A stretch of DNA of 64,000 bases from Nostoc sp. UHCC 0926 (GTDB lineage Bacteria; Cyanobacteriota; Cyanobacteriia; Cyanobacteriales; Nostocaceae): assembly GCF_028623165.1 (NCBI RefSeq), contig NZ_CP117768.1:1426001-1490000 (forward strand), given 5' to 3'. Both the position numbers and the translations under genes were made by a program. Positions 1 through 64,000 of this stretch are shown here, in pieces. The number at the start of each line of letters is the position of its first letter. The first letter of the stretch is position 1. The notes beneath the pieces are model-generated. The model saw nothing but the letters and a program-made list of their open reading frames with translations. It did not search any database and was not told the origin of the DNA.

Positions 1-213
1 GAAGGGCATCTAGTAGCAATTCTAAAAAATGCTGAATCATATCTGACTCAAACAAATTTTGACGCCAACATTGACCAATCATTGATTGTCACAGATGGCT
101 ATTCTTCTTTTACCACCAGAGGAACTGACAATACTTCTTATCGGCAGGATCAGAAAACAATCTCTCTAGCAAAAATTGACAATGGCTCTACTATCAACCC
201 TAGTGATTATTAA
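1..213 (+). CDS. C-terminal end of unidentified protein (partial)
   Basis: An open frame runs from the window edge to a TAA at 211-213 and gives the last 70 residues of a protein that begins outside the window. The residues are polar and rich in Ser, Thr, Asn and Asp, with no motif I recognise. The stop overlaps the next start codon (TAATG), so the two genes are probably translationally coupled. By position it belongs to the HIP1-free, phage-like gene block. Function unknown. Confidence 0.6.
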   Translation, partial: EGHLVAILKNAESYLTQTNFDANIDQSLIVTDGYSSFTTRGTDNTSYRQDQKTISLAKIDNGSTINPSDY

Positions 214-665
214 TGGCTAAATGTTATTTAGCTATTTATGAAAACTGTGCAGGAGAAAAGCAGCATTATTTTATTTGTGCCAATTCTCTGCCATCCACAG
301 AGCCTTTTGGGTGTGGTGTTCGTTGGGTAATTGACGGGGGTTATCCTTTTCCAAATGATTCCGTTAAGTATACCAATTGGACGCAAGTTGCAAGCTCTGA
401 CATATCTCTTGTCCCTGCTGATCACAGGATGTCGGGAAGTCCTAATGGTAGTTGTGCCGCATGTCCTACGGTCGTTGACCACTACGATTGCATCAACGGA
501 GCTTGCATAAAAAAAACTATATACAGCACACCAGGACTATATCAATCCTTGGGTGAATGTGAGGTAGCTTGCGGAACTGGATGTAGTGGCAAGTGTATTT
601 CTAACGCTGACTGGGCACAAATCGAAAACTTGTCAGGGCAATTAAAAAACAGGAGTTGTGGATAA
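213..665 (+). CDS. cysteine-rich hypothetical protein
   Basis: This 150-residue protein has 13 cysteines, many in CxxC or CxxxC spacings in the second half (GSCAACP, GECEVACGTGCSGKC), which suggests a disulfide-rich or metal-binding small protein. I see no signal peptide or membrane segment. It starts on the stop codon of the preceding frame and ends at the base before the ATG of the collagen-like protein, so the three look like one transcript. The collagen-like protein also begins with a Cys cluster (GCAGKCDCC), hinting that the two may interact. It may be a virion or surface-appendage accessory protein; function not recognised. Confidence 0.6.
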   Translation: MAKCYLAIYENCAGEKQHYFICANSLPSTEPFGCGVRWVIDGGYPFPNDSVKYTNWTQVASSDISLVPADHRMSGSPNGSCAACPTVVDHYDCINGACIKKTIYSTPGLYQSLGECEVACGTGCSGKCISNADWAQIENLSGQLKNRSCG

Positions 666-3275
666 ATGAGTACTTCTAGCACGATCAGTAACTTACAGAC
701 CGCACTAGGTTGTGCTGGGAAGTGCGATTGTTGCAACAAGTTACAAGTACAAATTAATGCTATTAATTCAAAACTTAATGGGCTGAAAAATGTTGACGAA
801 GACAGAATAGTTAAGAAGGCTGTTGGTTTATCAGAGTCTAGTATTGTTCCACAAATTGGTACAGCGGTATCTGGATTAGCAGTGGCAATCTACAGCAAGT
901 TTGATCCAGAATTCAATAAATTTAAAGTTGATTTGTCGAACATCGGAAACTTGGCACGTACGGCAGGAACAGATGCTACCGACGCCCAAACTACGGCAGG
1001 TCTACTAAAGGATCGGGTTACAAGGGCGGAAGGGACGGCAGGAGATGCACTGAGCGAAGCTGTTAAGAATACTAGAGAATTAGAACTCACGAAAGCGGCT
1101 GTCGATGTAGTAAAAGGAACGGCGACAGATGCCCAAAAAACAGCCGTTAATGCTTTCAAAAAAGCCAGTAATGTAGAAATAAAAATTCCTCCTATAAAGG
1201 CGGATGCGGCGGCGGCTAAAACAGAATCAGTAAAAGCTGTAAGTACTGCAACCAATGCTGCAAATGAGGCCTTAGAGGCAAATAACGCTGTAGGGGGCTT
1301 AAAAGGGATTGTTGAGGGATTAAAAGGACGTGTAGGACAACTTGGCACTGCTGTTGAGAAGGCCGAGAAACTCGCTGGTGATGCAATCACAAAGGCAGCT
1401 AATGCTGTCGGCATAAGCAATGAAGCGTTAGCAGCATTCGGGAAGCTTGCATCAAGGGTTGCTGAAATCTTTAATGTAGTTGCAGCACTAGCAACACTTG
1501 TCGAACAACTTGCAACGCTTAATGTTCTTGGTGGCCGGATTAATGCAATCGAAAACGGTCTTGATAGATTAAATAATGAAGTATCCGGGGTATTAGGTAA
1601 ACTTCTTGGATTGCAGAATCGCATTATTCGCAATGAAGGCAGCATTACAGAAGTAAGAAGTATCTCATTGGATGCTAGAGCTATAGGGCTTAATGCTGCA
1701 AACATTGCATCTACTTCTCAAGTTACTGCCTCTCGATCACAAGTCGTAGCTGAGGCGGCTGCGTTTGCAGCACAACACGCGCAAACAACAGCAAATGGTG
1801 CCGAAAAGAATGCCGAAACAGCAAACAGTAATGCAACTACGGCATACCTTGAAGCTAAAAAATCTACAACGATTGCCAAAGGAGCCTCCGACGAAGCGCA
1901 TAATGCTACCGATGTTGCAACCAAGGCAAAACAGATTGCAACTGGATCTGTAGACTTTGCTGGCAAAGCATTCAATAAGGCAACAGAAGCGCTAACCGTT
2001 GCGTTGACAGTACTGGCGTTGTATCAAGGACTTAAGGGACTTGCAGGATTGCGAGGACTGCCAGGATTGCCAGGGAGAGATGGTAGAAATGGCAGAGACG
2101 GTGTAACAACCGTTATTCAAGCGCCAGGGACACCCGGCAGACAAGGTGACAGAGGCTTGCCTGGTTTGAGCGGACTACCAGGTAGAAGCGGTAGAAACGG
2201 TATCGACGGAAAACCCGGAAAGGATGGAAGAGACGTGAACCCAGCAGATTTAGCAGGCTTAAGAGCATTTATCGCTGCACAGCACACGCAAACAAGAGCG
2301 GCAGGGACAGCGCTACATTCAGCAACTAGAACTTTTATCTTGACCCCGATCATGGCTGTCGTAACACCGATTCTTGTTCTGTGTCAAAAGATATTTGACA
2401 TTGTGAGTAAAGCGACTGATGCAGCACAGTTAGCGCTTCTCACAATCATTAACAATAAATTAGGTGTGCAAGTAGTAGGTGGTTTAAGCGGATTTATCAA
2501 AACTATCGCCGAAAATACTTATGTCGAGAAAGCAGTTGCATTGATGACTTTTGCAGTTACCGTGCATAACGGATTCATGCTCAGTAACAACCTTACTCAG
2601 ACATTGGGCACAATCATCAATCAATGTGTAGGTTTTATTCTGCCAAAGGGTATTGATGGTACACCTATTGATATCAGTAAAGTAATTGGCAAAGCGATAG
2701 AAGACATCATCAAAGATGCAATTGGCGTTGATAATTACACGACAATATCTGAAGATTGGGCAAAAGCAAACCGCATTTACCAAGCTGGCGTCAACGTCTT
2801 TAATCAACTATCTAACATGATGAGCCTTTTGCAATCAGGCATGGAATACATTGGCGGTAACGTTGGCAAGATAGGTAATGCATTAAAAATATGGGGAGTA
2901 GTGGGTGAAAAGGCATATGCATTTATGAACCCTCAACCCAATATGCAAGGACAATTTTTCACCTTTCTAAATGCTGCTAATGACAAGCTCAACACTGTGA
3001 TGATGATGATAGCGATACCCATTGGCGTGAAAGAAGCAATCACGGGTGTTAACGATAGTGTTGGCACTTTTCAAAAAAGCTTAGATCAGCAAGACCCTAA
3101 AGATGAGAACCATCAACCTATACCTGACACTAAACATGGTGGATTTGTTAAATATCAACCTGGTATGGTGGCGCCAACAGCAACAGTGACAGAAAAGGTT
3201 AATGCTCAGGCTAAAGCTGACAGCACCAACATTATCCAAGCAACACTAGAAGACATATTTAACGCTAACGATTAA
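666..3275 (+). CDS. coiled-coil, collagen-like fibre protein
   Basis: This 869-residue protein has a Cys-cluster N-terminus (residues 15-25), then a long Ala-, Thr- and Asn-rich region (about 60-460) with heptad-like spacing typical of coiled coils. A Gly-X-Y collagen-like segment follows (about 457-525, with GLPGLPGRDGRNGRDG and a second block), then a C-terminal part with several hydrophobic stretches (for example about 550-575). A Shine-Dalgarno-like AGGAG lies about 10 bases before the ATG. Collagen-like repeats are common in bacteriophage tail fibres and in bacterial surface fibres. Its place between unrecognised small genes in a HIP1-free block beside a tRNA fragment favours a phage or mobile-element origin. 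A cell-surface filament is the alternative. Confidence 0.75.
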   Translation: MSTSSTISNLQTALGCAGKCDCCNKLQVQINAINSKLNGLKNVDEDRIVKKAVGLSESSIVPQIGTAVSGLAVAIYSKFDPEFNKFKVDLSNIGNLARTAGTDATDAQTTAGLLKDRVTRAEGTAGDALSEAVKNTRELELTKAAVDVVKGTATDAQKTAVNAFKKASNVEIKIPPIKADAAAAKTESVKAVSTATNAANEALEANNAVGGLKGIVEGLKGRVGQLGTAVEKAEKLAGDAITKAANAVGISNEALAAFGKLASRVAEIFNVVAALATLVEQLATLNVLGGRINAIENGLDRLNNEVSGVLGKLLGLQNRIIRNEGSITEVRSISLDARAIGLNAANIASTSQVTASRSQVVAEAAAFAAQHAQTTANGAEKNAETANSNATTAYLEAKKSTTIAKGASDEAHNATDVATKAKQIATGSVDFAGKAFNKATEALTVALTVLALYQGLKGLAGLRGLPGLPGRDGRNGRDGVTTVIQAPGTPGRQGDRGLPGLSGLPGRSGRNGIDGKPGKDGRDVNPADLAGLRAFIAAQHTQTRAAGTALHSATRTFILTPIMAVVTPILVLCQKIFDIVSKATDAAQLALLTIINNKLGVQVVGGLSGFIKTIAENTYVEKAVALMTFAVTVHNGFMLSNNLTQTLGTIINQCVGFILPKGIDGTPIDISKVIGKAIEDIIKDAIGVDNYTTISEDWAKANRIYQAGVNVFNQLSNMMSLLQSGMEYIGGNVGKIGNALKIWGVVGEKAYAFMNPQPNMQGQFFTFLNAANDKLNTVMMMIAIPIGVKEAITGVNDSVGTFQKSLDQQDPKDENHQPIPDTKHGGFVKYQPGMVAPTATVTEKVNAQAKADSTNIIQATLEDIFNAND

Positions 3276-3279
3276 AAAT

Positions 3280-4224
3280 ATGCCTGATGACAAGATTTAT
3301 ATACCACCTGATACTTGGCGTGATGACCACAAAACATCTGTTATTGCAACAGGTGCTACTACGACCCCTATTCCGACCCCCACTGTCACTGCTGCTACAC
3401 CACCAGAAGACGGACTACCCGATAACTTTGATCCATTCCAGCATCTCAAGGAAGTATACAGACCACAGCACAATGCGGCGGTGCGGCTATTTTTTTCTGA
3501 CCACCCCGATGACTGGAAGCCTAATATCGCTACGGCACGAGCTAGTTTACGCGTTGCATGTACTATTGACCCCGGTGACAATGAATTAATGATAGCAATG
3601 AGACATAGATTGCTGTTTGACATTTTGGGCTACGGTAACAGTAACCTCGTGGTATACAACGGTAGCAAGAATGATATTGCGCCACCTGTTGACGGTCACC
3701 CAAAAGTATATTTCTACTTTTCGCAAGATATTGAAAGTGTTCCCGTAGGTAGTACGAGAGCGGATGCCGAATATTCATTTAGGCTAATGCATGAAACTGC
3801 TGCAACTATTACGCAAGCCAAATTAACAGCATTGGCAACATTAATAAAACAGCACTTTGTCGTAGAAGGAGTTTCAATACATTTTACCAAAGGCAAGAAC
3901 ATCTACCGCTATAGTGACCCCATTAATGGGTACAGATTAATGGTATATGCTCACTTGCAAACTGATGCATTACCTATCATCGAAAAAATGCTTGAGTGCC
4001 AGGAAATAGCGTATGACGAAAACCTGCTATCAATTCACACGCCTGAAAAAAGCAATACTACAACTCCTGTCGAAAAACTGGTATACGGTAAAGAGGTCAA
4101 GCCACCTAAATTTAGACCCAATGCTAACGTCAGGTTTAGGTATGCTTATGTTGAAATTCCTTTAGTGAAAAAACCTATTTATTTAGTAGATACAACACAT
4201 AGACATATACCTTTAGTACATTAA
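3280..4224 (+). CDS. hypothetical protein of phage-like block
   Basis: This 314-residue soluble protein starts 4 bases after the stop of the collagen-like gene, so it is almost certainly co-transcribed with it. The N-terminal 50 residues are low-complexity (Pro, Thr and Ala rich) and likely flexible. The remainder has mixed alpha/beta composition without a motif I can name. I see no membrane segment or catalytic signature. A structural or assembly partner of the upstream fibre protein is possible from context only. Confidence 0.6.
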   Translation: MPDDKIYIPPDTWRDDHKTSVIATGATTTPIPTPTVTAATPPEDGLPDNFDPFQHLKEVYRPQHNAAVRLFFSDHPDDWKPNIATARASLRVACTIDPGDNELMIAMRHRLLFDILGYGNSNLVVYNGSKNDIAPPVDGHPKVYFYFSQDIESVPVGSTRADAEYSFRLMHETAATITQAKLTALATLIKQHFVVEGVSIHFTKGKNIYRYSDPINGYRLMVYAHLQTDALPIIEKMLECQEIAYDENLLSIHTPEKSNTTTPVEKLVYGKEVKPPKFRPNANVRFRYAYVEIPLVKKPIYLVDTTHRHIPLVH

Positions 4225-4569
4225 CTTTGAGTTTTAATTGAGCAGAACTTAAGTTTTAATTTATGAGTAAGAGACGAGTAATAAACCTATATTTAAAAAT
4301 CAATAATGTTAGAAGTATCTTAAAAGTTTTGTAAAAATTTGTTAAAGAGCAGAGAAGTTATTCTTAATCTTTTGCTGTCTAGTTGAAATTACGTATTTTC
4401 ATTTATTACTTAAAACACTTACCTTTTAAGTAATACGTATGCAAATTTTGCTGTATCGACTCGTGCATCAAACGTACCAAGGAACCCTATAGGGTTCCAG
4501 GTTGTTCGTGCGTCACTCGTAAGGGCTATAAAGGTTTTACAACAGCCAAAGTGAAGGAACGTATAGAAA
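4225..4569. other. 345-base intergenic region with 18-base palindrome
   Basis: No gene is visible. The AT-rich stretch contains a perfect palindrome at 4481-4498 (ggaaccctatagggttcc), about 70 bases before the ATG at 4570. It could be an operator or processing site for the two small genes that follow, or a weak terminator for the upstream genes; it lacks a T-run. Confidence 0.4.
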
Positions 4570-4923
4570 ATGGCAGCAGTTGCGAAACTACCACACACGC
4601 TTACTAGCGGTGGCAAAACATATGTAATGATCCTTCCCGATGAGTATGAATCCGCAAGTAGTACGGTTGGGACAGTCCTTGGCATTAACAAGGTAACGGG
4701 TGCGCTGCCTACTGGGACGGATAAATTGACGTTGAAAGCTGGACTAAACGCCGGGATTATATTTCATGTAGCTATTTCTTACAAAATCAACGGAGTTCGT
4801 AAGCGCTCTAAGCTCGTGTGCGGACGAGATCACATATCTGGTGGGTTGGCTCTAGCCGGTTCAACTTTTAGAGGACAACCAATCATCAGCAGTGTTATTC
4901 CAGAACACTTGACTTTCTCATAA
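4570..4923 (+). CDS. small hypothetical protein, paralogue of next gene
   Basis: This 117-residue protein of unknown function is mainly beta-type in composition, with a basic central segment (RKRSKL). It resembles the next protein in layout: both have a Thr/Ala-rich strand, a segment of the form LTLKAGL or LIRAGVL, then a stretch of the form RSKL or RIKLHYA, then VIPE near the C-terminus. This suggests duplicated small structural proteins such as coat or tail-tube-like proteins. That reading is inference; the sequence shows only the similarity and adjacency. Confidence 0.55.
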   Translation: MAAVAKLPHTLTSGGKTYVMILPDEYESASSTVGTVLGINKVTGALPTGTDKLTLKAGLNAGIIFHVAISYKINGVRKRSKLVCGRDHISGGLALAGSTFRGQPIISSVIPEHLTFS

Positions 4924-4954
4924 TTCATCCATTAATAAGAAAAGAGGATAAAGA

Positions 4955-5386
4955 ATGGCACTTTATGGTATTGCAAGGCTGGCAGTAGTAGTTACTGCTG
5001 CTACTCCAGGTGTGGGCGGTGAGCCAGGTACACCTGCTGAAACTGATGTTTATTATTTTAGGGTAAGCCCTGGAATGTATGCAGCAGGCCCAATTGCTAC
5101 AGCCACAGGAATTACAGAGGTAGCTCTTACCAAAGCTACTGGTAAAGCTTTAACTCCAATTAAGGAATTAATTCGTGCTGGAGTTCTCAAGACTGCCACA
5201 GCAATTGCTAAATTGGGCGCTGTAAACTATCGCATCAAATTGCACTACGCTGAATCTAAAGATGCAACTATTGGTGCCGATATAGTTAACAAGGTTATTC
5301 CGGAAACTGGTGTTAATAATACTAAGAGCAAGGGAGCTACTTTTACGGGATTAGTTAGTAGCACTCGTGTAACTGGACGGAGTTAA
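4955..5386 (+). CDS. small hypothetical protein, paralogue of previous gene
   Basis: This 143-residue protein follows its probable paralogue after 31 bases that contain a good ribosome-binding site (AGAGGA about 10 bases before the ATG). It is Ala-, Thr- and Gly-rich with no Cys and no membrane helix, and shares the LIRAGVL / RIKLHYA / VIPE layout with the upstream protein. It is followed directly by a strong hairpin and T-run, so it closes a transcript. A strongly expressed structural protein of the mobile element is plausible, not shown. Confidence 0.55.
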   Translation: MALYGIARLAVVVTAATPGVGGEPGTPAETDVYYFRVSPGMYAAGPIATATGITEVALTKATGKALTPIKELIRAGVLKTATAIAKLGAVNYRIKLHYAESKDATIGADIVNKVIPETGVNNTKSKGATFTGLVSSTRVTGRS

Positions 5387-5399
5387 TATTTATAGTTTT

Positions 5400-5448
5400 G
5401 GCAATTGCAGAAATAGCTGAGATGTATTTCTACAATTGTCTTTTTTTT
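5400..5448 (+). terminator. rho-independent terminator
   Basis: A long imperfect inverted repeat (arms gcaattgcagaaata and tatttctacaattgt, with two G-T type mismatches) is followed by eight Ts. It lies just after the stop at 5386. The T-run also immediately precedes the AGGA ribosome-binding site of the next gene. Confidence 0.75.
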
Positions 5449-5459
5449 AGGAAATCAAA

Positions 5460-5795
5460 ATGAATATTCACGACGATATTGCTGTTGTTGTTGGCATTAT
5501 TACAATCCTATCTGCTATTCATAAATTTGTATTTGAGCCAAACATTAATGCTAAAATTACTGATTTAAAAGATAAATTGAACGAAAGAATTATTGCTACA
5601 GAGAATAAAGTAAATATTCATTTACAAGATTATATTAATTATAAAGAAGCTAATCTTTTACAAGCTAATGGTCTTAATGAAAAAATTAATCATACTTGGA
5701 GTAAGACAAAAGAATTATTTAATGAAGAAAAGGTTGAAAGAAAAGAAATTCAGGCATTTATTCAAAAACAGCATGAATTGAAAAATCGTGACTAA
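5460..5795 (+). CDS. small membrane-anchored coiled-coil protein
   Basis: This 111-residue protein has one N-terminal hydrophobic segment (about residues 8-25, IAVVVGIITILSAIHKFVF) followed by a highly charged Lys/Glu/Asn-rich helical region. The layout of one membrane helix plus cytoplasmic coiled coil resembles phage holin-accessory, spanin-like or haemolysin-XhlA-like proteins, but no diagnostic motif is visible. The ribosome-binding site is AGGAAA before the ATG. The gene is AT-rich, like others in the block. Confidence 0.55.
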   Translation: MNIHDDIAVVVGIITILSAIHKFVFEPNINAKITDLKDKLNERIIATENKVNIHLQDYINYKEANLLQANGLNEKINHTWSKTKELFNEEKVERKEIQAFIQKQHELKNRD

Positions 5796-5797
5796 TT

Positions 5798-5989
5798 ATG
5801 ATTATTCAAGTTTTGCAACTTATCGATTCACAAGGGCAGAAAACTGGACACTGGCAATTAACTAGCAGGTTGTCTGAAAAAAGCAATCCTCAAGGAATGT
5901 GCAATCATCTCCACAATTCCTATGTAGAAGCGTGGAATTGTGTAGATGCATGGAAAGAAGCTATAAAATTCCGTGGGGATTCACTCTAG
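5798..5989 (+). CDS. small hypothetical protein
   Basis: A 63-codon frame begins 2 bases after the previous stop, consistent with translational coupling. It has a moderately polar sequence with three Trp and two Cys and no recognised domain. Its 3' end overlaps by 9 bases the 3' end of the convergent gene on the other strand. Real but uncharacterised is my best guess. Confidence 0.45.
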   Translation: MIIQVLQLIDSQGQKTGHWQLTSRLSEKSNPQGMCNHLHNSYVEAWNCVDAWKEAIKFRGDSL

Positions 5990-6304
5990 CAATTTAAAAA
6001 CTTGAGTGCATATTTTGAGATGCCCTTGTATTCCCTCATCCCAGGTGGGATAAAAGTCTCTTTTCCCGTCGAGCGATCCACCTGTGACCAAAGTTTCAAA
6101 CACCATCGGTTGAGAGTTAGAGTTGCAGCTGCCAGGGTTTAAATCTATGCCGACAAACCTAGTTGAAATCAAACAGTCATTAAATTCGTTGTACATAACT
6201 GTAAGTTCTGCAAAGGTGGCTTTTGCTATCCATAAATTCCAATCGATGTGGGACTCGACAGCAACGGGTGTTTTTCCAACTAGTTTGTAATATCGAATAG
6301 ACAT
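5981..6304 (-). CDS. phage-type hypothetical protein
   Basis: I chose the ATG at 6304 because an AAGGGA ribosome-binding site precedes it by 3-4 bases; a longer frame extends to 6355. The 107-residue product ends with a segment FETLVTGGSLDG followed by YPTWDEGIQGH. From memory this resembles small hypothetical phage proteins with the pattern FETMxFGGxLD...TWDEAxxGH. That supports a phage origin for the block; the molecular role is unknown. It is the last gene before the tRNA fragment. Confidence 0.55.
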   Translation of the reverse strand: MSIRYYKLVGKTPVAVESHIDWNLWIAKATFAELTVMYNEFNDCLISTRFVGIDLNPGSCNSNSQPMVFETLVTGGSLDGKRDFYPTWDEGIQGHLKICTQVFKLLE

Positions 6305-6414
6305 AATTCCCTTAAAGCCACATTTGAGCGCCCAGCTTAGGCAAGGTTTAGGCAAAATTTTGCTAATTTTTATAATCTATGTCGTATTGGCACAAGCTTT
6401 CACCGAAAACTATT

Positions 6415-6460
6415 GGGACTGAAAATCCTCGTGTTACCGGTTCAAGTCCGGTTCCTGGCA
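6415..6460 (+). tRNA. 3' half of tRNA-Phe (GAA), probable attachment site
   Basis: The sequence from about 6416 to 6460 matches the anticodon arm (anticodon GAA at 6421-6423), variable loop, T arm (ggttcaagtcc) and acceptor 3' strand ending tcctggca of a bacterial tRNA-Phe. The bases upstream do not form a D arm or the acceptor 5' strand, and the outer anticodon-stem pairs are already broken, so this is not a functional tRNA. A lone tRNA 3' half is the expected product when an integrative element recombines into a tRNA gene. It marks the border between the HIP1-free phage-like block and the host chromosome. Confidence 0.7.
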
Positions 6461-6538
6461 TACTTTACAGCAAAATTGACTTATGACATAACGCATAAAG
6501 TGGCATGAATCTGGCATCAAGCGAAAGCTGATTACCAG

Positions 6539-6778
6539 TTATGTTGGACAAATGGCTTGTAGCTTGTCGCAAATTGTATCTCCCGAACTTGCTGCCCTTA
6601 CTAAAATTTGAAATAATGATTTGACATCAAATGCTCTCTTTGTTTTAAGCGAAATATTTTCTGATAAACATTTAATTCTGGTGATAAAGTTTATTGACAG
6701 CCTTACTCTAAGTTCTTGTTCTTGATTAGTTGATAATTCATAAACATAACTTATAGGATAGGCTAGCTTTTTTCTCAT
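6539..6778 (-). pseudogene. small frame, possibly a truncated transposase N-terminus
   Basis: A 79-codon frame reads towards the tRNA fragment and stops before it. Residues 47-79 (KTKRAFDVKSLFQILVRAAS then SGDTICDKLQ) loosely resemble the N-terminal helix-turn-helix region of some IS transposases, but the rest of such a protein is absent. It may be a decayed insertion remnant at the edge of the integrated element, or a chance frame. Confidence 0.3.
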
Positions 6779-6916
6779 TTAAGTTTGAAGCGGCGATCGC
6801 TAGCTAAAAGATCCCTCTCAAATGCTGACTTTCGAGCTACTGAGTGTATTTGTTAATGAATGTTAGCAAAAAAGTATCGGTTAATGCAAAGAAACGCAAA
6901 GTAATTACAGTTGGGA

Positions 6917-8428
6917 TTAAAATCGCTGACCTGTAGTAACTTCAAATCTAACTTCTCCTTGGTCGCTAATTCCTAAGTCGCCTCGAATCAGCCCAAAGGA
7001 TGACTTCAGTCTCAATCCTAAGCCGTAGCCAAAGCCACTTCCAGGTTTGTCTCGCAGCACTCCTGGTTCTCCTAGCACGGTTTCGCTAGACCCGAAATCT
7101 GAGGCTAAGTCAGTAAAGAGAATTCCTCCTATTGACTGAAGAATTGGGAAACGATATTCCACAGAAGCTAAACCATAACTCCGACCACTGGCAACTTTAC
7201 CATAACCGTAACCTCTAACAGAATTTAGCCCACCAATATTAAAAGCATCAGCTGGTGGAAAGTCTCCAAAAGTTGTGCCAAGTTGTAAATTAATAGCCAA
7301 CATTTCTGGATTGTCGGTTGGTCTACCATTACCTATCCAACTGACTGGTAAATACTGAATATAGTCTCCCCGTAGGCGGTTGCTGGAAATATTACCCAGT
7401 CCAATGGGAATCGCTTGTTCTGTACTAAGGGTGAAGATTGATCCTTTAGTCGGATTGTCTCGGCGATCGCGTTGATCTCTGGATACAGCAAATGATACTG
7501 TAAATAGGTCATCAATGCCAGTACCGCTGACAGATAGGGGACTCCCTAATCTATCGACCTGTGCAACGTTATATTCTTGATCGCGGAGGCTAATCCTGGT
7601 ATAGTTGAGAGCCACAGATGTATCCCAGTCATCGAAAGAGCGTAAGAGTCCCACAGAACCGCCAAACCTTCCCTCCCGCACTTTGTTGCCGTTAGACAAT
7701 CTGATGTCTTCGTTGAAGGTTCCCGATACATTTCGACTACGAAAACTTCTAATGCTGTAGCCTAAGCGGTTTGCTTCTCCAGGACGATAACGACTAGTGA
7801 ACTGACCATTAAACTGGACATCTTTAGTGCTAAACTGCACAGTTGTATCTAATTTATCATTAAGACCGCTGATATTTGCATCTTTATAACCCACCCGACC
7901 GTATAGCCCAACATCATCGTTACTACCGCCTCCTAAGATTAAAGAAGGGAAGCTACGCTCTTTGATTTTATAAATGATATTAACACTGGAGGCATCTTCT
8001 TCTCGATCAACATCTACTTGATTAAATGACTCTAATCTCCTCAATCGTTGCAAGTCTGCTTGAAGCAAATCCTCATGGAATACCTGACCGGGTTTGAGTC
8101 TCAGCAGACCAATGATAAAATCTGTCTGAGTCCGCCCTTTAATTGACTGACCTTTGTCATCGAGCAACTCATTTTTGTGATTAATAAAACGAATCTGGAT
8201 GTCTTTGACAATTTTTTGGGAAAATTCGAGCGCTTGGCTATCTCCTGAAGTCGCTCCTATATAATTACCATATTTGGCATACCCTCCCTCTATATGGATC
8301 GTAGCTTCCGGCGTCACAATACCACTAGCCCCATCCTGAGTAGAAGATTGCGAGTCTGCAAGGGCTTCTGGATTTTCCCTACCCACTAACATTACCGCGA
8401 TCGCAACTACAGTTATTTGAACTCGCAT
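6917..8428 (-). CDS. Omp85/BamA-TamA family outer-membrane protein
   Basis: This 503-residue protein begins with a short hydrophobic signal-like segment (residues 4-25). An N-terminal region of about 70 residues leads to a single POTRA-type domain (about 75-155), then a 16-strand-type barrel with many alternating aromatic/Gly strands. The family L6 motif appears as GLNSVRGYGYG (about residue 400), and the chain ends in Phe (TTGQRF), as expected for a Bam substrate. Having one POTRA rather than three to five suggests a TamA- or patatin-associated-type transporter rather than the essential BamA. It would sit in the outer membrane. It stands alone, with no operon partner. Confidence 0.85.
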   Translation of the reverse strand: MRVQITVVAIAVMLVGRENPEALADSQSSTQDGASGIVTPEATIHIEGGYAKYGNYIGATSGDSQALEFSQKIVKDIQIRFINHKNELLDDKGQSIKGRTQTDFIIGLLRLKPGQVFHEDLLQADLQRLRRLESFNQVDVDREEDASSVNIIYKIKERSFPSLILGGGSNDDVGLYGRVGYKDANISGLNDKLDTTVQFSTKDVQFNGQFTSRYRPGEANRLGYSIRSFRSRNVSGTFNEDIRLSNGNKVREGRFGGSVGLLRSFDDWDTSVALNYTRISLRDQEYNVAQVDRLGSPLSVSGTGIDDLFTVSFAVSRDQRDRRDNPTKGSIFTLSTEQAIPIGLGNISSNRLRGDYIQYLPVSWIGNGRPTDNPEMLAINLQLGTTFGDFPPADAFNIGGLNSVRGYGYGKVASGRSYGLASVEYRFPILQSIGGILFTDLASDFGSSETVLGEPGVLRDKPGSGFGYGLGLRLKSSFGLIRGDLGISDQGEVRFEVTTGQRF

Positions 8429-8640
8429 ATTGAAAATCTGTTAGTGTTATTAAGTTTACGACATAGAGCGGATCTATTGTGCGTAAGTATTATAGTTCTA
8501 AGGAAGGAGGCATGGGGAACATCTCAAGAAGTGTAAAAATGGCTGCTAAATTCTGCTAAATATGTACGCAAGTATGATTATTTTATCCCGAAGTCTCTCA
8601 ATACCCCCAAAGATGGCAATAGACATCTGGTGAAAAAGAA

Positions 8641-8669
8641 TGTAGAGACGCGAAACTTGCGTCTCTACA
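8641..8669. repeat. perfect 11-base-stem hairpin repeat
   Basis: tgtagagacgc and gcgtctctaca form a perfect inverted repeat around a 7-base loop. Related gagacgcg palindromes occur at 34844-34957. This is a dispersed cyanobacterial palindrome, not a gene. Confidence 0.6.
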
Positions 8670-8704
8670 AGGGTTCTGGATAACGCATATTTAATTTCAC
8701 CAGA

Positions 8705-8930
8705 TGTATAATGATTCGTGGGAGTGGCTGGACAATCTTACCGGAAGTCAACAATCAATCCCTAATCGATGAAATTGTAGCCCAAGAAGAACAAAGTAGA
8801 ATCTCTCAGCAAACAGAGATTAACAAAGTTTTAGTCATGGCGATCGCTCAACTTGAACCGCAATTACAGGAGATTGTACAACTTTACTACTGAGTGCGGC
8901 TAGGGCGCAAGGTGTTGACCAAACGCAACC
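8705..8930 (+). pseudogene. remnant of an RNA polymerase sigma-70-family factor
   Basis: A 60-codon frame (8711-8893) encodes a segment ending LEPQLQEIVQLYY, resembling the region before the region-4 helix-turn-helix of cyanobacterial group-3-like sigma factors. The start codon is spurious: reading 8709-8740 in the adjacent frame gives NDSWEWLDNLT, which continues the same protein after a frameshift. A stop follows LYY where region 4 should start, and the helix-turn-helix is missing. It is therefore a decayed gene. The DUF1822-like remnant downstream fits, because that family often follows such sigma genes in cyanobacteria (recalled, not searched). Confidence 0.5.
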
Positions 8931-8989
8931 AGAGGCTATTTTATCTTGTCAACTAGTCTAAACTCCAGGAATTATTCTCGCGTTTAAAT

Positions 8990-9257
8990 TCGCAGGTCTC
9001 AAACATGCATTAAATAATGGAACGCAAGAATCTTCTTTTCGATTATCCAAAATTTAAAATCCGGTCAAACCTGCGAATTGCTGATTATACCACAAGGCGA
9101 ACCAGACGTGGCGCTTTGAGTTACGTAACCTCACTGTAGGTGCAGTCATTCCGCGTGGTTTTAAACTCCGACTACTCACTGAAGATTTACAGCCCTTTCC
9201 CAATAACGAAGATATCGCTATAACTGCCGTAAAACAACTTTATGTAGAAATTGCTTG
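8990..9257 (+). pseudogene. remnant of a DUF1822-family gene
   Basis: In one frame, 9108-9257 reads WRFELRNLTVGAVIPRGFKL then RLLTEDLQPFPNNED, ending TAVKQLYVEIA and a stop at 9255-9257. This matches my memory of the C-terminal part of cyanobacterial DUF1822 proteins, which carry an LLTEDLQPF core. Upstream coding sense (GEPD) is in a different frame, and no start is visible. The gene is truncated and frameshifted, together with the sigma remnant before it. Confidence 0.5.
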
Positions 9258-9434
9258 AAAGCCTTTCAAGCTAACTTATTATATCGAACTCCGGTTAGCA
9301 TGATAGAATCTTTAAGTTTGCCTTTATATCTGGTTATTTTTTTAGGTTTTCATCATTTCGTAATGAAGCTTAAATTAAATGCTATAGGATAAGGGTAACA
9401 AAAAAAAATTTGTTTCTCTACCAAGATAATTTTT

Positions 9435-10367
9435 ATGAGAATAGCATATATAATTTTGGCACATAATTATCCTGAACAATTGGCACGGCTTATTTTTAAG
9501 TTGAATACAGATGATGTTTCATTTTTTATCCATATAGATAAAAAAACAGATAAGACAATATATCATCAGATGTTTAGTCAATTAAATAAATTATCAAATG
9601 TATTTTTTGTCAGGAGATATAATTCCCAATGGGGAAGTTTTAATCTGGTAAAAGCTACTTTGGAAGCAATAAATGTAATAGCAAAAACAGGACTGGAATT
9701 TGATTATGTTATGTTCTTATCAGGTCAAGACTATTTGATAAAAACAAATGCATATATCAAAAGATTTCTACAAAAAAATCAAGGGAAAGAATTTATAGAA
9801 TATTTTTCACTACCTTATAGTCAATGGAAAGAAGGCGGTTTTCTAAGAATAGAATATTGGCACATCTTTTGGAATGATCAATATTTTTGTATTAATGATC
9901 CATATTATTGTATTCCCGAAAACCGTGAGTTTAAATCTTCTATTGTATCTTTATTATATTCATTTTTAATTTTGCCTTTATTTAAAAAACGTAAACTTCC
10001 TGAAGGCTTTGCTATTTATGGAGGTTCTCAATTTTGGTGTTTAACAGGAGAATGTATAAAATGGATAAATATTTTTGTAAAGCAAAATCCTAAGTTTGTT
10101 AAACGTTTTAATTACACTTATTGTACAGATGAGATATTTTTTCAGACACTTATCTTAAATTCCCCTTTTAAAGATAAGGTAGTTAACGATAATCTGAAAT
10201 ATATAGATTGGGATGACGACATTTATGCCTATCATCCAATAATTTTAGAGAAAAAGGATTTTGAAAAAATCAGGCAATCAGAAAAATTATTTGCTAGGAA
10301 GTTTGATCCAAGTAAAGACTCGGATATATTAGATATGATAGATAAAATGATATTATTAGGTAAATAG
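9435..10367 (+). CDS. core-2/I-branching-type glycosyltransferase (GT14-like)
   Basis: This 310-residue protein begins MRIAYIILAHNYPEQLARL and carries FFIHIDKK, NSQWGSFNLVKATLEAI and FDYVMFLSGQDYLI, the characteristic pattern of the core-2/I-branching beta-1,6-N-acetylglucosaminyltransferase family. The family transfers a sugar, usually GlcNAc, from a nucleotide sugar to a glycan; in cyanobacteria the acceptor is probably a cell-surface polysaccharide. There is no signal peptide or membrane helix. The gene is markedly AT-rich and lacks HIP1 sites, unlike its neighbours, which suggests acquisition. It precedes the Gfo/Idh gene by about 30 bases and may share its transcript. Confidence 0.8.
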   Translation: MRIAYIILAHNYPEQLARLIFKLNTDDVSFFIHIDKKTDKTIYHQMFSQLNKLSNVFFVRRYNSQWGSFNLVKATLEAINVIAKTGLEFDYVMFLSGQDYLIKTNAYIKRFLQKNQGKEFIEYFSLPYSQWKEGGFLRIEYWHIFWNDQYFCINDPYYCIPENREFKSSIVSLLYSFLILPLFKKRKLPEGFAIYGGSQFWCLTGECIKWINIFVKQNPKFVKRFNYTYCTDEIFFQTLILNSPFKDKVVNDNLKYIDWDDDIYAYHPIILEKKDFEKIRQSEKLFARKFDPSKDSDILDMIDKMILLGK

Positions 10368-10399
10368 TAACTTGTAGAAGTATGCGAGTAAAGGATGAT

Positions 10400-11497
10400 A
10401 TGATTGGGATTGCGATCGCAGGCACTGGATTTGGTCAAAAAGTCCACATCCCTGGATTCAAAGCACATCCTCAAACTGAGGTAGTTGCTGTTTATCACCG
10501 GGATATAAATAAAGCCAAAGCCATAGCAGAATCCCATAATATTCCCCACGCTTGTGATTCACTTACAGATATTGTGGCATTGCCAGAAGTGCAAGCAGTC
10601 AGCATCTCTACACCGCCATTTTTGCACTATGAAATGGCAAAAACCGTACTGCAAGCTGGGAAACATTTATTACTAGAAAAACCGACAACCTTAAATGCAG
10701 TTGAAGCTAAAGAACTTTATCAGCTAGCGAAAGCAAAAGGCGTAATTGCGACTGTAGATTTTGAATTTCGCTTTGTACCAGCATGGCAGTTATTTGCGGA
10801 ATTATTGTCAGAAAACTATGTGGGTGAATTGCGCTTAATTAAAATTGATTGGTTAGGTTCTTCTCGTGCTGATACTTCACGTCCTTGGAATTGGTATTCT
10901 GACAAAGATAAAGGAGGCGGTGCATTGGGATCTTTAGGTTCTCACGCCTTCGATTACATTCACTGGTTATTCGGGCCAGTCTGGAGATTAAACGCCCATT
11001 TAACTACTGCTATTCCCACACGAGTTGACCCTGTTAGTGGGGAATCTAAGCCAGTGAATACAGATGACAACTGTATATTAACGCTGGAATTAGCAAATGG
11101 CACACCTTGCCAACTTTCGATCAGTGCGGTTGTTCATGCACCAAGAACGCATTGGATAGAAGTATATGGCGATCGCGGTACATTAATTGTGGGCAGTGAA
11201 AATCAAAAAGATTATATACACGGCTTTCGTGTTTGGGGTTCCCAGCCAGGTAAACCTCTAACGGAAATAGAAATACCGAATCGGTTAATTTTTCCCAAAA
11301 ATCATGCTGATGGGCGCATTTCTGCATTTATCCGCGTAGTAGACCAATGGGTGCAAGGAATTGACCGCAATCAGGAAATTACACCATCGCTGCGAGAAGG
11401 AATTTATTCTCAGTTGTTGATGGATTTATCCCATGAATCTCATACAAAAGCAAGTTGGGTAGATGTACCCAGCTTGGAAGGATTTCTTCGCAACTAA
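10400..11497 (+). CDS. Gfo/Idh/MocA-family NAD(P)-dependent oxidoreductase
   Basis: I chose the ATG at 10400 because it puts MIGIAIAGTGFG at the N-terminus and is preceded by AAGGA; a frame from 10382 adds six residues. Residues 1-120 form the Rossmann domain (GTGFGQ for NAD(P) binding, then the family signature EKPTTLNAVEAK at about 93). The C-terminal alpha/beta substrate domain follows (SLGSHAFDYIHWLFG at about 180). Family members oxidise or reduce sugars and inositols; the substrate cannot be read from sequence. The partner glycosyltransferase suggests sugar-nucleotide or polysaccharide metabolism. Confidence 0.85.
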   Translation: MIGIAIAGTGFGQKVHIPGFKAHPQTEVVAVYHRDINKAKAIAESHNIPHACDSLTDIVALPEVQAVSISTPPFLHYEMAKTVLQAGKHLLLEKPTTLNAVEAKELYQLAKAKGVIATVDFEFRFVPAWQLFAELLSENYVGELRLIKIDWLGSSRADTSRPWNWYSDKDKGGGALGSLGSHAFDYIHWLFGPVWRLNAHLTTAIPTRVDPVSGESKPVNTDDNCILTLELANGTPCQLSISAVVHAPRTHWIEVYGDRGTLIVGSENQKDYIHGFRVWGSQPGKPLTEIEIPNRLIFPKNHADGRISAFIRVVDQWVQGIDRNQEITPSLREGIYSQLLMDLSHESHTKASWVDVPSLEGFLRN

Positions 11498-11501
11498 GGA
11501 A

Positions 11502-11747
11502 ATGAGCAAAACTCCCCGCATTCGTATCCCACTGGAAGTAAAAAAATATGTCTTTCAACGTGACAAATACCAATGCCAAAGCTGCGGTAAAACTACTGGA
11601 GAAACGAACCTCAGCATTGACCATATCATTCCCCTTGCCCGTGGTGGTCAAAACGATATCAGCAATCTCCAAACTCTCTGTCTTACCTGCAATCAGCAGA
11701 AAACAGACAACATTGATCCCCGCTTCCGGCGATATTTTCAGCTTTAG
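11502..11747 (+). CDS. HNH endonuclease
   Basis: The ATG at 11502 lies 4 bases after the stop of the oxidoreductase gene with AAGGA just before it; a longer frame from 11463 overlaps that gene and is unlikely. The 81-residue protein has CQSCGKTTG (first CxxC), LSIDHIIPLARGG (catalytic His) and NLQTLCLTCNQQKTD (Asn, second CxxC), the complete HNH zinc-nuclease core. Such small cyanobacterial HNH proteins are stand-alone nucleases of unknown biological role. Confidence 0.85.
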   Translation: MSKTPRIRIPLEVKKYVFQRDKYQCQSCGKTTGETNLSIDHIIPLARGGQNDISNLQTLCLTCNQQKTDNIDPRFRRYFQL

Positions 11748-11783
11748 GTTAGGATCAGACGGGCTATTAGTTTCTGATTATCT

Positions 11784-12041
11784 ATGCCTCAAAATCACAA
11801 TAGCAATTCCTTAAGATTCCTCAATATTAGAACTACGATTCTCTACCTCTTTGCTGTCATAGCTGTTTTAGTAGTAGCCTTTCCTTGGCTATATGAGATT
11901 AAAACGAAAGCTGGGATCGATATATCACCTGGACGCCATGCAGGAACCTTTTTTGAGAAACATACCCACGGACTCTTCAAGTGTGAGTGGCTTTATCCCT
12001 ACCATTGCGATCGCCCCCAGGTTACAGCTATTTTCAGGTAA
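11784..12041 (+). CDS. small single-pass membrane hypothetical protein
   Basis: This 85-codon frame has one clear membrane helix (about residues 18-38, ILYLFAVIAVLVVAFPWLYE) and a polar C-terminal part with two Cys. The last seven codons run into the MITE-like repeat that starts at 12022, so the natural C-terminus was probably changed by that insertion. No family recognised. Confidence 0.45.
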   Translation: MPQNHNSNSLRFLNIRTTILYLFAVIAVLVVAFPWLYEIKTKAGIDISPGRHAGTFFEKHTHGLFKCEWLYPYHCDRPQVTAIFR

Positions 12042-12142
12042 ATAAATAGACCACGCGGTAGGGGCGCAAGGCCACGCGGTAGGGGCGCAAGGCCTTGCGC
12101 CCCTACGACAGATGTGGTTCAAATACTTGAATTCTGCTGTAA
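12022..12142. mobile_element. MITE-like element, copy A
   Basis: This 121-base element begins ttacagc and ends gctgtaa; the outer 22 bases are imperfect inverted repeats (15 of 22 match by eye). The core contains the palindrome gtaggggcgcaagg/ccttgcgcccctac, and a 21-base segment (ccacgcggtaggggcgcaagg) is duplicated. A second copy without the duplication lies at 51840-51935. There is no coding capacity and no clear target-site duplication. Confidence 0.65.
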
Positions 12143-12162
12143 GTAAAGGAAATTAAAAAGAA

Positions 12163-12182
12163 AAGGGGAAAATTTTCCCCTT
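12163..12182 (-). terminator. probable terminator of the GH57 gene
   Basis: A perfect 20-base palindrome (aaggggaaaattttcccctt) lies 18 bases downstream of the stop of the minus-strand GH57 gene, followed on that strand by tctttttaatttcc. It is consistent with a weak intrinsic terminator. Confidence 0.5.
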
Positions 12183-12199
12183 CTCTGTGTGTGAGATTT

Positions 12200-14914
12200 T
12201 TATCCTAACTGATTTGAGATCATACTGACATCAACGGCTAACTTTTTGCCCAACTTGAGCAACTGAAGACACTGATTATCTCCTTCATTCTCAAGGGTAG
12301 TAACACACACAGGCGCAATCTGACTATGCAGACAACTAAAATATAGCTCTTGCGATCGCTGTAGAGAAATATCGATATTTAATTGATCCCCGACATCAAT
12401 CAATCGCTCCAATAGTTGGATATCTGCATTAAAACTACCATTGGCATCATGCAACAATTGCCAAAGCGATCGCGCAATTAACTGTTCTAACATCTGCTTA
12501 CCGTCGGGAATATTCAGCCGACAACGCAGATGTTTTGCTTCAGTAGCGATCGCCTCCAATTCTAATATGTGATTCCAACTCTTTTGGGGATCAGCGATAT
12601 CTTGCTCAAGCCATCGCAATGTGATCAGACAGCGATGCCCTAATGCAATATCTGCTGCTACCTGCAATTCTTGCGGTACTGCTATTTCATCTCGATGAAA
12701 CGCCATCAGCACCCCATAATTATCACGGTAGGCTTGGGTATACAATTGTCCTAAACGTGTCAGTGTTTCCTGACTAAGTAGCCCCATAATTCGGTGGCGT
12801 TCTTCAGCAAAGAGATTTTGCAAGCTGAAAGCTTCTTCCCCAAATAGCTGTGTCATCACCAAAATAGTATGAGCCGCACTAGCTTGTTGCAGTGCCCCAA
12901 ACAGCTTTTCTTTGATTTGGCTGTAGTCACGCCGCCCGGTAAATTGTTGAATGCAGCAGTGGAAATCCCACCCTCCCAAATGCAGAACTGCAAATACCAA
13001 ATGCTCACTTTCCCAAGTAATCTCTGATACCAGCTTTAAATTTCCCACAGCCAGAGTTAGCGATCCCATGCGTTGCATCTGGTAATCTAACTCATTGGCA
13101 GCATAGCAATAAACCTTTTTGTGGTAACGCTGAGACTGTTTGTCCGCAGCATCTTTTCTCGGCAGAGAATTCCGCGTCTCTACTAATTTCTGATTGCTAA
13201 ACAGGGAAGTAATCGCGTAATGGGCTGCTACTTGCTTAAAGCCAAGCTGGGCAGTTAACACCAGTTGCCGATAAATTTCTGCACCGTGTTTGAATTCATC
13301 GACATTGCTGGGGGCTAAACCAAGACGTTTGACAAAGCCTTTTTCCAACTGCACACCAGCCACATCCCCCGCCAATTCCAAAGCACGGGCGGCGTAGCGC
13401 AAAATTTGCGTCCCCTCTGGACGGGAAATTTCTTCAAAAAACCAACCGCAACTAGTGAACATCAACAAAGCGTGACGCTGCATTTCTAACAGGCGCAGGG
13501 CATCTACTTGTTCGGCTGCTGTTAGTTTGTGGGTTTGATGACGGGACAGGAAACGATTGACATTGCTAGCAGAGCGATCGCGCATTACTTGGATATATTC
13601 ATCTCGTGCTTGCCAGGGATCACGAAATAACTGCCTACCATGTTCCTCATATACCTCAGTTAGCTGATCCCGCAGCCAATTTAGAGCATTCCGCAAGGGA
13701 CGACGCCATTTCTGATGCCAAGTGCTGCCTTCTCCACCACAACCACAGTCATCTTCCCATCTGCCGACACCGTGGGCGCAACTCCAAGCCGTGACTGACT
13801 TCAATTCCACTTCCCAACTGGGAGAATTTAAGCTCAGGTAGTGGGCAAAGTTTGTCACCGTCCAACTCTGTTGAGGAAACTCTCTGGTAAAGGCGTAGGC
13901 TAAAGTTTTCTCAGTTCCCTTCTTGTGATGTCCGAAGGTTTCCCCATCCGTTGCCACAGAGATTAACTGTGTTGGCCGATGATCCCCACGCACGGCTGAA
14001 CCGATACGTCCAGCAAAGTGAGTCGAATTATAAACGACATCACTAAAACCCATGTCCCGCGATATCGGGCCATCGTAGAAAAAGATATCAATATAAGGTA
14101 ATTCTTCTGTACCACTATCCTTGCGGCTAGTGGCGATCGCACTCAGAGTTGAAGATGAACTGCCTAGTGTGGGCTGCAAATAACAACGATAGGGACGAGT
14201 GGAATCAATCTGACTACCACCGACTTCGATCCATTCAGGATTGGGATCATCTTGAGTGGGGAGGGGACGGCAACGCAGTGCTTGGGATGGTGCAAGGATA
14301 ATGAAGCGAATACCCTCAGCAACAAGAGCTTCTAAGGTTGCATAGTCCACACCGGTTTCTGCTAGCCACATGCCTTCGGGATCGCGTCCAAAGCGGGAGC
14401 GGAAGTCTTCTTTACCCCAGCGAATTTGGGTATATTTGTCGCGTTCGTTCGCCAGAGGCATGATGATGTGATTGTATACTTGCGCGATCGCATTGCCGTG
14501 ACCATGCAAGCGTTGGCTACTCTTGGCATCCGCCTCTAAAATTCGCTGATAAACCTCCACATCGTAGCGTTCTAGCCACGACATCAGCGTTGGCCCAATA
14601 TTAAAACTAAAATACTCATAATTGTTGACGATCTCCACCACTTCGCCTTGGTCATTTAAGACTCTGGCAAAAGCATTCGGGCGATAGCATTCCCAATGAA
14701 TCCGCTCATTCCAGTCATGGAAAGGCGCAGCGCTCGGTTGGCGTTCAATTGCGTCCAGATAAGGGTTTTCCCTTGGTGGCTGGTAAAAATGACCATGCAC
14801 CGTCACATAAACACCATTGGCCTTTCTCAGGGGATCGGTTTCTTTAGTGTTATTGGGATCTGAATCTAATGTTAACGTTGAGCCACTAGCTGGCATTTGG
14901 TCAGCAGAAGTCAT
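12200..14914 (-). CDS. GH57-family glycoside hydrolase with DUF3536
   Basis: This 904-residue protein has an N-terminal GH57 (beta/alpha)7 barrel (about residues 35-400). GH57 motifs are VHGHFYQPPREN (motif 1), HGHGNAIAQVYNH (motif 2), GMWLAETGVD with the candidate nucleophile Glu (motif 3) and VATDGETFGHH with the acid Asp (motif 4). The C-terminal 450 residues match the DUF3536 region usually fused to this subgroup. The family cleaves or branches alpha-glucans; in cyanobacteria this subgroup is likely involved in glycogen-related metabolism, but the activity is not established here. No signal peptide, so cytoplasmic. Single gene with a palindromic terminator. Confidence 0.85.
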   Translation of the reverse strand: MTSADQMPASGSTLTLDSDPNNTKETDPLRKANGVYVTVHGHFYQPPRENPYLDAIERQPSAAPFHDWNERIHWECYRPNAFARVLNDQGEVVEIVNNYEYFSFNIGPTLMSWLERYDVEVYQRILEADAKSSQRLHGHGNAIAQVYNHIIMPLANERDKYTQIRWGKEDFRSRFGRDPEGMWLAETGVDYATLEALVAEGIRFIILAPSQALRCRPLPTQDDPNPEWIEVGGSQIDSTRPYRCYLQPTLGSSSSTLSAIATSRKDSGTEELPYIDIFFYDGPISRDMGFSDVVYNSTHFAGRIGSAVRGDHRPTQLISVATDGETFGHHKKGTEKTLAYAFTREFPQQSWTVTNFAHYLSLNSPSWEVELKSVTAWSCAHGVGRWEDDCGCGGEGSTWHQKWRRPLRNALNWLRDQLTEVYEEHGRQLFRDPWQARDEYIQVMRDRSASNVNRFLSRHQTHKLTAAEQVDALRLLEMQRHALLMFTSCGWFFEEISRPEGTQILRYAARALELAGDVAGVQLEKGFVKRLGLAPSNVDEFKHGAEIYRQLVLTAQLGFKQVAAHYAITSLFSNQKLVETRNSLPRKDAADKQSQRYHKKVYCYAANELDYQMQRMGSLTLAVGNLKLVSEITWESEHLVFAVLHLGGWDFHCCIQQFTGRRDYSQIKEKLFGALQQASAAHTILVMTQLFGEEAFSLQNLFAEERHRIMGLLSQETLTRLGQLYTQAYRDNYGVLMAFHRDEIAVPQELQVAADIALGHRCLITLRWLEQDIADPQKSWNHILELEAIATEAKHLRCRLNIPDGKQMLEQLIARSLWQLLHDANGSFNADIQLLERLIDVGDQLNIDISLQRSQELYFSCLHSQIAPVCVTTLENEGDNQCLQLLKLGKKLAVDVSMISNQLG

Positions 14915-15490
14915 GTATATTTATCCAAAACAAAAAACTTGCAGTTGCACCGAAAAGTTTGTGCATAAACCTTTCTCCAATGGTTTGAACACAAAATCCG
15001 GTATAAACAACAACTATGGAATCCAACCTAATTTTTGACAAAGCAGTCTTATTGTAGTGGGAAATCTGCGTTATCGCACAGCGCAAAGTCCGTTGGGCGA
15101 CTCTGCCGACTTAAAGGAACTTTGCAAGACAGCCCTTTCCCTAAAGGCTCAAAGTAATTAGCCATTGAACAAGGCCTCAGTTAGGGGTTTATTTTCTTCA
15201 GCCCCAATCAAAATTTTAATTGTCTTTTAATATATTAAACCCCATTTCTGGTGTAATATTTTGGCTCAATTTCATACTTTTGCAACAAAAGATGACAAAA
15301 ACTCCTTAAATCGCAATCTTATTTTACATACACAGCAGTGAACTGAAAACAGTACAATTTCTGAATTGCTCTACAGACGGTTGAGAGTATCCTATGGGAG
15401 TGCTGAGTAAAAGTTATTTTTTATTCAACACTCCAAATTTTAAACTTAGGATTCCTCGCTGTGGATGATACCCTCAACTCAAGACAACAA
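14915..15490. other. 576-base intergenic region, no gene seen
   Basis: The region lies between divergently transcribed GH57 and cax genes and must hold both promoters. It is AT-rich from about 15180 on. I see no convincing frame, riboswitch or RNA gene. Confidence 0.5.
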
Positions 15491-16594
15491 ATGTCAACAA
15501 AAAACATTATTCTTCTCGTTTTATTGCTGTTTATCCCGGTTTCCCTAGCAGCCCACTTTCTGGAGTGGGGAGAATTGATAGTTTTCATTACAGCTGGATT
15601 AGCAATTCTGCCCTTAGCAGCTTGGATGGGTACGGCCACAGAAGAAATTGCTGTCGTAGTGGGGCCATCAATGGGGGGCTTGTTAAACGCTACCTTTGGC
15701 AATGCTACAGAACTAATTATCGCCTTAGTAGCGCTGAACGCTGGGTTAATAGATGTAGTCAAAGCCAGTATCACGGGATCGATTATTAGCAACTTACTAC
15801 TCGTGATGGGTTTTTCCATGCTTTTGGGAGGACTGCGCTACAAAGAACAGACATTTCAGCCAATTGTGGCGCGGGTGAATGCTGCTTCGATGAATTTGGC
15901 GGTGATTGCCATTTTGATGCCAACGGCGATGAATTATACCTCTCAAGGAATTAACGAACAAACAGTGCAAAATCTTTCTATTGCTGTTGCTGTAGTGTTA
16001 ATTCTGGTTTATGCCCTAACGCTACTATTTTCGATGAAAACCCACTCCTATCTATATGATGTGGGTTTAGCGGAGGCAGAAGCAGAAGCAGAGGAAATAT
16101 CAATATCTCATGCTAAACCAAATATGGCGTTGTGGGTTGGCGTGCTGCTAGTGTGTACCTTACTAGTGGCAATTGAGTCAGAAATGCTAGTGGATTCTCT
16201 GGAGGTGGCCACATCTCAGCTAGGTTTGACGGCGCTGTTTACAGGGGTGATTTTGGTTCCCATCGTCGGTAACGCGGCTGAACACGCCACAGCAGTCACC
16301 GTGGCTATGAAAGATAAGATGGATCTTTCCCTTTCGGTAGCTGTGGGATCAAGTATGCAGATTGCCCTATTTGTCGCGCCTGTATTAGTTATAGCAGGGC
16401 GGATATTGGGTAAACCAATGGATTTAGATTTCAAACCCTTTGAATTAGTAGCTGTGGTTGTGTCAGTGTTGATTGCAAACAGTATTAGTTCCGATGGTAA
16501 GTCCAATTGGCTGGAAGGCACTTTATTATTAGCTGCCTATACAGTGTTGGGGTTCGCCTTCTACTTCCATCCAGTTATGGATGCTGTGGGGTAG
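15491..16594 (+). CDS. cax: calcium/proton exchanger (CAX family)
   Basis: The start is placed at ATG 15491 (MSTKNIILLVLLLF), which fits the family N-terminus; a GTG at 15461 would add ten residues, and neither has a strong ribosome-binding site. The 367-residue protein has about 11 membrane helices in two homologous halves. The two CAX signature segments are GGLLNATFGNATELIIA (about 73) and VGNAAEHATAVTVAMKDK (about 258), each with the conserved cation-binding acidic residue. An acidic loop of EAEAEAEE separates the halves, as in other CAX proteins. It exports Ca2+ in exchange for H+ across the plasma membrane. Confidence 0.9.
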   Translation: MSTKNIILLVLLLFIPVSLAAHFLEWGELIVFITAGLAILPLAAWMGTATEEIAVVVGPSMGGLLNATFGNATELIIALVALNAGLIDVVKASITGSIISNLLLVMGFSMLLGGLRYKEQTFQPIVARVNAASMNLAVIAILMPTAMNYTSQGINEQTVQNLSIAVAVVLILVYALTLLFSMKTHSYLYDVGLAEAEAEAEEISISHAKPNMALWVGVLLVCTLLVAIESEMLVDSLEVATSQLGLTALFTGVILVPIVGNAAEHATAVTVAMKDKMDLSLSVAVGSSMQIALFVAPVLVIAGRILGKPMDLDFKPFELVAVVVSVLIANSISSDGKSNWLEGTLLLAAYTVLGFAFYFHPVMDAVG

Positions 16595-16928
16595 TTAGCT
16601 AGCAGTGCGACGCCGAATAGCCCGTCGTAGGCATCGCTCATAGTTTAACAAGAAAGCGATCGCTCTTGATTATGAGTAATGACCGAGCCAATTTTAGATT
16701 TTAGATTCTTTTGGCTCATGCCAGACTAACGTCCGGCTACGCGCTTTCACCCCTTCTGGATGACACAAATCCAAAATCGTTCGACTGAGCGTACCCCTTC
16801 GGGGAAGCAAGCTAGGCGCAGCGTCTCGTAGAGAAGTCGAAGTCCAAAATTTAAAATCCAAAATCTGTTGATTACACCCTTTTGCCAGGGACAGGAGAAA
16901 ATAAAGACATATAAGAGCGATCGCCTGT
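16595..16928. repeat. intergenic dispersed palindromic repeats
   Basis: This 334-base gap is filled largely with short cyanobacterial repeats: gtaccccttcggggaagcaagc at about 16791 and gcagcgtctcgtagagaag at about 16817. Relatives occur at 22130-22176, 43030-43080 and inside the A-domain gene at 56443-56495. A HIP1 site lies just before the kinase start. No gene. Confidence 0.5.
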
Positions 16929-18098
16929 ATGAGCTACTGCCTTAACCCCCATTGTCCCAAGCCGGAAAATCCTGCTGATGTGAAGTTTTGCCGGACTTGC
17001 GGTTCTAAGCTACTCCTCAAAGAACGTTACCGTGCTATCAAACCAATCGGACAAGGTGGTTTTGGCAAAACCTTCTTAGCTGTGGATGAGGATAAACCCT
17101 CAAAACCACGCTGCGTAATTAAGCAATTTTATCCCCAAGCCCAAGGCACTAACACTCTTGCCAAAGCTGTAGAGTTATTTAACCAAGAAGCGGTGCAGTT
17201 AGATGAATTGGGTAAACATCCCCAAATTCCCGAACTACTAGCATATTTTACCCAAGAAGATCGGCAGTATCTTGTCCAAGAATTTATCGACGGGCACAAT
17301 TTAGCCCAGGAGTTAGCACATAGGGGTGCTTTCAATGAAATACAAATCCGGCAACTATTAAATGATTTATTGTCAGTTTTGCAATTTTGTCATGCCAGAC
17401 ACGTAATTCACCGGGATATTAAGCCAGAAAATATTATTCGTGAGAGCGATGCCTACGGCAAGGGCGAAGCCCAACGCAAACTAGTATTAGTAGATTTTGG
17501 TGCGGCTAAATCTGCCACTGGCACTGCTTTAAATAAAACTGGTACAAGTATTGGTAGTCCAGAATATGTTGCACCTGAACAAATGAGAGGTAGGGCTGTT
17601 TTCGCCAGTGATATTTACAGTTTGGGTGCTACTTGTATTAATTTATTAACTAAGCGATCGCCCTTCGATTCCTATGATACCAACAATGATACTTGGGTTT
17701 GGCAGCAATACTTGCAAACCCCTGTTAGTAATCAGTTGAGTCATATTCTCAACAAAATGCTAGAAAGTATCCCAATTCGGCGTTATCAAACAGTAGACGA
17801 AGTTCTCAACGACTTAAATCACCAGTCGCAAGTAGCAGCTAAACCAGCGATCGCGCCAAAACCTATCCCTCAATCACTACCCAATTCTCCAACCACATTT
17901 GTATCGCCATCTCCTAGTCAAATTGATAATGAATTAGAGGAAATGAAAACCCAATTTTTGGGTGGCGGCAAACCTCAACCAAATAAAATACAACCAACAA
18001 ACCCCACATCTCAGCCTACAAGCAAAAGCAAATTAGATGAAGAATTAGAAGAATTAAAAGCCAAATACCTTGGGAAGAATAACACGCCAAATCAATGA
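16929..18098 (+). CDS. Ser/Thr protein kinase with N-terminal four-Cys zinc-ribbon prefix
   Basis: This 389-residue protein begins with a double-Cys prefix (CLNPHCPKPENP, then FCRTCGSKL) typical of cyanobacterial four-Cys-prefix kinases. The Hanks-type kinase domain spans about residues 33-300: GQGGFGKTFLA (glycine loop), CVIKQF (ATP-binding Lys), HVIHRDIKPENII (catalytic loop), VDFGAAK (DFG) and GSPEYVAPEQ (P+1 loop). The catalytic core is complete. The stretch SDAYGKGEAQRK, between the catalytic loop and DFG, is encoded by an inserted repeat. The C-terminus is a Pro/Thr-rich linker with two copies of an ELEE(M/L)K..(F/Y)LG motif. No membrane helix or sensor domain. Substrate unknown. Confidence 0.9.
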   Translation: MSYCLNPHCPKPENPADVKFCRTCGSKLLLKERYRAIKPIGQGGFGKTFLAVDEDKPSKPRCVIKQFYPQAQGTNTLAKAVELFNQEAVQLDELGKHPQIPELLAYFTQEDRQYLVQEFIDGHNLAQELAHRGAFNEIQIRQLLNDLLSVLQFCHARHVIHRDIKPENIIRESDAYGKGEAQRKLVLVDFGAAKSATGTALNKTGTSIGSPEYVAPEQMRGRAVFASDIYSLGATCINLLTKRSPFDSYDTNNDTWVWQQYLQTPVSNQLSHILNKMLESIPIRRYQTVDEVLNDLNHQSQVAAKPAIAPKPIPQSLPNSPTTFVSPSPSQIDNELEEMKTQFLGGGKPQPNKIQPTNPTSQPTSKSKLDEELEELKAKYLGKNNTPNQ

Positions 18099-18253
18099 GA
18101 AAACTAGATATAAACTTAAATTGGGCTGAAGTAGGGCCGCTAATGTGTCGTTATTTGCACAATATAGGAATTCAGGTTGCGATTTATCTTCCACGGGAAC
18201 ACCAAATTGATTCCAAATACTTAACTAATGATTACTTGCTAAATCGCTCTTAA
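18095..18253 (+). CDS. small hypothetical protein coupled to kinase gene
   Basis: A 52-codon frame starts on ATGA overlapping the kinase stop codon, a classic translational-coupling arrangement. The product begins MRKLDINLNWAEVGPL and is mostly hydrophilic, without a recognised motif. The overlap is the main support that it is real. Confidence 0.4.
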   Translation: MRKLDINLNWAEVGPLMCRYLHNIGIQVAIYLPREHQIDSKYLTNDYLLNRS

Positions 18254-18357
18254 TTCGCATGTTGCCGTAGATGCCTTTTCTCTAAAATGAAAAATATGCA
18301 AGTTAAAAGTGCATTAGCTTAACAAGGAATAATTAACAATTAATAGTGATAAGTGAC

Positions 18358-18386
18358 AAAAAAAAGTGACTCTGAAAGAGCCACTT
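18358..18386 (-). terminator. rho-independent terminator of gnd
   Basis: On the minus strand aagtggctc, a 5-base loop and gagtcactt are followed by eight Ts, 24 bases downstream of the gnd stop. It is a clear intrinsic terminator with one mismatch in the stem. Confidence 0.75.
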
Positions 18387-18409
18387 TTAAATTTACAAAC
18401 TAAAACTTT

Positions 18410-19915
18410 CTAAATTTTTGGAGAAGTTGTAGATGTTGTAGGTGTTGTTGGTTGTGTAGCTTGCATCGGTTGCGGTGTGGAAGTATGCACGGATGCTTCA
18501 GAAATGGGTGTCCATTCGGTGTGGAAGGCTCCAGGCTTATCAAGTCGCTCGTAGGTGTGCGCCCCGAAGTAGTCGCGTTGGGCTTGAGTGAGGTTTTGGG
18601 GCAAGCGATCGCGTCGATAGCTGTCAAAATAATCTAATGACGCACTGAATGCTGGCACTGGAATTCCCAGTTTTGCTGCTGTTGCCAACACTTCGCGCCA
18701 AGCTGTTTGTCTGTCGAGAATTGTCTGCCTGAATTCCGGAGCCAATAGCAGGTTAGGTGGCGCTGGATTTTCGCTAAATGCGTTCTTAATCTTATTCAAA
18801 AATCCAGCGCGAATAATACAGCCACCCTTCCAAATCCGCGCCAGTTCACCTAAATTTAAGTTAAAATTGTAGGTTTTTGAAGCTGTAGCCAACAACGCCA
18901 TGCCCTGAGCGTAAGAACAGATTTTCGAGCAATACAGGGCATCTCGCACCATGTTGATAAAGGCTTTGGTATCTCCCTCATACTTGCCAGAAGGACCTGT
19001 GAGTATCTTGGATGCTGCTACCCGCTCTTTTTTGAAAGAAGACATTATCCGGGCGTTCACCGCTGCAATCATTGTTGGTACAGCAACTCCCAAATCCATT
19101 GCAGTTTGCACTGTCCAGCGTCCAGTTCCCTTTTGCCCTGCGGCATCAACAATCAAATCGACTAAGGGTAGATTTGTATCTGGGTCAATGTAGGGGAAAA
19201 TCTTTGCTGTAATTTCAATCAAAAACGAATTGAGTTCGTCGGTGGTGTTCCATTCGGTAAAAACTTCATGTAGCTGATTATGGTCTAGTCCAGCAACATT
19301 TTTCAGCAAGTCGTATGCTTCTGCAATTAACTGCATATCGCCATACTCGATGCCATTGTGTACCATTTTGACGTAGTGACCGGCACCACCAGGACCGCAA
19401 TAGGTTACGCAAGGCCCATCGTCAACTTGGGCAGCAATTTTATTAAAAATTGGTGAGAGATACTCGTAGGAGCTTTCTGTACCTCCAGGCATCAGTGAGG
19501 GGCCATTTAGCGCACCTTCTTCACCACCACTAACACCCATACCGATAAACCGAAGTCCAGCGGGTTCTAATTCCTGAGTGCGTCGTTCTGTATCTTCAAA
19601 CCAAGAGTTGCCACCGTCGATAATGATATCGCCTTCGTCTAACAAGGGTTTGAGTTGAGAAATTACTGCATCTACTGGCTTACCAGCTTGCACCATCACT
19701 AGGATTTTGCGAGGACGTTCCAATGCAGCGACAAATTCTTCCAGAGTAAAGGCGGCTTTAACGTTCCGTCCTGGCGCACGCTCTGCCATGAATCTGTCGG
19801 TTTTATCGCGCGAGCGGTTGTATACTGCGATTGGGAAGCCATTGCGCTCCACGTTTAGAGCGATGTTCTCACCCATAACGGCTAATCCAATCACACCAAA
19901 GCTTTGTAGTGTCAT
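18410..19915 (-). CDS. gnd: 6-phosphogluconate dehydrogenase (decarboxylating)
   Basis: I start at the ATG at 19915 (MTLQSFGVIGLAVMGENIAL), the normal family N-terminus; an upstream in-frame extension to 20017 is unlikely to be translated. Features in the 501-residue protein: GVIGLAVMGENIA (NADP-binding Rossmann loop), IGMGVSGGEEGALNGPSLMPGG (substrate-loop signature, about 128), catalytic Lys/Asn in GHYVKMVHNGIEYGDMQ (about 182), and the C-terminal ARIWKGGCIIRAGFL and YFGAHTYERLD. It converts 6-phosphogluconate to ribulose-5-phosphate, CO2 and NADPH in the oxidative pentose phosphate pathway. A Thr/Pro/Ser-rich tail of about 30 residues is longer than usual and of unclear meaning. Confidence 0.95.
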   Translation of the reverse strand: MTLQSFGVIGLAVMGENIALNVERNGFPIAVYNRSRDKTDRFMAERAPGRNVKAAFTLEEFVAALERPRKILVMVQAGKPVDAVISQLKPLLDEGDIIIDGGNSWFEDTERRTQELEPAGLRFIGMGVSGGEEGALNGPSLMPGGTESSYEYLSPIFNKIAAQVDDGPCVTYCGPGGAGHYVKMVHNGIEYGDMQLIAEAYDLLKNVAGLDHNQLHEVFTEWNTTDELNSFLIEITAKIFPYIDPDTNLPLVDLIVDAAGQKGTGRWTVQTAMDLGVAVPTMIAAVNARIMSSFKKERVAASKILTGPSGKYEGDTKAFINMVRDALYCSKICSYAQGMALLATASKTYNFNLNLGELARIWKGGCIIRAGFLNKIKNAFSENPAPPNLLLAPEFRQTILDRQTAWREVLATAAKLGIPVPAFSASLDYFDSYRRDRLPQNLTQAQRDYFGAHTYERLDKPGAFHTEWTPISEASVHTSTPQPMQATQPTTPTTSTTSPKI

Positions 19916-20130
19916 AAAAAATTTCTGGCTAACTCTTGCAGATCCTTTTACTTTAAGCGTAGTCCGAGATTTTCCGTTCTCTCCTAAAGAAGACCTTAAG
20001 AGTTGAATAAACGACAAAAATCCACAACTAACACGGATAATTAATTTTAAATTGTATCTAAATCAACAATTAACTTGCAAAATTTGCAAAATTGAAATAG
20101 TCAAAGGACGTAGTAAGGAGTAACCAAATA

Positions 20131-20868
20131 ATGCTGGCATATGTCCTAGCTTTAGTGGTCGGTCTTGGTAGTTTAGCCATTTATATAGCAGCTTTCTTTT
20201 TCCCAGAAATCCACCGCAAGAATGACTTTATCTGGAGTGGTGTAGGACTATTCTATGCCTTAGTCTTATGGGTGTTTGCACCACGCATTACTGGGGGTTT
20301 GTTGCTGGGTCATGTGGCTAGTGTGGCTCTTTTGGTCTGGTTTGGCTGGCAAACTCTATCATTACGTCGGCAACTGACTCCGCAGGCACAACAAACCCAA
20401 GTACCCAGTCCTGAGACGGTGAAAACTGGCATTCAGGAACAGGTGAATAAGTTGTCCCTTCAGGAACGGCTGGGCCAGTTGCAAAAAGGTCTTGGTAGCA
20501 CCTTCAGTGGCGCGAAAGATAAGGTGCAACAGACTGTGAGTAAAAAGCCATCCACAACCCCCAGACCTGAAGATATTACCTCTGTACTGGCAGAGAAACC
20601 TGCTGTTGAGATTATCAACAAAACTACTTCTATACCAGAACAACCAGCAGAGAAGACAGTTACTACTGACACCGAAGCAAAAACCAAGAGTATACCAGAA
20701 GCGATTCCACCACATCCCCCATCTCCTGAATTGGTGGAAGCAGCGCAAGCAAATGTTGAAATTGAGGAAAAACAACCGATTCCCGTAGAAGATATTGCGC
20801 CAGATGCGGTACTCGCTCCCCCGGCAGAAACACCACCGGAAGCAATACCACCGAATCAAGTTAGTTGA
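20131..20868 (+). CDS. Ycf66-family membrane protein
   Basis: This 245-residue protein has three N-terminal membrane helices (about residues 3-25, 33-50 and 55-75) carrying the Ycf66-like sequence LAYVLALVVGLGSLAIY. A long Pro-, Glu- and Thr-rich cytosolic tail follows. Ycf66 is conserved in cyanobacteria and some plastids; its function is unknown. The ribosome-binding site is AAGGAG about 10 bases before ATG. A hairpin follows directly after the stop. Confidence 0.85.
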   Translation: MLAYVLALVVGLGSLAIYIAAFFFPEIHRKNDFIWSGVGLFYALVLWVFAPRITGGLLLGHVASVALLVWFGWQTLSLRRQLTPQAQQTQVPSPETVKTGIQEQVNKLSLQERLGQLQKGLGSTFSGAKDKVQQTVSKKPSTTPRPEDITSVLAEKPAVEIINKTTSIPEQPAEKTVTTDTEAKTKSIPEAIPPHPPSPELVEAAQANVEIEEKQPIPVEDIAPDAVLAPPAETPPEAIPPNQVS

Positions 20869-20873
20869 ATGCA

Positions 20874-20913
20874 GTGAAACCCAACGTTAACCTAATATAA
20901 TGTTGGGTTTCAC
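20874..20913. terminator. bidirectional terminator hairpin
   Basis: gtgaaacccaacgtt and aatgttgggtttcac form a 15-base stem (one G-T) around a 10-base loop. It lies 5 bases after the ycf66-like stop and just past the 3' end of the convergent small gene, so it can serve both. Confidence 0.65.
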
Positions 20914-20921
20914 TATTTCCA

Positions 20922-21200
20922 TCAGACTATTTTAGGGCTGATTTCAAATGCTAATTCAGAACGATACAAGCACACATCAAACGCTAAAAAGAAATTCATG
21001 TGTCCTAAAATCAATGGGGCGTTTCTATCTCTAGCAGTTTCAAAAGAATCATATAAGCCTTGACTAGCTATTTTATTCTGAGCATCCAATGGGACTAAAC
21101 TTGATTCCTTCAACAATTCGGCTGCCAGAAAATGTATTAGTAAGAGTTTATCAGTGTAGGATAATTCTTTAAGCAGTGGTATGAGTTCGGTAACAAGCAT
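20922..21200 (-). CDS. small hypothetical protein (antitoxin-like N-terminus)
   Basis: This 92-residue protein starts MLVTELIPLLKELSYTDKLL and continues LIHFLAAELLKE, a helix pattern common to many small cyanobacterial proteins encoded near toxin-antitoxin genes. The C-terminal half (YRSELAFEISPKI) has a decayed nucleotide copy at 26563-26608, on the other side of the DGR block. Function unknown. It lies 80 bases from, and divergent to, the ParD-like gene. Confidence 0.5.
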   Translation of the reverse strand: MLVTELIPLLKELSYTDKLLLIHFLAAELLKESSLVPLDAQNKIASQGLYDSFETARDRNAPLILGHMNFFLAFDVCLYRSELAFEISPKIV

Positions 21201-21279
21201 AAATTAAGGCTTTAATGAATTTAGATAAATTTTAGAGCATAGTTTGGGGAACGCTTTTAACTAATTAGGGATAAAAATT

Positions 21280-21546
21280 ATGAACATCCAACTTAAAGCG
21301 GAATACGAGCAATTTATACAAACCCGAATTGCTACAGGTAGATATGAAAATGCTGAAGATGTGATTGCTAAAGCATTGAAACTGCTGGAAGAATGGGAGA
21401 AGGGTTATCAGGAATGGGAAGAAGAAATCCAGAAAAAAATAGCTGTTGGGCTTGCTTCTATCGAACGGGGAGACGTAGTAGATGGTGAAGTTGTGATGGC
21501 GCGACTGTCAGAGAAATTACGCAAAGCGCGTGAGACTCAAGGATAA
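21280..21546 (+). CDS. ParD/CopG-type antitoxin
   Basis: This 88-residue protein begins MNIQLKAEYEQFIQTRIATG and continues RYENAEDVIAKALKLLEEWE, matching the ribbon-helix-helix antitoxin pattern of the ParD family: beta strand, helix ending in a G(R/K)Y turn, then a second helix starting A.(D/E)VI. The charged C-terminal half would bind the toxin. Its last base is the first base of the toxin ATG. It is expected to neutralise the ParE partner and repress its own promoter. The toxin is frameshifted, so the antitoxin may be an orphan. Confidence 0.8.
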   Translation: MNIQLKAEYEQFIQTRIATGRYENAEDVIAKALKLLEEWEKGYQEWEEEIQKKIAVGLASIERGDVVDGEVVMARLSEKLRKARETQG

Positions 21547-21847
21547 TGGAATATTTTATTGCCAAAGAAGCAAGCCAAGATTTAGATGAAATTTTGGATT
21601 ATTTTCTAGTTCGCAATATTAACGCAGGGGAAAGATTTATTCAAGGATTTAATAAGAAGTGCCAAAACATAGCTCAATTCCCGAATATAGGACGAAGTTA
21701 CGCCAAGTTTGATCCAAGCCTTAGAGGAATACCTTAGATAGCTACATTATTTTTTATCAAGTTTTTGAAGATAGTGTTGTGATTGTGCGAGTAGTTAGCG
21801 GTTATAGGGATTTAAAATCTATATTTGCAGATGTGGACGATGAGTAG
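21546..21847 (+). pseudogene. ParE-type toxin, frameshifted
   Basis: The first frame gives 63 residues (ASQDLDEILDYFLVRNINAG, then FPNIGRSYAKFDPSLRGIP) and stops at 21737. Reading from about 21733 in the next frame continues the family C-terminus LDSYIIFYQVF and VVIVRVVSGYRDLKSIF up to TAG at 21845-21847. One missing T at about 21733-21735 explains it, because the codon series would otherwise be PLDSYIIFY. An intact protein would be about 100 residues, the usual ParE/RelE size. It is either a disabled toxin or a sequencing error in a T-rich spot. Confidence 0.75.
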
Positions 21848-22276
21848 ATTTTTGATAAAAATTACCTTATCGATTTTATGCAGTGTTCGCAGTCCCATCA
21901 CAATATATAAAATCATACAGCGATCGCAATATTAGAAAAAGCCTCGCCTTTCATGAGCGATCGCAATACCATAATCCCCCACTTCAGATATTTTAGTCCT
22001 GTAGAGTGCGTTACGACGTAAAATTAGCGTCGGGTGAAGTCTTTGCTGTAGGCATCGCTCCCCGGATATTTACTAACGGGACTTACACAAAAATTGCCAA
22101 AAAGCTTAATTTATCGAACCGCAAAGACGCCTTCTCTACGAGAGGCTTTGCCAACGCGCAGCGTCTCGTAGAGAAGAACGCCAAGAATCGTAGAGTATGC
22201 GTAAGTCCTAACTAAATTAGCCAGAATTACCGATACAATCATTAAAAAAGACCCTAAAAATACTTAAGCGATTCAC
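21848..22276. repeat. intergenic region with dispersed repeats
   Basis: This 429-base gap holds two HIP1-type sites (about 21920 and 21956) and a dispersed palindromic repeat at about 22130-22176 (cttctctacgagaggctttg, then cgcagcgtctcgtagagaag). The promoter of the EACC1-caspase operon must lie in its 3' part. A 69-codon frame here is made of repeat sequence and I reject it. Confidence 0.5.
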
Positions 22277-22669
22277 ATGGCAGCGATATCTAACGTTCAG
22301 GTGACGATTTCTCTAGCTGAACTGGGTTTAGACGATGAGGAGTTGCAAACAGAAGTAGAAAATTTATTACCTCAGTTAAAAGAAGTGGATGGGGTAGAAG
22401 ATGCAGATTTAGTTGCAGTGGAAAACGCACCCAAGGGGACAAAGAGTATCAGCGGCTTTGTGTGGGGATTGTTAAAAGCACAAGTTAACGCTTCTAATAT
22501 CAAGAGTTTGTTTAAATTTCTAAGCGATCGCTTCGGCAACAAACCAATTAAAATTGGGGTTAAAGCCCCCGATGGCAGAGAACTCAACATCGAAGCTAGC
22601 AGTCGAGAAGAGTTTGAATTTGCTCTACAGAAAGCACAGGATTTTTTGAACAATAAGTCAAACAGCTAA
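22277..22669 (+). CDS. EACC1-like effector-associated small protein
   Basis: This 130-residue soluble protein has an N-terminal strand-helix (VQVTISLAELGLDDEELQTE), an acidic middle, and a C-terminal segment IKIGVKAPDGRELNIEASSR followed by a helix with LQKAQDFL. From memory this fits the effector-associated constant component 1 (EACC1) family: a small conserved partner encoded beside variable effectors such as caspases or trypsins in predicted conflict systems. Its TAA is followed immediately by the ATG of the caspase gene, so the two are co-translated. The exact biochemical role is unknown; a signal-coupling or regulatory role is inferred. Confidence 0.65.
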   Translation: MAAISNVQVTISLAELGLDDEELQTEVENLLPQLKEVDGVEDADLVAVENAPKGTKSISGFVWGLLKAQVNASNIKSLFKFLSDRFGNKPIKIGVKAPDGRELNIEASSREEFEFALQKAQDFLNNKSNS

Positions 22670-24664
22670 ATGGCAAAAGTCGCACTGCTGATAGGGATTA
22701 GTGAATATGAGCCAGGGTTAGCACCGCTACCAAATGCTGTTAAAGATGTTGAGGCGATGCGGCGAGTTTTGGTAAACTCAGAAATGGGTGATTTTGCCGA
22801 AGCGGATGTCACTATGCTGAAAAATCCCCAACGGCAGGATATGGAAGATGCTATTTATAAGTTGTATGCCAATTGTCAGAAAGATGATTTAGTGCTTTTC
22901 TATTTTTCTGGTCATGGCGTGACAGTCGAAAGTGGTGATTTTTACTTCTCGACTTCCATCACCCGAAAAAATCAGGGAAAATTAATCCCCACTTCAGCCG
23001 TAGCAGCCACAAATGTACATAGTTGGATGAACCAGAGCAAGTCCAAGCGACTGGTAGTGATTTTAGATTGCTGCTTTAGTGGTGCTTTTGCCAAGGGTTT
23101 GACAGCTAAAGATAGTGGTACTATTGACCTGCAACAATATTTAGGGGGCGAGGGAAGGGCAATTCTCACTGCTTCCACTTCCACACAATATGCTTTTGAA
23201 TCCGATGGTTTGGAGCTTTCGATTTACACTCACTATCTGGTAGAAGGGATTGAGAAAGGTGCAGCGGATATAGACGGGGATGGCTTGATTGCGGTAGATG
23301 AATTGCATAGGTATGCGAAAAGCAAAGTGCAAGAAGCATCTCCGGCTATGACACCAGAATTTTATCCTTTTAAGGATGGTTATCGGATTTTTCTGGCAAA
23401 GTCGCCCAAGGATGACCCCAGCCTGAAATATCGTAAGGAAGTAGAACGGCTGAATCGGTCTGGTAAGTTTACTGTTCCAGCCCGTCGCCTGTTAAACTCA
23501 TTGCGCCTAACCTTCAAGCTTGCTTCTGATGTTGCTGATGCCATTGAAGCTGAAGTTCAACAACCATATCGAGAGTATCAGAGAAAATTAGAAGAGTACG
23601 AGTTAACCCTGGTTGAGACAATTGAAAGTGAGCCAACCCTAAGTGAAACAACTTTCAATGACCTGAAAGACTATCAGCAACATTTAAGTTTGAGAGATGA
23701 AGATGTAGCTTCAATAGAAGCGCGGATTATTGGTCAACCAAAACCAACTCCATTACCCGAATCCATTCAACAAATTGATTGGCTTGATTATCAAGCCAAT
23801 CAATTTGAGTTTGATATTGTGACGGTGAATGTTCAGGGACAACCCATCAACCGCAGTCGTGGACGCGCCGAGTTTTTTACAGAAAACTTGGGTAATGGCG
23901 TAGTTCTGGAAATGGTTGCAATTACCGGTGGTAAATTTCTCATGGGTTCCCTAGAGAGTGAGCCAGAACGCTATAACTCTGAAAGTCCACAACACCCCGT
24001 CACCATTCAACCCTTTTTCATGGGGAAATTTCCAGTAACCCAGAGTCAATGGGCATCTGTTGCCGCCTTGCCCAAGGTTAATATTGATTTAAATCCTGAC
24101 CCATCCAATTTTAAAGGTGTTAATCGACCTGTTGAACAAGTTTCTTGGGATGATGCAATTGAGTTTTGCGCTCGACTATCTAAAAAGACTGAGAAAACCT
24201 ATCGCTTACCCAGTGAAGCAGAATGGGAATATGCTTGTCGGGCGGGAACGACTACGCCGTTTTATTTTGGCGAAACGATTACAACGGATTTAGCGAATTA
24301 TCGGGGGACAGACTGGGATTATAACGGAACAGTATACCCAGGTAATTATGCTCAGGGGCCAAAGGGTGAATATCGTGAGCAAACAACAGATGTGGGGAAA
24401 TTTCCTGCAAACCCCTTTGGTTTATTTGATATGCATGGTAATATATGGGAATGGTGTCAGGATGAGTGGCACGAAAATTATAACGGAGCGCCAAAAGACG
24501 GAAGCGCTTGGTTAATTGATAATGATAATCAGATGCTGCTGCGTGGTGGTTCGTGGTCCTACATTCCCAGGGATTGCCGCTCGGCGACTCGCCACTATAA
24601 CGCGCGTGACTCCGGGAACAACAACGTGGGTTTTCGGGTTGTGGTGGTTCGGGGCAGGACTTAG
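22670..24664 (+). CDS. caspase-FGE fusion, DGR variable protein
   Basis: The 664-residue protein has three parts. Residues 1-240 form a caspase/metacaspase (C14) domain with catalytic His in FYFSGHG (about 83) and Cys in VILDCCFSGAF (about 133). Residues 245-370 form a helical linker (RKEVERLNRSGKFTVPARRL and SLRDEDVASIEARI) like those between effector and FGE domains in cyanobacteria. Residues 405-664 form a formylglycine-generating-enzyme/sulfatase-modifying-type domain with a C-type-lectin-like fold (GGKFLMGSLESEPERY, FPVTQSQW, YRLPSEAEWEYACRAGTT, NIWEWCQDEW). The last 40 residues lie within the variable repeat (24535-24657). Known DGR targets use this fold to display variable residues, so the protein probably senses a ligand and activates proteolysis. 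Confidence 0.9.
   Translation: MAKVALLIGISEYEPGLAPLPNAVKDVEAMRRVLVNSEMGDFAEADVTMLKNPQRQDMEDAIYKLYANCQKDDLVLFYFSGHGVTVESGDFYFSTSITRKNQGKLIPTSAVAATNVHSWMNQSKSKRLVVILDCCFSGAFAKGLTAKDSGTIDLQQYLGGEGRAILTASTSTQYAFESDGLELSIYTHYLVEGIEKGAADIDGDGLIAVDELHRYAKSKVQEASPAMTPEFYPFKDGYRIFLAKSPKDDPSLKYRKEVERLNRSGKFTVPARRLLNSLRLTFKLASDVADAIEAEVQQPYREYQRKLEEYELTLVETIESEPTLSETTFNDLKDYQQHLSLRDEDVASIEARIIGQPKPTPLPESIQQIDWLDYQANQFEFDIVTVNVQGQPINRSRGRAEFFTENLGNGVVLEMVAITGGKFLMGSLESEPERYNSESPQHPVTIQPFFMGKFPVTQSQWASVAALPKVNIDLNPDPSNFKGVNRPVEQVSWDDAIEFCARLSKKTEKTYRLPSEAEWEYACRAGTTTPFYFGETITTDLANYRGTDWDYNGTVYPGNYAQGPKGEYREQTTDVGKFPANPFGLFDMHGNIWEWCQDEWHENYNGAPKDGSAWLIDNDNQMLLRGGSWSYIPRDCRSATRHYNARDSGNNNVGFRVVVVRGRT
24535..24657 (+). 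repeat. DGR variable repeat (VR)
   Basis: This 123-base segment is the 3' end of the caspase-FGE gene and matches the template repeat at 26284-26406. By hand alignment (offset 1749) I count ten differences, every one where the template has A: A to T, C or G at 24557, 24558, 24560, 24564, 24572, 24588, 24594, 24611, 24612 and 24615 (positions approximate to a base). None of the roughly 96 non-adenine positions differ. The nearly adenine-free 3' segment (gtgggttttcgggttgtggt onward) is the likely initiation-of-mutagenic-homing site. Confidence 0.95.
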
Positions 24665-24726
24665 TAGCCCTTTACACTTTTACCCTTTAGCACTTTGCTC
24701 TTTATTTCTTTACCCTTCTTAATGTC

Positions 24727-24757
24727 TCGCGCTCGGCGCGCTCAATTTTTTTTAATT
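24727..24757 (+). terminator. possible hairpin after VR gene
   Basis: cgcgctcggcgcg followed by tcaattttttttaatttt forms a short GC stem with a T-run, between the VR gene and the avd-like gene. It may be an attenuating terminator, or the structured element often found downstream of a DGR VR. The stem is short, so support is modest. Confidence 0.4.
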
Positions 24758-24765
24758 TTGTATGG

Positions 24766-25122
24766 ATGAGTGATTTACCAATAATACAAAAAACTTACGA
24801 TTTAATCAAGTGGTATGTGCCAATTTTAAATCGGCTTCCTAGAGATCATAAGTTTTTGCTAGGAAATCGGATCATTACAGAACTATACAATTTATTAGAT
24901 GTTCTGATGGTAGCACGGTATGCTAAACAGAAATTAGCTCATTTAGAATTATTGAATAGTAAGCTAGATATTTTACGCTATCAAACTCGCCTACTTTTAG
25001 AATTTAACTTAATTAAGACAGAGCGTTATGAATATGCTCAAAAACTTTTAAATGATATTGGCATCGATTTGGGTGGATGGATAAAACAACAAAAAATCAA
25101 GACAAATATACCTGGCGATTAG
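24766..25122 (+). CDS. avd: Avd-like DGR accessory protein (four-helix bundle)
   Basis: This 118-residue, all-helical, basic protein contains IIQKTYDLIKWYVPILNRLP, RDHKFLLGNRI and NLLDVLMVARYAKQK, matching the Avd/four-helix-bundle family (bAvd) encoded beside DGR reverse transcriptases. Avd forms a pentameric basic barrel that binds the RT and template RNA and is needed for mutagenic retrohoming. It lies between the variable gene and the RT gene, with the RT start about 40 bases downstream. Length fits the family. Confidence 0.9.
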   Translation: MSDLPIIQKTYDLIKWYVPILNRLPRDHKFLLGNRIITELYNLLDVLMVARYAKQKLAHLELLNSKLDILRYQTRLLLEFNLIKTERYEYAQKLLNDIGIDLGGWIKQQKIKTNIPGD

Positions 25123-25164
25123 AAATTGCAGCTACACTGCCAAGAGCAGACGCGGGTTGAATTG

Positions 25165-26262
25165 ATGAAAAAATACGGAAATCTCTGGAATGAAATTATA
25201 GCATTTGAGAATTTACTATCAGCCACCCAGCAAGCACAACGGGGTAAACGTTTCCGAGAAAATGTTTTAGAGTTTAACTACAATCTAGAGCAAGAGTTAT
25301 TTCAACTGCAAGAAGAATTACAGTCAAAAACATACTGTCCTGGAAACTACACCACATTTCAAATTTTTGAACCCAAACCGCGAATGATTTCAGCGGCTCC
25401 CTATCGTGACAGAGTTGTGCATCATGCTCTCTGTAACGTCATTGTCCCCATATTTGAACGGACATTTATCAGTGATTCCTACGCCAATCGTGTTGGTTTT
25501 GGCTCCCATCGCGCTTTACGTCGCTTTACTAAATTTGCCCGTTCAAGCCGTTATGTTCTGCAAGCTGATATTCGGAAATATTTTCCTAGTATTGACCATG
25601 AGATTTTGAAATCACTGATATATCGTAAAATCAAATGTCCTGATACACTCTGGCTAATTAATACCATTATTGATAGTAGCAATTATCAAGAGCCAGTACT
25701 TAATTATTTTCCTGGAGATGATTTACTAACACCTCTCGAAAGAAGGCATGGTTTACCCATTGGCAATCTAACCAGCCAATTTTTTGCTAATGTATATCTA
25801 AACAATTTTGACCATTTTGTTAAAGAACAAATCAAAGCATCTGAATATATTCGTTATGTAGACGATTTTGCCTTATTTTCAGATAACAAAGTGTTTTTGG
25901 AAAACGCCAGAGTCAAAATAGAGAAATACCTTGCTGGGTTAAGAGTTAAAATTCATCCCATAAAAAGCCAATTATTTGAAACAAAACACGGAGCTAATTT
26001 TGTCGGATTTCGCATCTTGCCAGACCGGATTCGGGTACGCAGTAACAATCTGCGTTTGGCAAGAAAAAGATTACGGCAAATGCTCTGGGACTATCATCAA
26101 GGAAAAGTTGAATATGAAAAGATGTACCAATCAATGCAGAGTTGGATTGCCCACTTAAAGCATGGTAATACATGGCAGCTGCGCCAGCAAATATTTATTA
26201 CTTGGCAATTAGAAGATGTTATTGGTCAATTCTCTAATTTCGAGTCTATCGTGTTAATCTGA
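25165..26262 (+). CDS. DGR reverse transcriptase
   Basis: I start at ATG 25165 ([18 protein letters not shown]), the usual N-terminus of cyanobacterial DGR RTs; a TTG at 25126 would add 13 residues. Motifs in the 365-residue protein: [20 protein letters not shown] (motif 1/2), [13 protein letters not shown] (motif 3/A), [20 protein letters not shown] (DGR-diagnostic motif 4/B), [13 protein letters not shown] (catalytic YVDD, motif 5/C) and GANFVGFRI (motif 7). The catalytic residues are intact. It copies the template RNA into cDNA with errors at adenines, which then replaces the VR. The template repeat follows 22 bases after its stop. Confidence 0.95.
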
Positions 26263-26283
26263 ACGATGGGGTAGGCTATTCCG

Positions 26284-26406
26284 GCTGCTGCGTGGTGGTT
26301 CGTGGAACAACAATCCCAGGAATTGCCGCTCGGCGAATCGCAACTATAACGCGCGTGACAACAGGAACAACAACGTGGGTTTTCGGGTTGTGGTGGTTCG
26401 GGGCAG
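26284..26406 (+). repeat. DGR template repeat (TR)
   Basis: This 123-base non-coding template lies just downstream of the RT gene. It has 27 adenines by my count, concentrated in AAC/AAT codons if read in the VR frame ([20 protein letters not shown], then RNNN). That is the usual DGR design, because AAY can mutate to 15 amino acids but not to a stop. Matching runs from gctgctgcgtgg to cggggcag; flanks diverge. Confidence 0.95.
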
Positions 26407-26562
26407 TACTCTTTTGTGTCAGAACTGGTGAATGGGAATTCATCGGGCGTACCAAAAAAGAGTCCAGGCCTAATCCAGTGAGGTTGATAACGACTTCCGA
26501 ATATCAAACCGAGTCGGATAGCTTGGTAGGCTGAAAGGTCGAACAGTTGTCCGATTCACCTA

Positions 26563-26608
26563 ATTTTAGGGCTAATTTAAAAAGCTAATTCAGAACAGTA
26601 GAAGCATT
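26563..26608. repeat. decayed copy of the 3' end of the small gene at 20922
   Basis: This segment (attttagggctaattt then gctaattcagaac) resembles 20929-20974 over about 46 bases. Read on the minus strand it gives YCSELAF, stop, ISPKI against YRSELAFEISPKI in the 92-residue protein. It is a vestige of a related gene on the far side of the DGR. Confidence 0.5.
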
Positions 26609-26724
26609 AATCTGAACCTTTGCAACAAGCGATGTCTGACGACAAACCGGATAGCAGCTACGCACTACCATTAGGCGTAAAAACCTTAATTTCTAGTACA
26701 GTAACCTCATCTGAAAGAGAAAAG

Positions 26725-27948
26725 TTATTCAACTCTGGCGCGGAGTGCAGGAGAGGGAAAGAGAGTTTCAAATCCAGCTTGTCGCTCGTTTAAGGATTCT
26801 ATAGCATCGTTCCAAAGACTTTCATAATAAAAGAAGGTTACGCCTAGACCGCGTTCTTGGGCAGCCCGCACCTGAGACATAATTTGCTGCATGGGAACTG
26901 GATTATTTCGTAACCCTGTCATAATGCCAATTCCAGTTGGAATTATTTGTTGCGCTTCTTGAATTTCTGCGCGGGAAATATTTGCCACAAAACTTTGCAG
27001 ATTTGGACGATAAACTTGCACAATTAACTCGTCCACAATATTTTGCCGCATCCAACTCAGCCAATCTTGCAGGTGAAACTTGTAAGCCAAATCATAGTAA
27101 TTGGGAGCAACAGAGAAAATCGCCTGGGGTTTTCTCTGCTTCACTGCTTGGTTAAGTTGTACCATGAACGCCGTAATTTTATCTGCCCGCCACTGTACCC
27201 ATGCCGCATCTTGGGCATCGGTTGGGGGAGGATTATTAGTTTCTTGGGTGTACAAGGCAACTGTATATTGATCGTAGCCAAATTCGGAGGGCAAACTCAT
27301 ATGATCGTCAAACTGAATGCCATCGGCATCATATTGGGTAATAGTTTCCAGCACGAGATTGGTGATGAACTGTCGCACTTGTGGATGGAAGGGATTGAGC
27401 CACATCACCTCACCAGCTGCACTGATGGAAATTTGGCTACCATCCCGCTTTTGTGTGAACCAATCAGGATAATTCAGTGCCAGTTCTGAGGTTGGGGGAG
27501 CCATGAAACCAAATTCAAACCAGGGAATTACTAGCAATCCTTTGTGATGGGCTTGGGTAATCAGGTCTGCCAGAATATCATGTCCATCTGAACCTTTGTT
27601 GACAAAAGGTTGAATACCTGCATGTTGTGCTAGGGCACTGGGATACATCACATAGCCAGAATTCCACACCACAGGATAGATTGTGTTGAGGTTCATCTGT
27701 TGTAGTTCACTCACCGCATCCTGCACTTTGGCGCGACTCTTGAGGGTGTCAAAATCATTGGTGGTCATCCAAACCCCGCGAATTTCCTGACGGGGTAGCT
27801 GTGCGATCGCAGGGGTAAAGTTGTCTACCAGCAATACCGTAACAAAGGATATTAAAATGAGAATCGGAAAAAGATACTTGAGCAATGTCTGACGACAAGC
27901 TGCTGTGCATCTACGCCGCCAACTTTGAACAAGAAAAGGTGATTTCAT
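26725..27948 (-). CDS. GHL10-type (DUF187) glycosyl-hydrolase-like protein
   Basis: This 407-residue protein has an N-terminal membrane anchor or signal (about residues 22-46, YLFPILILISFVTVLLV). The rest is a TIM-barrel of the glycosyl-hydrolase-like 10 family: EIRGVWMTTNDFDTL, VVWNSGYVMYPS, GLLVIPWFEFGFMAPP, WLNPFHPQVRQF and YDADGIQFDDHMSLP, with a conserved acidic pair at the active-site end. It is predicted to act in the periplasm on peptidoglycan or polysaccharide; the substrate is not established. It is a single gene with no visible operon partner. Confidence 0.85.
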   Translation of the reverse strand: MKSPFLVQSWRRRCTAACRQTLLKYLFPILILISFVTVLLVDNFTPAIAQLPRQEIRGVWMTTNDFDTLKSRAKVQDAVSELQQMNLNTIYPVVWNSGYVMYPSALAQHAGIQPFVNKGSDGHDILADLITQAHHKGLLVIPWFEFGFMAPPTSELALNYPDWFTQKRDGSQISISAAGEVMWLNPFHPQVRQFITNLVLETITQYDADGIQFDDHMSLPSEFGYDQYTVALYTQETNNPPPTDAQDAAWVQWRADKITAFMVQLNQAVKQRKPQAIFSVAPNYYDLAYKFHLQDWLSWMRQNIVDELIVQVYRPNLQSFVANISRAEIQEAQQIIPTGIGIMTGLRNNPVPMQQIMSQVRAAQERGLGVTFFYYESLWNDAIESLNERQAGFETLFPSPALRARVE

Positions 27949-28386
27949 AAATTTGAATGATGCATTAGCTACCTACACACCCTATTGCTCGCTTTGATGA
28001 TTGAATCTACTAACCATTTATATAGTTTACAAGTATTTATGCTTACTACAAAATTGATGAGTTGGTAGTTGTTCATTCCCTGCTTATGGAACTTTTGCAC
28101 CAGAAAAACTAAAGCAGACCTAGCAAAGTTATAAGATGCTTGACGCAGTTAGTAGTGATTAGTGCCCAATGTCTATTGGGCATTGGGGATTGGTCATACT
28201 TCATCTTCCTGAACTCCCACCCCGCGCGAAGCTAAAGCTACATCTCCCTCAGCCTTTTTCTTCTCTACGGACGCTGCACGAACAATTTTGAATTTTGAAT
28301 GAGTGAATTTTGAATTGATTTCTCCCACGCCCTACCTGTGTCACAATAAAGAACTGTAATAAGAAAAATATTCTTAAGGTAATTTA
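27949..28386. other. 438-base intergenic region with chlI promoter
   Basis: The region lies between divergent genes. It has an imperfect inverted repeat (gcccaatgtctattgggc, about 28163-28180) and low-complexity repeat sequence, and no frame worth calling. It must hold the chlI promoter. Confidence 0.4.
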
Positions 28387-29511
28387 GTGAGTCCAACTGC
28401 TCAATCCACGGCAAGTGCGCGTCGCGTAGTATTTCCTTTTACGGCAATTGTGGGCCAGGAAGAAATGAAACTGGCGCTGCTATTGAACGTGATTGATCCC
28501 AAAATTGGTGGTGTAATGATCATGGGCGATCGCGGCACCGGTAAATCCACAACTATCCGGGCGCTGGCGGATCTGCTGCCAGAAATCTCCGTGGTTGCCA
28601 ATGACCCCTTCAGTAGTGATCCTAGCGACCCCGACTTGATGAGCGATGAAGTCCGCCAACTGTTAGAACAAGGGGGCCAAATTCCTGTAGCTCAGAAAAA
28701 AGTCCAAATGGTAGATCTGCCGCTAGGAGCTACAGAAGACCGAGTTTGCGGCACAATCGACATTGAGAAAGCTTTATCTGAAGGTGTCAAAGCCTTTGAA
28801 CCAGGACTGCTGGCAAAAGCTAACCGAGGCATTCTCTATGTAGATGAAGTCAACTTACTAGATGACCACCTCGTAGATGTGCTACTAGACTCCGCTGCCA
28901 GTGGATGGAACACTGTAGAACGGGAAGGTATTTCTATCCGTCACCCAGCACGTTTCGTTCTTGTGGGTTCTGGAAACCCTGAAGAAGGCGAACTGCGCCC
29001 TCAACTGCTTGATCGCTTTGGGATGCACGCAGAAATTCACACAGTAAAAGAACCAGTCTTGCGGGTGCAAATCGTGGAACAACGGGCGGATTTTGACCAA
29101 AATCCTCCAGTATTTCTCGAAAAGTACAAACCCGAACAAGAAGCATTGCAAGAGCAAATTGTCAATGCTCAACAGCTTTTGCCAGAGGTGAAAATTGACT
29201 ATGATCTGCGGGTAAAAATATCTGAAGTCTGCTCTGAACTGGATGTAGATGGTTTGCGGGGTGACATTGTTAGTAACCGCGCCGCCAAAGCCTTAACAGC
29301 ATATGAAGGACGCACTGAAGTTACAGTTGATGATATCCACCGCGTAATTACCCTATGCTTGCGTCACAGACTGCGGAAAGACCCCTTAGAATCGATTGAT
29401 TCTGGTTACAAAGTCGCCAAAGCTTTTAGCCGCGTCTTTGGCGTCGAACTACCAGAAAGTGATACTGCACAAAAAAACGGCACAGGTCAAAAGTTAGGGG
29501 CTAGGGGTTAG
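28387..29511 (+). CDS. chlI: magnesium chelatase subunit ChlI
   Basis: A 374-residue AAA+ ATPase with a GTG start. Walker A is [14 protein letters not shown] (about residue 47), Walker B is [14 protein letters not shown] (about 155), and [20 protein letters not shown] (about 195) carries the sensor and arginine-finger region. The C-terminal helical lid contains [20 protein letters not shown]. With ChlD and ChlH it drives ATP-dependent insertion of Mg2+ into protoporphyrin IX, the first committed step of chlorophyll synthesis. Length and start fit cyanobacterial and plastid ChlI. The last 15 residues are poorly conserved. Confidence 0.95.
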
Positions 29512-29798
29512 GAGGCAATTAATTTTGGATTTTGGATTTTGGATTTTGGATTTTGGTGAAGCAGCGCGTTCTTTTCCCAAAGGGAGAGGCTAGCGCCAAG
29601 GGGGTCTCCCCCATGAGCGACTGCTGTTAGCGCAGCGTTAGCGACGTTAGGAGCGTCACCCGTTCGCGCAGCGTCTCCCCTTGGGAGAAGGGATTGAAGG
29701 AAAAATCGAAAATTTAAAATCCAAAATTGGCAGAGTCTAACTCCTAAGTCAGCACGGGCTAAACCATAGCTATCCGCTAACAACATTCAACACTGACT
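29512..29798. repeat. intergenic short repeats
   Basis: About four tandem copies of the 8-base unit ggattttg lie at 29525-29556, followed by dispersed palindromes of the gcgcagcgtctccccttggga type at about 29667. No gene; a minus-strand 92-codon frame here consists of repeats. Confidence 0.5.
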
Positions 29799-30095
29799 AT
29801 GAGATTTTGGTCTTTTTGGTTCAATAGCTTCGTTCTATCTAGTCAATACAATCCGCCCAGGTTTGTAGAATTATTGATGCTCTTATTAGCGATCGCTATG
29901 CTGGCAATAGCCACTATTTTACCCGACAGACCCTATTTAATCTTAGGCTTGAGCCTAGTAGTTGGGGCATCTATTTCTATCTTAGTGCGGGAAGCGATCG
30001 CCCCCTCACCCCAGACGCGAATTACCCAACTAACAGCATCACTATTGCTTATCATCAGCCTCTATCAATTCGGGGAATTGTTTTACCAACAGTAA
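29799..30095 (+). CDS. small integral membrane hypothetical protein
   Basis: This 98-residue protein has three or four hydrophobic segments (about residues 22-40, 45-62 and 78-92) and a Trp/Phe-rich N-terminus (MRFWSFWFNSFVL). It contains one HIP1 site. No family recognised. It is probably an inner or thylakoid membrane protein. Confidence 0.5.
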   Translation: MRFWSFWFNSFVLSSQYNPPRFVELLMLLLAIAMLAIATILPDRPYLILGLSLVVGASISILVREAIAPSPQTRITQLTASLLLIISLYQFGELFYQQ

Positions 30096-30577
30096 TACAT
30101 GCAACTACGGTTATTTATGGGATGTTCTATTGATTGATATGTTATGGCGATCGCACCATAAATAAATCTACACCACATCGGGAGTATCCAAAATCTTGCC
30201 AAAATAAACGAAGGGGCGTCTGCTATACACGAAAATTGGTGAGAGAGTTGACCTGAGGAACATCCTAGAGTGAAGATAAAAGGGTTATATCTCTTGCCAA
30301 AGTACTAAGCACATTTGATATCGCTTCATTTTCTTTCGTTTCCCTGGTTTTGGGGTAAAACGGAGGGTGAGAGCGATACGTATTAACGCGGCAAAAACTT
30401 GCAAAAGTATGCACGGATAGCTAAAACGTGCCTGGATGCAGAGGGTTAAACGCGCCGTCGCGTCACACCCCTGTAAAGCGTCAAGAAATAGCTGATTAAA
30501 TCAAATTTTAAGCGATTTAATCATATATTTTGTAGCAGATACTTGTGGAAAAGCAAATGCAAGGTGTAAATGTTGTT
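30096..30577. other. 482-base intergenic region upstream of ftrV
   Basis: No gene is visible. A GC-rich patch at about 30450-30480 (gcgccgtcgcgtcacacc) stands out, followed by an AT-rich stretch that likely holds the ftrV promoter. Confidence 0.4.
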
Positions 30578-30799
30578 ATGAAAGTTGGCGATCGCGTCCG
30601 TGTTAAAGAATCGGTAGTAGTGTATCATCATCCTGAACATCGGAGTCAGGCTTTTGACATCAAAGGCACAGAAGGTGATGTCGTAGGTATTGCCACCGAA
30701 TGGCGAGGCAGACCGATAAGCGCTAATCTGCCGATTGTAGTCCAGTTTAGTAAAAAGTTTAAAGCCCATTTACGTGAAAATGAGTTAGAAGTCATCTAA
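30578..30799 (+). CDS. ftrV: ferredoxin-thioredoxin reductase, variable chain
   Basis: Start at ATG 30578 (MKVGDRVRVKESVVVYHHPE), which gives the usual 73 residues; a GTG at 30545 would add 11. The SH3-like beta barrel carries GTEGDVVGIATEWRGRPISA and FKAHLRENELEVI at its end, as in cyanobacterial FtrV. It pairs with the iron-sulfur catalytic chain FtrC (not in this window) and helps pass electrons from ferredoxin to thioredoxin for light regulation of carbon metabolism. Confidence 0.9.
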   Translation: MKVGDRVRVKESVVVYHHPEHRSQAFDIKGTEGDVVGIATEWRGRPISANLPIVVQFSKKFKAHLRENELEVI

Positions 30800-30804
30800 A
30801 TCAC

Positions 30805-31026
30805 TTATCGCCGGCGAAACCACTGGAAAATATTCAGTTCGCCGCGCATTCTTTTAAGCTCTTGCTGGTGCTGTTCTGCTGTTGTATAATACCATTCACA
30901 ATAACGCTGAAACTCTGACCGTGACCGAACTTCGTGGTAGAACTGGTGGGTTGTTTGGTAAGCAGCAAAAGCTTCCTCAACTTGGGGTTGAGGGGATGGC
31001 ATAATATAAGGTAAATTTTTAGACAT
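30805..31026 (-). CDS. small conserved-type hypothetical protein
   Basis: This 73-residue basic protein is rich in Gln, Tyr and Arg, with helical content (EVRSRSEFQRYCEWYYTTAE) and a C-terminal FQWFRRR. It is convergent with ftrV, its 3' end 5 bases away. It appears soluble. I do not recognise the family, but the composition and length argue for a real gene. Confidence 0.5.
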   Translation of the reverse strand: MSKNLPYIMPSPQPQVEEAFAAYQTTHQFYHEVRSRSEFQRYCEWYYTTAEQHQQELKRMRGELNIFQWFRRR

Positions 31027-31146
31027 AATGTTAATTGAGTTAGGAGTTAGGAGTTTGGGATTAGGAGTTTGGAGTTAGGAGTTTGGAATTCAGGGAATTA
31101 CTACATTTCATAATTAATAACTCATAACTCATAACTCATAACTTTA

Positions 31147-31938
31147 TTAAAGCCAACCGCGTAAGCGATAAACTAAAGAACCAATGTACTCTTTTAAAGC
31201 ACTGGTAAATTCGTGCAAGTTGTCGGTATCAGGTAATAAATTCAGTATAGCGGCTTTGGGAGTGCTGCCGAGTTCTTGCAGTTCACCTTCACTCACAAGA
31301 AAGTCAGTGGGTGCAGAAATGGCATTGATTCCTTGACGCTGGAAAATCTGAAGCGATCGCGGCATATGCATTGCCGATGTTACCAATAATACTTGGCGAA
31401 TGCCACGAGATGACAAAATTTTTTGGACATTGACTGCATTTTGATAAGTATTCAGAGATTCAGGTTCCTGGACAATTGCCTCAGATGGGATACCAATAGA
31501 TGTGAGTATTGTTGCCATATCTGCCGACTCTGGTGAACCACTTCCACGCCAATCAATCCGACCCCCGCTGAGAATGATTATAGGCGCTTTTTTTTGGCGA
31601 TATAGTTGTGCAGCATAAATCACGCGGTCGCCTGATTCACTCAAATCGACGGTAGGTCTTGGGAAAAATGCTGATTTGGTTGCGCCACCCAAAACCACAA
31701 TTGCTTCTGCAACTGGCATTTGGGCGGGTGGAAGATTTTGCCATTCTAGCGATCGCACTAATGATTTAGCAATCCAAGCATTACTACAAAATAGCAATAA
31801 AGTTAGGGCAAAGGAAATTGCGATCGCCGCAGTGAACGGTCGTTTCCACAACGTGACTAATGCTACTACCAAGCTCACGCAGGCTAGTCCTAGTGGATAA
31901 AAGAATAGTGGCAGTAATTTGGAAAGATATAAAAACAT
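31147..31938 (-). CDS. YdcF/ElyC-family (DUF218) membrane protein
   Basis: This 263-residue protein has two N-terminal membrane helices (about residues 5-30 and 35-55), then a DUF218 domain: EAIVVLGGATKS, LYRQKKAPIIILSGG, ESLNTYQNAVNVQKIL and VLLVTSAMHMPRSLQIF. ElyC/SanA/YdcF proteins act at the cell envelope, and ElyC is linked to lipid-carrier and peptidoglycan metabolism. The exact reaction is not settled. Tandem low-complexity repeats lie downstream at 31040-31140. Confidence 0.85.
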   Translation of the reverse strand: MFLYLSKLLPLFFYPLGLACVSLVVALVTLWKRPFTAAIAISFALTLLLFCSNAWIAKSLVRSLEWQNLPPAQMPVAEAIVVLGGATKSAFFPRPTVDLSESGDRVIYAAQLYRQKKAPIIILSGGRIDWRGSGSPESADMATILTSIGIPSEAIVQEPESLNTYQNAVNVQKILSSRGIRQVLLVTSAMHMPRSLQIFQRQGINAISAPTDFLVSEGELQELGSTPKAAILNLLPDTDNLHEFTSALKEYIGSLVYRLRGWL

Positions 31939-32046
31939 ATTAGGGCATGGAGCATAGGCTGAGGACTGGGGGCTAGGAAAGAAGCAGGGGAAAAAGAACT
32001 ATTGATTATTGCCCAATGCCCAATGCCCAATGCCCAATACCCAATA

Positions 32047-32553
32047 TTACTTTTCCCAAAACTTGAAATTGAAACTACTTCCAGGAGTGCGACGGTAACG
32101 GCGGGCGGTTCTTCTTGTTTGCCGTTTGTTCAGCCTCTCGTTCGTTGGTTCAACTTCGCCCTCTTCTGACTCTTCAACTTGCAACTGAGTTCTAGTTTCT
32201 TCCTTACTTCCCCACCAAGCAGTAATCCAGCCTCCAGCTAAAGCGCCTAATCCACCTAGCAAGATACTCATGGGTGCTGGATACCCTAAATATACAAAGC
32301 CAAGCATGAAAAATAACCAGTATTTCAGTCCTGTATCAACGCCATCAGAAGAGGCTACAGTTGGGGGCTGGGCGCTATTACTGGTTAAATTTGTGATCCA
32401 GCTGAGGATGAAACCCCCCATGATTCCTAAGAAGATGCTCAGGGCTGGTGCAGAACCGGTCATTATTAATATAAATGTTAAAAATGCCCCAAATAACAGT
32501 TGAGAAAAGAAGCTGGGAGAAATACTGAAAAAATCGTTCTTTTTGTCTGCCAT
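32047..32553 (-). CDS. membrane hypothetical protein with basic tail
   Basis: I start at the ATG at 32553 (MADKKNDFFSISPSFFSQLL), which avoids overlap with the upstream gene ending at 32568; a longer frame to 32622 overlaps it. The 168-residue product has about four membrane segments in two similar Gly-rich halves (SIFLGIMGGFILSWIT and SILLGGLGALAGGWITAWWG), then an acidic stretch and a basic Arg-rich tail (NKRQTRRTARRYRRTP). It is likely in one transcript with the ATPase before it. Function unknown. Confidence 0.6.
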   Translation of the reverse strand: MADKKNDFFSISPSFFSQLLFGAFLTFILIMTGSAPALSIFLGIMGGFILSWITNLTSNSAQPPTVASSDGVDTGLKYWLFFMLGFVYLGYPAPMSILLGGLGALAGGWITAWWGSKEETRTQLQVEESEEGEVEPTNERLNKRQTRRTARRYRRTPGSSFNFKFWEK

Positions 32554-32567
32554 AGGGTAAAAAAAAC

Positions 32568-34112
32568 CTATTGGGGAATTACTAATTTTAATTGTGCCTG
32601 TTGTGGTTGAGTTGTATCCCAAATCTTTACGTATGATTGTTCTTCTTCAGTGAAGGGTTCAGCTTGTTTCAGTTGTGAGGCTAATAAATCGGCGGTAGCA
32701 TCAGCAATATCACCAGTGCGGTTATTCAGACGCTCTTTTAGTACTTCAAGGGGTGCTGTGCATTGGATAATCTGAAGGGGAAGTTGATGCTTAGTAGCTT
32801 GAGCGATCGCTTCTTGCCGTAACTGCTGTCGATCATACTTGGCATCCAAAATCACTGAAAAACCTTGTTGAGCCAGGATAATTCCCAATGACAACAGCCG
32901 TGTGTAGGTTTTTTCGGTCATCTCAGGGGTATACAAATCATCGCCACCCTTTTCCCACAGGGGAATTCCCCCTAAATGTTTCCGCACCGCATCAGACCGA
33001 AGGTGAATCGCTCCCAGTTGACGGGCTAAATACCTTGCTGTGGTACTTTTACCAGAACCCGACAACCCGGACATCAAAATCAGTTGTCCCAGTTTTGGTT
33101 TAGTGTACTCCCAAGCCTGTTTGTAATAATCAGCGGCGGTTTTTGTCGCTTCTTCCTTTACCGTCGCGGGTACACTCTGATCGTCTAGCAAAAATGAAGT
33201 TACCTTTGCTCGAACATAAGCCTGACGACTCAAATACAAGGGCAGCACCTGTAAACCTTCCCAGTCTCCAGTTTGCTCTATGTAATAATTCAAAAAAGCA
33301 TTACCTAAATCTTGACGCTGCCGTGCTTCCAAATCCATTACCGTGAACGCCACATCGTACATGACATCAACAAACCGAAACGGCTCGTTAAACTCAATGC
33401 AATCGAACAGCAAGATTTTATCGTGCCACAGCGCAATATTTCTCAGGTGTAAATCCCCGTGACATTCACGAATATAGTCGTTGTGAATTCTGCTAGCAAA
33501 TAATTCTGGACGTTCTGCAAAAAAGTTATCTGTATATTGCTTTGTTTCTGTAAACTGCGCCTGAGTTTGGGGGCCACCAATATACTTCTCAGTTTGCTGA
33601 TAATTTTCGTCAATTGCAGCCCGGACTTTTGGCACTTCACCAAAACTGCGAATATAATCATTCGTCTGTGCTTGGGCATGGTATTGAGCCACGACCCGTC
33701 CCAACTCTTCTAGATGTGTCTCATTTAAGTTACCCTCTTCAAAAAGTGTACTTAATAGCGACTCTTGAGGAAACTGGCGCATCTTCAACGCGTATTCTAC
33801 AGCCTCAACCGTTCCCCCTAGCTGATATTGCTCTCCTACCTGAGTTATGGGCAAAACTTCTAAATACAGTTCACCAGCACCCCGCTGATTTAACCGCAAC
33901 TCTTCCTGACAAAAATGCTGCCGCTTATCTAAGGTTGAAAAGTCCAAAAAGCCAAAATTCACAGGTTTTTTCAGCTTATAAGCGTAATCCCCAGTTAACA
34001 GCACATAAGAAATGTGGGTTTGAATTAGTTGAATGGGTTCTGTTACCGTATGGGGATAAAATCCCGGCTGCAACATCTGCTGAATTAAAGCTGGAAGAGT
34101 CGCTTTTGTCAT
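32568..34112 (-). CDS. kinase-like/P-loop ATPase two-domain protein
   Basis: The 514-residue protein combines an N-terminal aminoglycoside-phosphotransferase-like domain (residues 1-330) with a C-terminal AAA-type nucleotide kinase domain. N-terminal motifs are HISYVLLTGDYAYKLKKPV, catalytic ECHGDLHLRNIA and LLFDCIEFNEPFR. The second domain has P-loop LSGLSGSGKSTTARYLA-type sequence (about residue 350) and RSDAVRKHLGG. Proteins with this architecture are widespread and usually annotated as bifunctional aminoglycoside phosphotransferase/ATP-binding; the natural substrate is unknown and antibiotic resistance should not be assumed. Confidence 0.8.
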   Translation of the reverse strand: MTKATLPALIQQMLQPGFYPHTVTEPIQLIQTHISYVLLTGDYAYKLKKPVNFGFLDFSTLDKRQHFCQEELRLNQRGAGELYLEVLPITQVGEQYQLGGTVEAVEYALKMRQFPQESLLSTLFEEGNLNETHLEELGRVVAQYHAQAQTNDYIRSFGEVPKVRAAIDENYQQTEKYIGGPQTQAQFTETKQYTDNFFAERPELFASRIHNDYIRECHGDLHLRNIALWHDKILLFDCIEFNEPFRFVDVMYDVAFTVMDLEARQRQDLGNAFLNYYIEQTGDWEGLQVLPLYLSRQAYVRAKVTSFLLDDQSVPATVKEEATKTAADYYKQAWEYTKPKLGQLILMSGLSGSGKSTTARYLARQLGAIHLRSDAVRKHLGGIPLWEKGGDDLYTPEMTEKTYTRLLSLGIILAQQGFSVILDAKYDRQQLRQEAIAQATKHQLPLQIIQCTAPLEVLKERLNNRTGDIADATADLLASQLKQAEPFTEEEQSYVKIWDTTQPQQAQLKLVIPQ

Positions 34113-34210
34113 CTCTTTCCTTTACGCTCTCTGCGCCTATGCGGTTCAAATACGAAAAACCAGGAGTTTCCCCCTGGCATCATCAAAAATTATTACACAG
34201 TTTACCTGGC

Positions 34211-34822
34211 TTACGAGGCTGTCTCTGTCTCTGTCTCTGTCTCTGCCTCTTCAGCATCAGCGTCAATTTGCGGTGGCAAAACGCTGACAACAAGTCGTTC
34301 CAATTCCGCTAAAGGTGTCACACCTTCAGGAAAAGGTATATCACTAATACTCAAGCTGTCTCCAATTTGCAGGTTAGAGACATCGATTTCAATTACATCT
34401 GGGATATTCTCAGGCGCACAACTCACTTGCAATTCGGTGACAACAGTATCTAACACACCACCTTCTTGTTTAACACCAACTGGATTTCCCACAAAACGCA
34501 GGCGTACTTCTACAGTGGTGTCGCCGTGACCAGCAACCGCGAAAAAGCTGAGGTGGTAGGGCGTACCTTTTGCGGGATGGACCTGAAGTTCCCGTAGCAG
34601 GGCGTTGCCGCGCCAAGGTACATCAGTAATGTTTAAATCAATCAAGGTGTTGTTGACTGAAGCTCTTTTGAGCAAGCGCTCAACAGTTTTGGCATCAATG
34701 GTCAAAGAAATTGACTCTGTACCCTTGTGACCGTACAAATTGGCAGGTATCAGTCCAGAACGGCGTAAAGCTCTGGGCTTGCTGCCTTCTGGGCGTTTTT
34801 GAGATTCGACTGTAATAGCCAT
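34211..34822 (-). CDS. rplY: 50S ribosomal protein L25/Ctc
   Basis: The 203-residue protein starts with the L25 domain ([20 protein letters not shown], then PANLYGHKG), which binds 5S rRNA, followed by the Ctc-type C-terminal beta domain (about 95-185). The tail [13 protein letters not shown] is encoded by a (ctctgt)n-type microsatellite at about 34219-34250, so its length may vary between strains. The longer Ctc form is normal in cyanobacteria. Confidence 0.9.
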
Positions 34823-34843
34823 AGTGTTAGTTGTTAATTAGAG

Positions 34844-34957
34844 GAGACGCGATTAATCGCGTCTGTACAGGAGTTTGGAGTAGAGACGCGATTAATCGCA
34901 TCTGTACAGGAGTTAGGAGTAGAGACGCGATTAATCGCGTCTGTACAGGAGTTAGGA
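34844..34957. repeat. three tandem 39-base palindrome-containing repeats
   Basis: Three units, each with the palindrome agacgcgattaatcgcgtct (starting 34845, 34884 and 34923; the middle copy has one change), are spaced exactly 39 bases apart with the linker gtacaggagtt(t/a)ggagtag. They lie between purA and rplY. A related hairpin is at 8641. Confidence 0.8.
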
Positions 34958-34997
34958 GTTTTGATTTAATTACTCACTCTTCACTCTTCACTTTTAA

Positions 34998-36858
<1,861 letters not shown>

Positions 36859-37450
36859 ATGACAGCGATTACCATCAACTTTAATCACGTCGTCAAATTT
36901 ACCAACGACCAATTTTAGCAACTGTGTCGGGATAATCCTGATGTCAAATTCGAGCGCAACGCCAAGGGAGAATTAATTGTAATGCCAGCAACGGGGGGAG
37001 AAACTGGAAAATGCAATGCCAAGCTTACTACACAGTTTGTTCTGTGGAACGAACAAACCCAACTTGGAGAAGTATTCGACTTTTCCACTTGCTTTAAACT
37101 TCCCCCCGACCGTTCCCCCGATGTATCCTGGATACAATTATCAAAGATGGAATGCATTAAGTACCGAACAGCGGGAGAAATTTCCTCCTATCGCTCCTAA
37201 TTTTGTTTTAGAGCTAATCCCATCTGATAGTTTGAGCGAGATGCAAGCCAAGATGGGCGAATATACGGATGCAAAAGTGCGACTTGGTTGGCTAATTTTT
37301 CAAAAAACACGTCGAAATTTATACATAATGACAACCAAAAGAAGTATTAGAGTCTCTCACCAGCTTGTCTGGAGAAGATATATTACCTGGTTTTGGATTT
37401 ACGGATAGTGTGGGGTTAATTACAATTCCAAACAAGAGACGTAGCATTGC
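36859..37450 (+). pseudogene. Uma2-family (DUF820) nuclease-like gene, degraded
   Basis: From ATG 36859 the frame reads MTAITINFNHVVKFTNDQF and hits a stop, then resumes with DNPDVKFERNAKGELIVMPA and TGGETGKCNAKL. It reaches FSTCFKLPPDRSPDVSWI before a frameshift at about 37110-37135, continues as RWNALSTEQREKFPPIAPNF with MQAKMGEYTDAKVRLGWLI, and shifts again near SGEDILPGFGF. These are the ordered motifs of the Uma2 PD-(D/E)XK-like family, usually about 190 residues. At least one nonsense and two frame changes make it a pseudogene. Confidence 0.75.
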
Positions 37451-37716
37451 AACTACAAATGCTATGCATAGGCAAATTCTTTGAACCAAACTTCATTAAC
37501 TATACTACTGTTAAAAATGAATTTATATTAAAAATTAGCGGATTTATTTGTGATTATTATGTATAAATTATCATCCCGATCAATCCAGATATTTACAACT
37601 TTAACAGATTGTATTTTGTTACCCGTGATATCAAAAACTTTAAAAGATTCTCAGTATTTGTTTTTAATCTTTAATCTTAATTGATGGAGGTCATCTGCGG
37701 CAGAAAGGGCGATCGC

Positions 37717-39885
37717 ATGATCAAAAAATGGTATAGAGTTCAAAAGCTGAAAGCAATATTTATCCTAGCATTGGCAGTTGTACTGACTAATGCTGTAGTC
37801 TCCTATAGCAACACTGTTAAGCTGATTCACAATCAGCAATGGGTGACATCCTCCTATGAAGTTATTACCCAACTTGAAAGTATCCAATCTCTACTCCAAG
37901 ATACTGAAACTGCACAACGTAATTACCTAATTACAGCAGATGCAGATGATCTACAAACCTATCTTGCAGCTTATCAACAAACTAATAGCAATATTCAGAT
38001 TCTCAGCAATTTAACTACTGATAACCATCAAAAGCAGCAGTGGATTTCTTTGCTGGAGCCGAAAATTACTAACAGGCTCAACATTCTGCAACAAGAAATT
38101 TACCTCAGACAAAACCAGGGATTAGAAGCAGTTCGGCAGCAAATATTATCTGATAAAGACAAGCAAATCGGTAAAAGAATCCAACAGCTGATTCATGACT
38201 CTTTAAAGGCGGAGCAAAATTTATTACAGCAGAGAATGCAGCAGTTACAAGCAAGTTCCCAAAAGGCAATAGTTACATTTTTTATCGCTGCTATTGTAGA
38301 TTTGGTGCTGGTGACGCTGCTGTATGACTTGTTGTGGCGTTATATCAGGCAACTTCAGCAGACGGAACTGACCCTACGCCAAAGCGAAAATCGTTTACGA
38401 GCGATGATAGATGCAGAACCAGAATGCATCAAGTTAATTGCCAGGGATGGCACCCTTTTAGAAATTAATGCCTATGGGCTGGCAATGATGGAAGTGGAAA
38501 GTGCTGATGTCTTGATTGGTAAACCAATCGATGCCGTAATTGTACCAGAGTATAGAGCAGCCTTTGCCGACTTGCATAAAAGTATCTGCCAAGGTAACAA
38601 GGGGACTTTGGAGTTTGAAATCGTTGGATTTAAAGGCACCCACCGCTACATCGAAACCTATGCTGTACCATTGCCTAACGAATCTGATGGTACATTCATC
38701 TATTTGGCACTGACGCGAGATATAACCCAGCAAAAACAGGCAGAACAGAAAATCCGTGAACAAGCTGCGTTACTGGATGTATCAACTGACGCGATTCTGG
38801 TGCGAAATATCCATAACGAAATATTATTTTGGAATAAAGGTGCTGAACGTCTGTACGGCTGGAAAGCTGAGGAAGTTGTAGGTAAAGATGTTTTGCAACT
38901 TTTGGATAAAGAGATTTCACCACAGGTAGAAGATGCTTACTTAAGGGTGATGAATACGGGTGAGTGGCGGGGTGAGTTGCATCAACTGACAAGGGAAGGT
39001 AAAGTAATTATCGTTGAAAGTCGGTGGACACTGATCCGAGATGATAATGGACAACCCAAATCCATCTTGAGTGTGAACACCCAAATTACGGAGCAGAAAC
39101 AACTGGAAGCTCAACTTCTGCGATCGCAACGTTTGGAGAGTATCGGCACTTTAGCTAGTGGTATCATCCATGACCTCAACAATATACTATCCCCAATTTT
39201 AATGTCAGTTCAACTCTTGCAGAAGAAATTGCCTGATTCGCAGAGTCAGCAAATACTGCAAACTTTAGAAAATAATGTTAAACGTGGCGCTAATTTACTC
39301 AAGCAAGTGTTATTTTTTGCACGGGGCATCGAAAGTAAACAGACAATTGTCCAAATTCAGCCATTGATGGCAGAAATTGAGCAAATCATCGCTCAAACAT
39401 TCCCTAAATCCATCATTTATCAAACAGATATCCCCAAAAATCTGTGGTACGTCTGTGGAGACACAACTCAACTACATCAGGTGCTGATTAATTTAGTAGT
39501 CAACGCCCGCGACGCTATGCCCAATGGCGGTATCTTGAGGATTGCGGCGGAAAATGTGGTAATTGGTGAACATTCTACCCAGATAAATATTGATGCTAAA
39601 GTGGGTTCTTATATTGCGATCGTGGTAACAGATACTGGTATGGGGATGTCGTCGTCAGTCCAGAAACAGATTTTTGAACCATTTTTCACTACTAAAGAGG
39701 TAGGCAAAGGTACAGGTTTAGGACTTTCCACGGCGTTAGGTATCATTAAAAATCACGGTGGTTTTGTCAATGTTTATAGTCAGGCAGGCAGAGGGACTCA
39801 ATTTACAGTGTACTTGCCTGCCTCAACATTCAGAGACACACATTTGCTGTCTCCAGAATTGGAATCAGTTACAGGAGATGGCTAA
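37717..39885 (+). CDS. CHASE3-PAS-PAS sensor histidine kinase, truncated before a receiver domain
   Basis: I prefer the ATG at 37717 (MIKKWYRVQKLKAIF); TTG/ATG starts at 37681/37684 would add 12 or 11 residues. Order: membrane helix (about 12-30), CHASE3 sensor (about 35-190), second helix (about 193-212), PAS (about 225-350), PAS (about 350-470), HisKA with ASGIIHDLNNILSP (phospho-acceptor His), and HATPase with VVNARDAMPNGG, VVTDTGMGM, FEPFFTTKEVGKGTGLGLS. All kinase boxes are intact. The frame ends in ESVTGDG and a TAA, after which the same frame reads FILVV, the first strand of a receiver domain. A hybrid kinase has thus probably lost its receiver. Confidence 0.85.
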   Translation: MIKKWYRVQKLKAIFILALAVVLTNAVVSYSNTVKLIHNQQWVTSSYEVITQLESIQSLLQDTETAQRNYLITADADDLQTYLAAYQQTNSNIQILSNLTTDNHQKQQWISLLEPKITNRLNILQQEIYLRQNQGLEAVRQQILSDKDKQIGKRIQQLIHDSLKAEQNLLQQRMQQLQASSQKAIVTFFIAAIVDLVLVTLLYDLLWRYIRQLQQTELTLRQSENRLRAMIDAEPECIKLIARDGTLLEINAYGLAMMEVESADVLIGKPIDAVIVPEYRAAFADLHKSICQGNKGTLEFEIVGFKGTHRYIETYAVPLPNESDGTFIYLALTRDITQQKQAEQKIREQAALLDVSTDAILVRNIHNEILFWNKGAERLYGWKAEEVVGKDVLQLLDKEISPQVEDAYLRVMNTGEWRGELHQLTREGKVIIVESRWTLIRDDNGQPKSILSVNTQITEQKQLEAQLLRSQRLESIGTLASGIIHDLNNILSPILMSVQLLQKKLPDSQSQQILQTLENNVKRGANLLKQVLFFARGIESKQTIVQIQPLMAEIEQIIAQTFPKSIIYQTDIPKNLWYVCGDTTQLHQVLINLVVNARDAMPNGGILRIAAENVVIGEHSTQINIDAKVGSYIAIVVTDTGMGMSSSVQKQIFEPFFTTKEVGKGTGLGLSTALGIIKNHGGFVNVYSQAGRGTQFTVYLPASTFRDTHLLSPELESVTGDG

Positions 39886-39979
39886 TTTATTTTGGTGGTG
39901 AAAGTATTACAGACAAAAAAATCCTATCAACCAAAACTTTCTGCCCACGTTGGAAATTAGTTAATAGAAATAAAAAATA

Positions 39980-40538
39980 TCAGTTAATATGATACGCCGT
40001 TATCACTATTCTCTTGTCTGGACTATATACGGACTCGACTCTTGGGTATTCGTTATGAATCCACCATACTTTTATTCTATTAGACTGTGCAGGTGCGCTA
40101 CCTGAGATTGAATATCCTGCCTGAGTCATTAAGGTTTCAAAAGTATTTGAGTCGAGAACCGTACAATTAAAAGCTGTTAGTCCCTGTATCTGATGTCTGT
40201 TTAGGGTCATAGCTACCCTGGTAAGTCGTAAAAATTCTATATCCTGGTAATACTAAAGCAATTCCAGTATTACTGTGAATTTTACCAGGATATTTATAGG
40301 GAATATCATCTGGTACGCTCCCACCAAGGCGAAAACTAAAACCAAGTAACCATATATACAAACCAGGTAGTAGTAAATCCATGCTATATGCAATAGCTCT
40401 CATTGCCTCATTTTCTTTGAAAGAAGCACAATTTCTGGCTATAGCTAATTTTTTGGAGATATTTTTCAGGTTTGTGGTTTCTAACATGGTCTTAATTTCA
40501 ATCCCCAATAGGGATTTAGTAAGTTTCAAGCGTTTCAA
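39980..40538 (-). pseudogene. hypothetical gene broken by a frameshift
   Basis: Two minus-strand frames overlap at 40167-40210. The first (start about 40538 or 40487) encodes an N-terminal helix, a membrane-like segment (MDLLLPGLYIWLLGFSFRL) and ends after YDPKQTSDTG. The second continues with NCTVLDSNTFETLMTQAGYS and IKVWWIHNEYPRVESVY. Together they look like one protein of about 170 residues interrupted by one frameshift near 40190. No family recognised. If the frameshift is a sequencing error the gene is intact. Confidence 0.45.
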
Positions 40539-40565
40539 TCCCTATGAGGGATAGGTATTTTGCAA
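40495..40565. CRISPR. two degenerate CRISPR-like repeat units, no array
   Basis: tttcaatccccaatagggat-type and gtttcaatccctatgaggga-type units of about 35-36 bases stand directly next to each other. They resemble Nostoc CRISPR repeats (tttcaatccct...agggat...gcaac). There are no spacers of normal length between them and no cas genes nearby. They are probably orphan or vestigial repeats; confidence that they derive from a CRISPR array is low. Confidence 0.25.
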
Positions 40566-40782
40566 CATCCTAATTCTAACAAGTGGATAACATAACGACT
40601 TGGAAATCTCCGCTAACAAATGGCTAGTTGTTTAAATATCCTGACTATAGGCTTGTTCTAAATGACTCACAACGCATTTTGGTTGGCTGTTCATAACTGA
40701 AACATCATTTGATTCAAGTTAATCTCTTATTTTCCAGCTTAAAGTATTTCAACTAAATTAACTTAGTTTTGGCTAACCGCAA

Positions 40783-41673
40783 GTGAGTTTAAATGTGAGA
40801 AAAATTAAACTACTGGGTTTGATATTAATTAGTTTGGCAATGGTGTTGTGGTTTAATTTGCGTTCCTCAACACCGTCAATACCAAGTGTTGCATCTTCAC
40901 CACCAAAAACTATCCGCTACTTTGAGCGCACTTTGTCCCAAAGCATCGCTCACATCCTGTTAATTCCAGCTAATAGCAGATTTTTGGTAACTCCTGCATT
41001 ATCACAGAAGGTAGCCACAGTAGAGGAATTTGCCCAGAAGCATCGAGCCGTAGCTATTTTGAACGCAGGCTTTTTTGACCCAGCTAACCAAAAATCTACA
41101 TCATATATTGTTATACAAGGGAAGTTGGTAGCTAACCCCAAGGAAAACGAGCGGCTGGTGAACAATCCCAACTTAAAACCTTACCTGAGTCAAATATTCA
41201 ATCGCACAGAATTCCGCCGCTACTTATGTGGGCAAACTATCCGCTATTCGATTGCCGTACACAGTGAGTCACCACCAGCAGGTTGTCAGTTAGTCGATGC
41301 TATAGGCGCAGGCCCACGCCTGTTACCAGAACTCACCTTAGTAAAAGAGGGCTTTGTGGATAATGCTAATAAACGAGATGCACTTGGCAGCAACCAACTC
41401 AATGCCAGAACTGCCGTGGGTATCACCCGTGATGGCAGCGTTGTTTTAGTTATGGTGGCTCAAAAACCCTCGGTTCCCGCGAACTCTGGGGTGTCCTTGC
41501 CAGCATTAGCTGATTTGATGAAAACCCTTGGTGCTGATAAAGCGATGAATCTAGATGGAGGGAGTTCCTCTTCGTTTTATTACAATGGCAAAACTTTTTA
41601 CGGGAAGGTTGATTTAGAGGGAAATCCTATCAAGCGTCCCGTGAAGTCAGTTTTGCTGGTTCAGGAAAACTAG
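40783..41673 (+). CDS. phosphodiester glycosidase (NAGPA/DUF2233) family protein
   Basis: A 296-residue protein with a GTG start. An N-terminal hydrophobic segment (about residues 9-27) serves as signal or membrane anchor. The NAGPA-like domain carries AILNAGFFDPANQKSTSYIV, DAIGAGPRLLPEL, NARTAVGITRDGSVVLVMV and AMNLDGGSSSSFYYNG. The family includes the human uncovering enzyme that removes GlcNAc from phosphodiesters, and bacterial members act on envelope glycans. It is predicted to be periplasmic or exported. The substrate here is unknown. Confidence 0.85.
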   Translation: MSLNVRKIKLLGLILISLAMVLWFNLRSSTPSIPSVASSPPKTIRYFERTLSQSIAHILLIPANSRFLVTPALSQKVATVEEFAQKHRAVAILNAGFFDPANQKSTSYIVIQGKLVANPKENERLVNNPNLKPYLSQIFNRTEFRRYLCGQTIRYSIAVHSESPPAGCQLVDAIGAGPRLLPELTLVKEGFVDNANKRDALGSNQLNARTAVGITRDGSVVLVMVAQKPSVPANSGVSLPALADLMKTLGADKAMNLDGGSSSSFYYNGKTFYGKVDLEGNPIKRPVKSVLLVQEN

Positions 41674-41894
41674 TAACCTAAGTTGCGGGTTATAAAATTC
41701 TGGATGCTTCGTAACCGTTGATTTAGATAAATGCAGATAAGGGACATCATGCAGAAATTTAAGCACGGTGAAACAGCTACTTGAACAGAAAAAGCAAGAG
41801 AGGAAAAAAATAGCGTTTTTGATGAATCAAAAAACAGAATTATTTCGTCATTTAAACTATCGATTCCCTACCTATTTCTACTGGAGGATGATTT

Positions 41895-42677
41895 ATGTCA
41901 TCACAACTGCTGCGATTTATATCTTTAGGCAGTCTTGGCTTATCTTTGTGTCTGGGCAATTCCGCAGCAATGGCACAATATGATTCTACTGGCGAAGGTG
42001 TAGTAGTACCAACACTACCATCAGGCGGCACCTCAGCACCAGTACCAATAGACACATCGACAGGCATACCACCTTCACCCTCAGCTGACGGTACAACTCG
42101 GTTTACCTGTCAGACTTACAATGGTCAGTATACTGTCATGTATCAGCCACAAAGTCAATCCGGACAATTCTTTCCTTGGGCGGCACCTGCGGCTTTGGGC
42201 GGTGGTTGGGATGCACAAAGGCGTTGTACAGCAATTGCCAGTCGTTTAGAACTTTATCGCCCAGATGGCTTACAAGAACTCCAGACAGCTGTAGAAAATA
42301 ACGAAAATATTGTCTGCGTCACAACTGAAGCTAACCCAACCTGTAGAATTGTGTTGACAGTACCGCCTGGGAAAGACCCCTATGTTATCCGCAATAGCGT
42401 TTTCCAAAACTTGACTACTGCTGACAGTGGACAGCAGACTATAGCCGTTAATACTTATGGCGATCGCAGTAGTGGAGGCAACGAATTATATAATTTAGGA
42501 CGCACACTTCTAGGCAGTGGTAATAATCGGGTTAGTTCATCTAGAAGTGGGATTAATCTAAAACCTTTCCTCGATCGCAAAGATGGCGGTACCGGAAACA
42601 ATTTGCGGAGTGGAGTAGCAATTCGTCGTCAGTCTCAGCCTAATGGTGCTCGTCTAAATCCTCAAAATTTCCGCTAA
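41895..42677 (+). CDS. COP23-domain secreted protein
   Basis: This 260-residue protein has a clear signal peptide (residues 1-28, cleavage after AMAQ) and a Pro/Ser/Thr-rich linker. The COP23 (circadian oscillating 23-kDa protein) domain follows with RFTCQTYNGQYTVMYQP, RCTAIASRLELYRPDGL, NIVCVTTEANPTCRIVLTV and paired Cys. A Ser/Asn/Arg-rich tail ends it. COP23 proteins are membrane-associated in unicellular nitrogen-fixing cyanobacteria with an unknown role. A strong GGAGG lies 8 bases before the ATG. Confidence 0.85.
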   Translation: MSSQLLRFISLGSLGLSLCLGNSAAMAQYDSTGEGVVVPTLPSGGTSAPVPIDTSTGIPPSPSADGTTRFTCQTYNGQYTVMYQPQSQSGQFFPWAAPAALGGGWDAQRRCTAIASRLELYRPDGLQELQTAVENNENIVCVTTEANPTCRIVLTVPPGKDPYVIRNSVFQNLTTADSGQQTIAVNTYGDRSSGGNELYNLGRTLLGSGNNRVSSSRSGINLKPFLDRKDGGTGNNLRSGVAIRRQSQPNGARLNPQNFR

Positions 42678-42871
42678 TATCTAACCAAAATACTGAAATA
42701 CAGATTTAAATTAAGGTGGGCTGTTACGCACCTTAATTTAAATCTGATCAAAAACCGCTGATTAATATTATGTCCGCTAAATTACTTCTAATCTGCGTGT
42801 GATTGCGAGTGTCACGCTGAAAATAATTGCTGTGGGACAAAAGCATCTCCAAACCTGCAATTATTTTTTGT

Positions 42872-42901
42872 CTTAACCTTTTGCTAGCTGTTTCTTAATC
42901 T
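42872..42901 (+). promoter_or_regulatory. PHO-box-like site
   Basis: cttaacct-ttt-gctagctg-ttt-cttaatct fits the cyanobacterial PHO-box layout of three 8-base direct repeats separated by 3 bases; the two outer repeats match well and the middle one is weak. It lies about 415 bases upstream of the nuclease-phytase gene, which is far for direct activation. PhoB/SphR control is inferred. Confidence 0.35.
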
Positions 42902-43029
42902 AACTGGGATAGTTTGAGGATGCCCAATTAAGAACTAATACTAAAAAGTCATGTAGCTGTCTTCTCATAAGCTCTAAGAATAGTGGTTTGGAAGACGTAC
43001 TTTATCTTGTTCATGTTGATATTGCGTTC

Positions 43030-43080
43030 ACCGTACCCCTGCTGTTAAGTAAGCTACGCGTAGCGGACGCACCAGAGGGT
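43030..43080. repeat. dispersed repeat related to coding insert at 56443
   Basis: caccgtacccct followed by aagctacgcgtagcggacgcaccag is nearly identical to a stretch inside the adenylation-domain gene (56443-56495), where it encodes extra residues. Confidence 0.6.
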
Positions 43081-43317
43081 GTTGGCATAGCCATCGCTCT
43101 AACTGCAAAGATGCACTTTATTTACAGTTAACGGTCTTTTACTGGCAATAAAAATGGCATTTACACTCCAACTTCTCCACGTTTCGGATTTTGAATGTGG
43201 CATTGACACTACCAGTACTAGCCCTCAGACTTCTGATGCTGTTTGTTTCTCAGCACTACTAAATTGCTTACAGATTAATTATCGATACGGACTCTGAATC
43301 TACTCCAGAACTAACTT

Positions 43318-46300
43318 ATGGTAACTACTAATACAATCCGCTTTTCCCAATTCAATGCTTCCCTAAACCGCAGCATCCAAGGTCAATTAGTGACCGATTT
43401 GTCAACTCCCGATAATGCTCAGGCAAAAGCTGTTGCGGAAATAATCCAGCGTAACAACCCGGATGTGCTGCTAATTAATGAGTTTGACTACTCCCAAGAG
43501 GCAGTTAAACTATTGCGGCAAAATTATTTAGCCATCAGCGAAAACGGTGCGACTCCCGTTGACTACCCCTACTTCTACATCGCTCCCTCCAACACGGGTA
43601 TTGCCTCTGGATTTGACTTGAACAACAACGGCACAGTAGTTACAACCCCAGGCAAATCAGGATATGGCGATGATGCCTTCGGATTCGGTGATTTTCCTGG
43701 TCAATACGGGATGTTGCTGCTGTCCAAATATCCCATTGACACTGCCAACATCCGCACCTTCCAAAACTTCCTCTGGAAGGATATGCCCAATGCTTTGCTT
43801 CCCGATGATCCCACAACACTACAGCCAAATGATTGGTATTCTGACCAGGAACTCAAAGTTCTACGCCTCTCCTCCAAGAGCCATTGGGATGTACCCATTC
43901 AGGTGAATGGGGAAACAATTCATGTCCTCGTCAGCCACCCCACACCCCCAACCTTTGATGGGCCGGAAGACCGCAACGGCAAGCGCAACCATGACGAGAT
44001 CCGCTTTTGGGCAGATTACATAACTCCTGGTAAAGGCGATTACATCTATGATGATATCGGTAAAACGGGCGGTATTGTTGCTGGTTCAGACTTTGTGATT
44101 ATGGGTGATCAAAATGCTGACCCGGTAGATGGTGACAGTTATAACAACGCTATCCGGCAACTGTTGCAAAATCCCAATATCAATACCAATGTCATCCCTA
44201 CCAGTCTGGGTGGTCCCCAACAAGCAAACTTACAAGCTGGTGCAAACGCTAGCCAAAAAGGTAATCCTAGCTTTGATACCGCTGACTTTGCTGATACAAC
44301 TCCCGGAAACCTGCGGACTGATTACGTGCTACCCTCCGCTGACCTAACAATTGCCAACTCTGGAATATTTTGGCCGCTGAATACTGACCCGACATTCTCT
44401 CCAGTAGGTACTTTTCCCTTCCCCAGTTCTGACCATCGCTTAGTATTCGCAGATGTGCAAACTAGACCAACTCAAGCAGGTAAAACCATTTCTAATGTGA
44501 TCTTTGAAAGACAGACTACCTTCGCTACTAGCTTTATTCCTGCTGGTGCTGCGGGAACTGTGAATGGAGTTTCTACTCCATTAGGTGGACTGTCTGGTGT
44601 CACTTATGATGCGGCGAATAACCGCTACTACGCTATCTCAGACGATCGCTCCCAAGTTGCCCCTGCCCGTTTTTATACCTTCACTGCTGATACTGGGGTG
44701 ACTTTTACCAATGTCACGCCTCTGAAAGATACCAAAGGCAACTTTTTTGCAACCAACAGTCTTGACCCTGAAGGCATTGCTTTAACCAATAATGGGACAG
44801 TCTTCATCTCTTCAGAAGGCGAAGTTAATCCTACTGCTGGTCGCGTTACTAATCCCTTTATTAAGGAATTTTCCCTGACAACAGGGCAAGAAGTGCGATC
44901 GCTACTTATCCCCAACAAATTCCTACCAGTAGTAAAAGACACCAACGGGGATGGTATTGTAAATGCAGGTGATACGCAGATATCAGGCGTTTATAATAAT
45001 TTGGCATTTGAAAGCCTCACCATTACACCTGACCAGAAAACTCTATTCACCGCCACTGAAAACGCGCTATCCCAAGATGGATTAAAAGCTTCACTCACCA
45101 GTGGCAGCCCTTCCCGGATTCTGCAATACAATCTGGTTACTGGACAGCCAGAAAAGGAATACCTTTACATCACCGATGCGATCGCCCAAGCGCCCAACCC
45201 TAGCACAGGCTCTGCTGACAATGGTTTAGCAGATTTACTAGCGATCGACAACCGGGGCACTTTGCTAGCGTTGGAACGCTCCTTTGTCCAAGGTGTAGGC
45301 GACACCATCAAAATTTACGAAGTTTCTCTGCAAGGTGCAACAGACATTAGCTTCTACAATTCTCTGAATAATTTGAGTGCTGAACAACTAGCAGCGATCG
45401 CACCCGCTCAAAAGCGTCTTTTGTTGAATTTAAATGATCTGAATCTGCCTACTGACGCCAATCACCCGACTGGAGTAGATAACATTGAGGGTCTTGCCTT
45501 TGGCCCCAAACTAGCAGATGGTCGTCAGTCGATTGTGCTGGTGAGTGACAACAACTTTAGTAGCACCCAATATACCCAAATCCTCACCTTGGGTGCAGAC
45601 TTGGTTCCCACTGCTGCACCTACAGTAGAAACTCGTCCTAATTTATTTGATGATCCGGCGCTTTCCACATCTCAACGGGCTGATGCTGATGACCCTGCCA
45701 TCTATGTTAATGCCACAAATGCTGCTGATAGTTTAGTATTAACCTCAGTAAAAAATGCTGGACTGCGGGTTTATGACCTGTCTGGTAATTTGTTGCAGAC
45801 GCTTAATCCCGGTGGCATTCGCTACAACAACATTGACCTACAATACGGTTTCAAATTAGGCAATCAATCTATTGATATTGCCGTAGCTAGCGATCGCGGC
45901 AATGATAAACTAGCAATCTTCAAAATTAACCCCAACCCCAGCACCCCTGGTCAGTATTTGGAAGATATCACCGATAGCAATATTGGCACTATCTTCCAAG
46001 CATCACCTTTTGAACCTCCTTATTCCGCATCAACTCGCAGTTCTTACGGACTTACCTTATACCGTAGCCCCGTAACTAATGATTACTATGTCTTTACCAG
46101 TCGCCGCCAAACTGGAGATATAGCTCAGTTCAAACTAATTGACAAAGGTAATGGCAAAATTGGCGCTGAACTGGTGCGGGAGTTCACCATCCCCTCGCCG
46201 ACGACAGCAGGGCGTTCTCCCCAAACAGAGGGTATGGTGGTTGACCAAGAAACCGGCTTTCTCTACATAGCCCAAGAAGATGTGGGCATCTGGAAATTCC

Positions 46301-47568
46301 AGGCAGAACCGGACGGTGGCACAACAGGCAAGCTGATCGATCGCGTCCGTTTTGAGGGTGGTTCTCACCTTACCGATGACGCAGAAGGGTTGACCATCTA
46401 CTACGGCAAAAACGGCACAGGTTATCTGCTAGCATCCAGCCAAGGCGATAGCACCTTTGTTGCCTACACCCGTGAAGGCAATAACGAATATGTGGGTAAC
46501 TTTGCTATTGGTAACAATGGGTCAATTGACAGTGTACAAGAGTCAGACGGTGCAGATGTAATTAACGTGCCATTGGGGCCTAACTTCCCATTTGGTTTAT
46601 TTGTTACTCAAGATGGCTCCAATGAACCTGCTAAGACAATCGATGGTGAAAACGTCAACTCTAACTTTAAGTTGGTGCCTTGGGAGAATATAGCCAATGC
46701 CTTCCCCAATTCTCTAAATATTGACACCACAAGTTACGATCCACGCAATCCTGTTGCCCAACCCAATAACCTGACAGGTGTACAGCCTACTTTCCCGAAT
46801 GGTTTTGGTTCTAGTGACAGCGATACTGTCAATCTTCAGCCAGGACAATTCTTTAGTGCAGGTGACGGAGCAGACTTTGTAGAAGGCGCTCAAGGTAACA
46901 CAATCCTGGCTGGAAACGGTGATGACACAGTACTTGCAGGTAATAATTCCTCAGTATCCGGGAATGACGGTAATGATCAGATATTTATTGGTCAAAATGG
47001 CCCGGCTCAAAATACCAGTGCTGATGGTGGCAATGGTAATGATGTTATTACCGTGGTGGAAGCTAGTGCTAGTAATAATTTGTTTGGGGCAGCAGGTGAT
47101 GATACTCTCACAGTAATTGAAGGTTCTCGTCAATCATTATTCGGTGGCTCAGGTAACGACACCCTTAGTAGTGGCGGTAGCAATAACCGTCTCTACGGTG
47201 GTTCTGGTGATGACAAACTCTTCTCCAATCTCAATGATTTCCTGTTTGGTGGCGATGGTGATGATGTGCTATTTGCTGGTCAAGGAGGTAGCGATCGCCT
47301 CAGTGGTGGTGCTGGTGCTGATCAATTCTGGATTGCTAACGCCAGTCTGCCAACTAGCAAGAACATTATTACTGACTTTACAATTGGGATTGACAAAATC
47401 GGGCTTGGCGGTGTTGGCGTCACTCAGTTTAGTGCTTTAACCTTATTGCAACAGGGTAGTACGACTCTGGTGAAAACCGGAAATACAGAGTTGGTTTCAT
47501 TACTGGGAATTACCTCAACTAGCTTGACTGCAAATGACTTCGTTTTCTCTGCTAGTGTCGTGCCTTAG
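43318..47568 (+). CDS. extracellular nuclease-phytase fusion with RTX-like module
   Basis: A 1416-residue protein of four parts. (1) About 1-385: endonuclease/exonuclease/phosphatase-type domain ([59 protein letters not shown]). (2) About 395-775: esterase-like-phytase propeller ([28 protein letters not shown]). (3) About 785-1160: beta-propeller 3-phytase ([59 protein letters not shown]). (4) About 1170-1416: Asp/Gly-rich RTX-like Ca2+-binding repeats ([26 protein letters not shown]). No Sec signal; the C-terminal module suggests type I secretion. It is predicted to release phosphate from phytate and nucleic acid or diester substrates outside the cell. Confidence 0.88.
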
Positions 47569-47599
47569 TACAGTTTTGCGTAAAAGCGTAGCGTTTTTA

Positions 47600-47800
47600 A
47601 CGCATCCCGATGCATTGGCATTGTAAGGGGACACATTAACAATGTATCGGGATGCATTGGCATTGCAAGGAGACGCATTAACAATGTATCGGGATGCATT
47701 GGCATTGTAGGGGGACGCATTAACAATGTATCGGGATGCATTGGCATTGTAGGGGGACGCATTAACATTGTATTGGGATGCATTGGCATTGCAAGGTATT
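47600..47800. repeat. five 42-base tandem repeats
   Basis: The unit gatgcattggcattgtaggg continuing ggacgcattaacaatgtatcgg repeats with exactly 42-base spacing (starts at 47609, 47651, 47693, 47735 and 47777). Because 42 is a multiple of three, long frames with 14-residue periodicity open on the minus strand; these are side effects, not genes, as far as I can tell. The array lies about 30 bases downstream of the phytase-fusion stop. Confidence 0.9.
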
Positions 47801-47805
47801 GCCAA

Positions 47806-48699
47806 ATTTCATTCGCTACGAATTAATGAAATATGAACTGTACTTAGATTGTTCGCCTAGCGTCATCCCAAACGTATTGCCTTACAAGTAACTGTAAAAT
47901 TGATGCGATCGCTAGCCAATTAAAACTGCAAAAATTCAAGTTTTATCTTTTGAGAATTATCAGAAATAGTTTGGATCTCAAAGCATAAATATTTAGCATA
48001 TAGCAGTCCTAAATCATTCATGAAAATTGCAAATTGTTGCAAACCCTCTTTAGTCTCTCCAAAGCATCGGGGGGTGAATTTTCTTACAACCCATTTAGGA
48101 TTGCTATCAATACAGTTCAGTTAAGCATTTCTTTCTTCTCTCTGCGTCCTCCGCGCCTTGGCGGTTCGTTAAAAAATTGAATTTGATAACAGAGTTTTAG
48201 CCTTAAACCAAGCGGATTCGGATTGCTACATGATTTTTATAAATAAAACTTATAAATGTTTAATAAATATTATTTTTTGATGGAAGTAGATTTTAATCAT
48301 TTCTTCTGTTGAATTTATTCTTATCTTAATCTTTTCATGAAAACATCTTTAGTGCCAGCTAAGTTTTCTCATAACTACTATCGACAGATTGAAATTCTAA
48401 ATCTCAGTCTTCCACACTCCTGACTCCCTAACAGAGATTAGTAGTTGACATTACATTATCAGTTCTCAAGCTTTCAAAAACTCTGAGAAAATACATTTTT
48501 TGTAAATGTATTCTCAGCGTTCAGACGAAATCGGACTTAACGGACTTGCCCGAACTATATTTTTGTCATTCTCCAATTTACCCGTAATTCCGGTTTTTAG
48601 TGGGAGAACATAAGTTATTTTTCCCACAAATAATGCAATGAGAGAACTTGAATAGCTTGTAATCCAGTTAAATCAAAATTACCAAAAAACATTCTAATT
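47806..48699. other. 894-base intergenic region, no gene seen
   Basis: AT-rich non-coding sequence between the 42-base repeats and the GDPD gene. A weak PHO-box-like pair (tttattct-tat-cttaatct, 48314-48332) is the only regulatory-looking element I can point to. Confidence 0.4.
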
Positions 48700-51600
48700 A
48701 TGGCAACTAAGTTAGTAGGCTTTGCCTCTTTACCCGCTGATACCTTTAGTGATGGCCCAGCTTCTGGTAAGGAAGTCTCAGCCAATGGCAGAACGGGGCC
48801 TTTCCCAGGACAGCCAATTCAAGGCTTCAGTGGTGTACAATTCGCTAACAATAACTCTTTTTATTTCCTGTCAGACAATGGTTACGGTAGCAAAGATAAT
48901 AGTGCAGATTTTCTACTGCGAATCAATCGTCTAGACCCGAATTTCAAGGGAACAGAGAATGGAGATGGCAGTGTTAAAGTTTTAGATTACATCCAACTGT
49001 CTGACCCTAACAACAAGGTTCCTTTCCAAATTGTGAATGAGGGAACTACTGGAAGATTACTGACTGGTGCAGACTTTGATGTAGAGTCATTCGTCTTTGA
49101 TAAAAACGGGACAATCTGGGTTGGAGACGAGTTTGGCCCCTACCTGCTACATTTTGATGCGACTGGTAAATTATTAGAGGCTCCCATTGCTACACCTGAC
49201 CAATTCAAGACTTTAGATGGAGAAGCACCTAAAGTTATTGGTCACAGAGGTGCAGCTGGTTATCGTCCAGAACATACTTTAGAGTCTTATAAGCAAGGAA
49301 TTGAGAGAGGCGCTGACTTCATTGAGCCTGACTTGGTAGTTACAAAAGATGGCGTGTTAATTGCTCGCCATGAGCCTGCTTTAGCAGTTTTGAACGCTGA
49401 TGGTACTGTCAATTTCAACAACACAACCACAAATGTTTACAAACATCCAGAGTTTGCCGATCGCAAGAAAACAGTAAGTTTAGATGGAAACACAATTACA
49501 GGTTGGTTTGCTGAAGACTTCACCTTAGCTGAAATCAAGACTTTACGGGCAGAAGAACGTCTACCTTTCCGAGATCACTCCTTTGATGATCAATTTGAAA
49601 TTCCTACCTTCACGGAAATCATCAATCTAGTTAAGAATGTAGAAGCGACAACAGGTAAAAAGATTGGTATCTATCCTGAAACTAAGCACCCGACATACTT
49701 GGCTCAAGAAGCTACTTATGTAGGCACGACAAACAAAATTAACCGAAACATTAGTCAGCTACTAATCGATACACTGAAGGCAAATAACTTCACTGATCCT
49801 AGTAGGATCTTCATCCAGTCCTTTGAAGTGGGTAATCTCAAACAGCTGCATGATCGCATTATGCCTGCGGCAGGCGTGGATATTCCACTTATCCAACTTC
49901 TAGATGCAAGTGACATTGACATCAACGGTAAGATTATAGAAAGTCAGCCTTATGACCTGAAGGTTAGTGGTGACACTCGCACCTATGGCGACTTACGAAC
50001 TCCAAAAGGCTTGGCTGAAGTTGCCACCTATGCTGATGGCATTGGCCCTTGGAAGCGGATGATTGTTAGTGTCAAAGGTACTGATGCCAATGGCGATGGC
50101 AAAGCCGATGATGTGAATGGGGACGGTACAGTCAATGATGCTGACAAAACAACGTTACCTCCCACTACCTTAATTCAAGATGCTCACAACGCAGGTTTGC
50201 AGGTTCACCCCTACACCTTCCGTGCAGAAGATCAATACTTAGCAGCAGATTACAAAGGCAAGCTAGCACTAGAAATTCAGCAGTTCTATCAATTAGGGGT
50301 AGATGCGCTATTTACAGACTTTCCAGATATTGGGGATAAAGTACGAGATCAACTCAGAGATGATCCTCAGTATAATGTGGTGCGATCGCCACAAAACCCC
50401 GATGTTCTCTCAGGAGATGCTTTTGCTAACTTGGGTAGTTCCAAAGGTTTTGAGGGTGGAGCAATCAACGCCAGTAAAACCAAGCTTTATTTCCTACTAG
50501 AAGGTACGGTTCAGGGCGATACTCCTGGTGCTTTGCGGATTAACGAATTTGACATTGCTAGCCACAAATACAGCAATCAGTTACGTTACTACAGATTGGA
50601 TAATCCGTCAAATTCGATCGGGGATTTAGCAGTCATTAATGATAATGAGTACCTAGTCATTGAGCGGGATAACAATCAAGGGGCTGCGGCTAAATTCAAG
50701 AAAATCTACAAAGTAGACCTATCTAAAACAGATTCTAATGGCTATGTAGCTAAAGAAGAAGTTGCAGACTTGTTAAACATCCAAGACCCCAACGACCTGA
50801 ATGGTGACGGTAAAACCACCTTCAACTTCCCATTCCAAACCATTGAAAATGTTCTGGTTGTTGACAAAAACACCATTTTGGTCGCTAATGACAACAATTA
50901 TCCCTTCTCTACAGGTCGTCCTGGCAATGATCCTCAGCATCCAGTAATAGACAACAATGAAATTCTACTGCTGAAGTTGGAAAAGCCCCTTAACCTTGCT
51001 CCTGGCTTAGGTCAACCTCAAGCTGAAAAAATTAATTTTGGCTCCACTAGCAGCAATGATATTACCGTTCAGCCAAATCAAACCCTATTCACAGGTGATG
51101 GAGCAGATTTTGTAGAAGGTACAAAAGGTAACACAATCCAGACTGGAAACGGTGAAGACACGGTGCTAGTCGGCAGTGACTCTTCAGTATCCGGTGGAGA
51201 GGGTAATGATCAGATATTTATTGGTCAAAACGGCCCATCTCAAAATACCAATGTTGATGGTGGCAATGGTAATGATGCTATTACCGTAGTAGAAGCCAGT
51301 GGGAGTAATAATTTACTTGGGGCGGCAGGTAATGATACTCTCACAGTAATTGAAGGTTCGCATCAATTATCTTTCGGTGGCTCAGGTAACGACACCCTCA
51401 AGAGTCAAGGTAGCAATAACCGTCTGTATGGTGGTTCTGGGGATGATAAACTCTTCTCCAGTGTCAATGACTCCCTGTTTGGTGGCGATGGTGATGATGT
51501 GCTATTTGCTGGTCAAGGAGGTGGCGATCGCCTCAGTGGCGGTGCTGGTGCTGATCAATTCTGGATTGCTAACGCCAGTCTGCCAGGTAGCAAGAACACT

Positions 51601-51798
51601 GTGACTGATTTTACAATCGGCATTGATAAAATTGGGCTTGGTGGTATTGGTATCACTCAGTTTAGTGCCCTAACACTATTGCAACAGGGTAGTAACACCT
51701 TAGTGAAAACTGGAAATATAGAGTTGGCCTCATTAGTTGGAATTACATCAACTAACCTGACTGCAAATGATTTCGTTTTTTCTGCTAGTGTCGTTTAG
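48700..51798 (+). CDS. extracellular glycerophosphodiester phosphodiesterase with RTX-like module
   Basis: A 1032-residue protein. Residues 1-176 ([35 protein letters not shown]) and about 550-770 ([39 protein letters not shown]) are two halves of one esterase-like-phytase propeller. A GDPD TIM-barrel (about 177-545) is inserted between them, with [41 protein letters not shown], and [10 protein letters not shown]. Active-site His, Glu and Asp are present. Residues about 785-1032 are the RTX-like module shared with the flanking enzymes. It cleaves glycerophosphodiesters to glycerol-3-phosphate and alcohol, probably outside the cell. No Sec signal. Confidence 0.9.
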
Positions 51799-51839
51799 CC
51801 GAAAAATGATTACAGCTTAGATTAAACATTCAAAATTAG

Positions 51840-51935
51840 TTACAGCTATTTTCAGGTAAATAGACCACGCGGTAGGGGCGCAAGGCCTTGCGCCCCTACG
51901 ACAGATGTGGTTCAAATACTTGAATTATGCTGTAA
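51840..51935. mobile_element. MITE-like element, copy B
   Basis: This 96-base element matches copy A (12022-12142) except that the 21-base internal duplication and a 4-base insertion are absent. It has the same ttacagc/gctgtaa ends and central palindrome gtaggggcgcaagg/ccttgcgcccctac. It lies downstream of the GDPD gene. Confidence 0.65.
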
Positions 51936-52007
51936 GCTCTCGCGATTTTACTAATGCAGAGGAGTGATATAGCAATCATATTTGATTTGCTCTCCACCGA
52001 AAGGCTC

Positions 52008-52045
52008 AGATCCCCGACTTATTGAAGAAGTCGGGGATCTTTTTG
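52008..52045 (+). terminator. rho-independent terminator
   Basis: agatccccgactt, a 7-base loop and aagtcggggatct form a perfect 13-base stem followed by Ts (tttttg). It is a strong intrinsic terminator between the GDPD and phosphatase genes. Confidence 0.85.
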
Positions 52046-52078
52046 TTCATAAGGAGCCTTCTGCTTTTTGTCCAAAAT

Positions 52079-52108
52079 CTTAACTTGCTTATAACCTTCC
52101 TTAAACAT
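52079..52108 (+). promoter_or_regulatory. PHO-box-like site
   Basis: cttaactt-gct-tataacct-tcc-ttaaacat has three 8-base repeats with exact 3-base spacers, close to the cyanobacterial PHO-box consensus (C/T)TTAA(C/T)CT. It lies about 215 bases upstream of the phosphatase ATG and just after a terminator, where that gene's promoter must be. This is the best regulatory candidate of the cluster. Confidence 0.45.
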
Positions 52109-52321
52109 TGAACAACTATCTTTCGAGACAGTGACCAAAATTATATTCATTTAATTGTCTCCACCAATTTATGTAGACACTAAGCATTTTGTCGCCAAAT
52201 ACTACTCAGGTTTTTGTAGTCAAGAATTTTTCGCTTGGGTTGAGTGTAATTAATCGCTCAGTCTACAGACACACAATTACTGTGATTAATCGTAGCTCAC
52301 AATACTTAAGGAGTAGTCGGT

Positions 52322-54997
52322 ATGACTGATACAAAGGGCAACGGTAGAAATGTCATTATTTTTGTTGCAGATGGATTGCGTAACGGTTCTGTAAACCCCA
52401 CTGATACCCCAACTTTATATAGTGTCCGTCAGCAGGGAGTTAGTTTTGCCAATAGTCATTCGCTATTTCCGACATTTACCACCCCGAATGCTGCTGCGAT
52501 CGCAACGGGGCATTATCTGGGTGATACAGGTGACTTTAGTAACACTATCTACACTGGTTTTCCTAGTCCTAATGCCAATGGTAGTGTGACGCCATTCATT
52601 GAAAATGATTCTGTTCTGGGGGATATTGACGAAAAGTTTCCTGGTAACAACTTTTTAGATGAAGAGTCACTCCTAGCTTATGCGCGATCGCAGGGTTTCA
52701 ACACAGCAGCAGTTGGTAAATTAGGGCCCGTTGCCATCCAAGATGTCACACAAGTTAACCGAGAAGGTGGTACTACAGGTACTATTCCTACTCCGAATAC
52801 AATAATTATTGATGACAGTACGAATGGTGCAACACCGCCGACTACAGCCGCTGGTTCACCTTCTGCTGTTCCCCTTGCTCCAGATATTGTCAATCGCTTA
52901 CAAGCCGCTGGTCTAGATGTAAAACCGACAACGCGAGTCCAGCCAGCTGGTAACAATACAACTCCTGGCACCCTGAATGCGAATGTGGCTCAACAACAAT
53001 ACTTTGCAGATGCCACTACCAAAGTAATTTTACCCAAGTTTCAGGAAGAAGATAAACCATTCGCATTGGTGTACTGGTCAAGAGATCCCGATGGTAGTCA
53101 GCACAATCAGGGTGATAGCTTAAACACTTTGACACCAGGTATCAATGGTACTACTTCAAAAGCTGGGGTCAAAAATGCTGATGATAATTTAAAGCAACTT
53201 CTTGACTATCTCAAGAGTACAGGCTTGGACAAGACTACTGATGTCTTTATTACTTCCGACCACGGTTTTTCTACCATCAGCAAACAAGTTATTGATAGCC
53301 AAGGCACAAAAACTACAAGTTATGCTGCCACCCAAACATACACGGGTGTAAATCCGGGATTTTTACCAGCAGGCTTTGTTGCAATTGATTTGGCTCATGA
53401 TCTAGGTCTACCCCTATACGATCCTAACCCTACGACTCTCCCCCCAGACCTGAAGCACATCCAGTATGCGACTGTTGATGCCACACAAGGTCAACGTCCT
53501 ATTTCTGGGAATGGTGTAATTGGTGGTACAGGTCAGGTAATTAATGGCCAACTTGACTCAGGCACAAAGATAGTTGTAGCTGCAAATGGGGGATCTGACC
53601 TAATTTATCTACCTAATGGCAATGCTGACCTAGCCAAACAGGTAGTGAATTTGCTCTCACAAAAAGACTACATCAGTGGTATTTTTGTAAACGATTCCTA
53701 TGGAACTATTCCAGGTGCTTTACCACTGAGTGCGATCGGGCTAAAAGGTGATGCTCAAACACCAGTTCCATCTATTGTGATCAATTTCAAAACCTTTAGC
53801 ACAGACCCAAATAACCCAAACAACCCTCAAGCTCAGGTAGAGATTGCTGACACAACTTTGCAGCAAGGGCAGGGGATGCATGGCAGCTTTGGTCGAGGTG
53901 ACACCTTCAATAATATGGAGGCTATTGGCCCTGACTTTAAACAAGGCTATGTAGACTATGCGCCCGTCAGTAATGCTGATGTAACGCCTACACTTGCTAG
54001 TATTCTGGGGTTAAAAATTCCCAGTAATGGCGATTTGAAAGGTCGTGCCATAACAGAAGCACTGGTGGGAGGCCCGGATGTAGTTCCCTCCACTAAAGAA
54101 GTCTTGACTTCGGAAAAAACTACTAATGGTCAAGCAACTATTCTGGATTCTCAAAATGTAGGTAATACTCAGTACTTTACAGCAGCAGGATTTGCCGATC
54201 GCACTGTTGGACTAACAACACTAGATATTCAATTTGGTTCTACCACTAGTGATGATGTTACCCTCAAGCCAAATCAAACTTTATTCACAGGTGAAGGAGC
54301 AGACTTTGTAGAAGGTACTAAGGGTAACACAATCCAGACTGGAAGGGGTGAAGATACGGTGCTGGTTGGCAGTGACTCTTCAGTGTCCACAGGGGACGGT
54401 AATGATAATATCTTTGTTGGTCAAAATGGTGCTGCTAGCAACACGAGTGTCGATGGTGGCAATGGTGATGAGCAAGTTACCGTAGTTGAAGCCAGTGGTA
54501 GTAATAATTTGTTTGGAGGCGCAGGTGCTGATACTCTCACAGTAGTTGAAGGTTCGCATCAATTATCTTTCGGTGGCTCAGGTAACGATACCCTTAAGAG
54601 TCAAGGTAGCAATAACCGTCTGTATGGTGGTTCTGGGGATGACAAACTCTTCTCCGGTGTCAATGACTCCCTGTTTGGTGGCGATGGTGATGATGTGCTA
54701 TTTGCTGGTCAAGGGGGTGGTGATCGCTTCAGTGGTGGTGCTGGTGCTGACCAGTTTTGGATTGCTAACGCCAATCTGCCAACTAGCAAGAACAGCATAA
54801 CTGACTTTACAGTCGGGATTGATAAAATCGGGCTTGGCGGTGTTGGCGTCACTCAGTTTAGTGCTTTAACCTTATTGCAACAGGGTAGTACGACTCTGGT
54901 GAAAACCGGAAATACAGAGTTGGTTTCATTGCTGGGAATTACCTCAACTAGCCTGACTGCAAATGACTTCGTTTTCTCTGCTAGCGTCGTACCTTAG
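52322..54997 (+). CDS. extracellular alkaline-phosphatase-superfamily enzyme with RTX-like module
   Basis: An 891-residue protein. Residues 1-620 form a type I phosphodiesterase/nucleotide-pyrophosphatase-like domain of the alkaline phosphatase superfamily. Motifs are [15 protein letters not shown] (first metal-site Asp), [20 protein letters not shown] (nucleophile Thr region), [19 protein letters not shown] (metal ligands), [13 protein letters not shown] (metal Asp-His) and [17 protein letters not shown]. Residues about 650-891 are the RTX-like module common to the two preceding enzymes. The ribosome-binding site AAGGAG lies close before the ATG. It would hydrolyse phosphate mono- or diesters outside the cell. 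No Sec signal. Confidence 0.9.
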
Positions 54998-55082
54998 TCT
55001 ATTCGCCTAGTGCAGCGTAGCAGCTTAACTATCCAGTTGAAACAACGGTTTTCAATTGCGTAGACTACAGCAAATAGTTTGT

Positions 55083-55120
55083 GATTGTAGGGTGGGCATT
55101 GCAATGCCTACCCTACAATC
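55083..55120. terminator. 38-base inverted repeat downstream of phosphatase gene
   Basis: gattgtagggtgggcattg and caatgcctaccctacaatc pair along 19 bases with one G-T. It is about 85 bases past the phosphatase stop. It may act as a terminator or be a dispersed palindrome; there is no strong T-run. Confidence 0.5.
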
Positions 55121-55483
55121 ATTTCGCTGGTTCATAGAGTCCAACCTACCTCTGAAGAGATGCCATTACTTACTTATCGACCAATACGCTTAGATTAGCG
55201 CTAAAAAACTTCAGGACTTACGCAGAAATTCTCTGAAACTCTTAATACTCCCATTGCAAACCATCTCTAAAGTTTTAATTTTCAATGAAGATATATTGAA
55301 AATAACTATGATTTTGAGGAAATAGGTCAGAATGAGATAACTAAATCTTGGAGTCAGTGCCCTTTCATACAAACATTGTAAGATTGCAGCATAATTTGTT
55401 GTGAAATTAGTCTTTAAATATAATTTCAAAGCTAACAACGTCATTATAAAAACTAAATAAAAATACTAAATGTTAAACGTATA

Positions 55484-55700
55484 AAAGCTTTAACATCCTT
55501 GCGTGGTGTTGCAGCTATATTAATTGTCATACATCATTATGTTGGTTACCTCATACCTAATTTAGGAAAATAACAATATCATCTTAAATACACTAAATTT
55601 TTCGTTACTCATTTATCTGGAACAATATCATACTCGATTTTACATGGTTCACTGGTTTATCCAAAAATCTATATCGTTAATATACAAAAGTATCTTTAAT
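55484..55700 (+). pseudogene. decayed acyltransferase-3 family gene
   Basis: About 55487-55573 reads KALTSLRGVAAILIVIHHYV and GYLIPNLGK, then a stop: the N-terminal signature of acyltransferase-3/OafA proteins. About 55619-55700, after one frame change, reads GTISYS and IYMVHWFIQKSIS, the typical C-terminal region. The roughly 300 central residues are missing. The gene at 63669 has the intact version of the same N-terminus (NSLTSLRGIAALIVVVHHF), so this is probably a deleted paralogue. Confidence 0.7.
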
Positions 55701-55869
55701 GTGAATTTTGGAATATTCTTTAATATTTATCAGGAATTATTCATTCTTATTTTGTATATTTTAGAGTCTTAACTGCATCTTTAACCCATAAATTTATTGA
55801 GTTAAAAATGTAGGACTACTTAAAAACTATACGGTTTGCAAAAATATATATTTTTTGCGGAAATTAAAT

Positions 55870-57960
55870 ATGGAATCAATAACTAATTCATTAGCTCCAA
55901 ATGAAAGTGAATTGTTGGCAAATGAGTATCAAGCCTCATCATCAGAAAATAACTTAGAACGTGATAATTTAATATTACCTATCTTGAAATACTCTGACAA
56001 AGACCAGCTAATCGAGTGGAATCAGACTCAAACTGATTATCCTCAGCAAGCGTGTATTCATCAATTGTTTGAAGCACAAGTAGAGAAAACACCTAATGCT
56101 GTAGCACTAATATTTAATAATCAGCATCTCACCTATAGAGATTTGAATAGTCGTGCTAATCAACTAGCACAATATCTGCAATCGCTAGGGGTGGGAACAG
56201 AAATTCTTGTAGGAATCTGCATAGAGCGCTCTTTAGAAATGGTTGTAGCACTTTTAGCTATCCTCAAAGCAGGTGGAGCTTATGTGCCATTAGAACCAGG
56301 GTATCCCCAAGAACGTTTAGCTTTCATGCTGTCAGATACTCAGGTATCAGTACTATTAACTCAAAAAGAACTAGTTGCCAAATTACCTACTCATACAGCA
56401 TTTGTAATTTGCCTAGATGCAGATTGGAACGCGTTGGCAAAGCCCACCGTACCCCTATGGGAAAGCAAGCTACGCGTAGCGGACGCACCAGAAGGTATCG
56501 CCCAAAATAAAAATGAGAACCTAAGCACTAGCATTACTGCTGACAACTTGGCTTATGTCATGTATACCTCAGGTTCTACAGGTATACCCAAAGGTGTTAG
56601 CATTATCCATCGTGGTGTAGTTAGGTTAGTCAAAGAAACTAATTATGTTCAACTAACGGCTGAAGAAATAATTCTCCAACTTGCTCCTATTTCCTTCGAC
56701 GCTTCAACTTTTGAAATTTGGGGTTGCTTACTTAACGGTGGGCGACTAGTAATTTGCCCTCCTAATACACCATCTTTAGAAGAATTAGGGCAGATTATTC
56801 AACAATATCAAGTTACAACTCTTTGGCTGACAGCCGGCTTATTCCATCTCATAGTGGATGAAAAAATTGATGCTTTAAAATCCTTGCGTCAACTTTTAGC
56901 GGGTGGTGATGTTTTATCTGTTCCCCATGTACAGAAGTTTCTCCAAACAGTAAAGAATTGTCAGCTAATTAATGGTTATGGGCCAACTGAGAATACAACT
57001 TTTACCTGCTGCCATACTATAACAGCACCACTGCAACCAGGTGTCTCTATTCCTATTGGTCGCCCAATTGCTAATACCCAAGTTTATATATTAGATCACA
57101 ACCTCCAACCAGTATCAATTGGAGAAACTGGCGAATTGTACATTGGTGGTAATGGATTAGCTAGAGACTATTTGAACCGTCCCGACTTGACTGCGGAAAA
57201 ATTTATTTCTCACTCTTTTGATAGGAATTTAGCAACGCGCCTTTACAAAACTGGAGATTTAGGTCGTTATCTTCCAGATGGCAATATCGAGTTCTTAGGT
57301 CGAATTGACAATCAGGTAAAAATTCACGGTTTCCGAATTGAACTAGGGGAAATTGAGCGGGAGATTGCACAACATCCTGATGTTCGGGAAATTGTCGTTT
57401 TAGCCCGTCAGGATAAAACAGGTGAAAAACAGTTGACAGCTTATATTGTTCCTCACTATAACAGTACATACATATATAATAAGTTGCGTAATTTTTTACA
57501 GCAGCGACTACCTAATTACATGGTGCCATCAGCGTTTGTGATCTTAGAATCATTGCCTTTAACTGCAAATGGCAAAGTAGATAGACATAAATTGCCAGCA
57601 CCAAGTAGAGAACGTCCGCAACTGGAACAAGCCTACATTGATCCCCAAACCGATTTAGAGCGTTTGCTTGCAGGTATTTTGTCTGAACTGCTCAAAATTG
57701 ATCGCGTTGGGATTGATGATAATTTCTTTGATTTGGGAGGAACTTCAATCTCAATTCTGCAAGTTGCTATGCGGTTGCAACAGGAGCTTGGTATTGAGCT
57801 ACCTACTGTGAAGCTATTTCAGTATTCAACGATTGGCTCTTTAGCAAACTATTTGCATTCAAACCAGAACAGCCAACCGTCTCATGACAAGCTGCAAAAT
57901 CGTGCCCAACGCCAACAAGCAGCTCGGACTCGTCGCCGTAATCATCAACAAGGTGTTTAA
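55870..57960 (+). CDS. NRPS adenylation-thiolation protein
   Basis: I start at ATG 55870; a TTG at 55855 is in frame. The 696-residue protein has a short C-domain-like tail (IEWNQTQTDYPQQACIHQLF), an adenylation domain (about 60-575) with YTSGSTGIPKG (A3), FDASTFEIWG (A4), NGYGPTENTT (A5), GELYIGGNGLARDYLNRPDL (A6), YKTGDLGRYLPDG (A7), GRIDNQVKIHGFRIELGEIE (A8) and NGKVDRHKL (A10 Lys). A carrier domain follows (DDNFFDLGGTSISILQ). The specificity residues I read are D-A-F-W-L-G-G-T-F-K, close to the known valine code DAFWIGGTFK. The C-terminal basic tail probably docks to the PKS encoded 3 bases later. An inserted repeat adds about 20 residues before A3. Confidence 0.92.
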   Translation: MESITNSLAPNESELLANEYQASSSENNLERDNLILPILKYSDKDQLIEWNQTQTDYPQQACIHQLFEAQVEKTPNAVALIFNNQHLTYRDLNSRANQLAQYLQSLGVGTEILVGICIERSLEMVVALLAILKAGGAYVPLEPGYPQERLAFMLSDTQVSVLLTQKELVAKLPTHTAFVICLDADWNALAKPTVPLWESKLRVADAPEGIAQNKNENLSTSITADNLAYVMYTSGSTGIPKGVSIIHRGVVRLVKETNYVQLTAEEIILQLAPISFDASTFEIWGCLLNGGRLVICPPNTPSLEELGQIIQQYQVTTLWLTAGLFHLIVDEKIDALKSLRQLLAGGDVLSVPHVQKFLQTVKNCQLINGYGPTENTTFTCCHTITAPLQPGVSIPIGRPIANTQVYILDHNLQPVSIGETGELYIGGNGLARDYLNRPDLTAEKFISHSFDRNLATRLYKTGDLGRYLPDGNIEFLGRIDNQVKIHGFRIELGEIEREIAQHPDVREIVVLARQDKTGEKQLTAYIVPHYNSTYIYNKLRNFLQQRLPNYMVPSAFVILESLPLTANGKVDRHKLPAPSRERPQLEQAYIDPQTDLERLLAGILSELLKIDRVGIDDNFFDLGGTSISILQVAMRLQQELGIELPTVKLFQYSTIGSLANYLHSNQNSQPSHDKLQNRAQRQQAARTRRRNHQQGV

Positions 57961-57963
57961 GCA

Positions 57964-60900
57964 ATGGTGAATATGCAAACCTTAAATAACCAAGATCCTA
58001 TTGATGGTGTTGCCATTATTGGCATGGTAGGAAGATTTCCTGGCGCCGAGAATGTCGATGAGTTGTGGCACAATCTGTGTCAGGGATTAGAGTCAACGAC
58101 TTTTTTTAAGGATGAGGAGCTAGATCCTAGTATTGACCCGAACCTTTGCAAAGATCCTAGTTACGTGAAAGCTAGAGGAATCATTCCTGGGGGGGAAACC
58201 TTTGATGCTGCCTTCTTTGGCATTAATCCACTGGAAGCTGTGGTTATGGACCCACAGGCTAGAGTTTTCCTAGAGTTGGTTCATGAAGCTCTAGAAAATG
58301 CTGGTTATGAATCAGAGTCTTTTGATGGTTTGATTGGTTTGTACGCTGGTTGTGGTCAAAATACTTATTTTGCTAACCATATTTCTGGTCGTATGGAAAT
58401 TGTTGATCGCATTGGCGAGTTCCAGACGATGTTAGCAAATGAAAAAGACTTTTTGACCACTCGTGCTGCTTACAAGCTCAACCTCAAGGGCCCCGCTGTC
58501 AGCGTTAATACGGCTTGCTCTACTTCTTTGGTAGCAATTATCCAGGCTTGTCAAGCCTTAAACAGCTATCAGTGCGATATGGCTCTAGCTGGTGGTGTAT
58601 CTATGACTACACCCCAAAACAGCGGTTATGTGGCTCAAGAAGACAGTATGCTGTCTGGGGATGGGCATTGTCGTCCCTTTGATGCCAGCGCTCAGGGCAC
58701 AATGTTCAACAATGGTGCAGGATTAGTTGTCCTCAAGCGTTTAGAAGATGCACTTAATGAGGGCGATCGCATCTATGCCGTAATTCGGGGTTCTGGTATC
58801 AATAATGACGGCGCTGATAAGGTGAGCTTTACGGCTCCCAGTGTAGACGGACAAGCAGAGGCCATTGCAATGGCACAAGCTGATGCCAACTTTCACCCGG
58901 AAACCATCTCTTATATTGAAGCTCACGGTACAGCTACACCTTTAGGCGACCCCATTGAAATTGAAGCGCTGACGCAAGCATTTCGTGTGCATACAAACGC
59001 GAAACAATTTTGTGCGATCGGCTCTGTTAAAGGCAATGTCGGACATTTAGTTGCTGCGGCTGGGGTAGCAGGGTTAATTAAAACCGCTCTCGCCCTACAT
59101 TACAAAAAGATTCCACCTAGCTTAAATTTTGAGGCTCCCAATCCCAAGATTGACTTTGCCAACAGCCCTTTCTATGTCAATACCAAGCTAGCTGAATGGT
59201 CAGAGGGTGAAACTTTGCGACGAGCTGGTGTGAGTTCTTTTGGTGTCGGTGGGACTAATGCTCATATTGTGCTAGAAGAAGCGCCACAAATCCCAAATTC
59301 GGGATCTTCTCGCCCACAGCAGCTATTGTTGCTCTCAGCAAAAACTAGTAAAGCTTTGGAGGCTGCAACAGCAAATTTGCAGCAACATTTACAATACAAT
59401 GCCGAAATTAACTTAGCCGATGTAGCTTATACCCTACAGCGAGGGCGCAAAGCCTTAAACTATCGACGCAGTGTAGTTTGTCACGATATAACAGATGCGA
59501 TCGCAGCCCTACAATCTTTAGATCCAAATCAAGTAAATACCCGTAATACAGAAATCCGCAATCCAGCCGTTGTTTTCATGTTCCCCGGACAAGGATCGCA
59601 ATATGTGAACATGGGACTGAATCTCTACAACCGCGAACCTGTGTTTCAGGAGGTAGTAGATGAATGTGCTCAAATCCTTAAACCCTTGTTGGGCAGGGAT
59701 TTACGAGAAATCATGTATCCCGCACCGAGCGATAGCGAAACTGCGGCTATCTTCCTGCGGCAAACCTGTTTTACCCAACCAGCATTATTCGTCATTGAAT
59801 ACGCTTTAGCGCAACTGTGGCAAAGTTGGGGAGTCAAGCCCCAAGCCATGATTGGTCACAGTATTGGCGAATTTGTCGCCGCCTGTATTGCGGGTGTATT
59901 TACCTTAGAAGATGCGCTGATGTTGGTTGCAAATCGCGGTCGCTTAATGTGGGAGTTACCAGAAGGGGCTATGCTCTCAGTGCGCCTACCAGCCAAAGAA
60001 GTAGAGCCACGATTGAGCGCAGAACTAGCGATCGCAGCAATTAACGGCCCTTCCCTGTGTGTCGTTTCTGGGCCAACAGAGGCGATCGCGGCTCTGCAAA
60101 AACAACTAGAAAGCCAAGAAGTTATCTGTCGTCATTTACACACTTCCCATGCTTTCCACTCTCCAATGATGGATAGCATCATTGCCCCATTTGCTGAGGT
60201 AGTTGGGAAGGTTAAATTATCACCTCCCCAAATTCCCTTTGTTTCCACAGTTACCGCCGACTGGATTACAGCCCAGCAAGCAACTGATCCAATGTATTGG
60301 GCTACACATCTACGCCAGACTGTGCGATTTGCGGAGGGCGTACAAACCCTATGGCAGCAGCCAGAACGCGTACTGTTAGAGGTGGGACCGCGAATCACAA
60401 CTACGACTCTAGCCCGCCAACAAGCAAAAGATATTAAACAACAGATAGCGATGCCTACGGCGGGCAAAGCCTACGCTTCTCTCGGTGATAACGCCCAGAA
60501 CGAAGCTGAATGGACGGCATTACTTAAGGCAGTAGGACAACTGTGGCTAGCAGGAGTATCTATTGACTGGAGCAACTTCTATCAAAGGGAAACGCGACAA
60601 CGAATTTCTCTGCCTACCTATCCCTTTGAACGCCAACGCTTCTGGATTGATCCTCCACCTCATCCCAATTGTGCATCAACTCCTAAACTTCCAAATCGCC
60701 TATTAGAAAAGACCCAAACTATGAAAACATACCCTCAGCAAAAGCTCATTCCTCTGCTGAAAGAAATTATCGAAGAAACCTCAGGATTGGAAATCGCTAG
60801 TGTTGACGACTCGACTACATTTTTAGAAATGGGATTAGATTCTTTATCCCTGACTCAAGTGGCGCTAGCGTTAAAGAAAAAATTTAAAGTCAAGGTAACA

Positions 60901-62901
60901 CTTAGGCAGTTACTAGAAATTTACCCCAATTTAGGAACACTGGCTGACTTTATCAATCCAGCCTTATCTGCCGAAACTCTATCCGCATTAGGATTAATAG
61001 AAACCGTTGCAGAACCCACTCCAGAAGTACAATTACCAGCACCTGCAAACACATCACCCACTTTGATAGTCCATGAAGTTCATCCAAATGGATCTGCACC
61101 TCAGATTTCTCCCCAACCTGCTGCATCCAGTTTCCTCGAAAATGTGATTAATCAGCAGCTCCAAATCATGACTCAGCAATTGGCGCTATTGGGTAACAAC
61201 AGTCAACCTGTAACAATCCCAGTTGTACCTGCGGCGACACCTCAAAATAATGGTGTCAAACCACAAAACGCTCTATCTATCCCAGCTACTCAAACGAGCA
61301 AAGAATCACTTCCATCGGTAGACACTGAGACGAATGGTGCTAAAAAGGCATTTGGTGCAGCAGCTCGAATTGAAAAGACCCAGACTAAAACTCTGACAGC
61401 GCACCAACGAACTCATCTAGACAAAATTATCCAAAGATATACACAACGGACTAAAAAATCCAAAGAATATACTCAATCCCATCGCCCTTATCTGGCAGAC
61501 CCAAGAACTGTTTCTGGGTTTAACCCGACCATGAAAGAGATGGTTTACCCCATCGTAGCGTCTCGTTCATCGGGTTCTAAACTTTGGGACGTTGATGGTA
61601 ATGAATATGTTGATTTAAGCAATGGCTTTGGCTTGAATTTGTTTGGTTGGTCGCCACCTTTCATTACTGAAGCAATTGAAGCACAACTGAAACTCGGTAT
61701 GGAAATTGGCCCCCAGACTCCCTTAGTTGGAGAAGTGGCGCGGCTGATGTGTGAGTTGACCAACTTTGACCGAGCAGCCTTTTGTAACACAGGTTCGGAA
61801 GCGGTTCTGGGAGCGATGCGGATGGCACGCACAATCACAGGGCGTAACTTAATCGCCATCTTTTCTGGAGCTTATCACGGCATTTTGGATGAAGTAATTG
61901 TTCGGGGGACAAAGAAACTCCGATCAATTCCGGCTGCTCCCGGTATCCCACCAGAAATGGTAGAGAACATCTTGGTACTAGACTATGATTCGCCTGAGTC
62001 CCTAGAAATCCTCAAAAATCGGGCTGATGAGTTAGCAGCAGTAATGGTTGAATCTGTGCAAAGCCGTCGCCCTGAATACCAGCCCAAAGAATTTCTCCAC
62101 CAACTGCGTGATTTTACGGAGAAAGCTGGTATTGCCCTGATTTTTGATGAAATCGTTACCGGATTCAGAATTCATCCAGGTGGCGCTCAAGCGTATTTTG
62201 GTATCAAAGCTGATATAGCAACCTACGGCAAGATTGTGGGTGGTGGACTACCAATTGGAGTCATTGCTGGCAAATCGCAATATATGGATGCTTTAGATGG
62301 TGGGTTTTGGCAGTTTGGGGATGACTCTGTTCCAGAGGTAGGCGTTACTTACTTTGCTGGTACCTTCGTCCGCCATCCTTTAGCACTAGCAGCAGCCAAA
62401 GCAGTGCTTCAGCATTTGCTCCATTGTGGTCCCAGCTTGCAGCAAAATCTTAATGCAAGAACCGATAAGTTTGTAGCGGAACTTATGGGCTATTTCCAGC
62501 AAGTTCAGGCTCCGTTTACAGCCTATAATTTCGGCTCCCTGTTTATGGTGAAGTCTGTACCAGAGTTTCCCTACGGAGATTTGCTGTTTTACTTGCTGCG
62601 GGATAAGGGAGTACATACTTGGGATCATCGTCCTTGCTTCTTAACGACAGCCCATTCCGAAGCCGATCTGGCTTTTGTGATGGCAGCCTTTAAAGAAAGT
62701 ATTGCCGAAATGCAGTCTGCTGGCTTCTTGTCTGCACCGCCCATAGAAGTAACAAATTGCGATCGCCACAATGGAGTAGAACGCAATCGTCCTCCACAAC
62801 CTGATGCCAGATTAGGACGAGATCCCCAAGGGAACCCCGCCTGGTATATCCCCGATACCGAGCGACCTGGAAAATATTTACAAGTCGCAAGTGTTTCCTG
62901 A
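57964..62901 (+). CDS. PKS module KS-AT-ACP with C-terminal aminotransferase
   Basis: A 1645-residue protein. KS (about 12-440): NTACSTSLVAI, EAHGTATPLGDPIE, KGNVGHLVAAAG, all three catalytic residues present. AT (about 540-840): GHSIGEFVAAC with the active Ser and HAFH, which indicates malonyl-CoA. ACP (about 930-1000): EMGLDSLSLTQ. After a Gln/Pro-rich linker comes a class-III, PLP-dependent aminotransferase (about 1150-1600): FCNTGSEAVLGAMRMART, AYHGILDEV, LIFDEIVTGFR, TYGKIVGGGLPIG with the Schiff-base Lys. There is no KR, DH or ER. The module would extend the upstream aminoacyl chain by malonate, and the AMT would turn the beta-keto group into a beta-amine. The chain ends DTERPGKYLQV, as before a condensation domain. 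Confidence 0.92.
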   Translation: MVNMQTLNNQDPIDGVAIIGMVGRFPGAENVDELWHNLCQGLESTTFFKDEELDPSIDPNLCKDPSYVKARGIIPGGETFDAAFFGINPLEAVVMDPQARVFLELVHEALENAGYESESFDGLIGLYAGCGQNTYFANHISGRMEIVDRIGEFQTMLANEKDFLTTRAAYKLNLKGPAVSVNTACSTSLVAIIQACQALNSYQCDMALAGGVSMTTPQNSGYVAQEDSMLSGDGHCRPFDASAQGTMFNNGAGLVVLKRLEDALNEGDRIYAVIRGSGINNDGADKVSFTAPSVDGQAEAIAMAQADANFHPETISYIEAHGTATPLGDPIEIEALTQAFRVHTNAKQFCAIGSVKGNVGHLVAAAGVAGLIKTALALHYKKIPPSLNFEAPNPKIDFANSPFYVNTKLAEWSEGETLRRAGVSSFGVGGTNAHIVLEEAPQIPNSGSSRPQQLLLLSAKTSKALEAATANLQQHLQYNAEINLADVAYTLQRGRKALNYRRSVVCHDITDAIAALQSLDPNQVNTRNTEIRNPAVVFMFPGQGSQYVNMGLNLYNREPVFQEVVDECAQILKPLLGRDLREIMYPAPSDSETAAIFLRQTCFTQPALFVIEYALAQLWQSWGVKPQAMIGHSIGEFVAACIAGVFTLEDALMLVANRGRLMWELPEGAMLSVRLPAKEVEPRLSAELAIAAINGPSLCVVSGPTEAIAALQKQLESQEVICRHLHTSHAFHSPMMDSIIAPFAEVVGKVKLSPPQIPFVSTVTADWITAQQATDPMYWATHLRQTVRFAEGVQTLWQQPERVLLEVGPRITTTTLARQQAKDIKQQIAMPTAGKAYASLGDNAQNEAEWTALLKAVGQLWLAGVSIDWSNFYQRETRQRISLPTYPFERQRFWIDPPPHPNCASTPKLPNRLLEKTQTMKTYPQQKLIPLLKEIIEETSGLEIASVDDSTTFLEMGLDSLSLTQVALALKKKFKVKVTLRQLLEIYPNLGTLADFINPALSAETLSALGLIETVAEPTPEVQLPAPANTSPTLIVHEVHPNGSAPQISPQPAASSFLENVINQQLQIMTQQLALLGNNSQPVTIPVVPAATPQNNGVKPQNALSIPATQTSKESLPSVDTETNGAKKAFGAAARIEKTQTKTLTAHQRTHLDKIIQRYTQRTKKSKEYTQSHRPYLADPRTVSGFNPTMKEMVYPIVASRSSGSKLWDVDGNEYVDLSNGFGLNLFGWSPPFITEAIEAQLKLGMEIGPQTPLVGEVARLMCELTNFDRAAFCNTGSEAVLGAMRMARTITGRNLIAIFSGAYHGILDEVIVRGTKKLRSIPAAPGIPPEMVENILVLDYDSPESLEILKNRADELAAVMVESVQSRRPEYQPKEFLHQLRDFTEKAGIALIFDEIVTGFRIHPGGAQAYFGIKADIATYGKIVGGGLPIGVIAGKSQYMDALDGGFWQFGDDSVPEVGVTYFAGTFVRHPLALAAAKAVLQHLLHCGPSLQQNLNARTDKFVAELMGYFQQVQAPFTAYNFGSLFMVKSVPEFPYGDLLFYLLRDKGVHTWDHRPCFLTTAHSEADLAFVMAAFKESIAEMQSAGFLSAPPIEVTNCDRHNGVERNRPPQPDARLGRDPQGNPAWYIPDTERPGKYLQVASVS

Positions 62902-63078
62902 AGTGCTTTAAAAAATCGGTGTTGCTGATTGAAAGTATGAATTAGTCTCACGCAAAGTCATATGGAAAAATGTCAATTCATACTCCGATTCAGCAACGCG
63001 AAAAAATTAATCACCCAGAAAGATATTGAGAGTCAGTAATTTTTGCAAATAGTAAATACATATCTATCAAGGTTTTGT

Positions 63079-63417
63079 ATGTCAGTTGATAATCTACTTG
63101 AATTTAGTTCTATTAAGTCCAATCTGAAGCTTCCTGAACAAATTATTCAAAATAACCCTTCAAACTTCCAGGAAAACTTCAACTGTTCTCACTTCATGTT
63201 TTCTCATAACCTTGCGGGACACCCTTTGTTTGAGATCCCCCGCCTGGTTGAGCTTGCAAATACTATCCTGAGTCAGGGGAAAACGGACAAAATCCAGTCT
63301 TATACCAGCAGAGTCCCTGTTCAGCAAAAGTGGAATCATCGACCTGGAATCAAACAAATCACGGAGGCGATCGCACATATTGAAGAATCCGATTCTTGGG
63401 TGATGCTTGAAGCGTAA
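63079..63417 (+). pseudogene. cupin-like/JmjC-type hydroxylase N-terminus, truncated
   Basis: From ATG 63079 the 112-residue frame contains MFSHNLAGHPLFEIPRLVEL and ITEAIAHIEESDSWVMLEA before a stop. From memory this matches the N-terminus of cupin-like (JmjC-type) proteins of about 300 residues that occur in natural-product clusters; the metal-binding cupin core is missing. One base change near 63409 would continue into KRKLGLEPTPPGKSRLRDRI up to a TAA at 63542-63544, a tail unlike the expected cupin. The gene is broken or fused. Confidence 0.5.
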
Positions 63418-63668
63418 ACTGGGATTGGAACCCACACCACCAGGCAAGTCTAGGCTGCGAGACCGCATCAAAATCTTTGTTCTAGCCCTTTTATCCGATC
63501 ATTGGCCGAAAAGTAAATTTGCAATACTGCGCTCTGGTGTATAAAGAATCAAATCCATTCAGAGAAAGCTAAAGCAATTTCACCAGGGAGTGAGGTTGCT
63601 AAAGCGATAATCATCTGTTAAATATCTATTTTTTTGTATTTTTAACATCATTAAACGCAAAAATATCA

Positions 63669-64000
63669 ATGTATAAACACATCAATTCACTCACTTCTCT
63701 GCGCGGTATTGCAGCCTTGATTGTTGTTGTACATCATTTTTCTTACTACGCCTTACCTAAAACTGGCTCAACTTTATCCGCATATAGCGATTTTTTTCGG
63801 AATGGATATTTGTGGGTTGATTTTTTCTTTATTTTGAGTGGTTTTATTATGACCCACGTTTATATTGGAGATTTTTTATTAAGAGTGAATTTCTCTAACT
63901 ATCGCTCATATTTATTCTCGCGTTTTGCCAGAATTTATCCTCTACATATATTTATTTTATCTCTTTTTTTTGGATTAGAAATCATAAAAATATTTTTAGC
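63669..64000 (+). CDS. acyltransferase-3 family membrane protein (partial, runs off window)
   Basis: An ATG at 63669 opens a frame to the window end (110 codons so far). It encodes NSLTSLRGIAALIVVVHHFS (catalytic-type His in the first helix), GYLWVDFFFILSGFIMTHVY and FARIYPLHIFILSLF, the N-terminal third of an OafA/NolL-type O-acyltransferase with about ten membrane helices. Such enzymes acylate sugars or secondary metabolites. Close to the NRPS/PKS genes, it may be a tailoring enzyme. Confidence 0.85.
   Translation, partial: MYKHINSLTSLRGIAALIVVVHHFSYYALPKTGSTLSAYSDFFRNGYLWVDFFFILSGFIMTHVYIGDFLLRVNFSNYRSYLFSRFARIYPLHIFILSLFFGLEIIKIFL

Follow-up and report, generated by a model that had tools for sequence, protein, structure and literature searches.

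Two copies of a 123-nt sequence lie on either side of genes for an Avd-like protein and a reverse transcriptase (RT) in Nostoc sp. UHCC 0926, and the question they raise is whether this locus is a complete diversity-generating retroelement (DGR) and, if so, how its template would be copied and what its product would do. The window, that is, the whole stretch of DNA that was analyzed, comprises 64,000 nt of the forward strand (GCF_028623165.1, NZ_CP117768.1, 1,426,001-1,490,000); the features described below lie on its + strand except where noted. We believe, with a probability of about 0.93, that the locus is a complete DGR of the cyanobacterial kind, with proposed RNA priming and a caspase-sensor role.

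The variable repeat (VR, 24535..24657) is situated at the 3′ end of the target gene and the template repeat (TR, 26284..26406) 22 nt past the RT stop codon. An initial sequence-only reading had claimed that the two differ only at template adenines, and ungapped realignment gave the same result, as there are 10 mismatches in 123 positions, all with A in the downstream copy, affecting 10/27 TR adenines and 0/96 other positions (hypergeometric p = 5.6e-8, which rules out a chance repeat). Read in the reverse direction, none of the 17 adenines of the upstream copy is mismatched, leading us to assign the downstream copy as the template. The first mismatch past the VR interval is a T/G difference at 24658, one base outside it, and the pair is the longest direct repeat within 20000-30000 (127 nt). 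Template adenines fall in 16 VR codons, and eight residues currently differ between TR and VR. A search of the same genome with the window TR identified no remote VR at E<=0.001, its third match being the TR of a second DGR.

The same bias was found when TR/VR comparisons were pooled over relatives by plain blastn, with differences at 759/1596 template adenines and 73/4967 other positions (52 pairs, 45 loci). This set derives from 73 loci, from which eight duplicate or partial loci were removed and a further 20 of 65 without an anchor match were left out, several of these having the RNA described below; HSPs <80 nt were dropped. Candidate TR/VR pairs in relatives, which also underlie our counts of target types and of hairpins behind VRs, were chosen by a score that penalizes non-A mismatches, so that the tracking of a TR by its own VR is partly built into that survey. 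The window alignment, the pooled 52-pair count and the comparison with Nostoc foliaceum are independent of this score.

A single orthologous locus was found in N. foliaceum. Identical VRs among relatives, together with a drifting TR, had been proposed as signs against mutagenic retrohoming. The VRs of the two species differ at 14 shared template adenines and at no shared non-A site; the TR has indeed drifted, yet each VR has its own TR's base at 4/4 non-A differences, as retrohoming predicts, from which we infer that retrohoming continued after the two species split. The claim that the element has been active in this lineage is thus borne out as history.

Both protein components expected between VR and TR from the sequence-only reading are present. 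The avd gene (24766..25122, 118 aa) matches NCBIfam NF033474 at 136.7 bits (cut-off 80) and Pfam bAvd at 8.6e-20, and its product has Bbp7 (4dwl, E 0.0069) as a PDB relative. The RT gene (25165..26262 from ATG; the open reading frame begins at TTG 25126) contains the motifs [10 protein letters not shown] and YVDD and matches RVT_1 (2.2e-22) and phrog_1423 (1.1e-118). Among solved structures, the closest relative of the RT is 8ub7 (E 1.2e-47, titled "Reverse transcriptase"), which we take to be the BPP-1 DGR RT, whereas the best group II intron RT scored 3.9e-20. In a tree of 30 RTs, the 28 DGR RTs and two intron-like RTs also encoded in this genome fell on opposite sides of a split with 100/100 support, in agreement with the DGR placement that had been put forward; the positions of BPP-1 and Prosthecochloris in this tree are unsure because of their long branches. 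A close RT was found in 54/217 searched genomes of the same family. Every reading frame of the window copy is open, and in comparisons with five relatives dN of the RT was 0.074-0.087 against a dS of 0.52-0.74, with dN also far below dS for avd and the target.

The target gene (22670..24664, 664 aa) has an N-terminal caspase region (residues 3-223; Peptidase_C14, 2.3e-24) and a C-terminal FGE/C-type-lectin-type region (residues 414-658; FGE-sulfatase, 3.5e-58), and it exceeds the cut-off of 140 for NCBIfam caspase_w_EACC1 (NF047832) with 162.7 bits. PDB relatives include PvdO, FGE and Treponema denticola variable protein 1 (2y3c, 3.2e-13), and the VR is within the predicted C-type-lectin-type domain. 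Directly 5′ of the target is a gene (22277..22669, 130 aa) whose product resembles EACC1 (PF19953) at E 0.017 and 15.5 bits, under the Pfam cut-off of 23.6; four of seven homologs of this protein match EACC1 at E<=0.1, and the gene is present in 7/9 loci with a caspase-type target, in a survey in which truncated ORFs account for at least two (L059, L072) of the FGE-only targets. A MoxR-vWA ternary conflict system was considered and is unsupported among the part of the window ORFs that was scanned: the target has no vWA match in Pfam, and at 28387 there is an AAA gene that matches magnesium chelatase, its bpMoxR match being weak and below the cut-off.

Directly 3′ of the TR is a stretch of ~160 nt (26403..26564) that is conserved among relatives and predicted to fold as an RNA (fold z -3.46; 168.1 bits with our covariance model, R1). 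Its consensus fold has five helices: 26408-26414/26457-26463, 26418-26419/26451-26452, 26425-26433/26438-26446, 26478-26486/26491-26498, and 26511-26523/26545-26557, the last with an inner 26529-26531/26538-26540 pairing. In the alignment of 51 selected sequences (A1, from which L058, with an insertion, and near-duplicates were excluded), 97.6% of cells were paired and both-sided changes were found at 28/42 pairs, values biased in favor of the structure as it was derived from the same alignment. Coding capacity was rejected for this stretch, whose length shifts by single bases (144-154 nt) and which has stops in 45, 35, and 43 of the 51 sequences in frames 0, 1, and 2, respectively. No Rfam family was matched at E<=1 (24000-27500). 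The RNA retains its place directly 3′ of the TR where the TR precedes avd-RT (L012, L068), where the TR is on the opposite strand (L121) and in a Chlorobiota plasmid, and it is better conserved than the DNA of the RT gene in 6/6 near loci. By analogy, it probably corresponds to the spacer RNA of Bordetella and probably starts copying; this equivalence is based on position and fold, as BPP-1 had no significant match to R1 even with filters off.

A GC-rich 5-bp hairpin with a T-run (24728..24740, no strand assigned) lies 70 nt past the VR and is a candidate target-site hairpin or terminator. Such hairpins follow 30/67 VRs, 29 of the 30 at a distance of 54-70 nt, against 0.2 expected from mononucleotide shuffles; the 5-bp rule was picked after a rule with a 6-bp stem had found 20/71 and missed the window.

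The interval originally delimited, 24535..26406, does span VR to TR; the conserved cassette is larger, at ~22210 to ~26570, with limits at 22209-22277 and 26558-26578 in five relatives, and it ends with the post-TR RNA. The RNA behind the TR, the EACC1-like gene and the exchange of effectors are observations beyond the sequence-only reading. The ~4.36 kb module, which starts with the EACC1-like gene and includes the whole of the RNA, was found at different genomic sites. At the orthologous locus of N. foliaceum a TIR domain occupies the place of the EACC1-caspase part, with the sensor, avd, RT, and TR kept; the exchange may have occurred in either direction, and a locus at the base of the clade (L061) also has a TIR domain. 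The use of the same sensor and mutator with different death-type domains in two Nostoc species represents a natural experiment on whether DGR targets can be exchanged as sensors of conflict systems. Relatives also have TR-RNA-VR cassettes with no linked RT. It is possible, and we propose it tentatively, that the post-TR RNA acts as a portable tag for mutagenesis, so that a matching RT-Avd could copy any TR bearing it and mutate RT-less cassettes in trans, while the sensor-plus-mutator module swaps death effectors (EACC1-caspase vs. TIR) at a fixed chromosomal site. The covariation-backed model marks the end of the cassette and detects TR copies whose RT is gone or elsewhere, and together with the effector exchange it should ease testing of priming and sensing by cellular DGRs.

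In the mechanism we propose, the TR would be transcribed along with the folded RNA that follows it, and RT and Avd would bind that RNA, which, as in the Bordetella system, would prime cDNA synthesis into the 3′ end of the TR. The footprint indicates that the RT misincorporates at template adenines and, with the tracking of each TR by its VR between the two Nostoc species, that the VR in the target gene is overwritten by the cDNA. The outcome would be residue changes within the C-type-lectin-type domain of the caspase protein, which with its EACC1-like partner probably has a role in conflict or cell-death responses, the varied domain possibly sensing a ligand or invader. The N-terminal effector of the module may differ while sensor and mutator stay.

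That the repeats are a plain duplication, shaped by gene conversion and by selection acting on asparagine codons, with no reverse transcription involved, is scarcely credible. Direct repeats can convert each other and many of the adenines are within AAY codons, but the differences are one-way, from TR adenines, the pooled non-A positions, first and second codon positions included, rarely differ, and linked RT and Avd genes have been retained. A fossil element, with a VR diversified in the past and now inactive, is unlikely. A footprint is no proof of present activity, and decayed DGRs do occur among relatives, both as RT fragments (G073, G113, G003) and in N. foliaceum, where avd is split across two frames and the copy may consequently no longer work. 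Against this, the open frames of the window copy are under purifying selection, and the lack of any non-A difference between its VR and TR indicates that the last homing was recent relative to the split between this element and that of N. foliaceum (RT dS 0.264).

Instead of priming cDNA as a spacer, the post-TR RNA could have a distinct regulatory function, direct RNA processing or terminate transcription. We consider this quite unlikely: the failure of R1 to reveal homology to the BPP-1 spacer is in its favor, but the RNA tracks the TR, not the VR or RT, when the TR is relocated or inverted and in the Chlorobiota plasmid, its conservation exceeds that of the RT gene, and terminator-like signals were no commoner than in shuffles (2 vs. 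2.0 in 24600-26800, where sigma-70 promoters were likewise not in excess, at 4 vs. 5.7).

Compared with known systems, the locus shares with the EACC1-caspase two-gene system (PMC7159879) a small 5′ gene followed by a gene for an N-terminal caspase and a varying C-terminal domain; unlike in that system, the C-terminal domain here is an FGE diversified by a DGR, and the EACC1 match is below threshold. The DGR of Bordetella phage BPP-1 has the same VR-avd-TR-RT logic, and the 144 nt of RNA that separate its TR from its RT are comparable in length to the post-TR RNA; it also has a hairpin after the VR, to which the candidate hairpin of the window may correspond. By contrast, the window TR follows the RT, its target and RT are distant from those of BPP-1, and R1 has no BPP-1 match. 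The DGR of Nostoc punctiforme PCC 73102, for which expression of the TR RNA and a low level of adenine mutation in culture are reported (PMC12691664), belongs to the same family; its two targets neighbor MoxR and vWA genes, in contrast to the one caspase-type target and EACC1-like gene of the window. Published cyanobacterial DGRs of RT clade 5/5E include orthocaspase targets (PMC7517822; PMC10907252). In the available portions of these two papers we found no post-TR RNA consensus, cassette limits or caspase/TIR exchange at an orthologous site. As far as those portions describe them, clade 5/5E DGRs have in common with the window element the RT clade, Avd, the adenine differences between TR and VR, and a C-terminal lectin-type (FGE) domain joined to an N-terminal signaling or peptidase domain such as an orthocaspase, with no difference in kind. 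In itself, the element adds a further example to a known class of cyanobacterial DGRs.

The template repeat (TR, 26284-26406) and the variable repeat (VR, 24535-24657) at the 3' end of the target gene differ at 10 of 123 positions, every one a TR adenine, confirming the A-only differences noted in the sequence-only reading (p = 5.6e-8 for 10 mismatches all within the TR's 27 adenines). The changes from TR to VR (4 A to T, 4 A to C and 2 A to G) alter eight residues and introduce no stops, template adenines being present in 16 VR codons. When the upstream copy was instead read as the template, 0 of 17 adenines were mismatched, and the template is therefore the downstream copy. A TR search of the window's own genome returned a sole extra match (74%), which is the TR of a second diversity-generating retroelement (DGR).

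Family profile matches identified the target (22670-24664) as a caspase-FGE fusion and gave clear identities for avd (24766-25122) and the reverse transcriptase (RT, 25165-26262). The gene upstream of the target (22277-22669) is EACC1-like, below the Pfam threshold, and such a gene is present at seven of nine loci with a caspase-type target. The RT's best solved relative is 8ub7 (1.2e-47, vs. 3.9e-20 for group II intron RTs). In a tree of 30 RTs it was placed with the DGR RTs, as had been predicted, the 28 DGR RTs being split from two intron-like RTs of the same genome with support of 100/100, and it grouped beside the RT of Nostoc foliaceum (94/82). For RT, avd and target, dN was far below dS in comparisons of the window with five relatives other than the N. 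foliaceum locus.

That locus (L050, strain FACHB-393, on the same contig as locus L004) belongs to a genome of the window's genus. Its flanks match those of the window to either side (Pgd and Ycf66; GHL10 and ChlI), which makes the locus orthologous. The two TRs differ at six sites, and at the four of these without an adenine the VR base is that of its own TR in both loci. The earlier expectation that VRs of relatives would differ only opposite template adenines was borne out where the two TRs agree: the two VRs differ at 14 shared template adenines and at no shared non-A position. These comparisons support the view that retrohoming went on after the two species diverged. When seven near loci were compared with the window, each VR matched its own TR at 58 of the 62 non-A differences, although the pairs were picked by a score favouring such an outcome, the misses include edge columns outside the TR, and orthology is shown for L050 only. 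In L050 the RT reading frame stays open for 360 aa, its end coming before that of the window RT, and avd is split between two frames. The footprint, the RT relationship and the VR following its own TR relative to N. foliaceum thus support the interpretation as a DGR with mutagenic retrohoming. The DGR is of an already known kind; the RNA model, the exchange at the orthologous site and the RT-less cassettes described below go beyond routine annotation.

DNA similarity between the window and L050 breaks off at 21972 and is back at 23868, ahead of the FGE domain. This segment holds the EACC1-like gene and caspase in the window, and a TIR domain (TIR_2, 4.5e-16) in L050, pointing to an effector exchange at the orthologous site in which either state may be the older. 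Five further loci (L051-L054 and L056) had no matches to six flanking proteins within the fetched stretches of ~10 kb, and their similarity to the window begins at 22209-22277 and ends at 26558-26578; we therefore consider this a ~4.36-kb module residing at different sites, whose 3' boundary coincides with the end of the RNA that follows the TR. A 44-nt direct repeat (86%; 20929-20972 and 26563-26606) flanks the cassette plus ParDE genes, its right copy beginning where the RNA ends. The ParD/ParE-like toxin-antitoxin pair (21280-21737), upstream of the cassette, is unmatched at the orthologous locus of N. foliaceum. A perfect palindrome with 17-bp arms (23771-23807) lies in the target gene linker, close to the position at which the N. 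foliaceum similarity returns.

Of the 217 family genomes searched, 54 carry a close RT (E<=1e-60), the window's own counted. By similarity, all 68 target ORFs (57 loci) have a predicted FGE domain, with N-termini that are caspase (9), kinase (6), TIR (2), FGE-only (14) or other (37). In 52 TR/VR pairs (45 loci), differences occurred at 759/1596 template adenines and at 73/4967 other positions, and 31 pairs had no non-A difference. A record titled Blastocatellia bacterium MAG (L011) holds a cyanobacterial-type DGR (RT 69% identical) with the post-TR RNA; its presence in an acidobacterium-named bin reflects either transfer or misbinning.

Of 67 VRs, 30 are followed by a GC-rich hairpin that has a T-rich tail (0.2 expected; 37 lack one by the same rule); in 29 of the 30 it lies at 54-70 nt, and the stem sequences differ. 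That of the window (24728-24740) is one of five pattern sites on both strands of the 64 kb. BPP-1, the Bordetella phage DGR, requires a hairpin just after its VR (PMC3240598). Given its distance from the VR and its T-run, the hairpin found here may be a terminator.

The RNA directly 3' of the TR (26403-26564) folds better than shuffles (z -3.46, 0/200 as good). In a 51-sequence alignment, 97.6% of the cells of 42 pairs were paired, compared with 86.5% for shuffles and 31-48% for slid versions; 28 of these pairs had both-side changes, and the plus strand was favoured (80.1% pairing in the reverse complement). At six near loci RNA identity was 86.6-97.5%, vs. 83.5-91.9% for the RT gene, and downstream matches were of 10-16 nt only. 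Among 386 genomes sampled from the phylum, 36 were matched by R1, our model of this RNA. The RNA still directly follows the TR where the TR lies upstream of avd-RT (L012, L068), and on an Acaryochloris plasmid (L121) TR and RNA are on the opposite strand. The window's own genome has two matches, one for each DGR. The second DGR (L020:8576-12204) lies on G000:C5, a contig of 291,576 bases that also carries ParA/ParB genes. It combines an RT (70% identical) and two FGE targets with a TR of its own, followed by the same RNA. In principle, each of the two RTs could act on the RNAs of both elements. In G103, probably Nodularia spumigena CCY9414, a TR is interrupted by a ~280-nt insert (L067:2107-2387) that occurs identically at least 40 times in this genome, where R1 finds four copies only of the RNA. 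A 'DGR1 ncRNA element' is given as present in 70 copies in PMC3610870, and the insert may be what was counted there.

R1 also found TR-RNA-VR units without avd or RT within the fetched 10-13 kb (e.g., L126, L133 and L137-L139). The TRs of L137-L139 are identical across three genomes (G049, G048 and G167, respectively), and their VRs differ at 14, 12 and 8 of 27 adenines and at 0/94 other positions. G048 encodes an intact RT at another place, accompanied by a different TR; at E<=1e-12 no RT was matched in G049, and the sole match in G167 is intron-like. These cassettes are either relics or dependent on an RT acting in trans. At L131, L134 and L135 the RNA comes immediately after the FGE target ORF, an arrangement resembling the product of VR-TR recombination with loss of the intervening avd-RT.

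The consensus structure had no Rfam match and was not met in the literature searched, and R1 had no significant match in two proteobacterial plasmids or BPP-1. On a Chlorobiota plasmid (RT 43% identical), R1 matched the TR end with 24.4 bits (E 8.6e-5), and the VRs there differ at 8/23 and 11/17 adenines and at 0/58 and 1/56 other positions. The structural study of the Bordetella spacer RNA by Handa (2025) reportedly anticipates, in its abstract, that distant taxa share the mechanism, and the idea of such an RNA is therefore not new. The Bordetella spacer is described as acting in RT-Avd recruitment and cDNA priming (PMC12875486), and regions up- and downstream of the TR were predicted to be part of the complex (PMC12691664); by analogy, we infer that the post-TR RNA has the same role as the Bordetella spacer.
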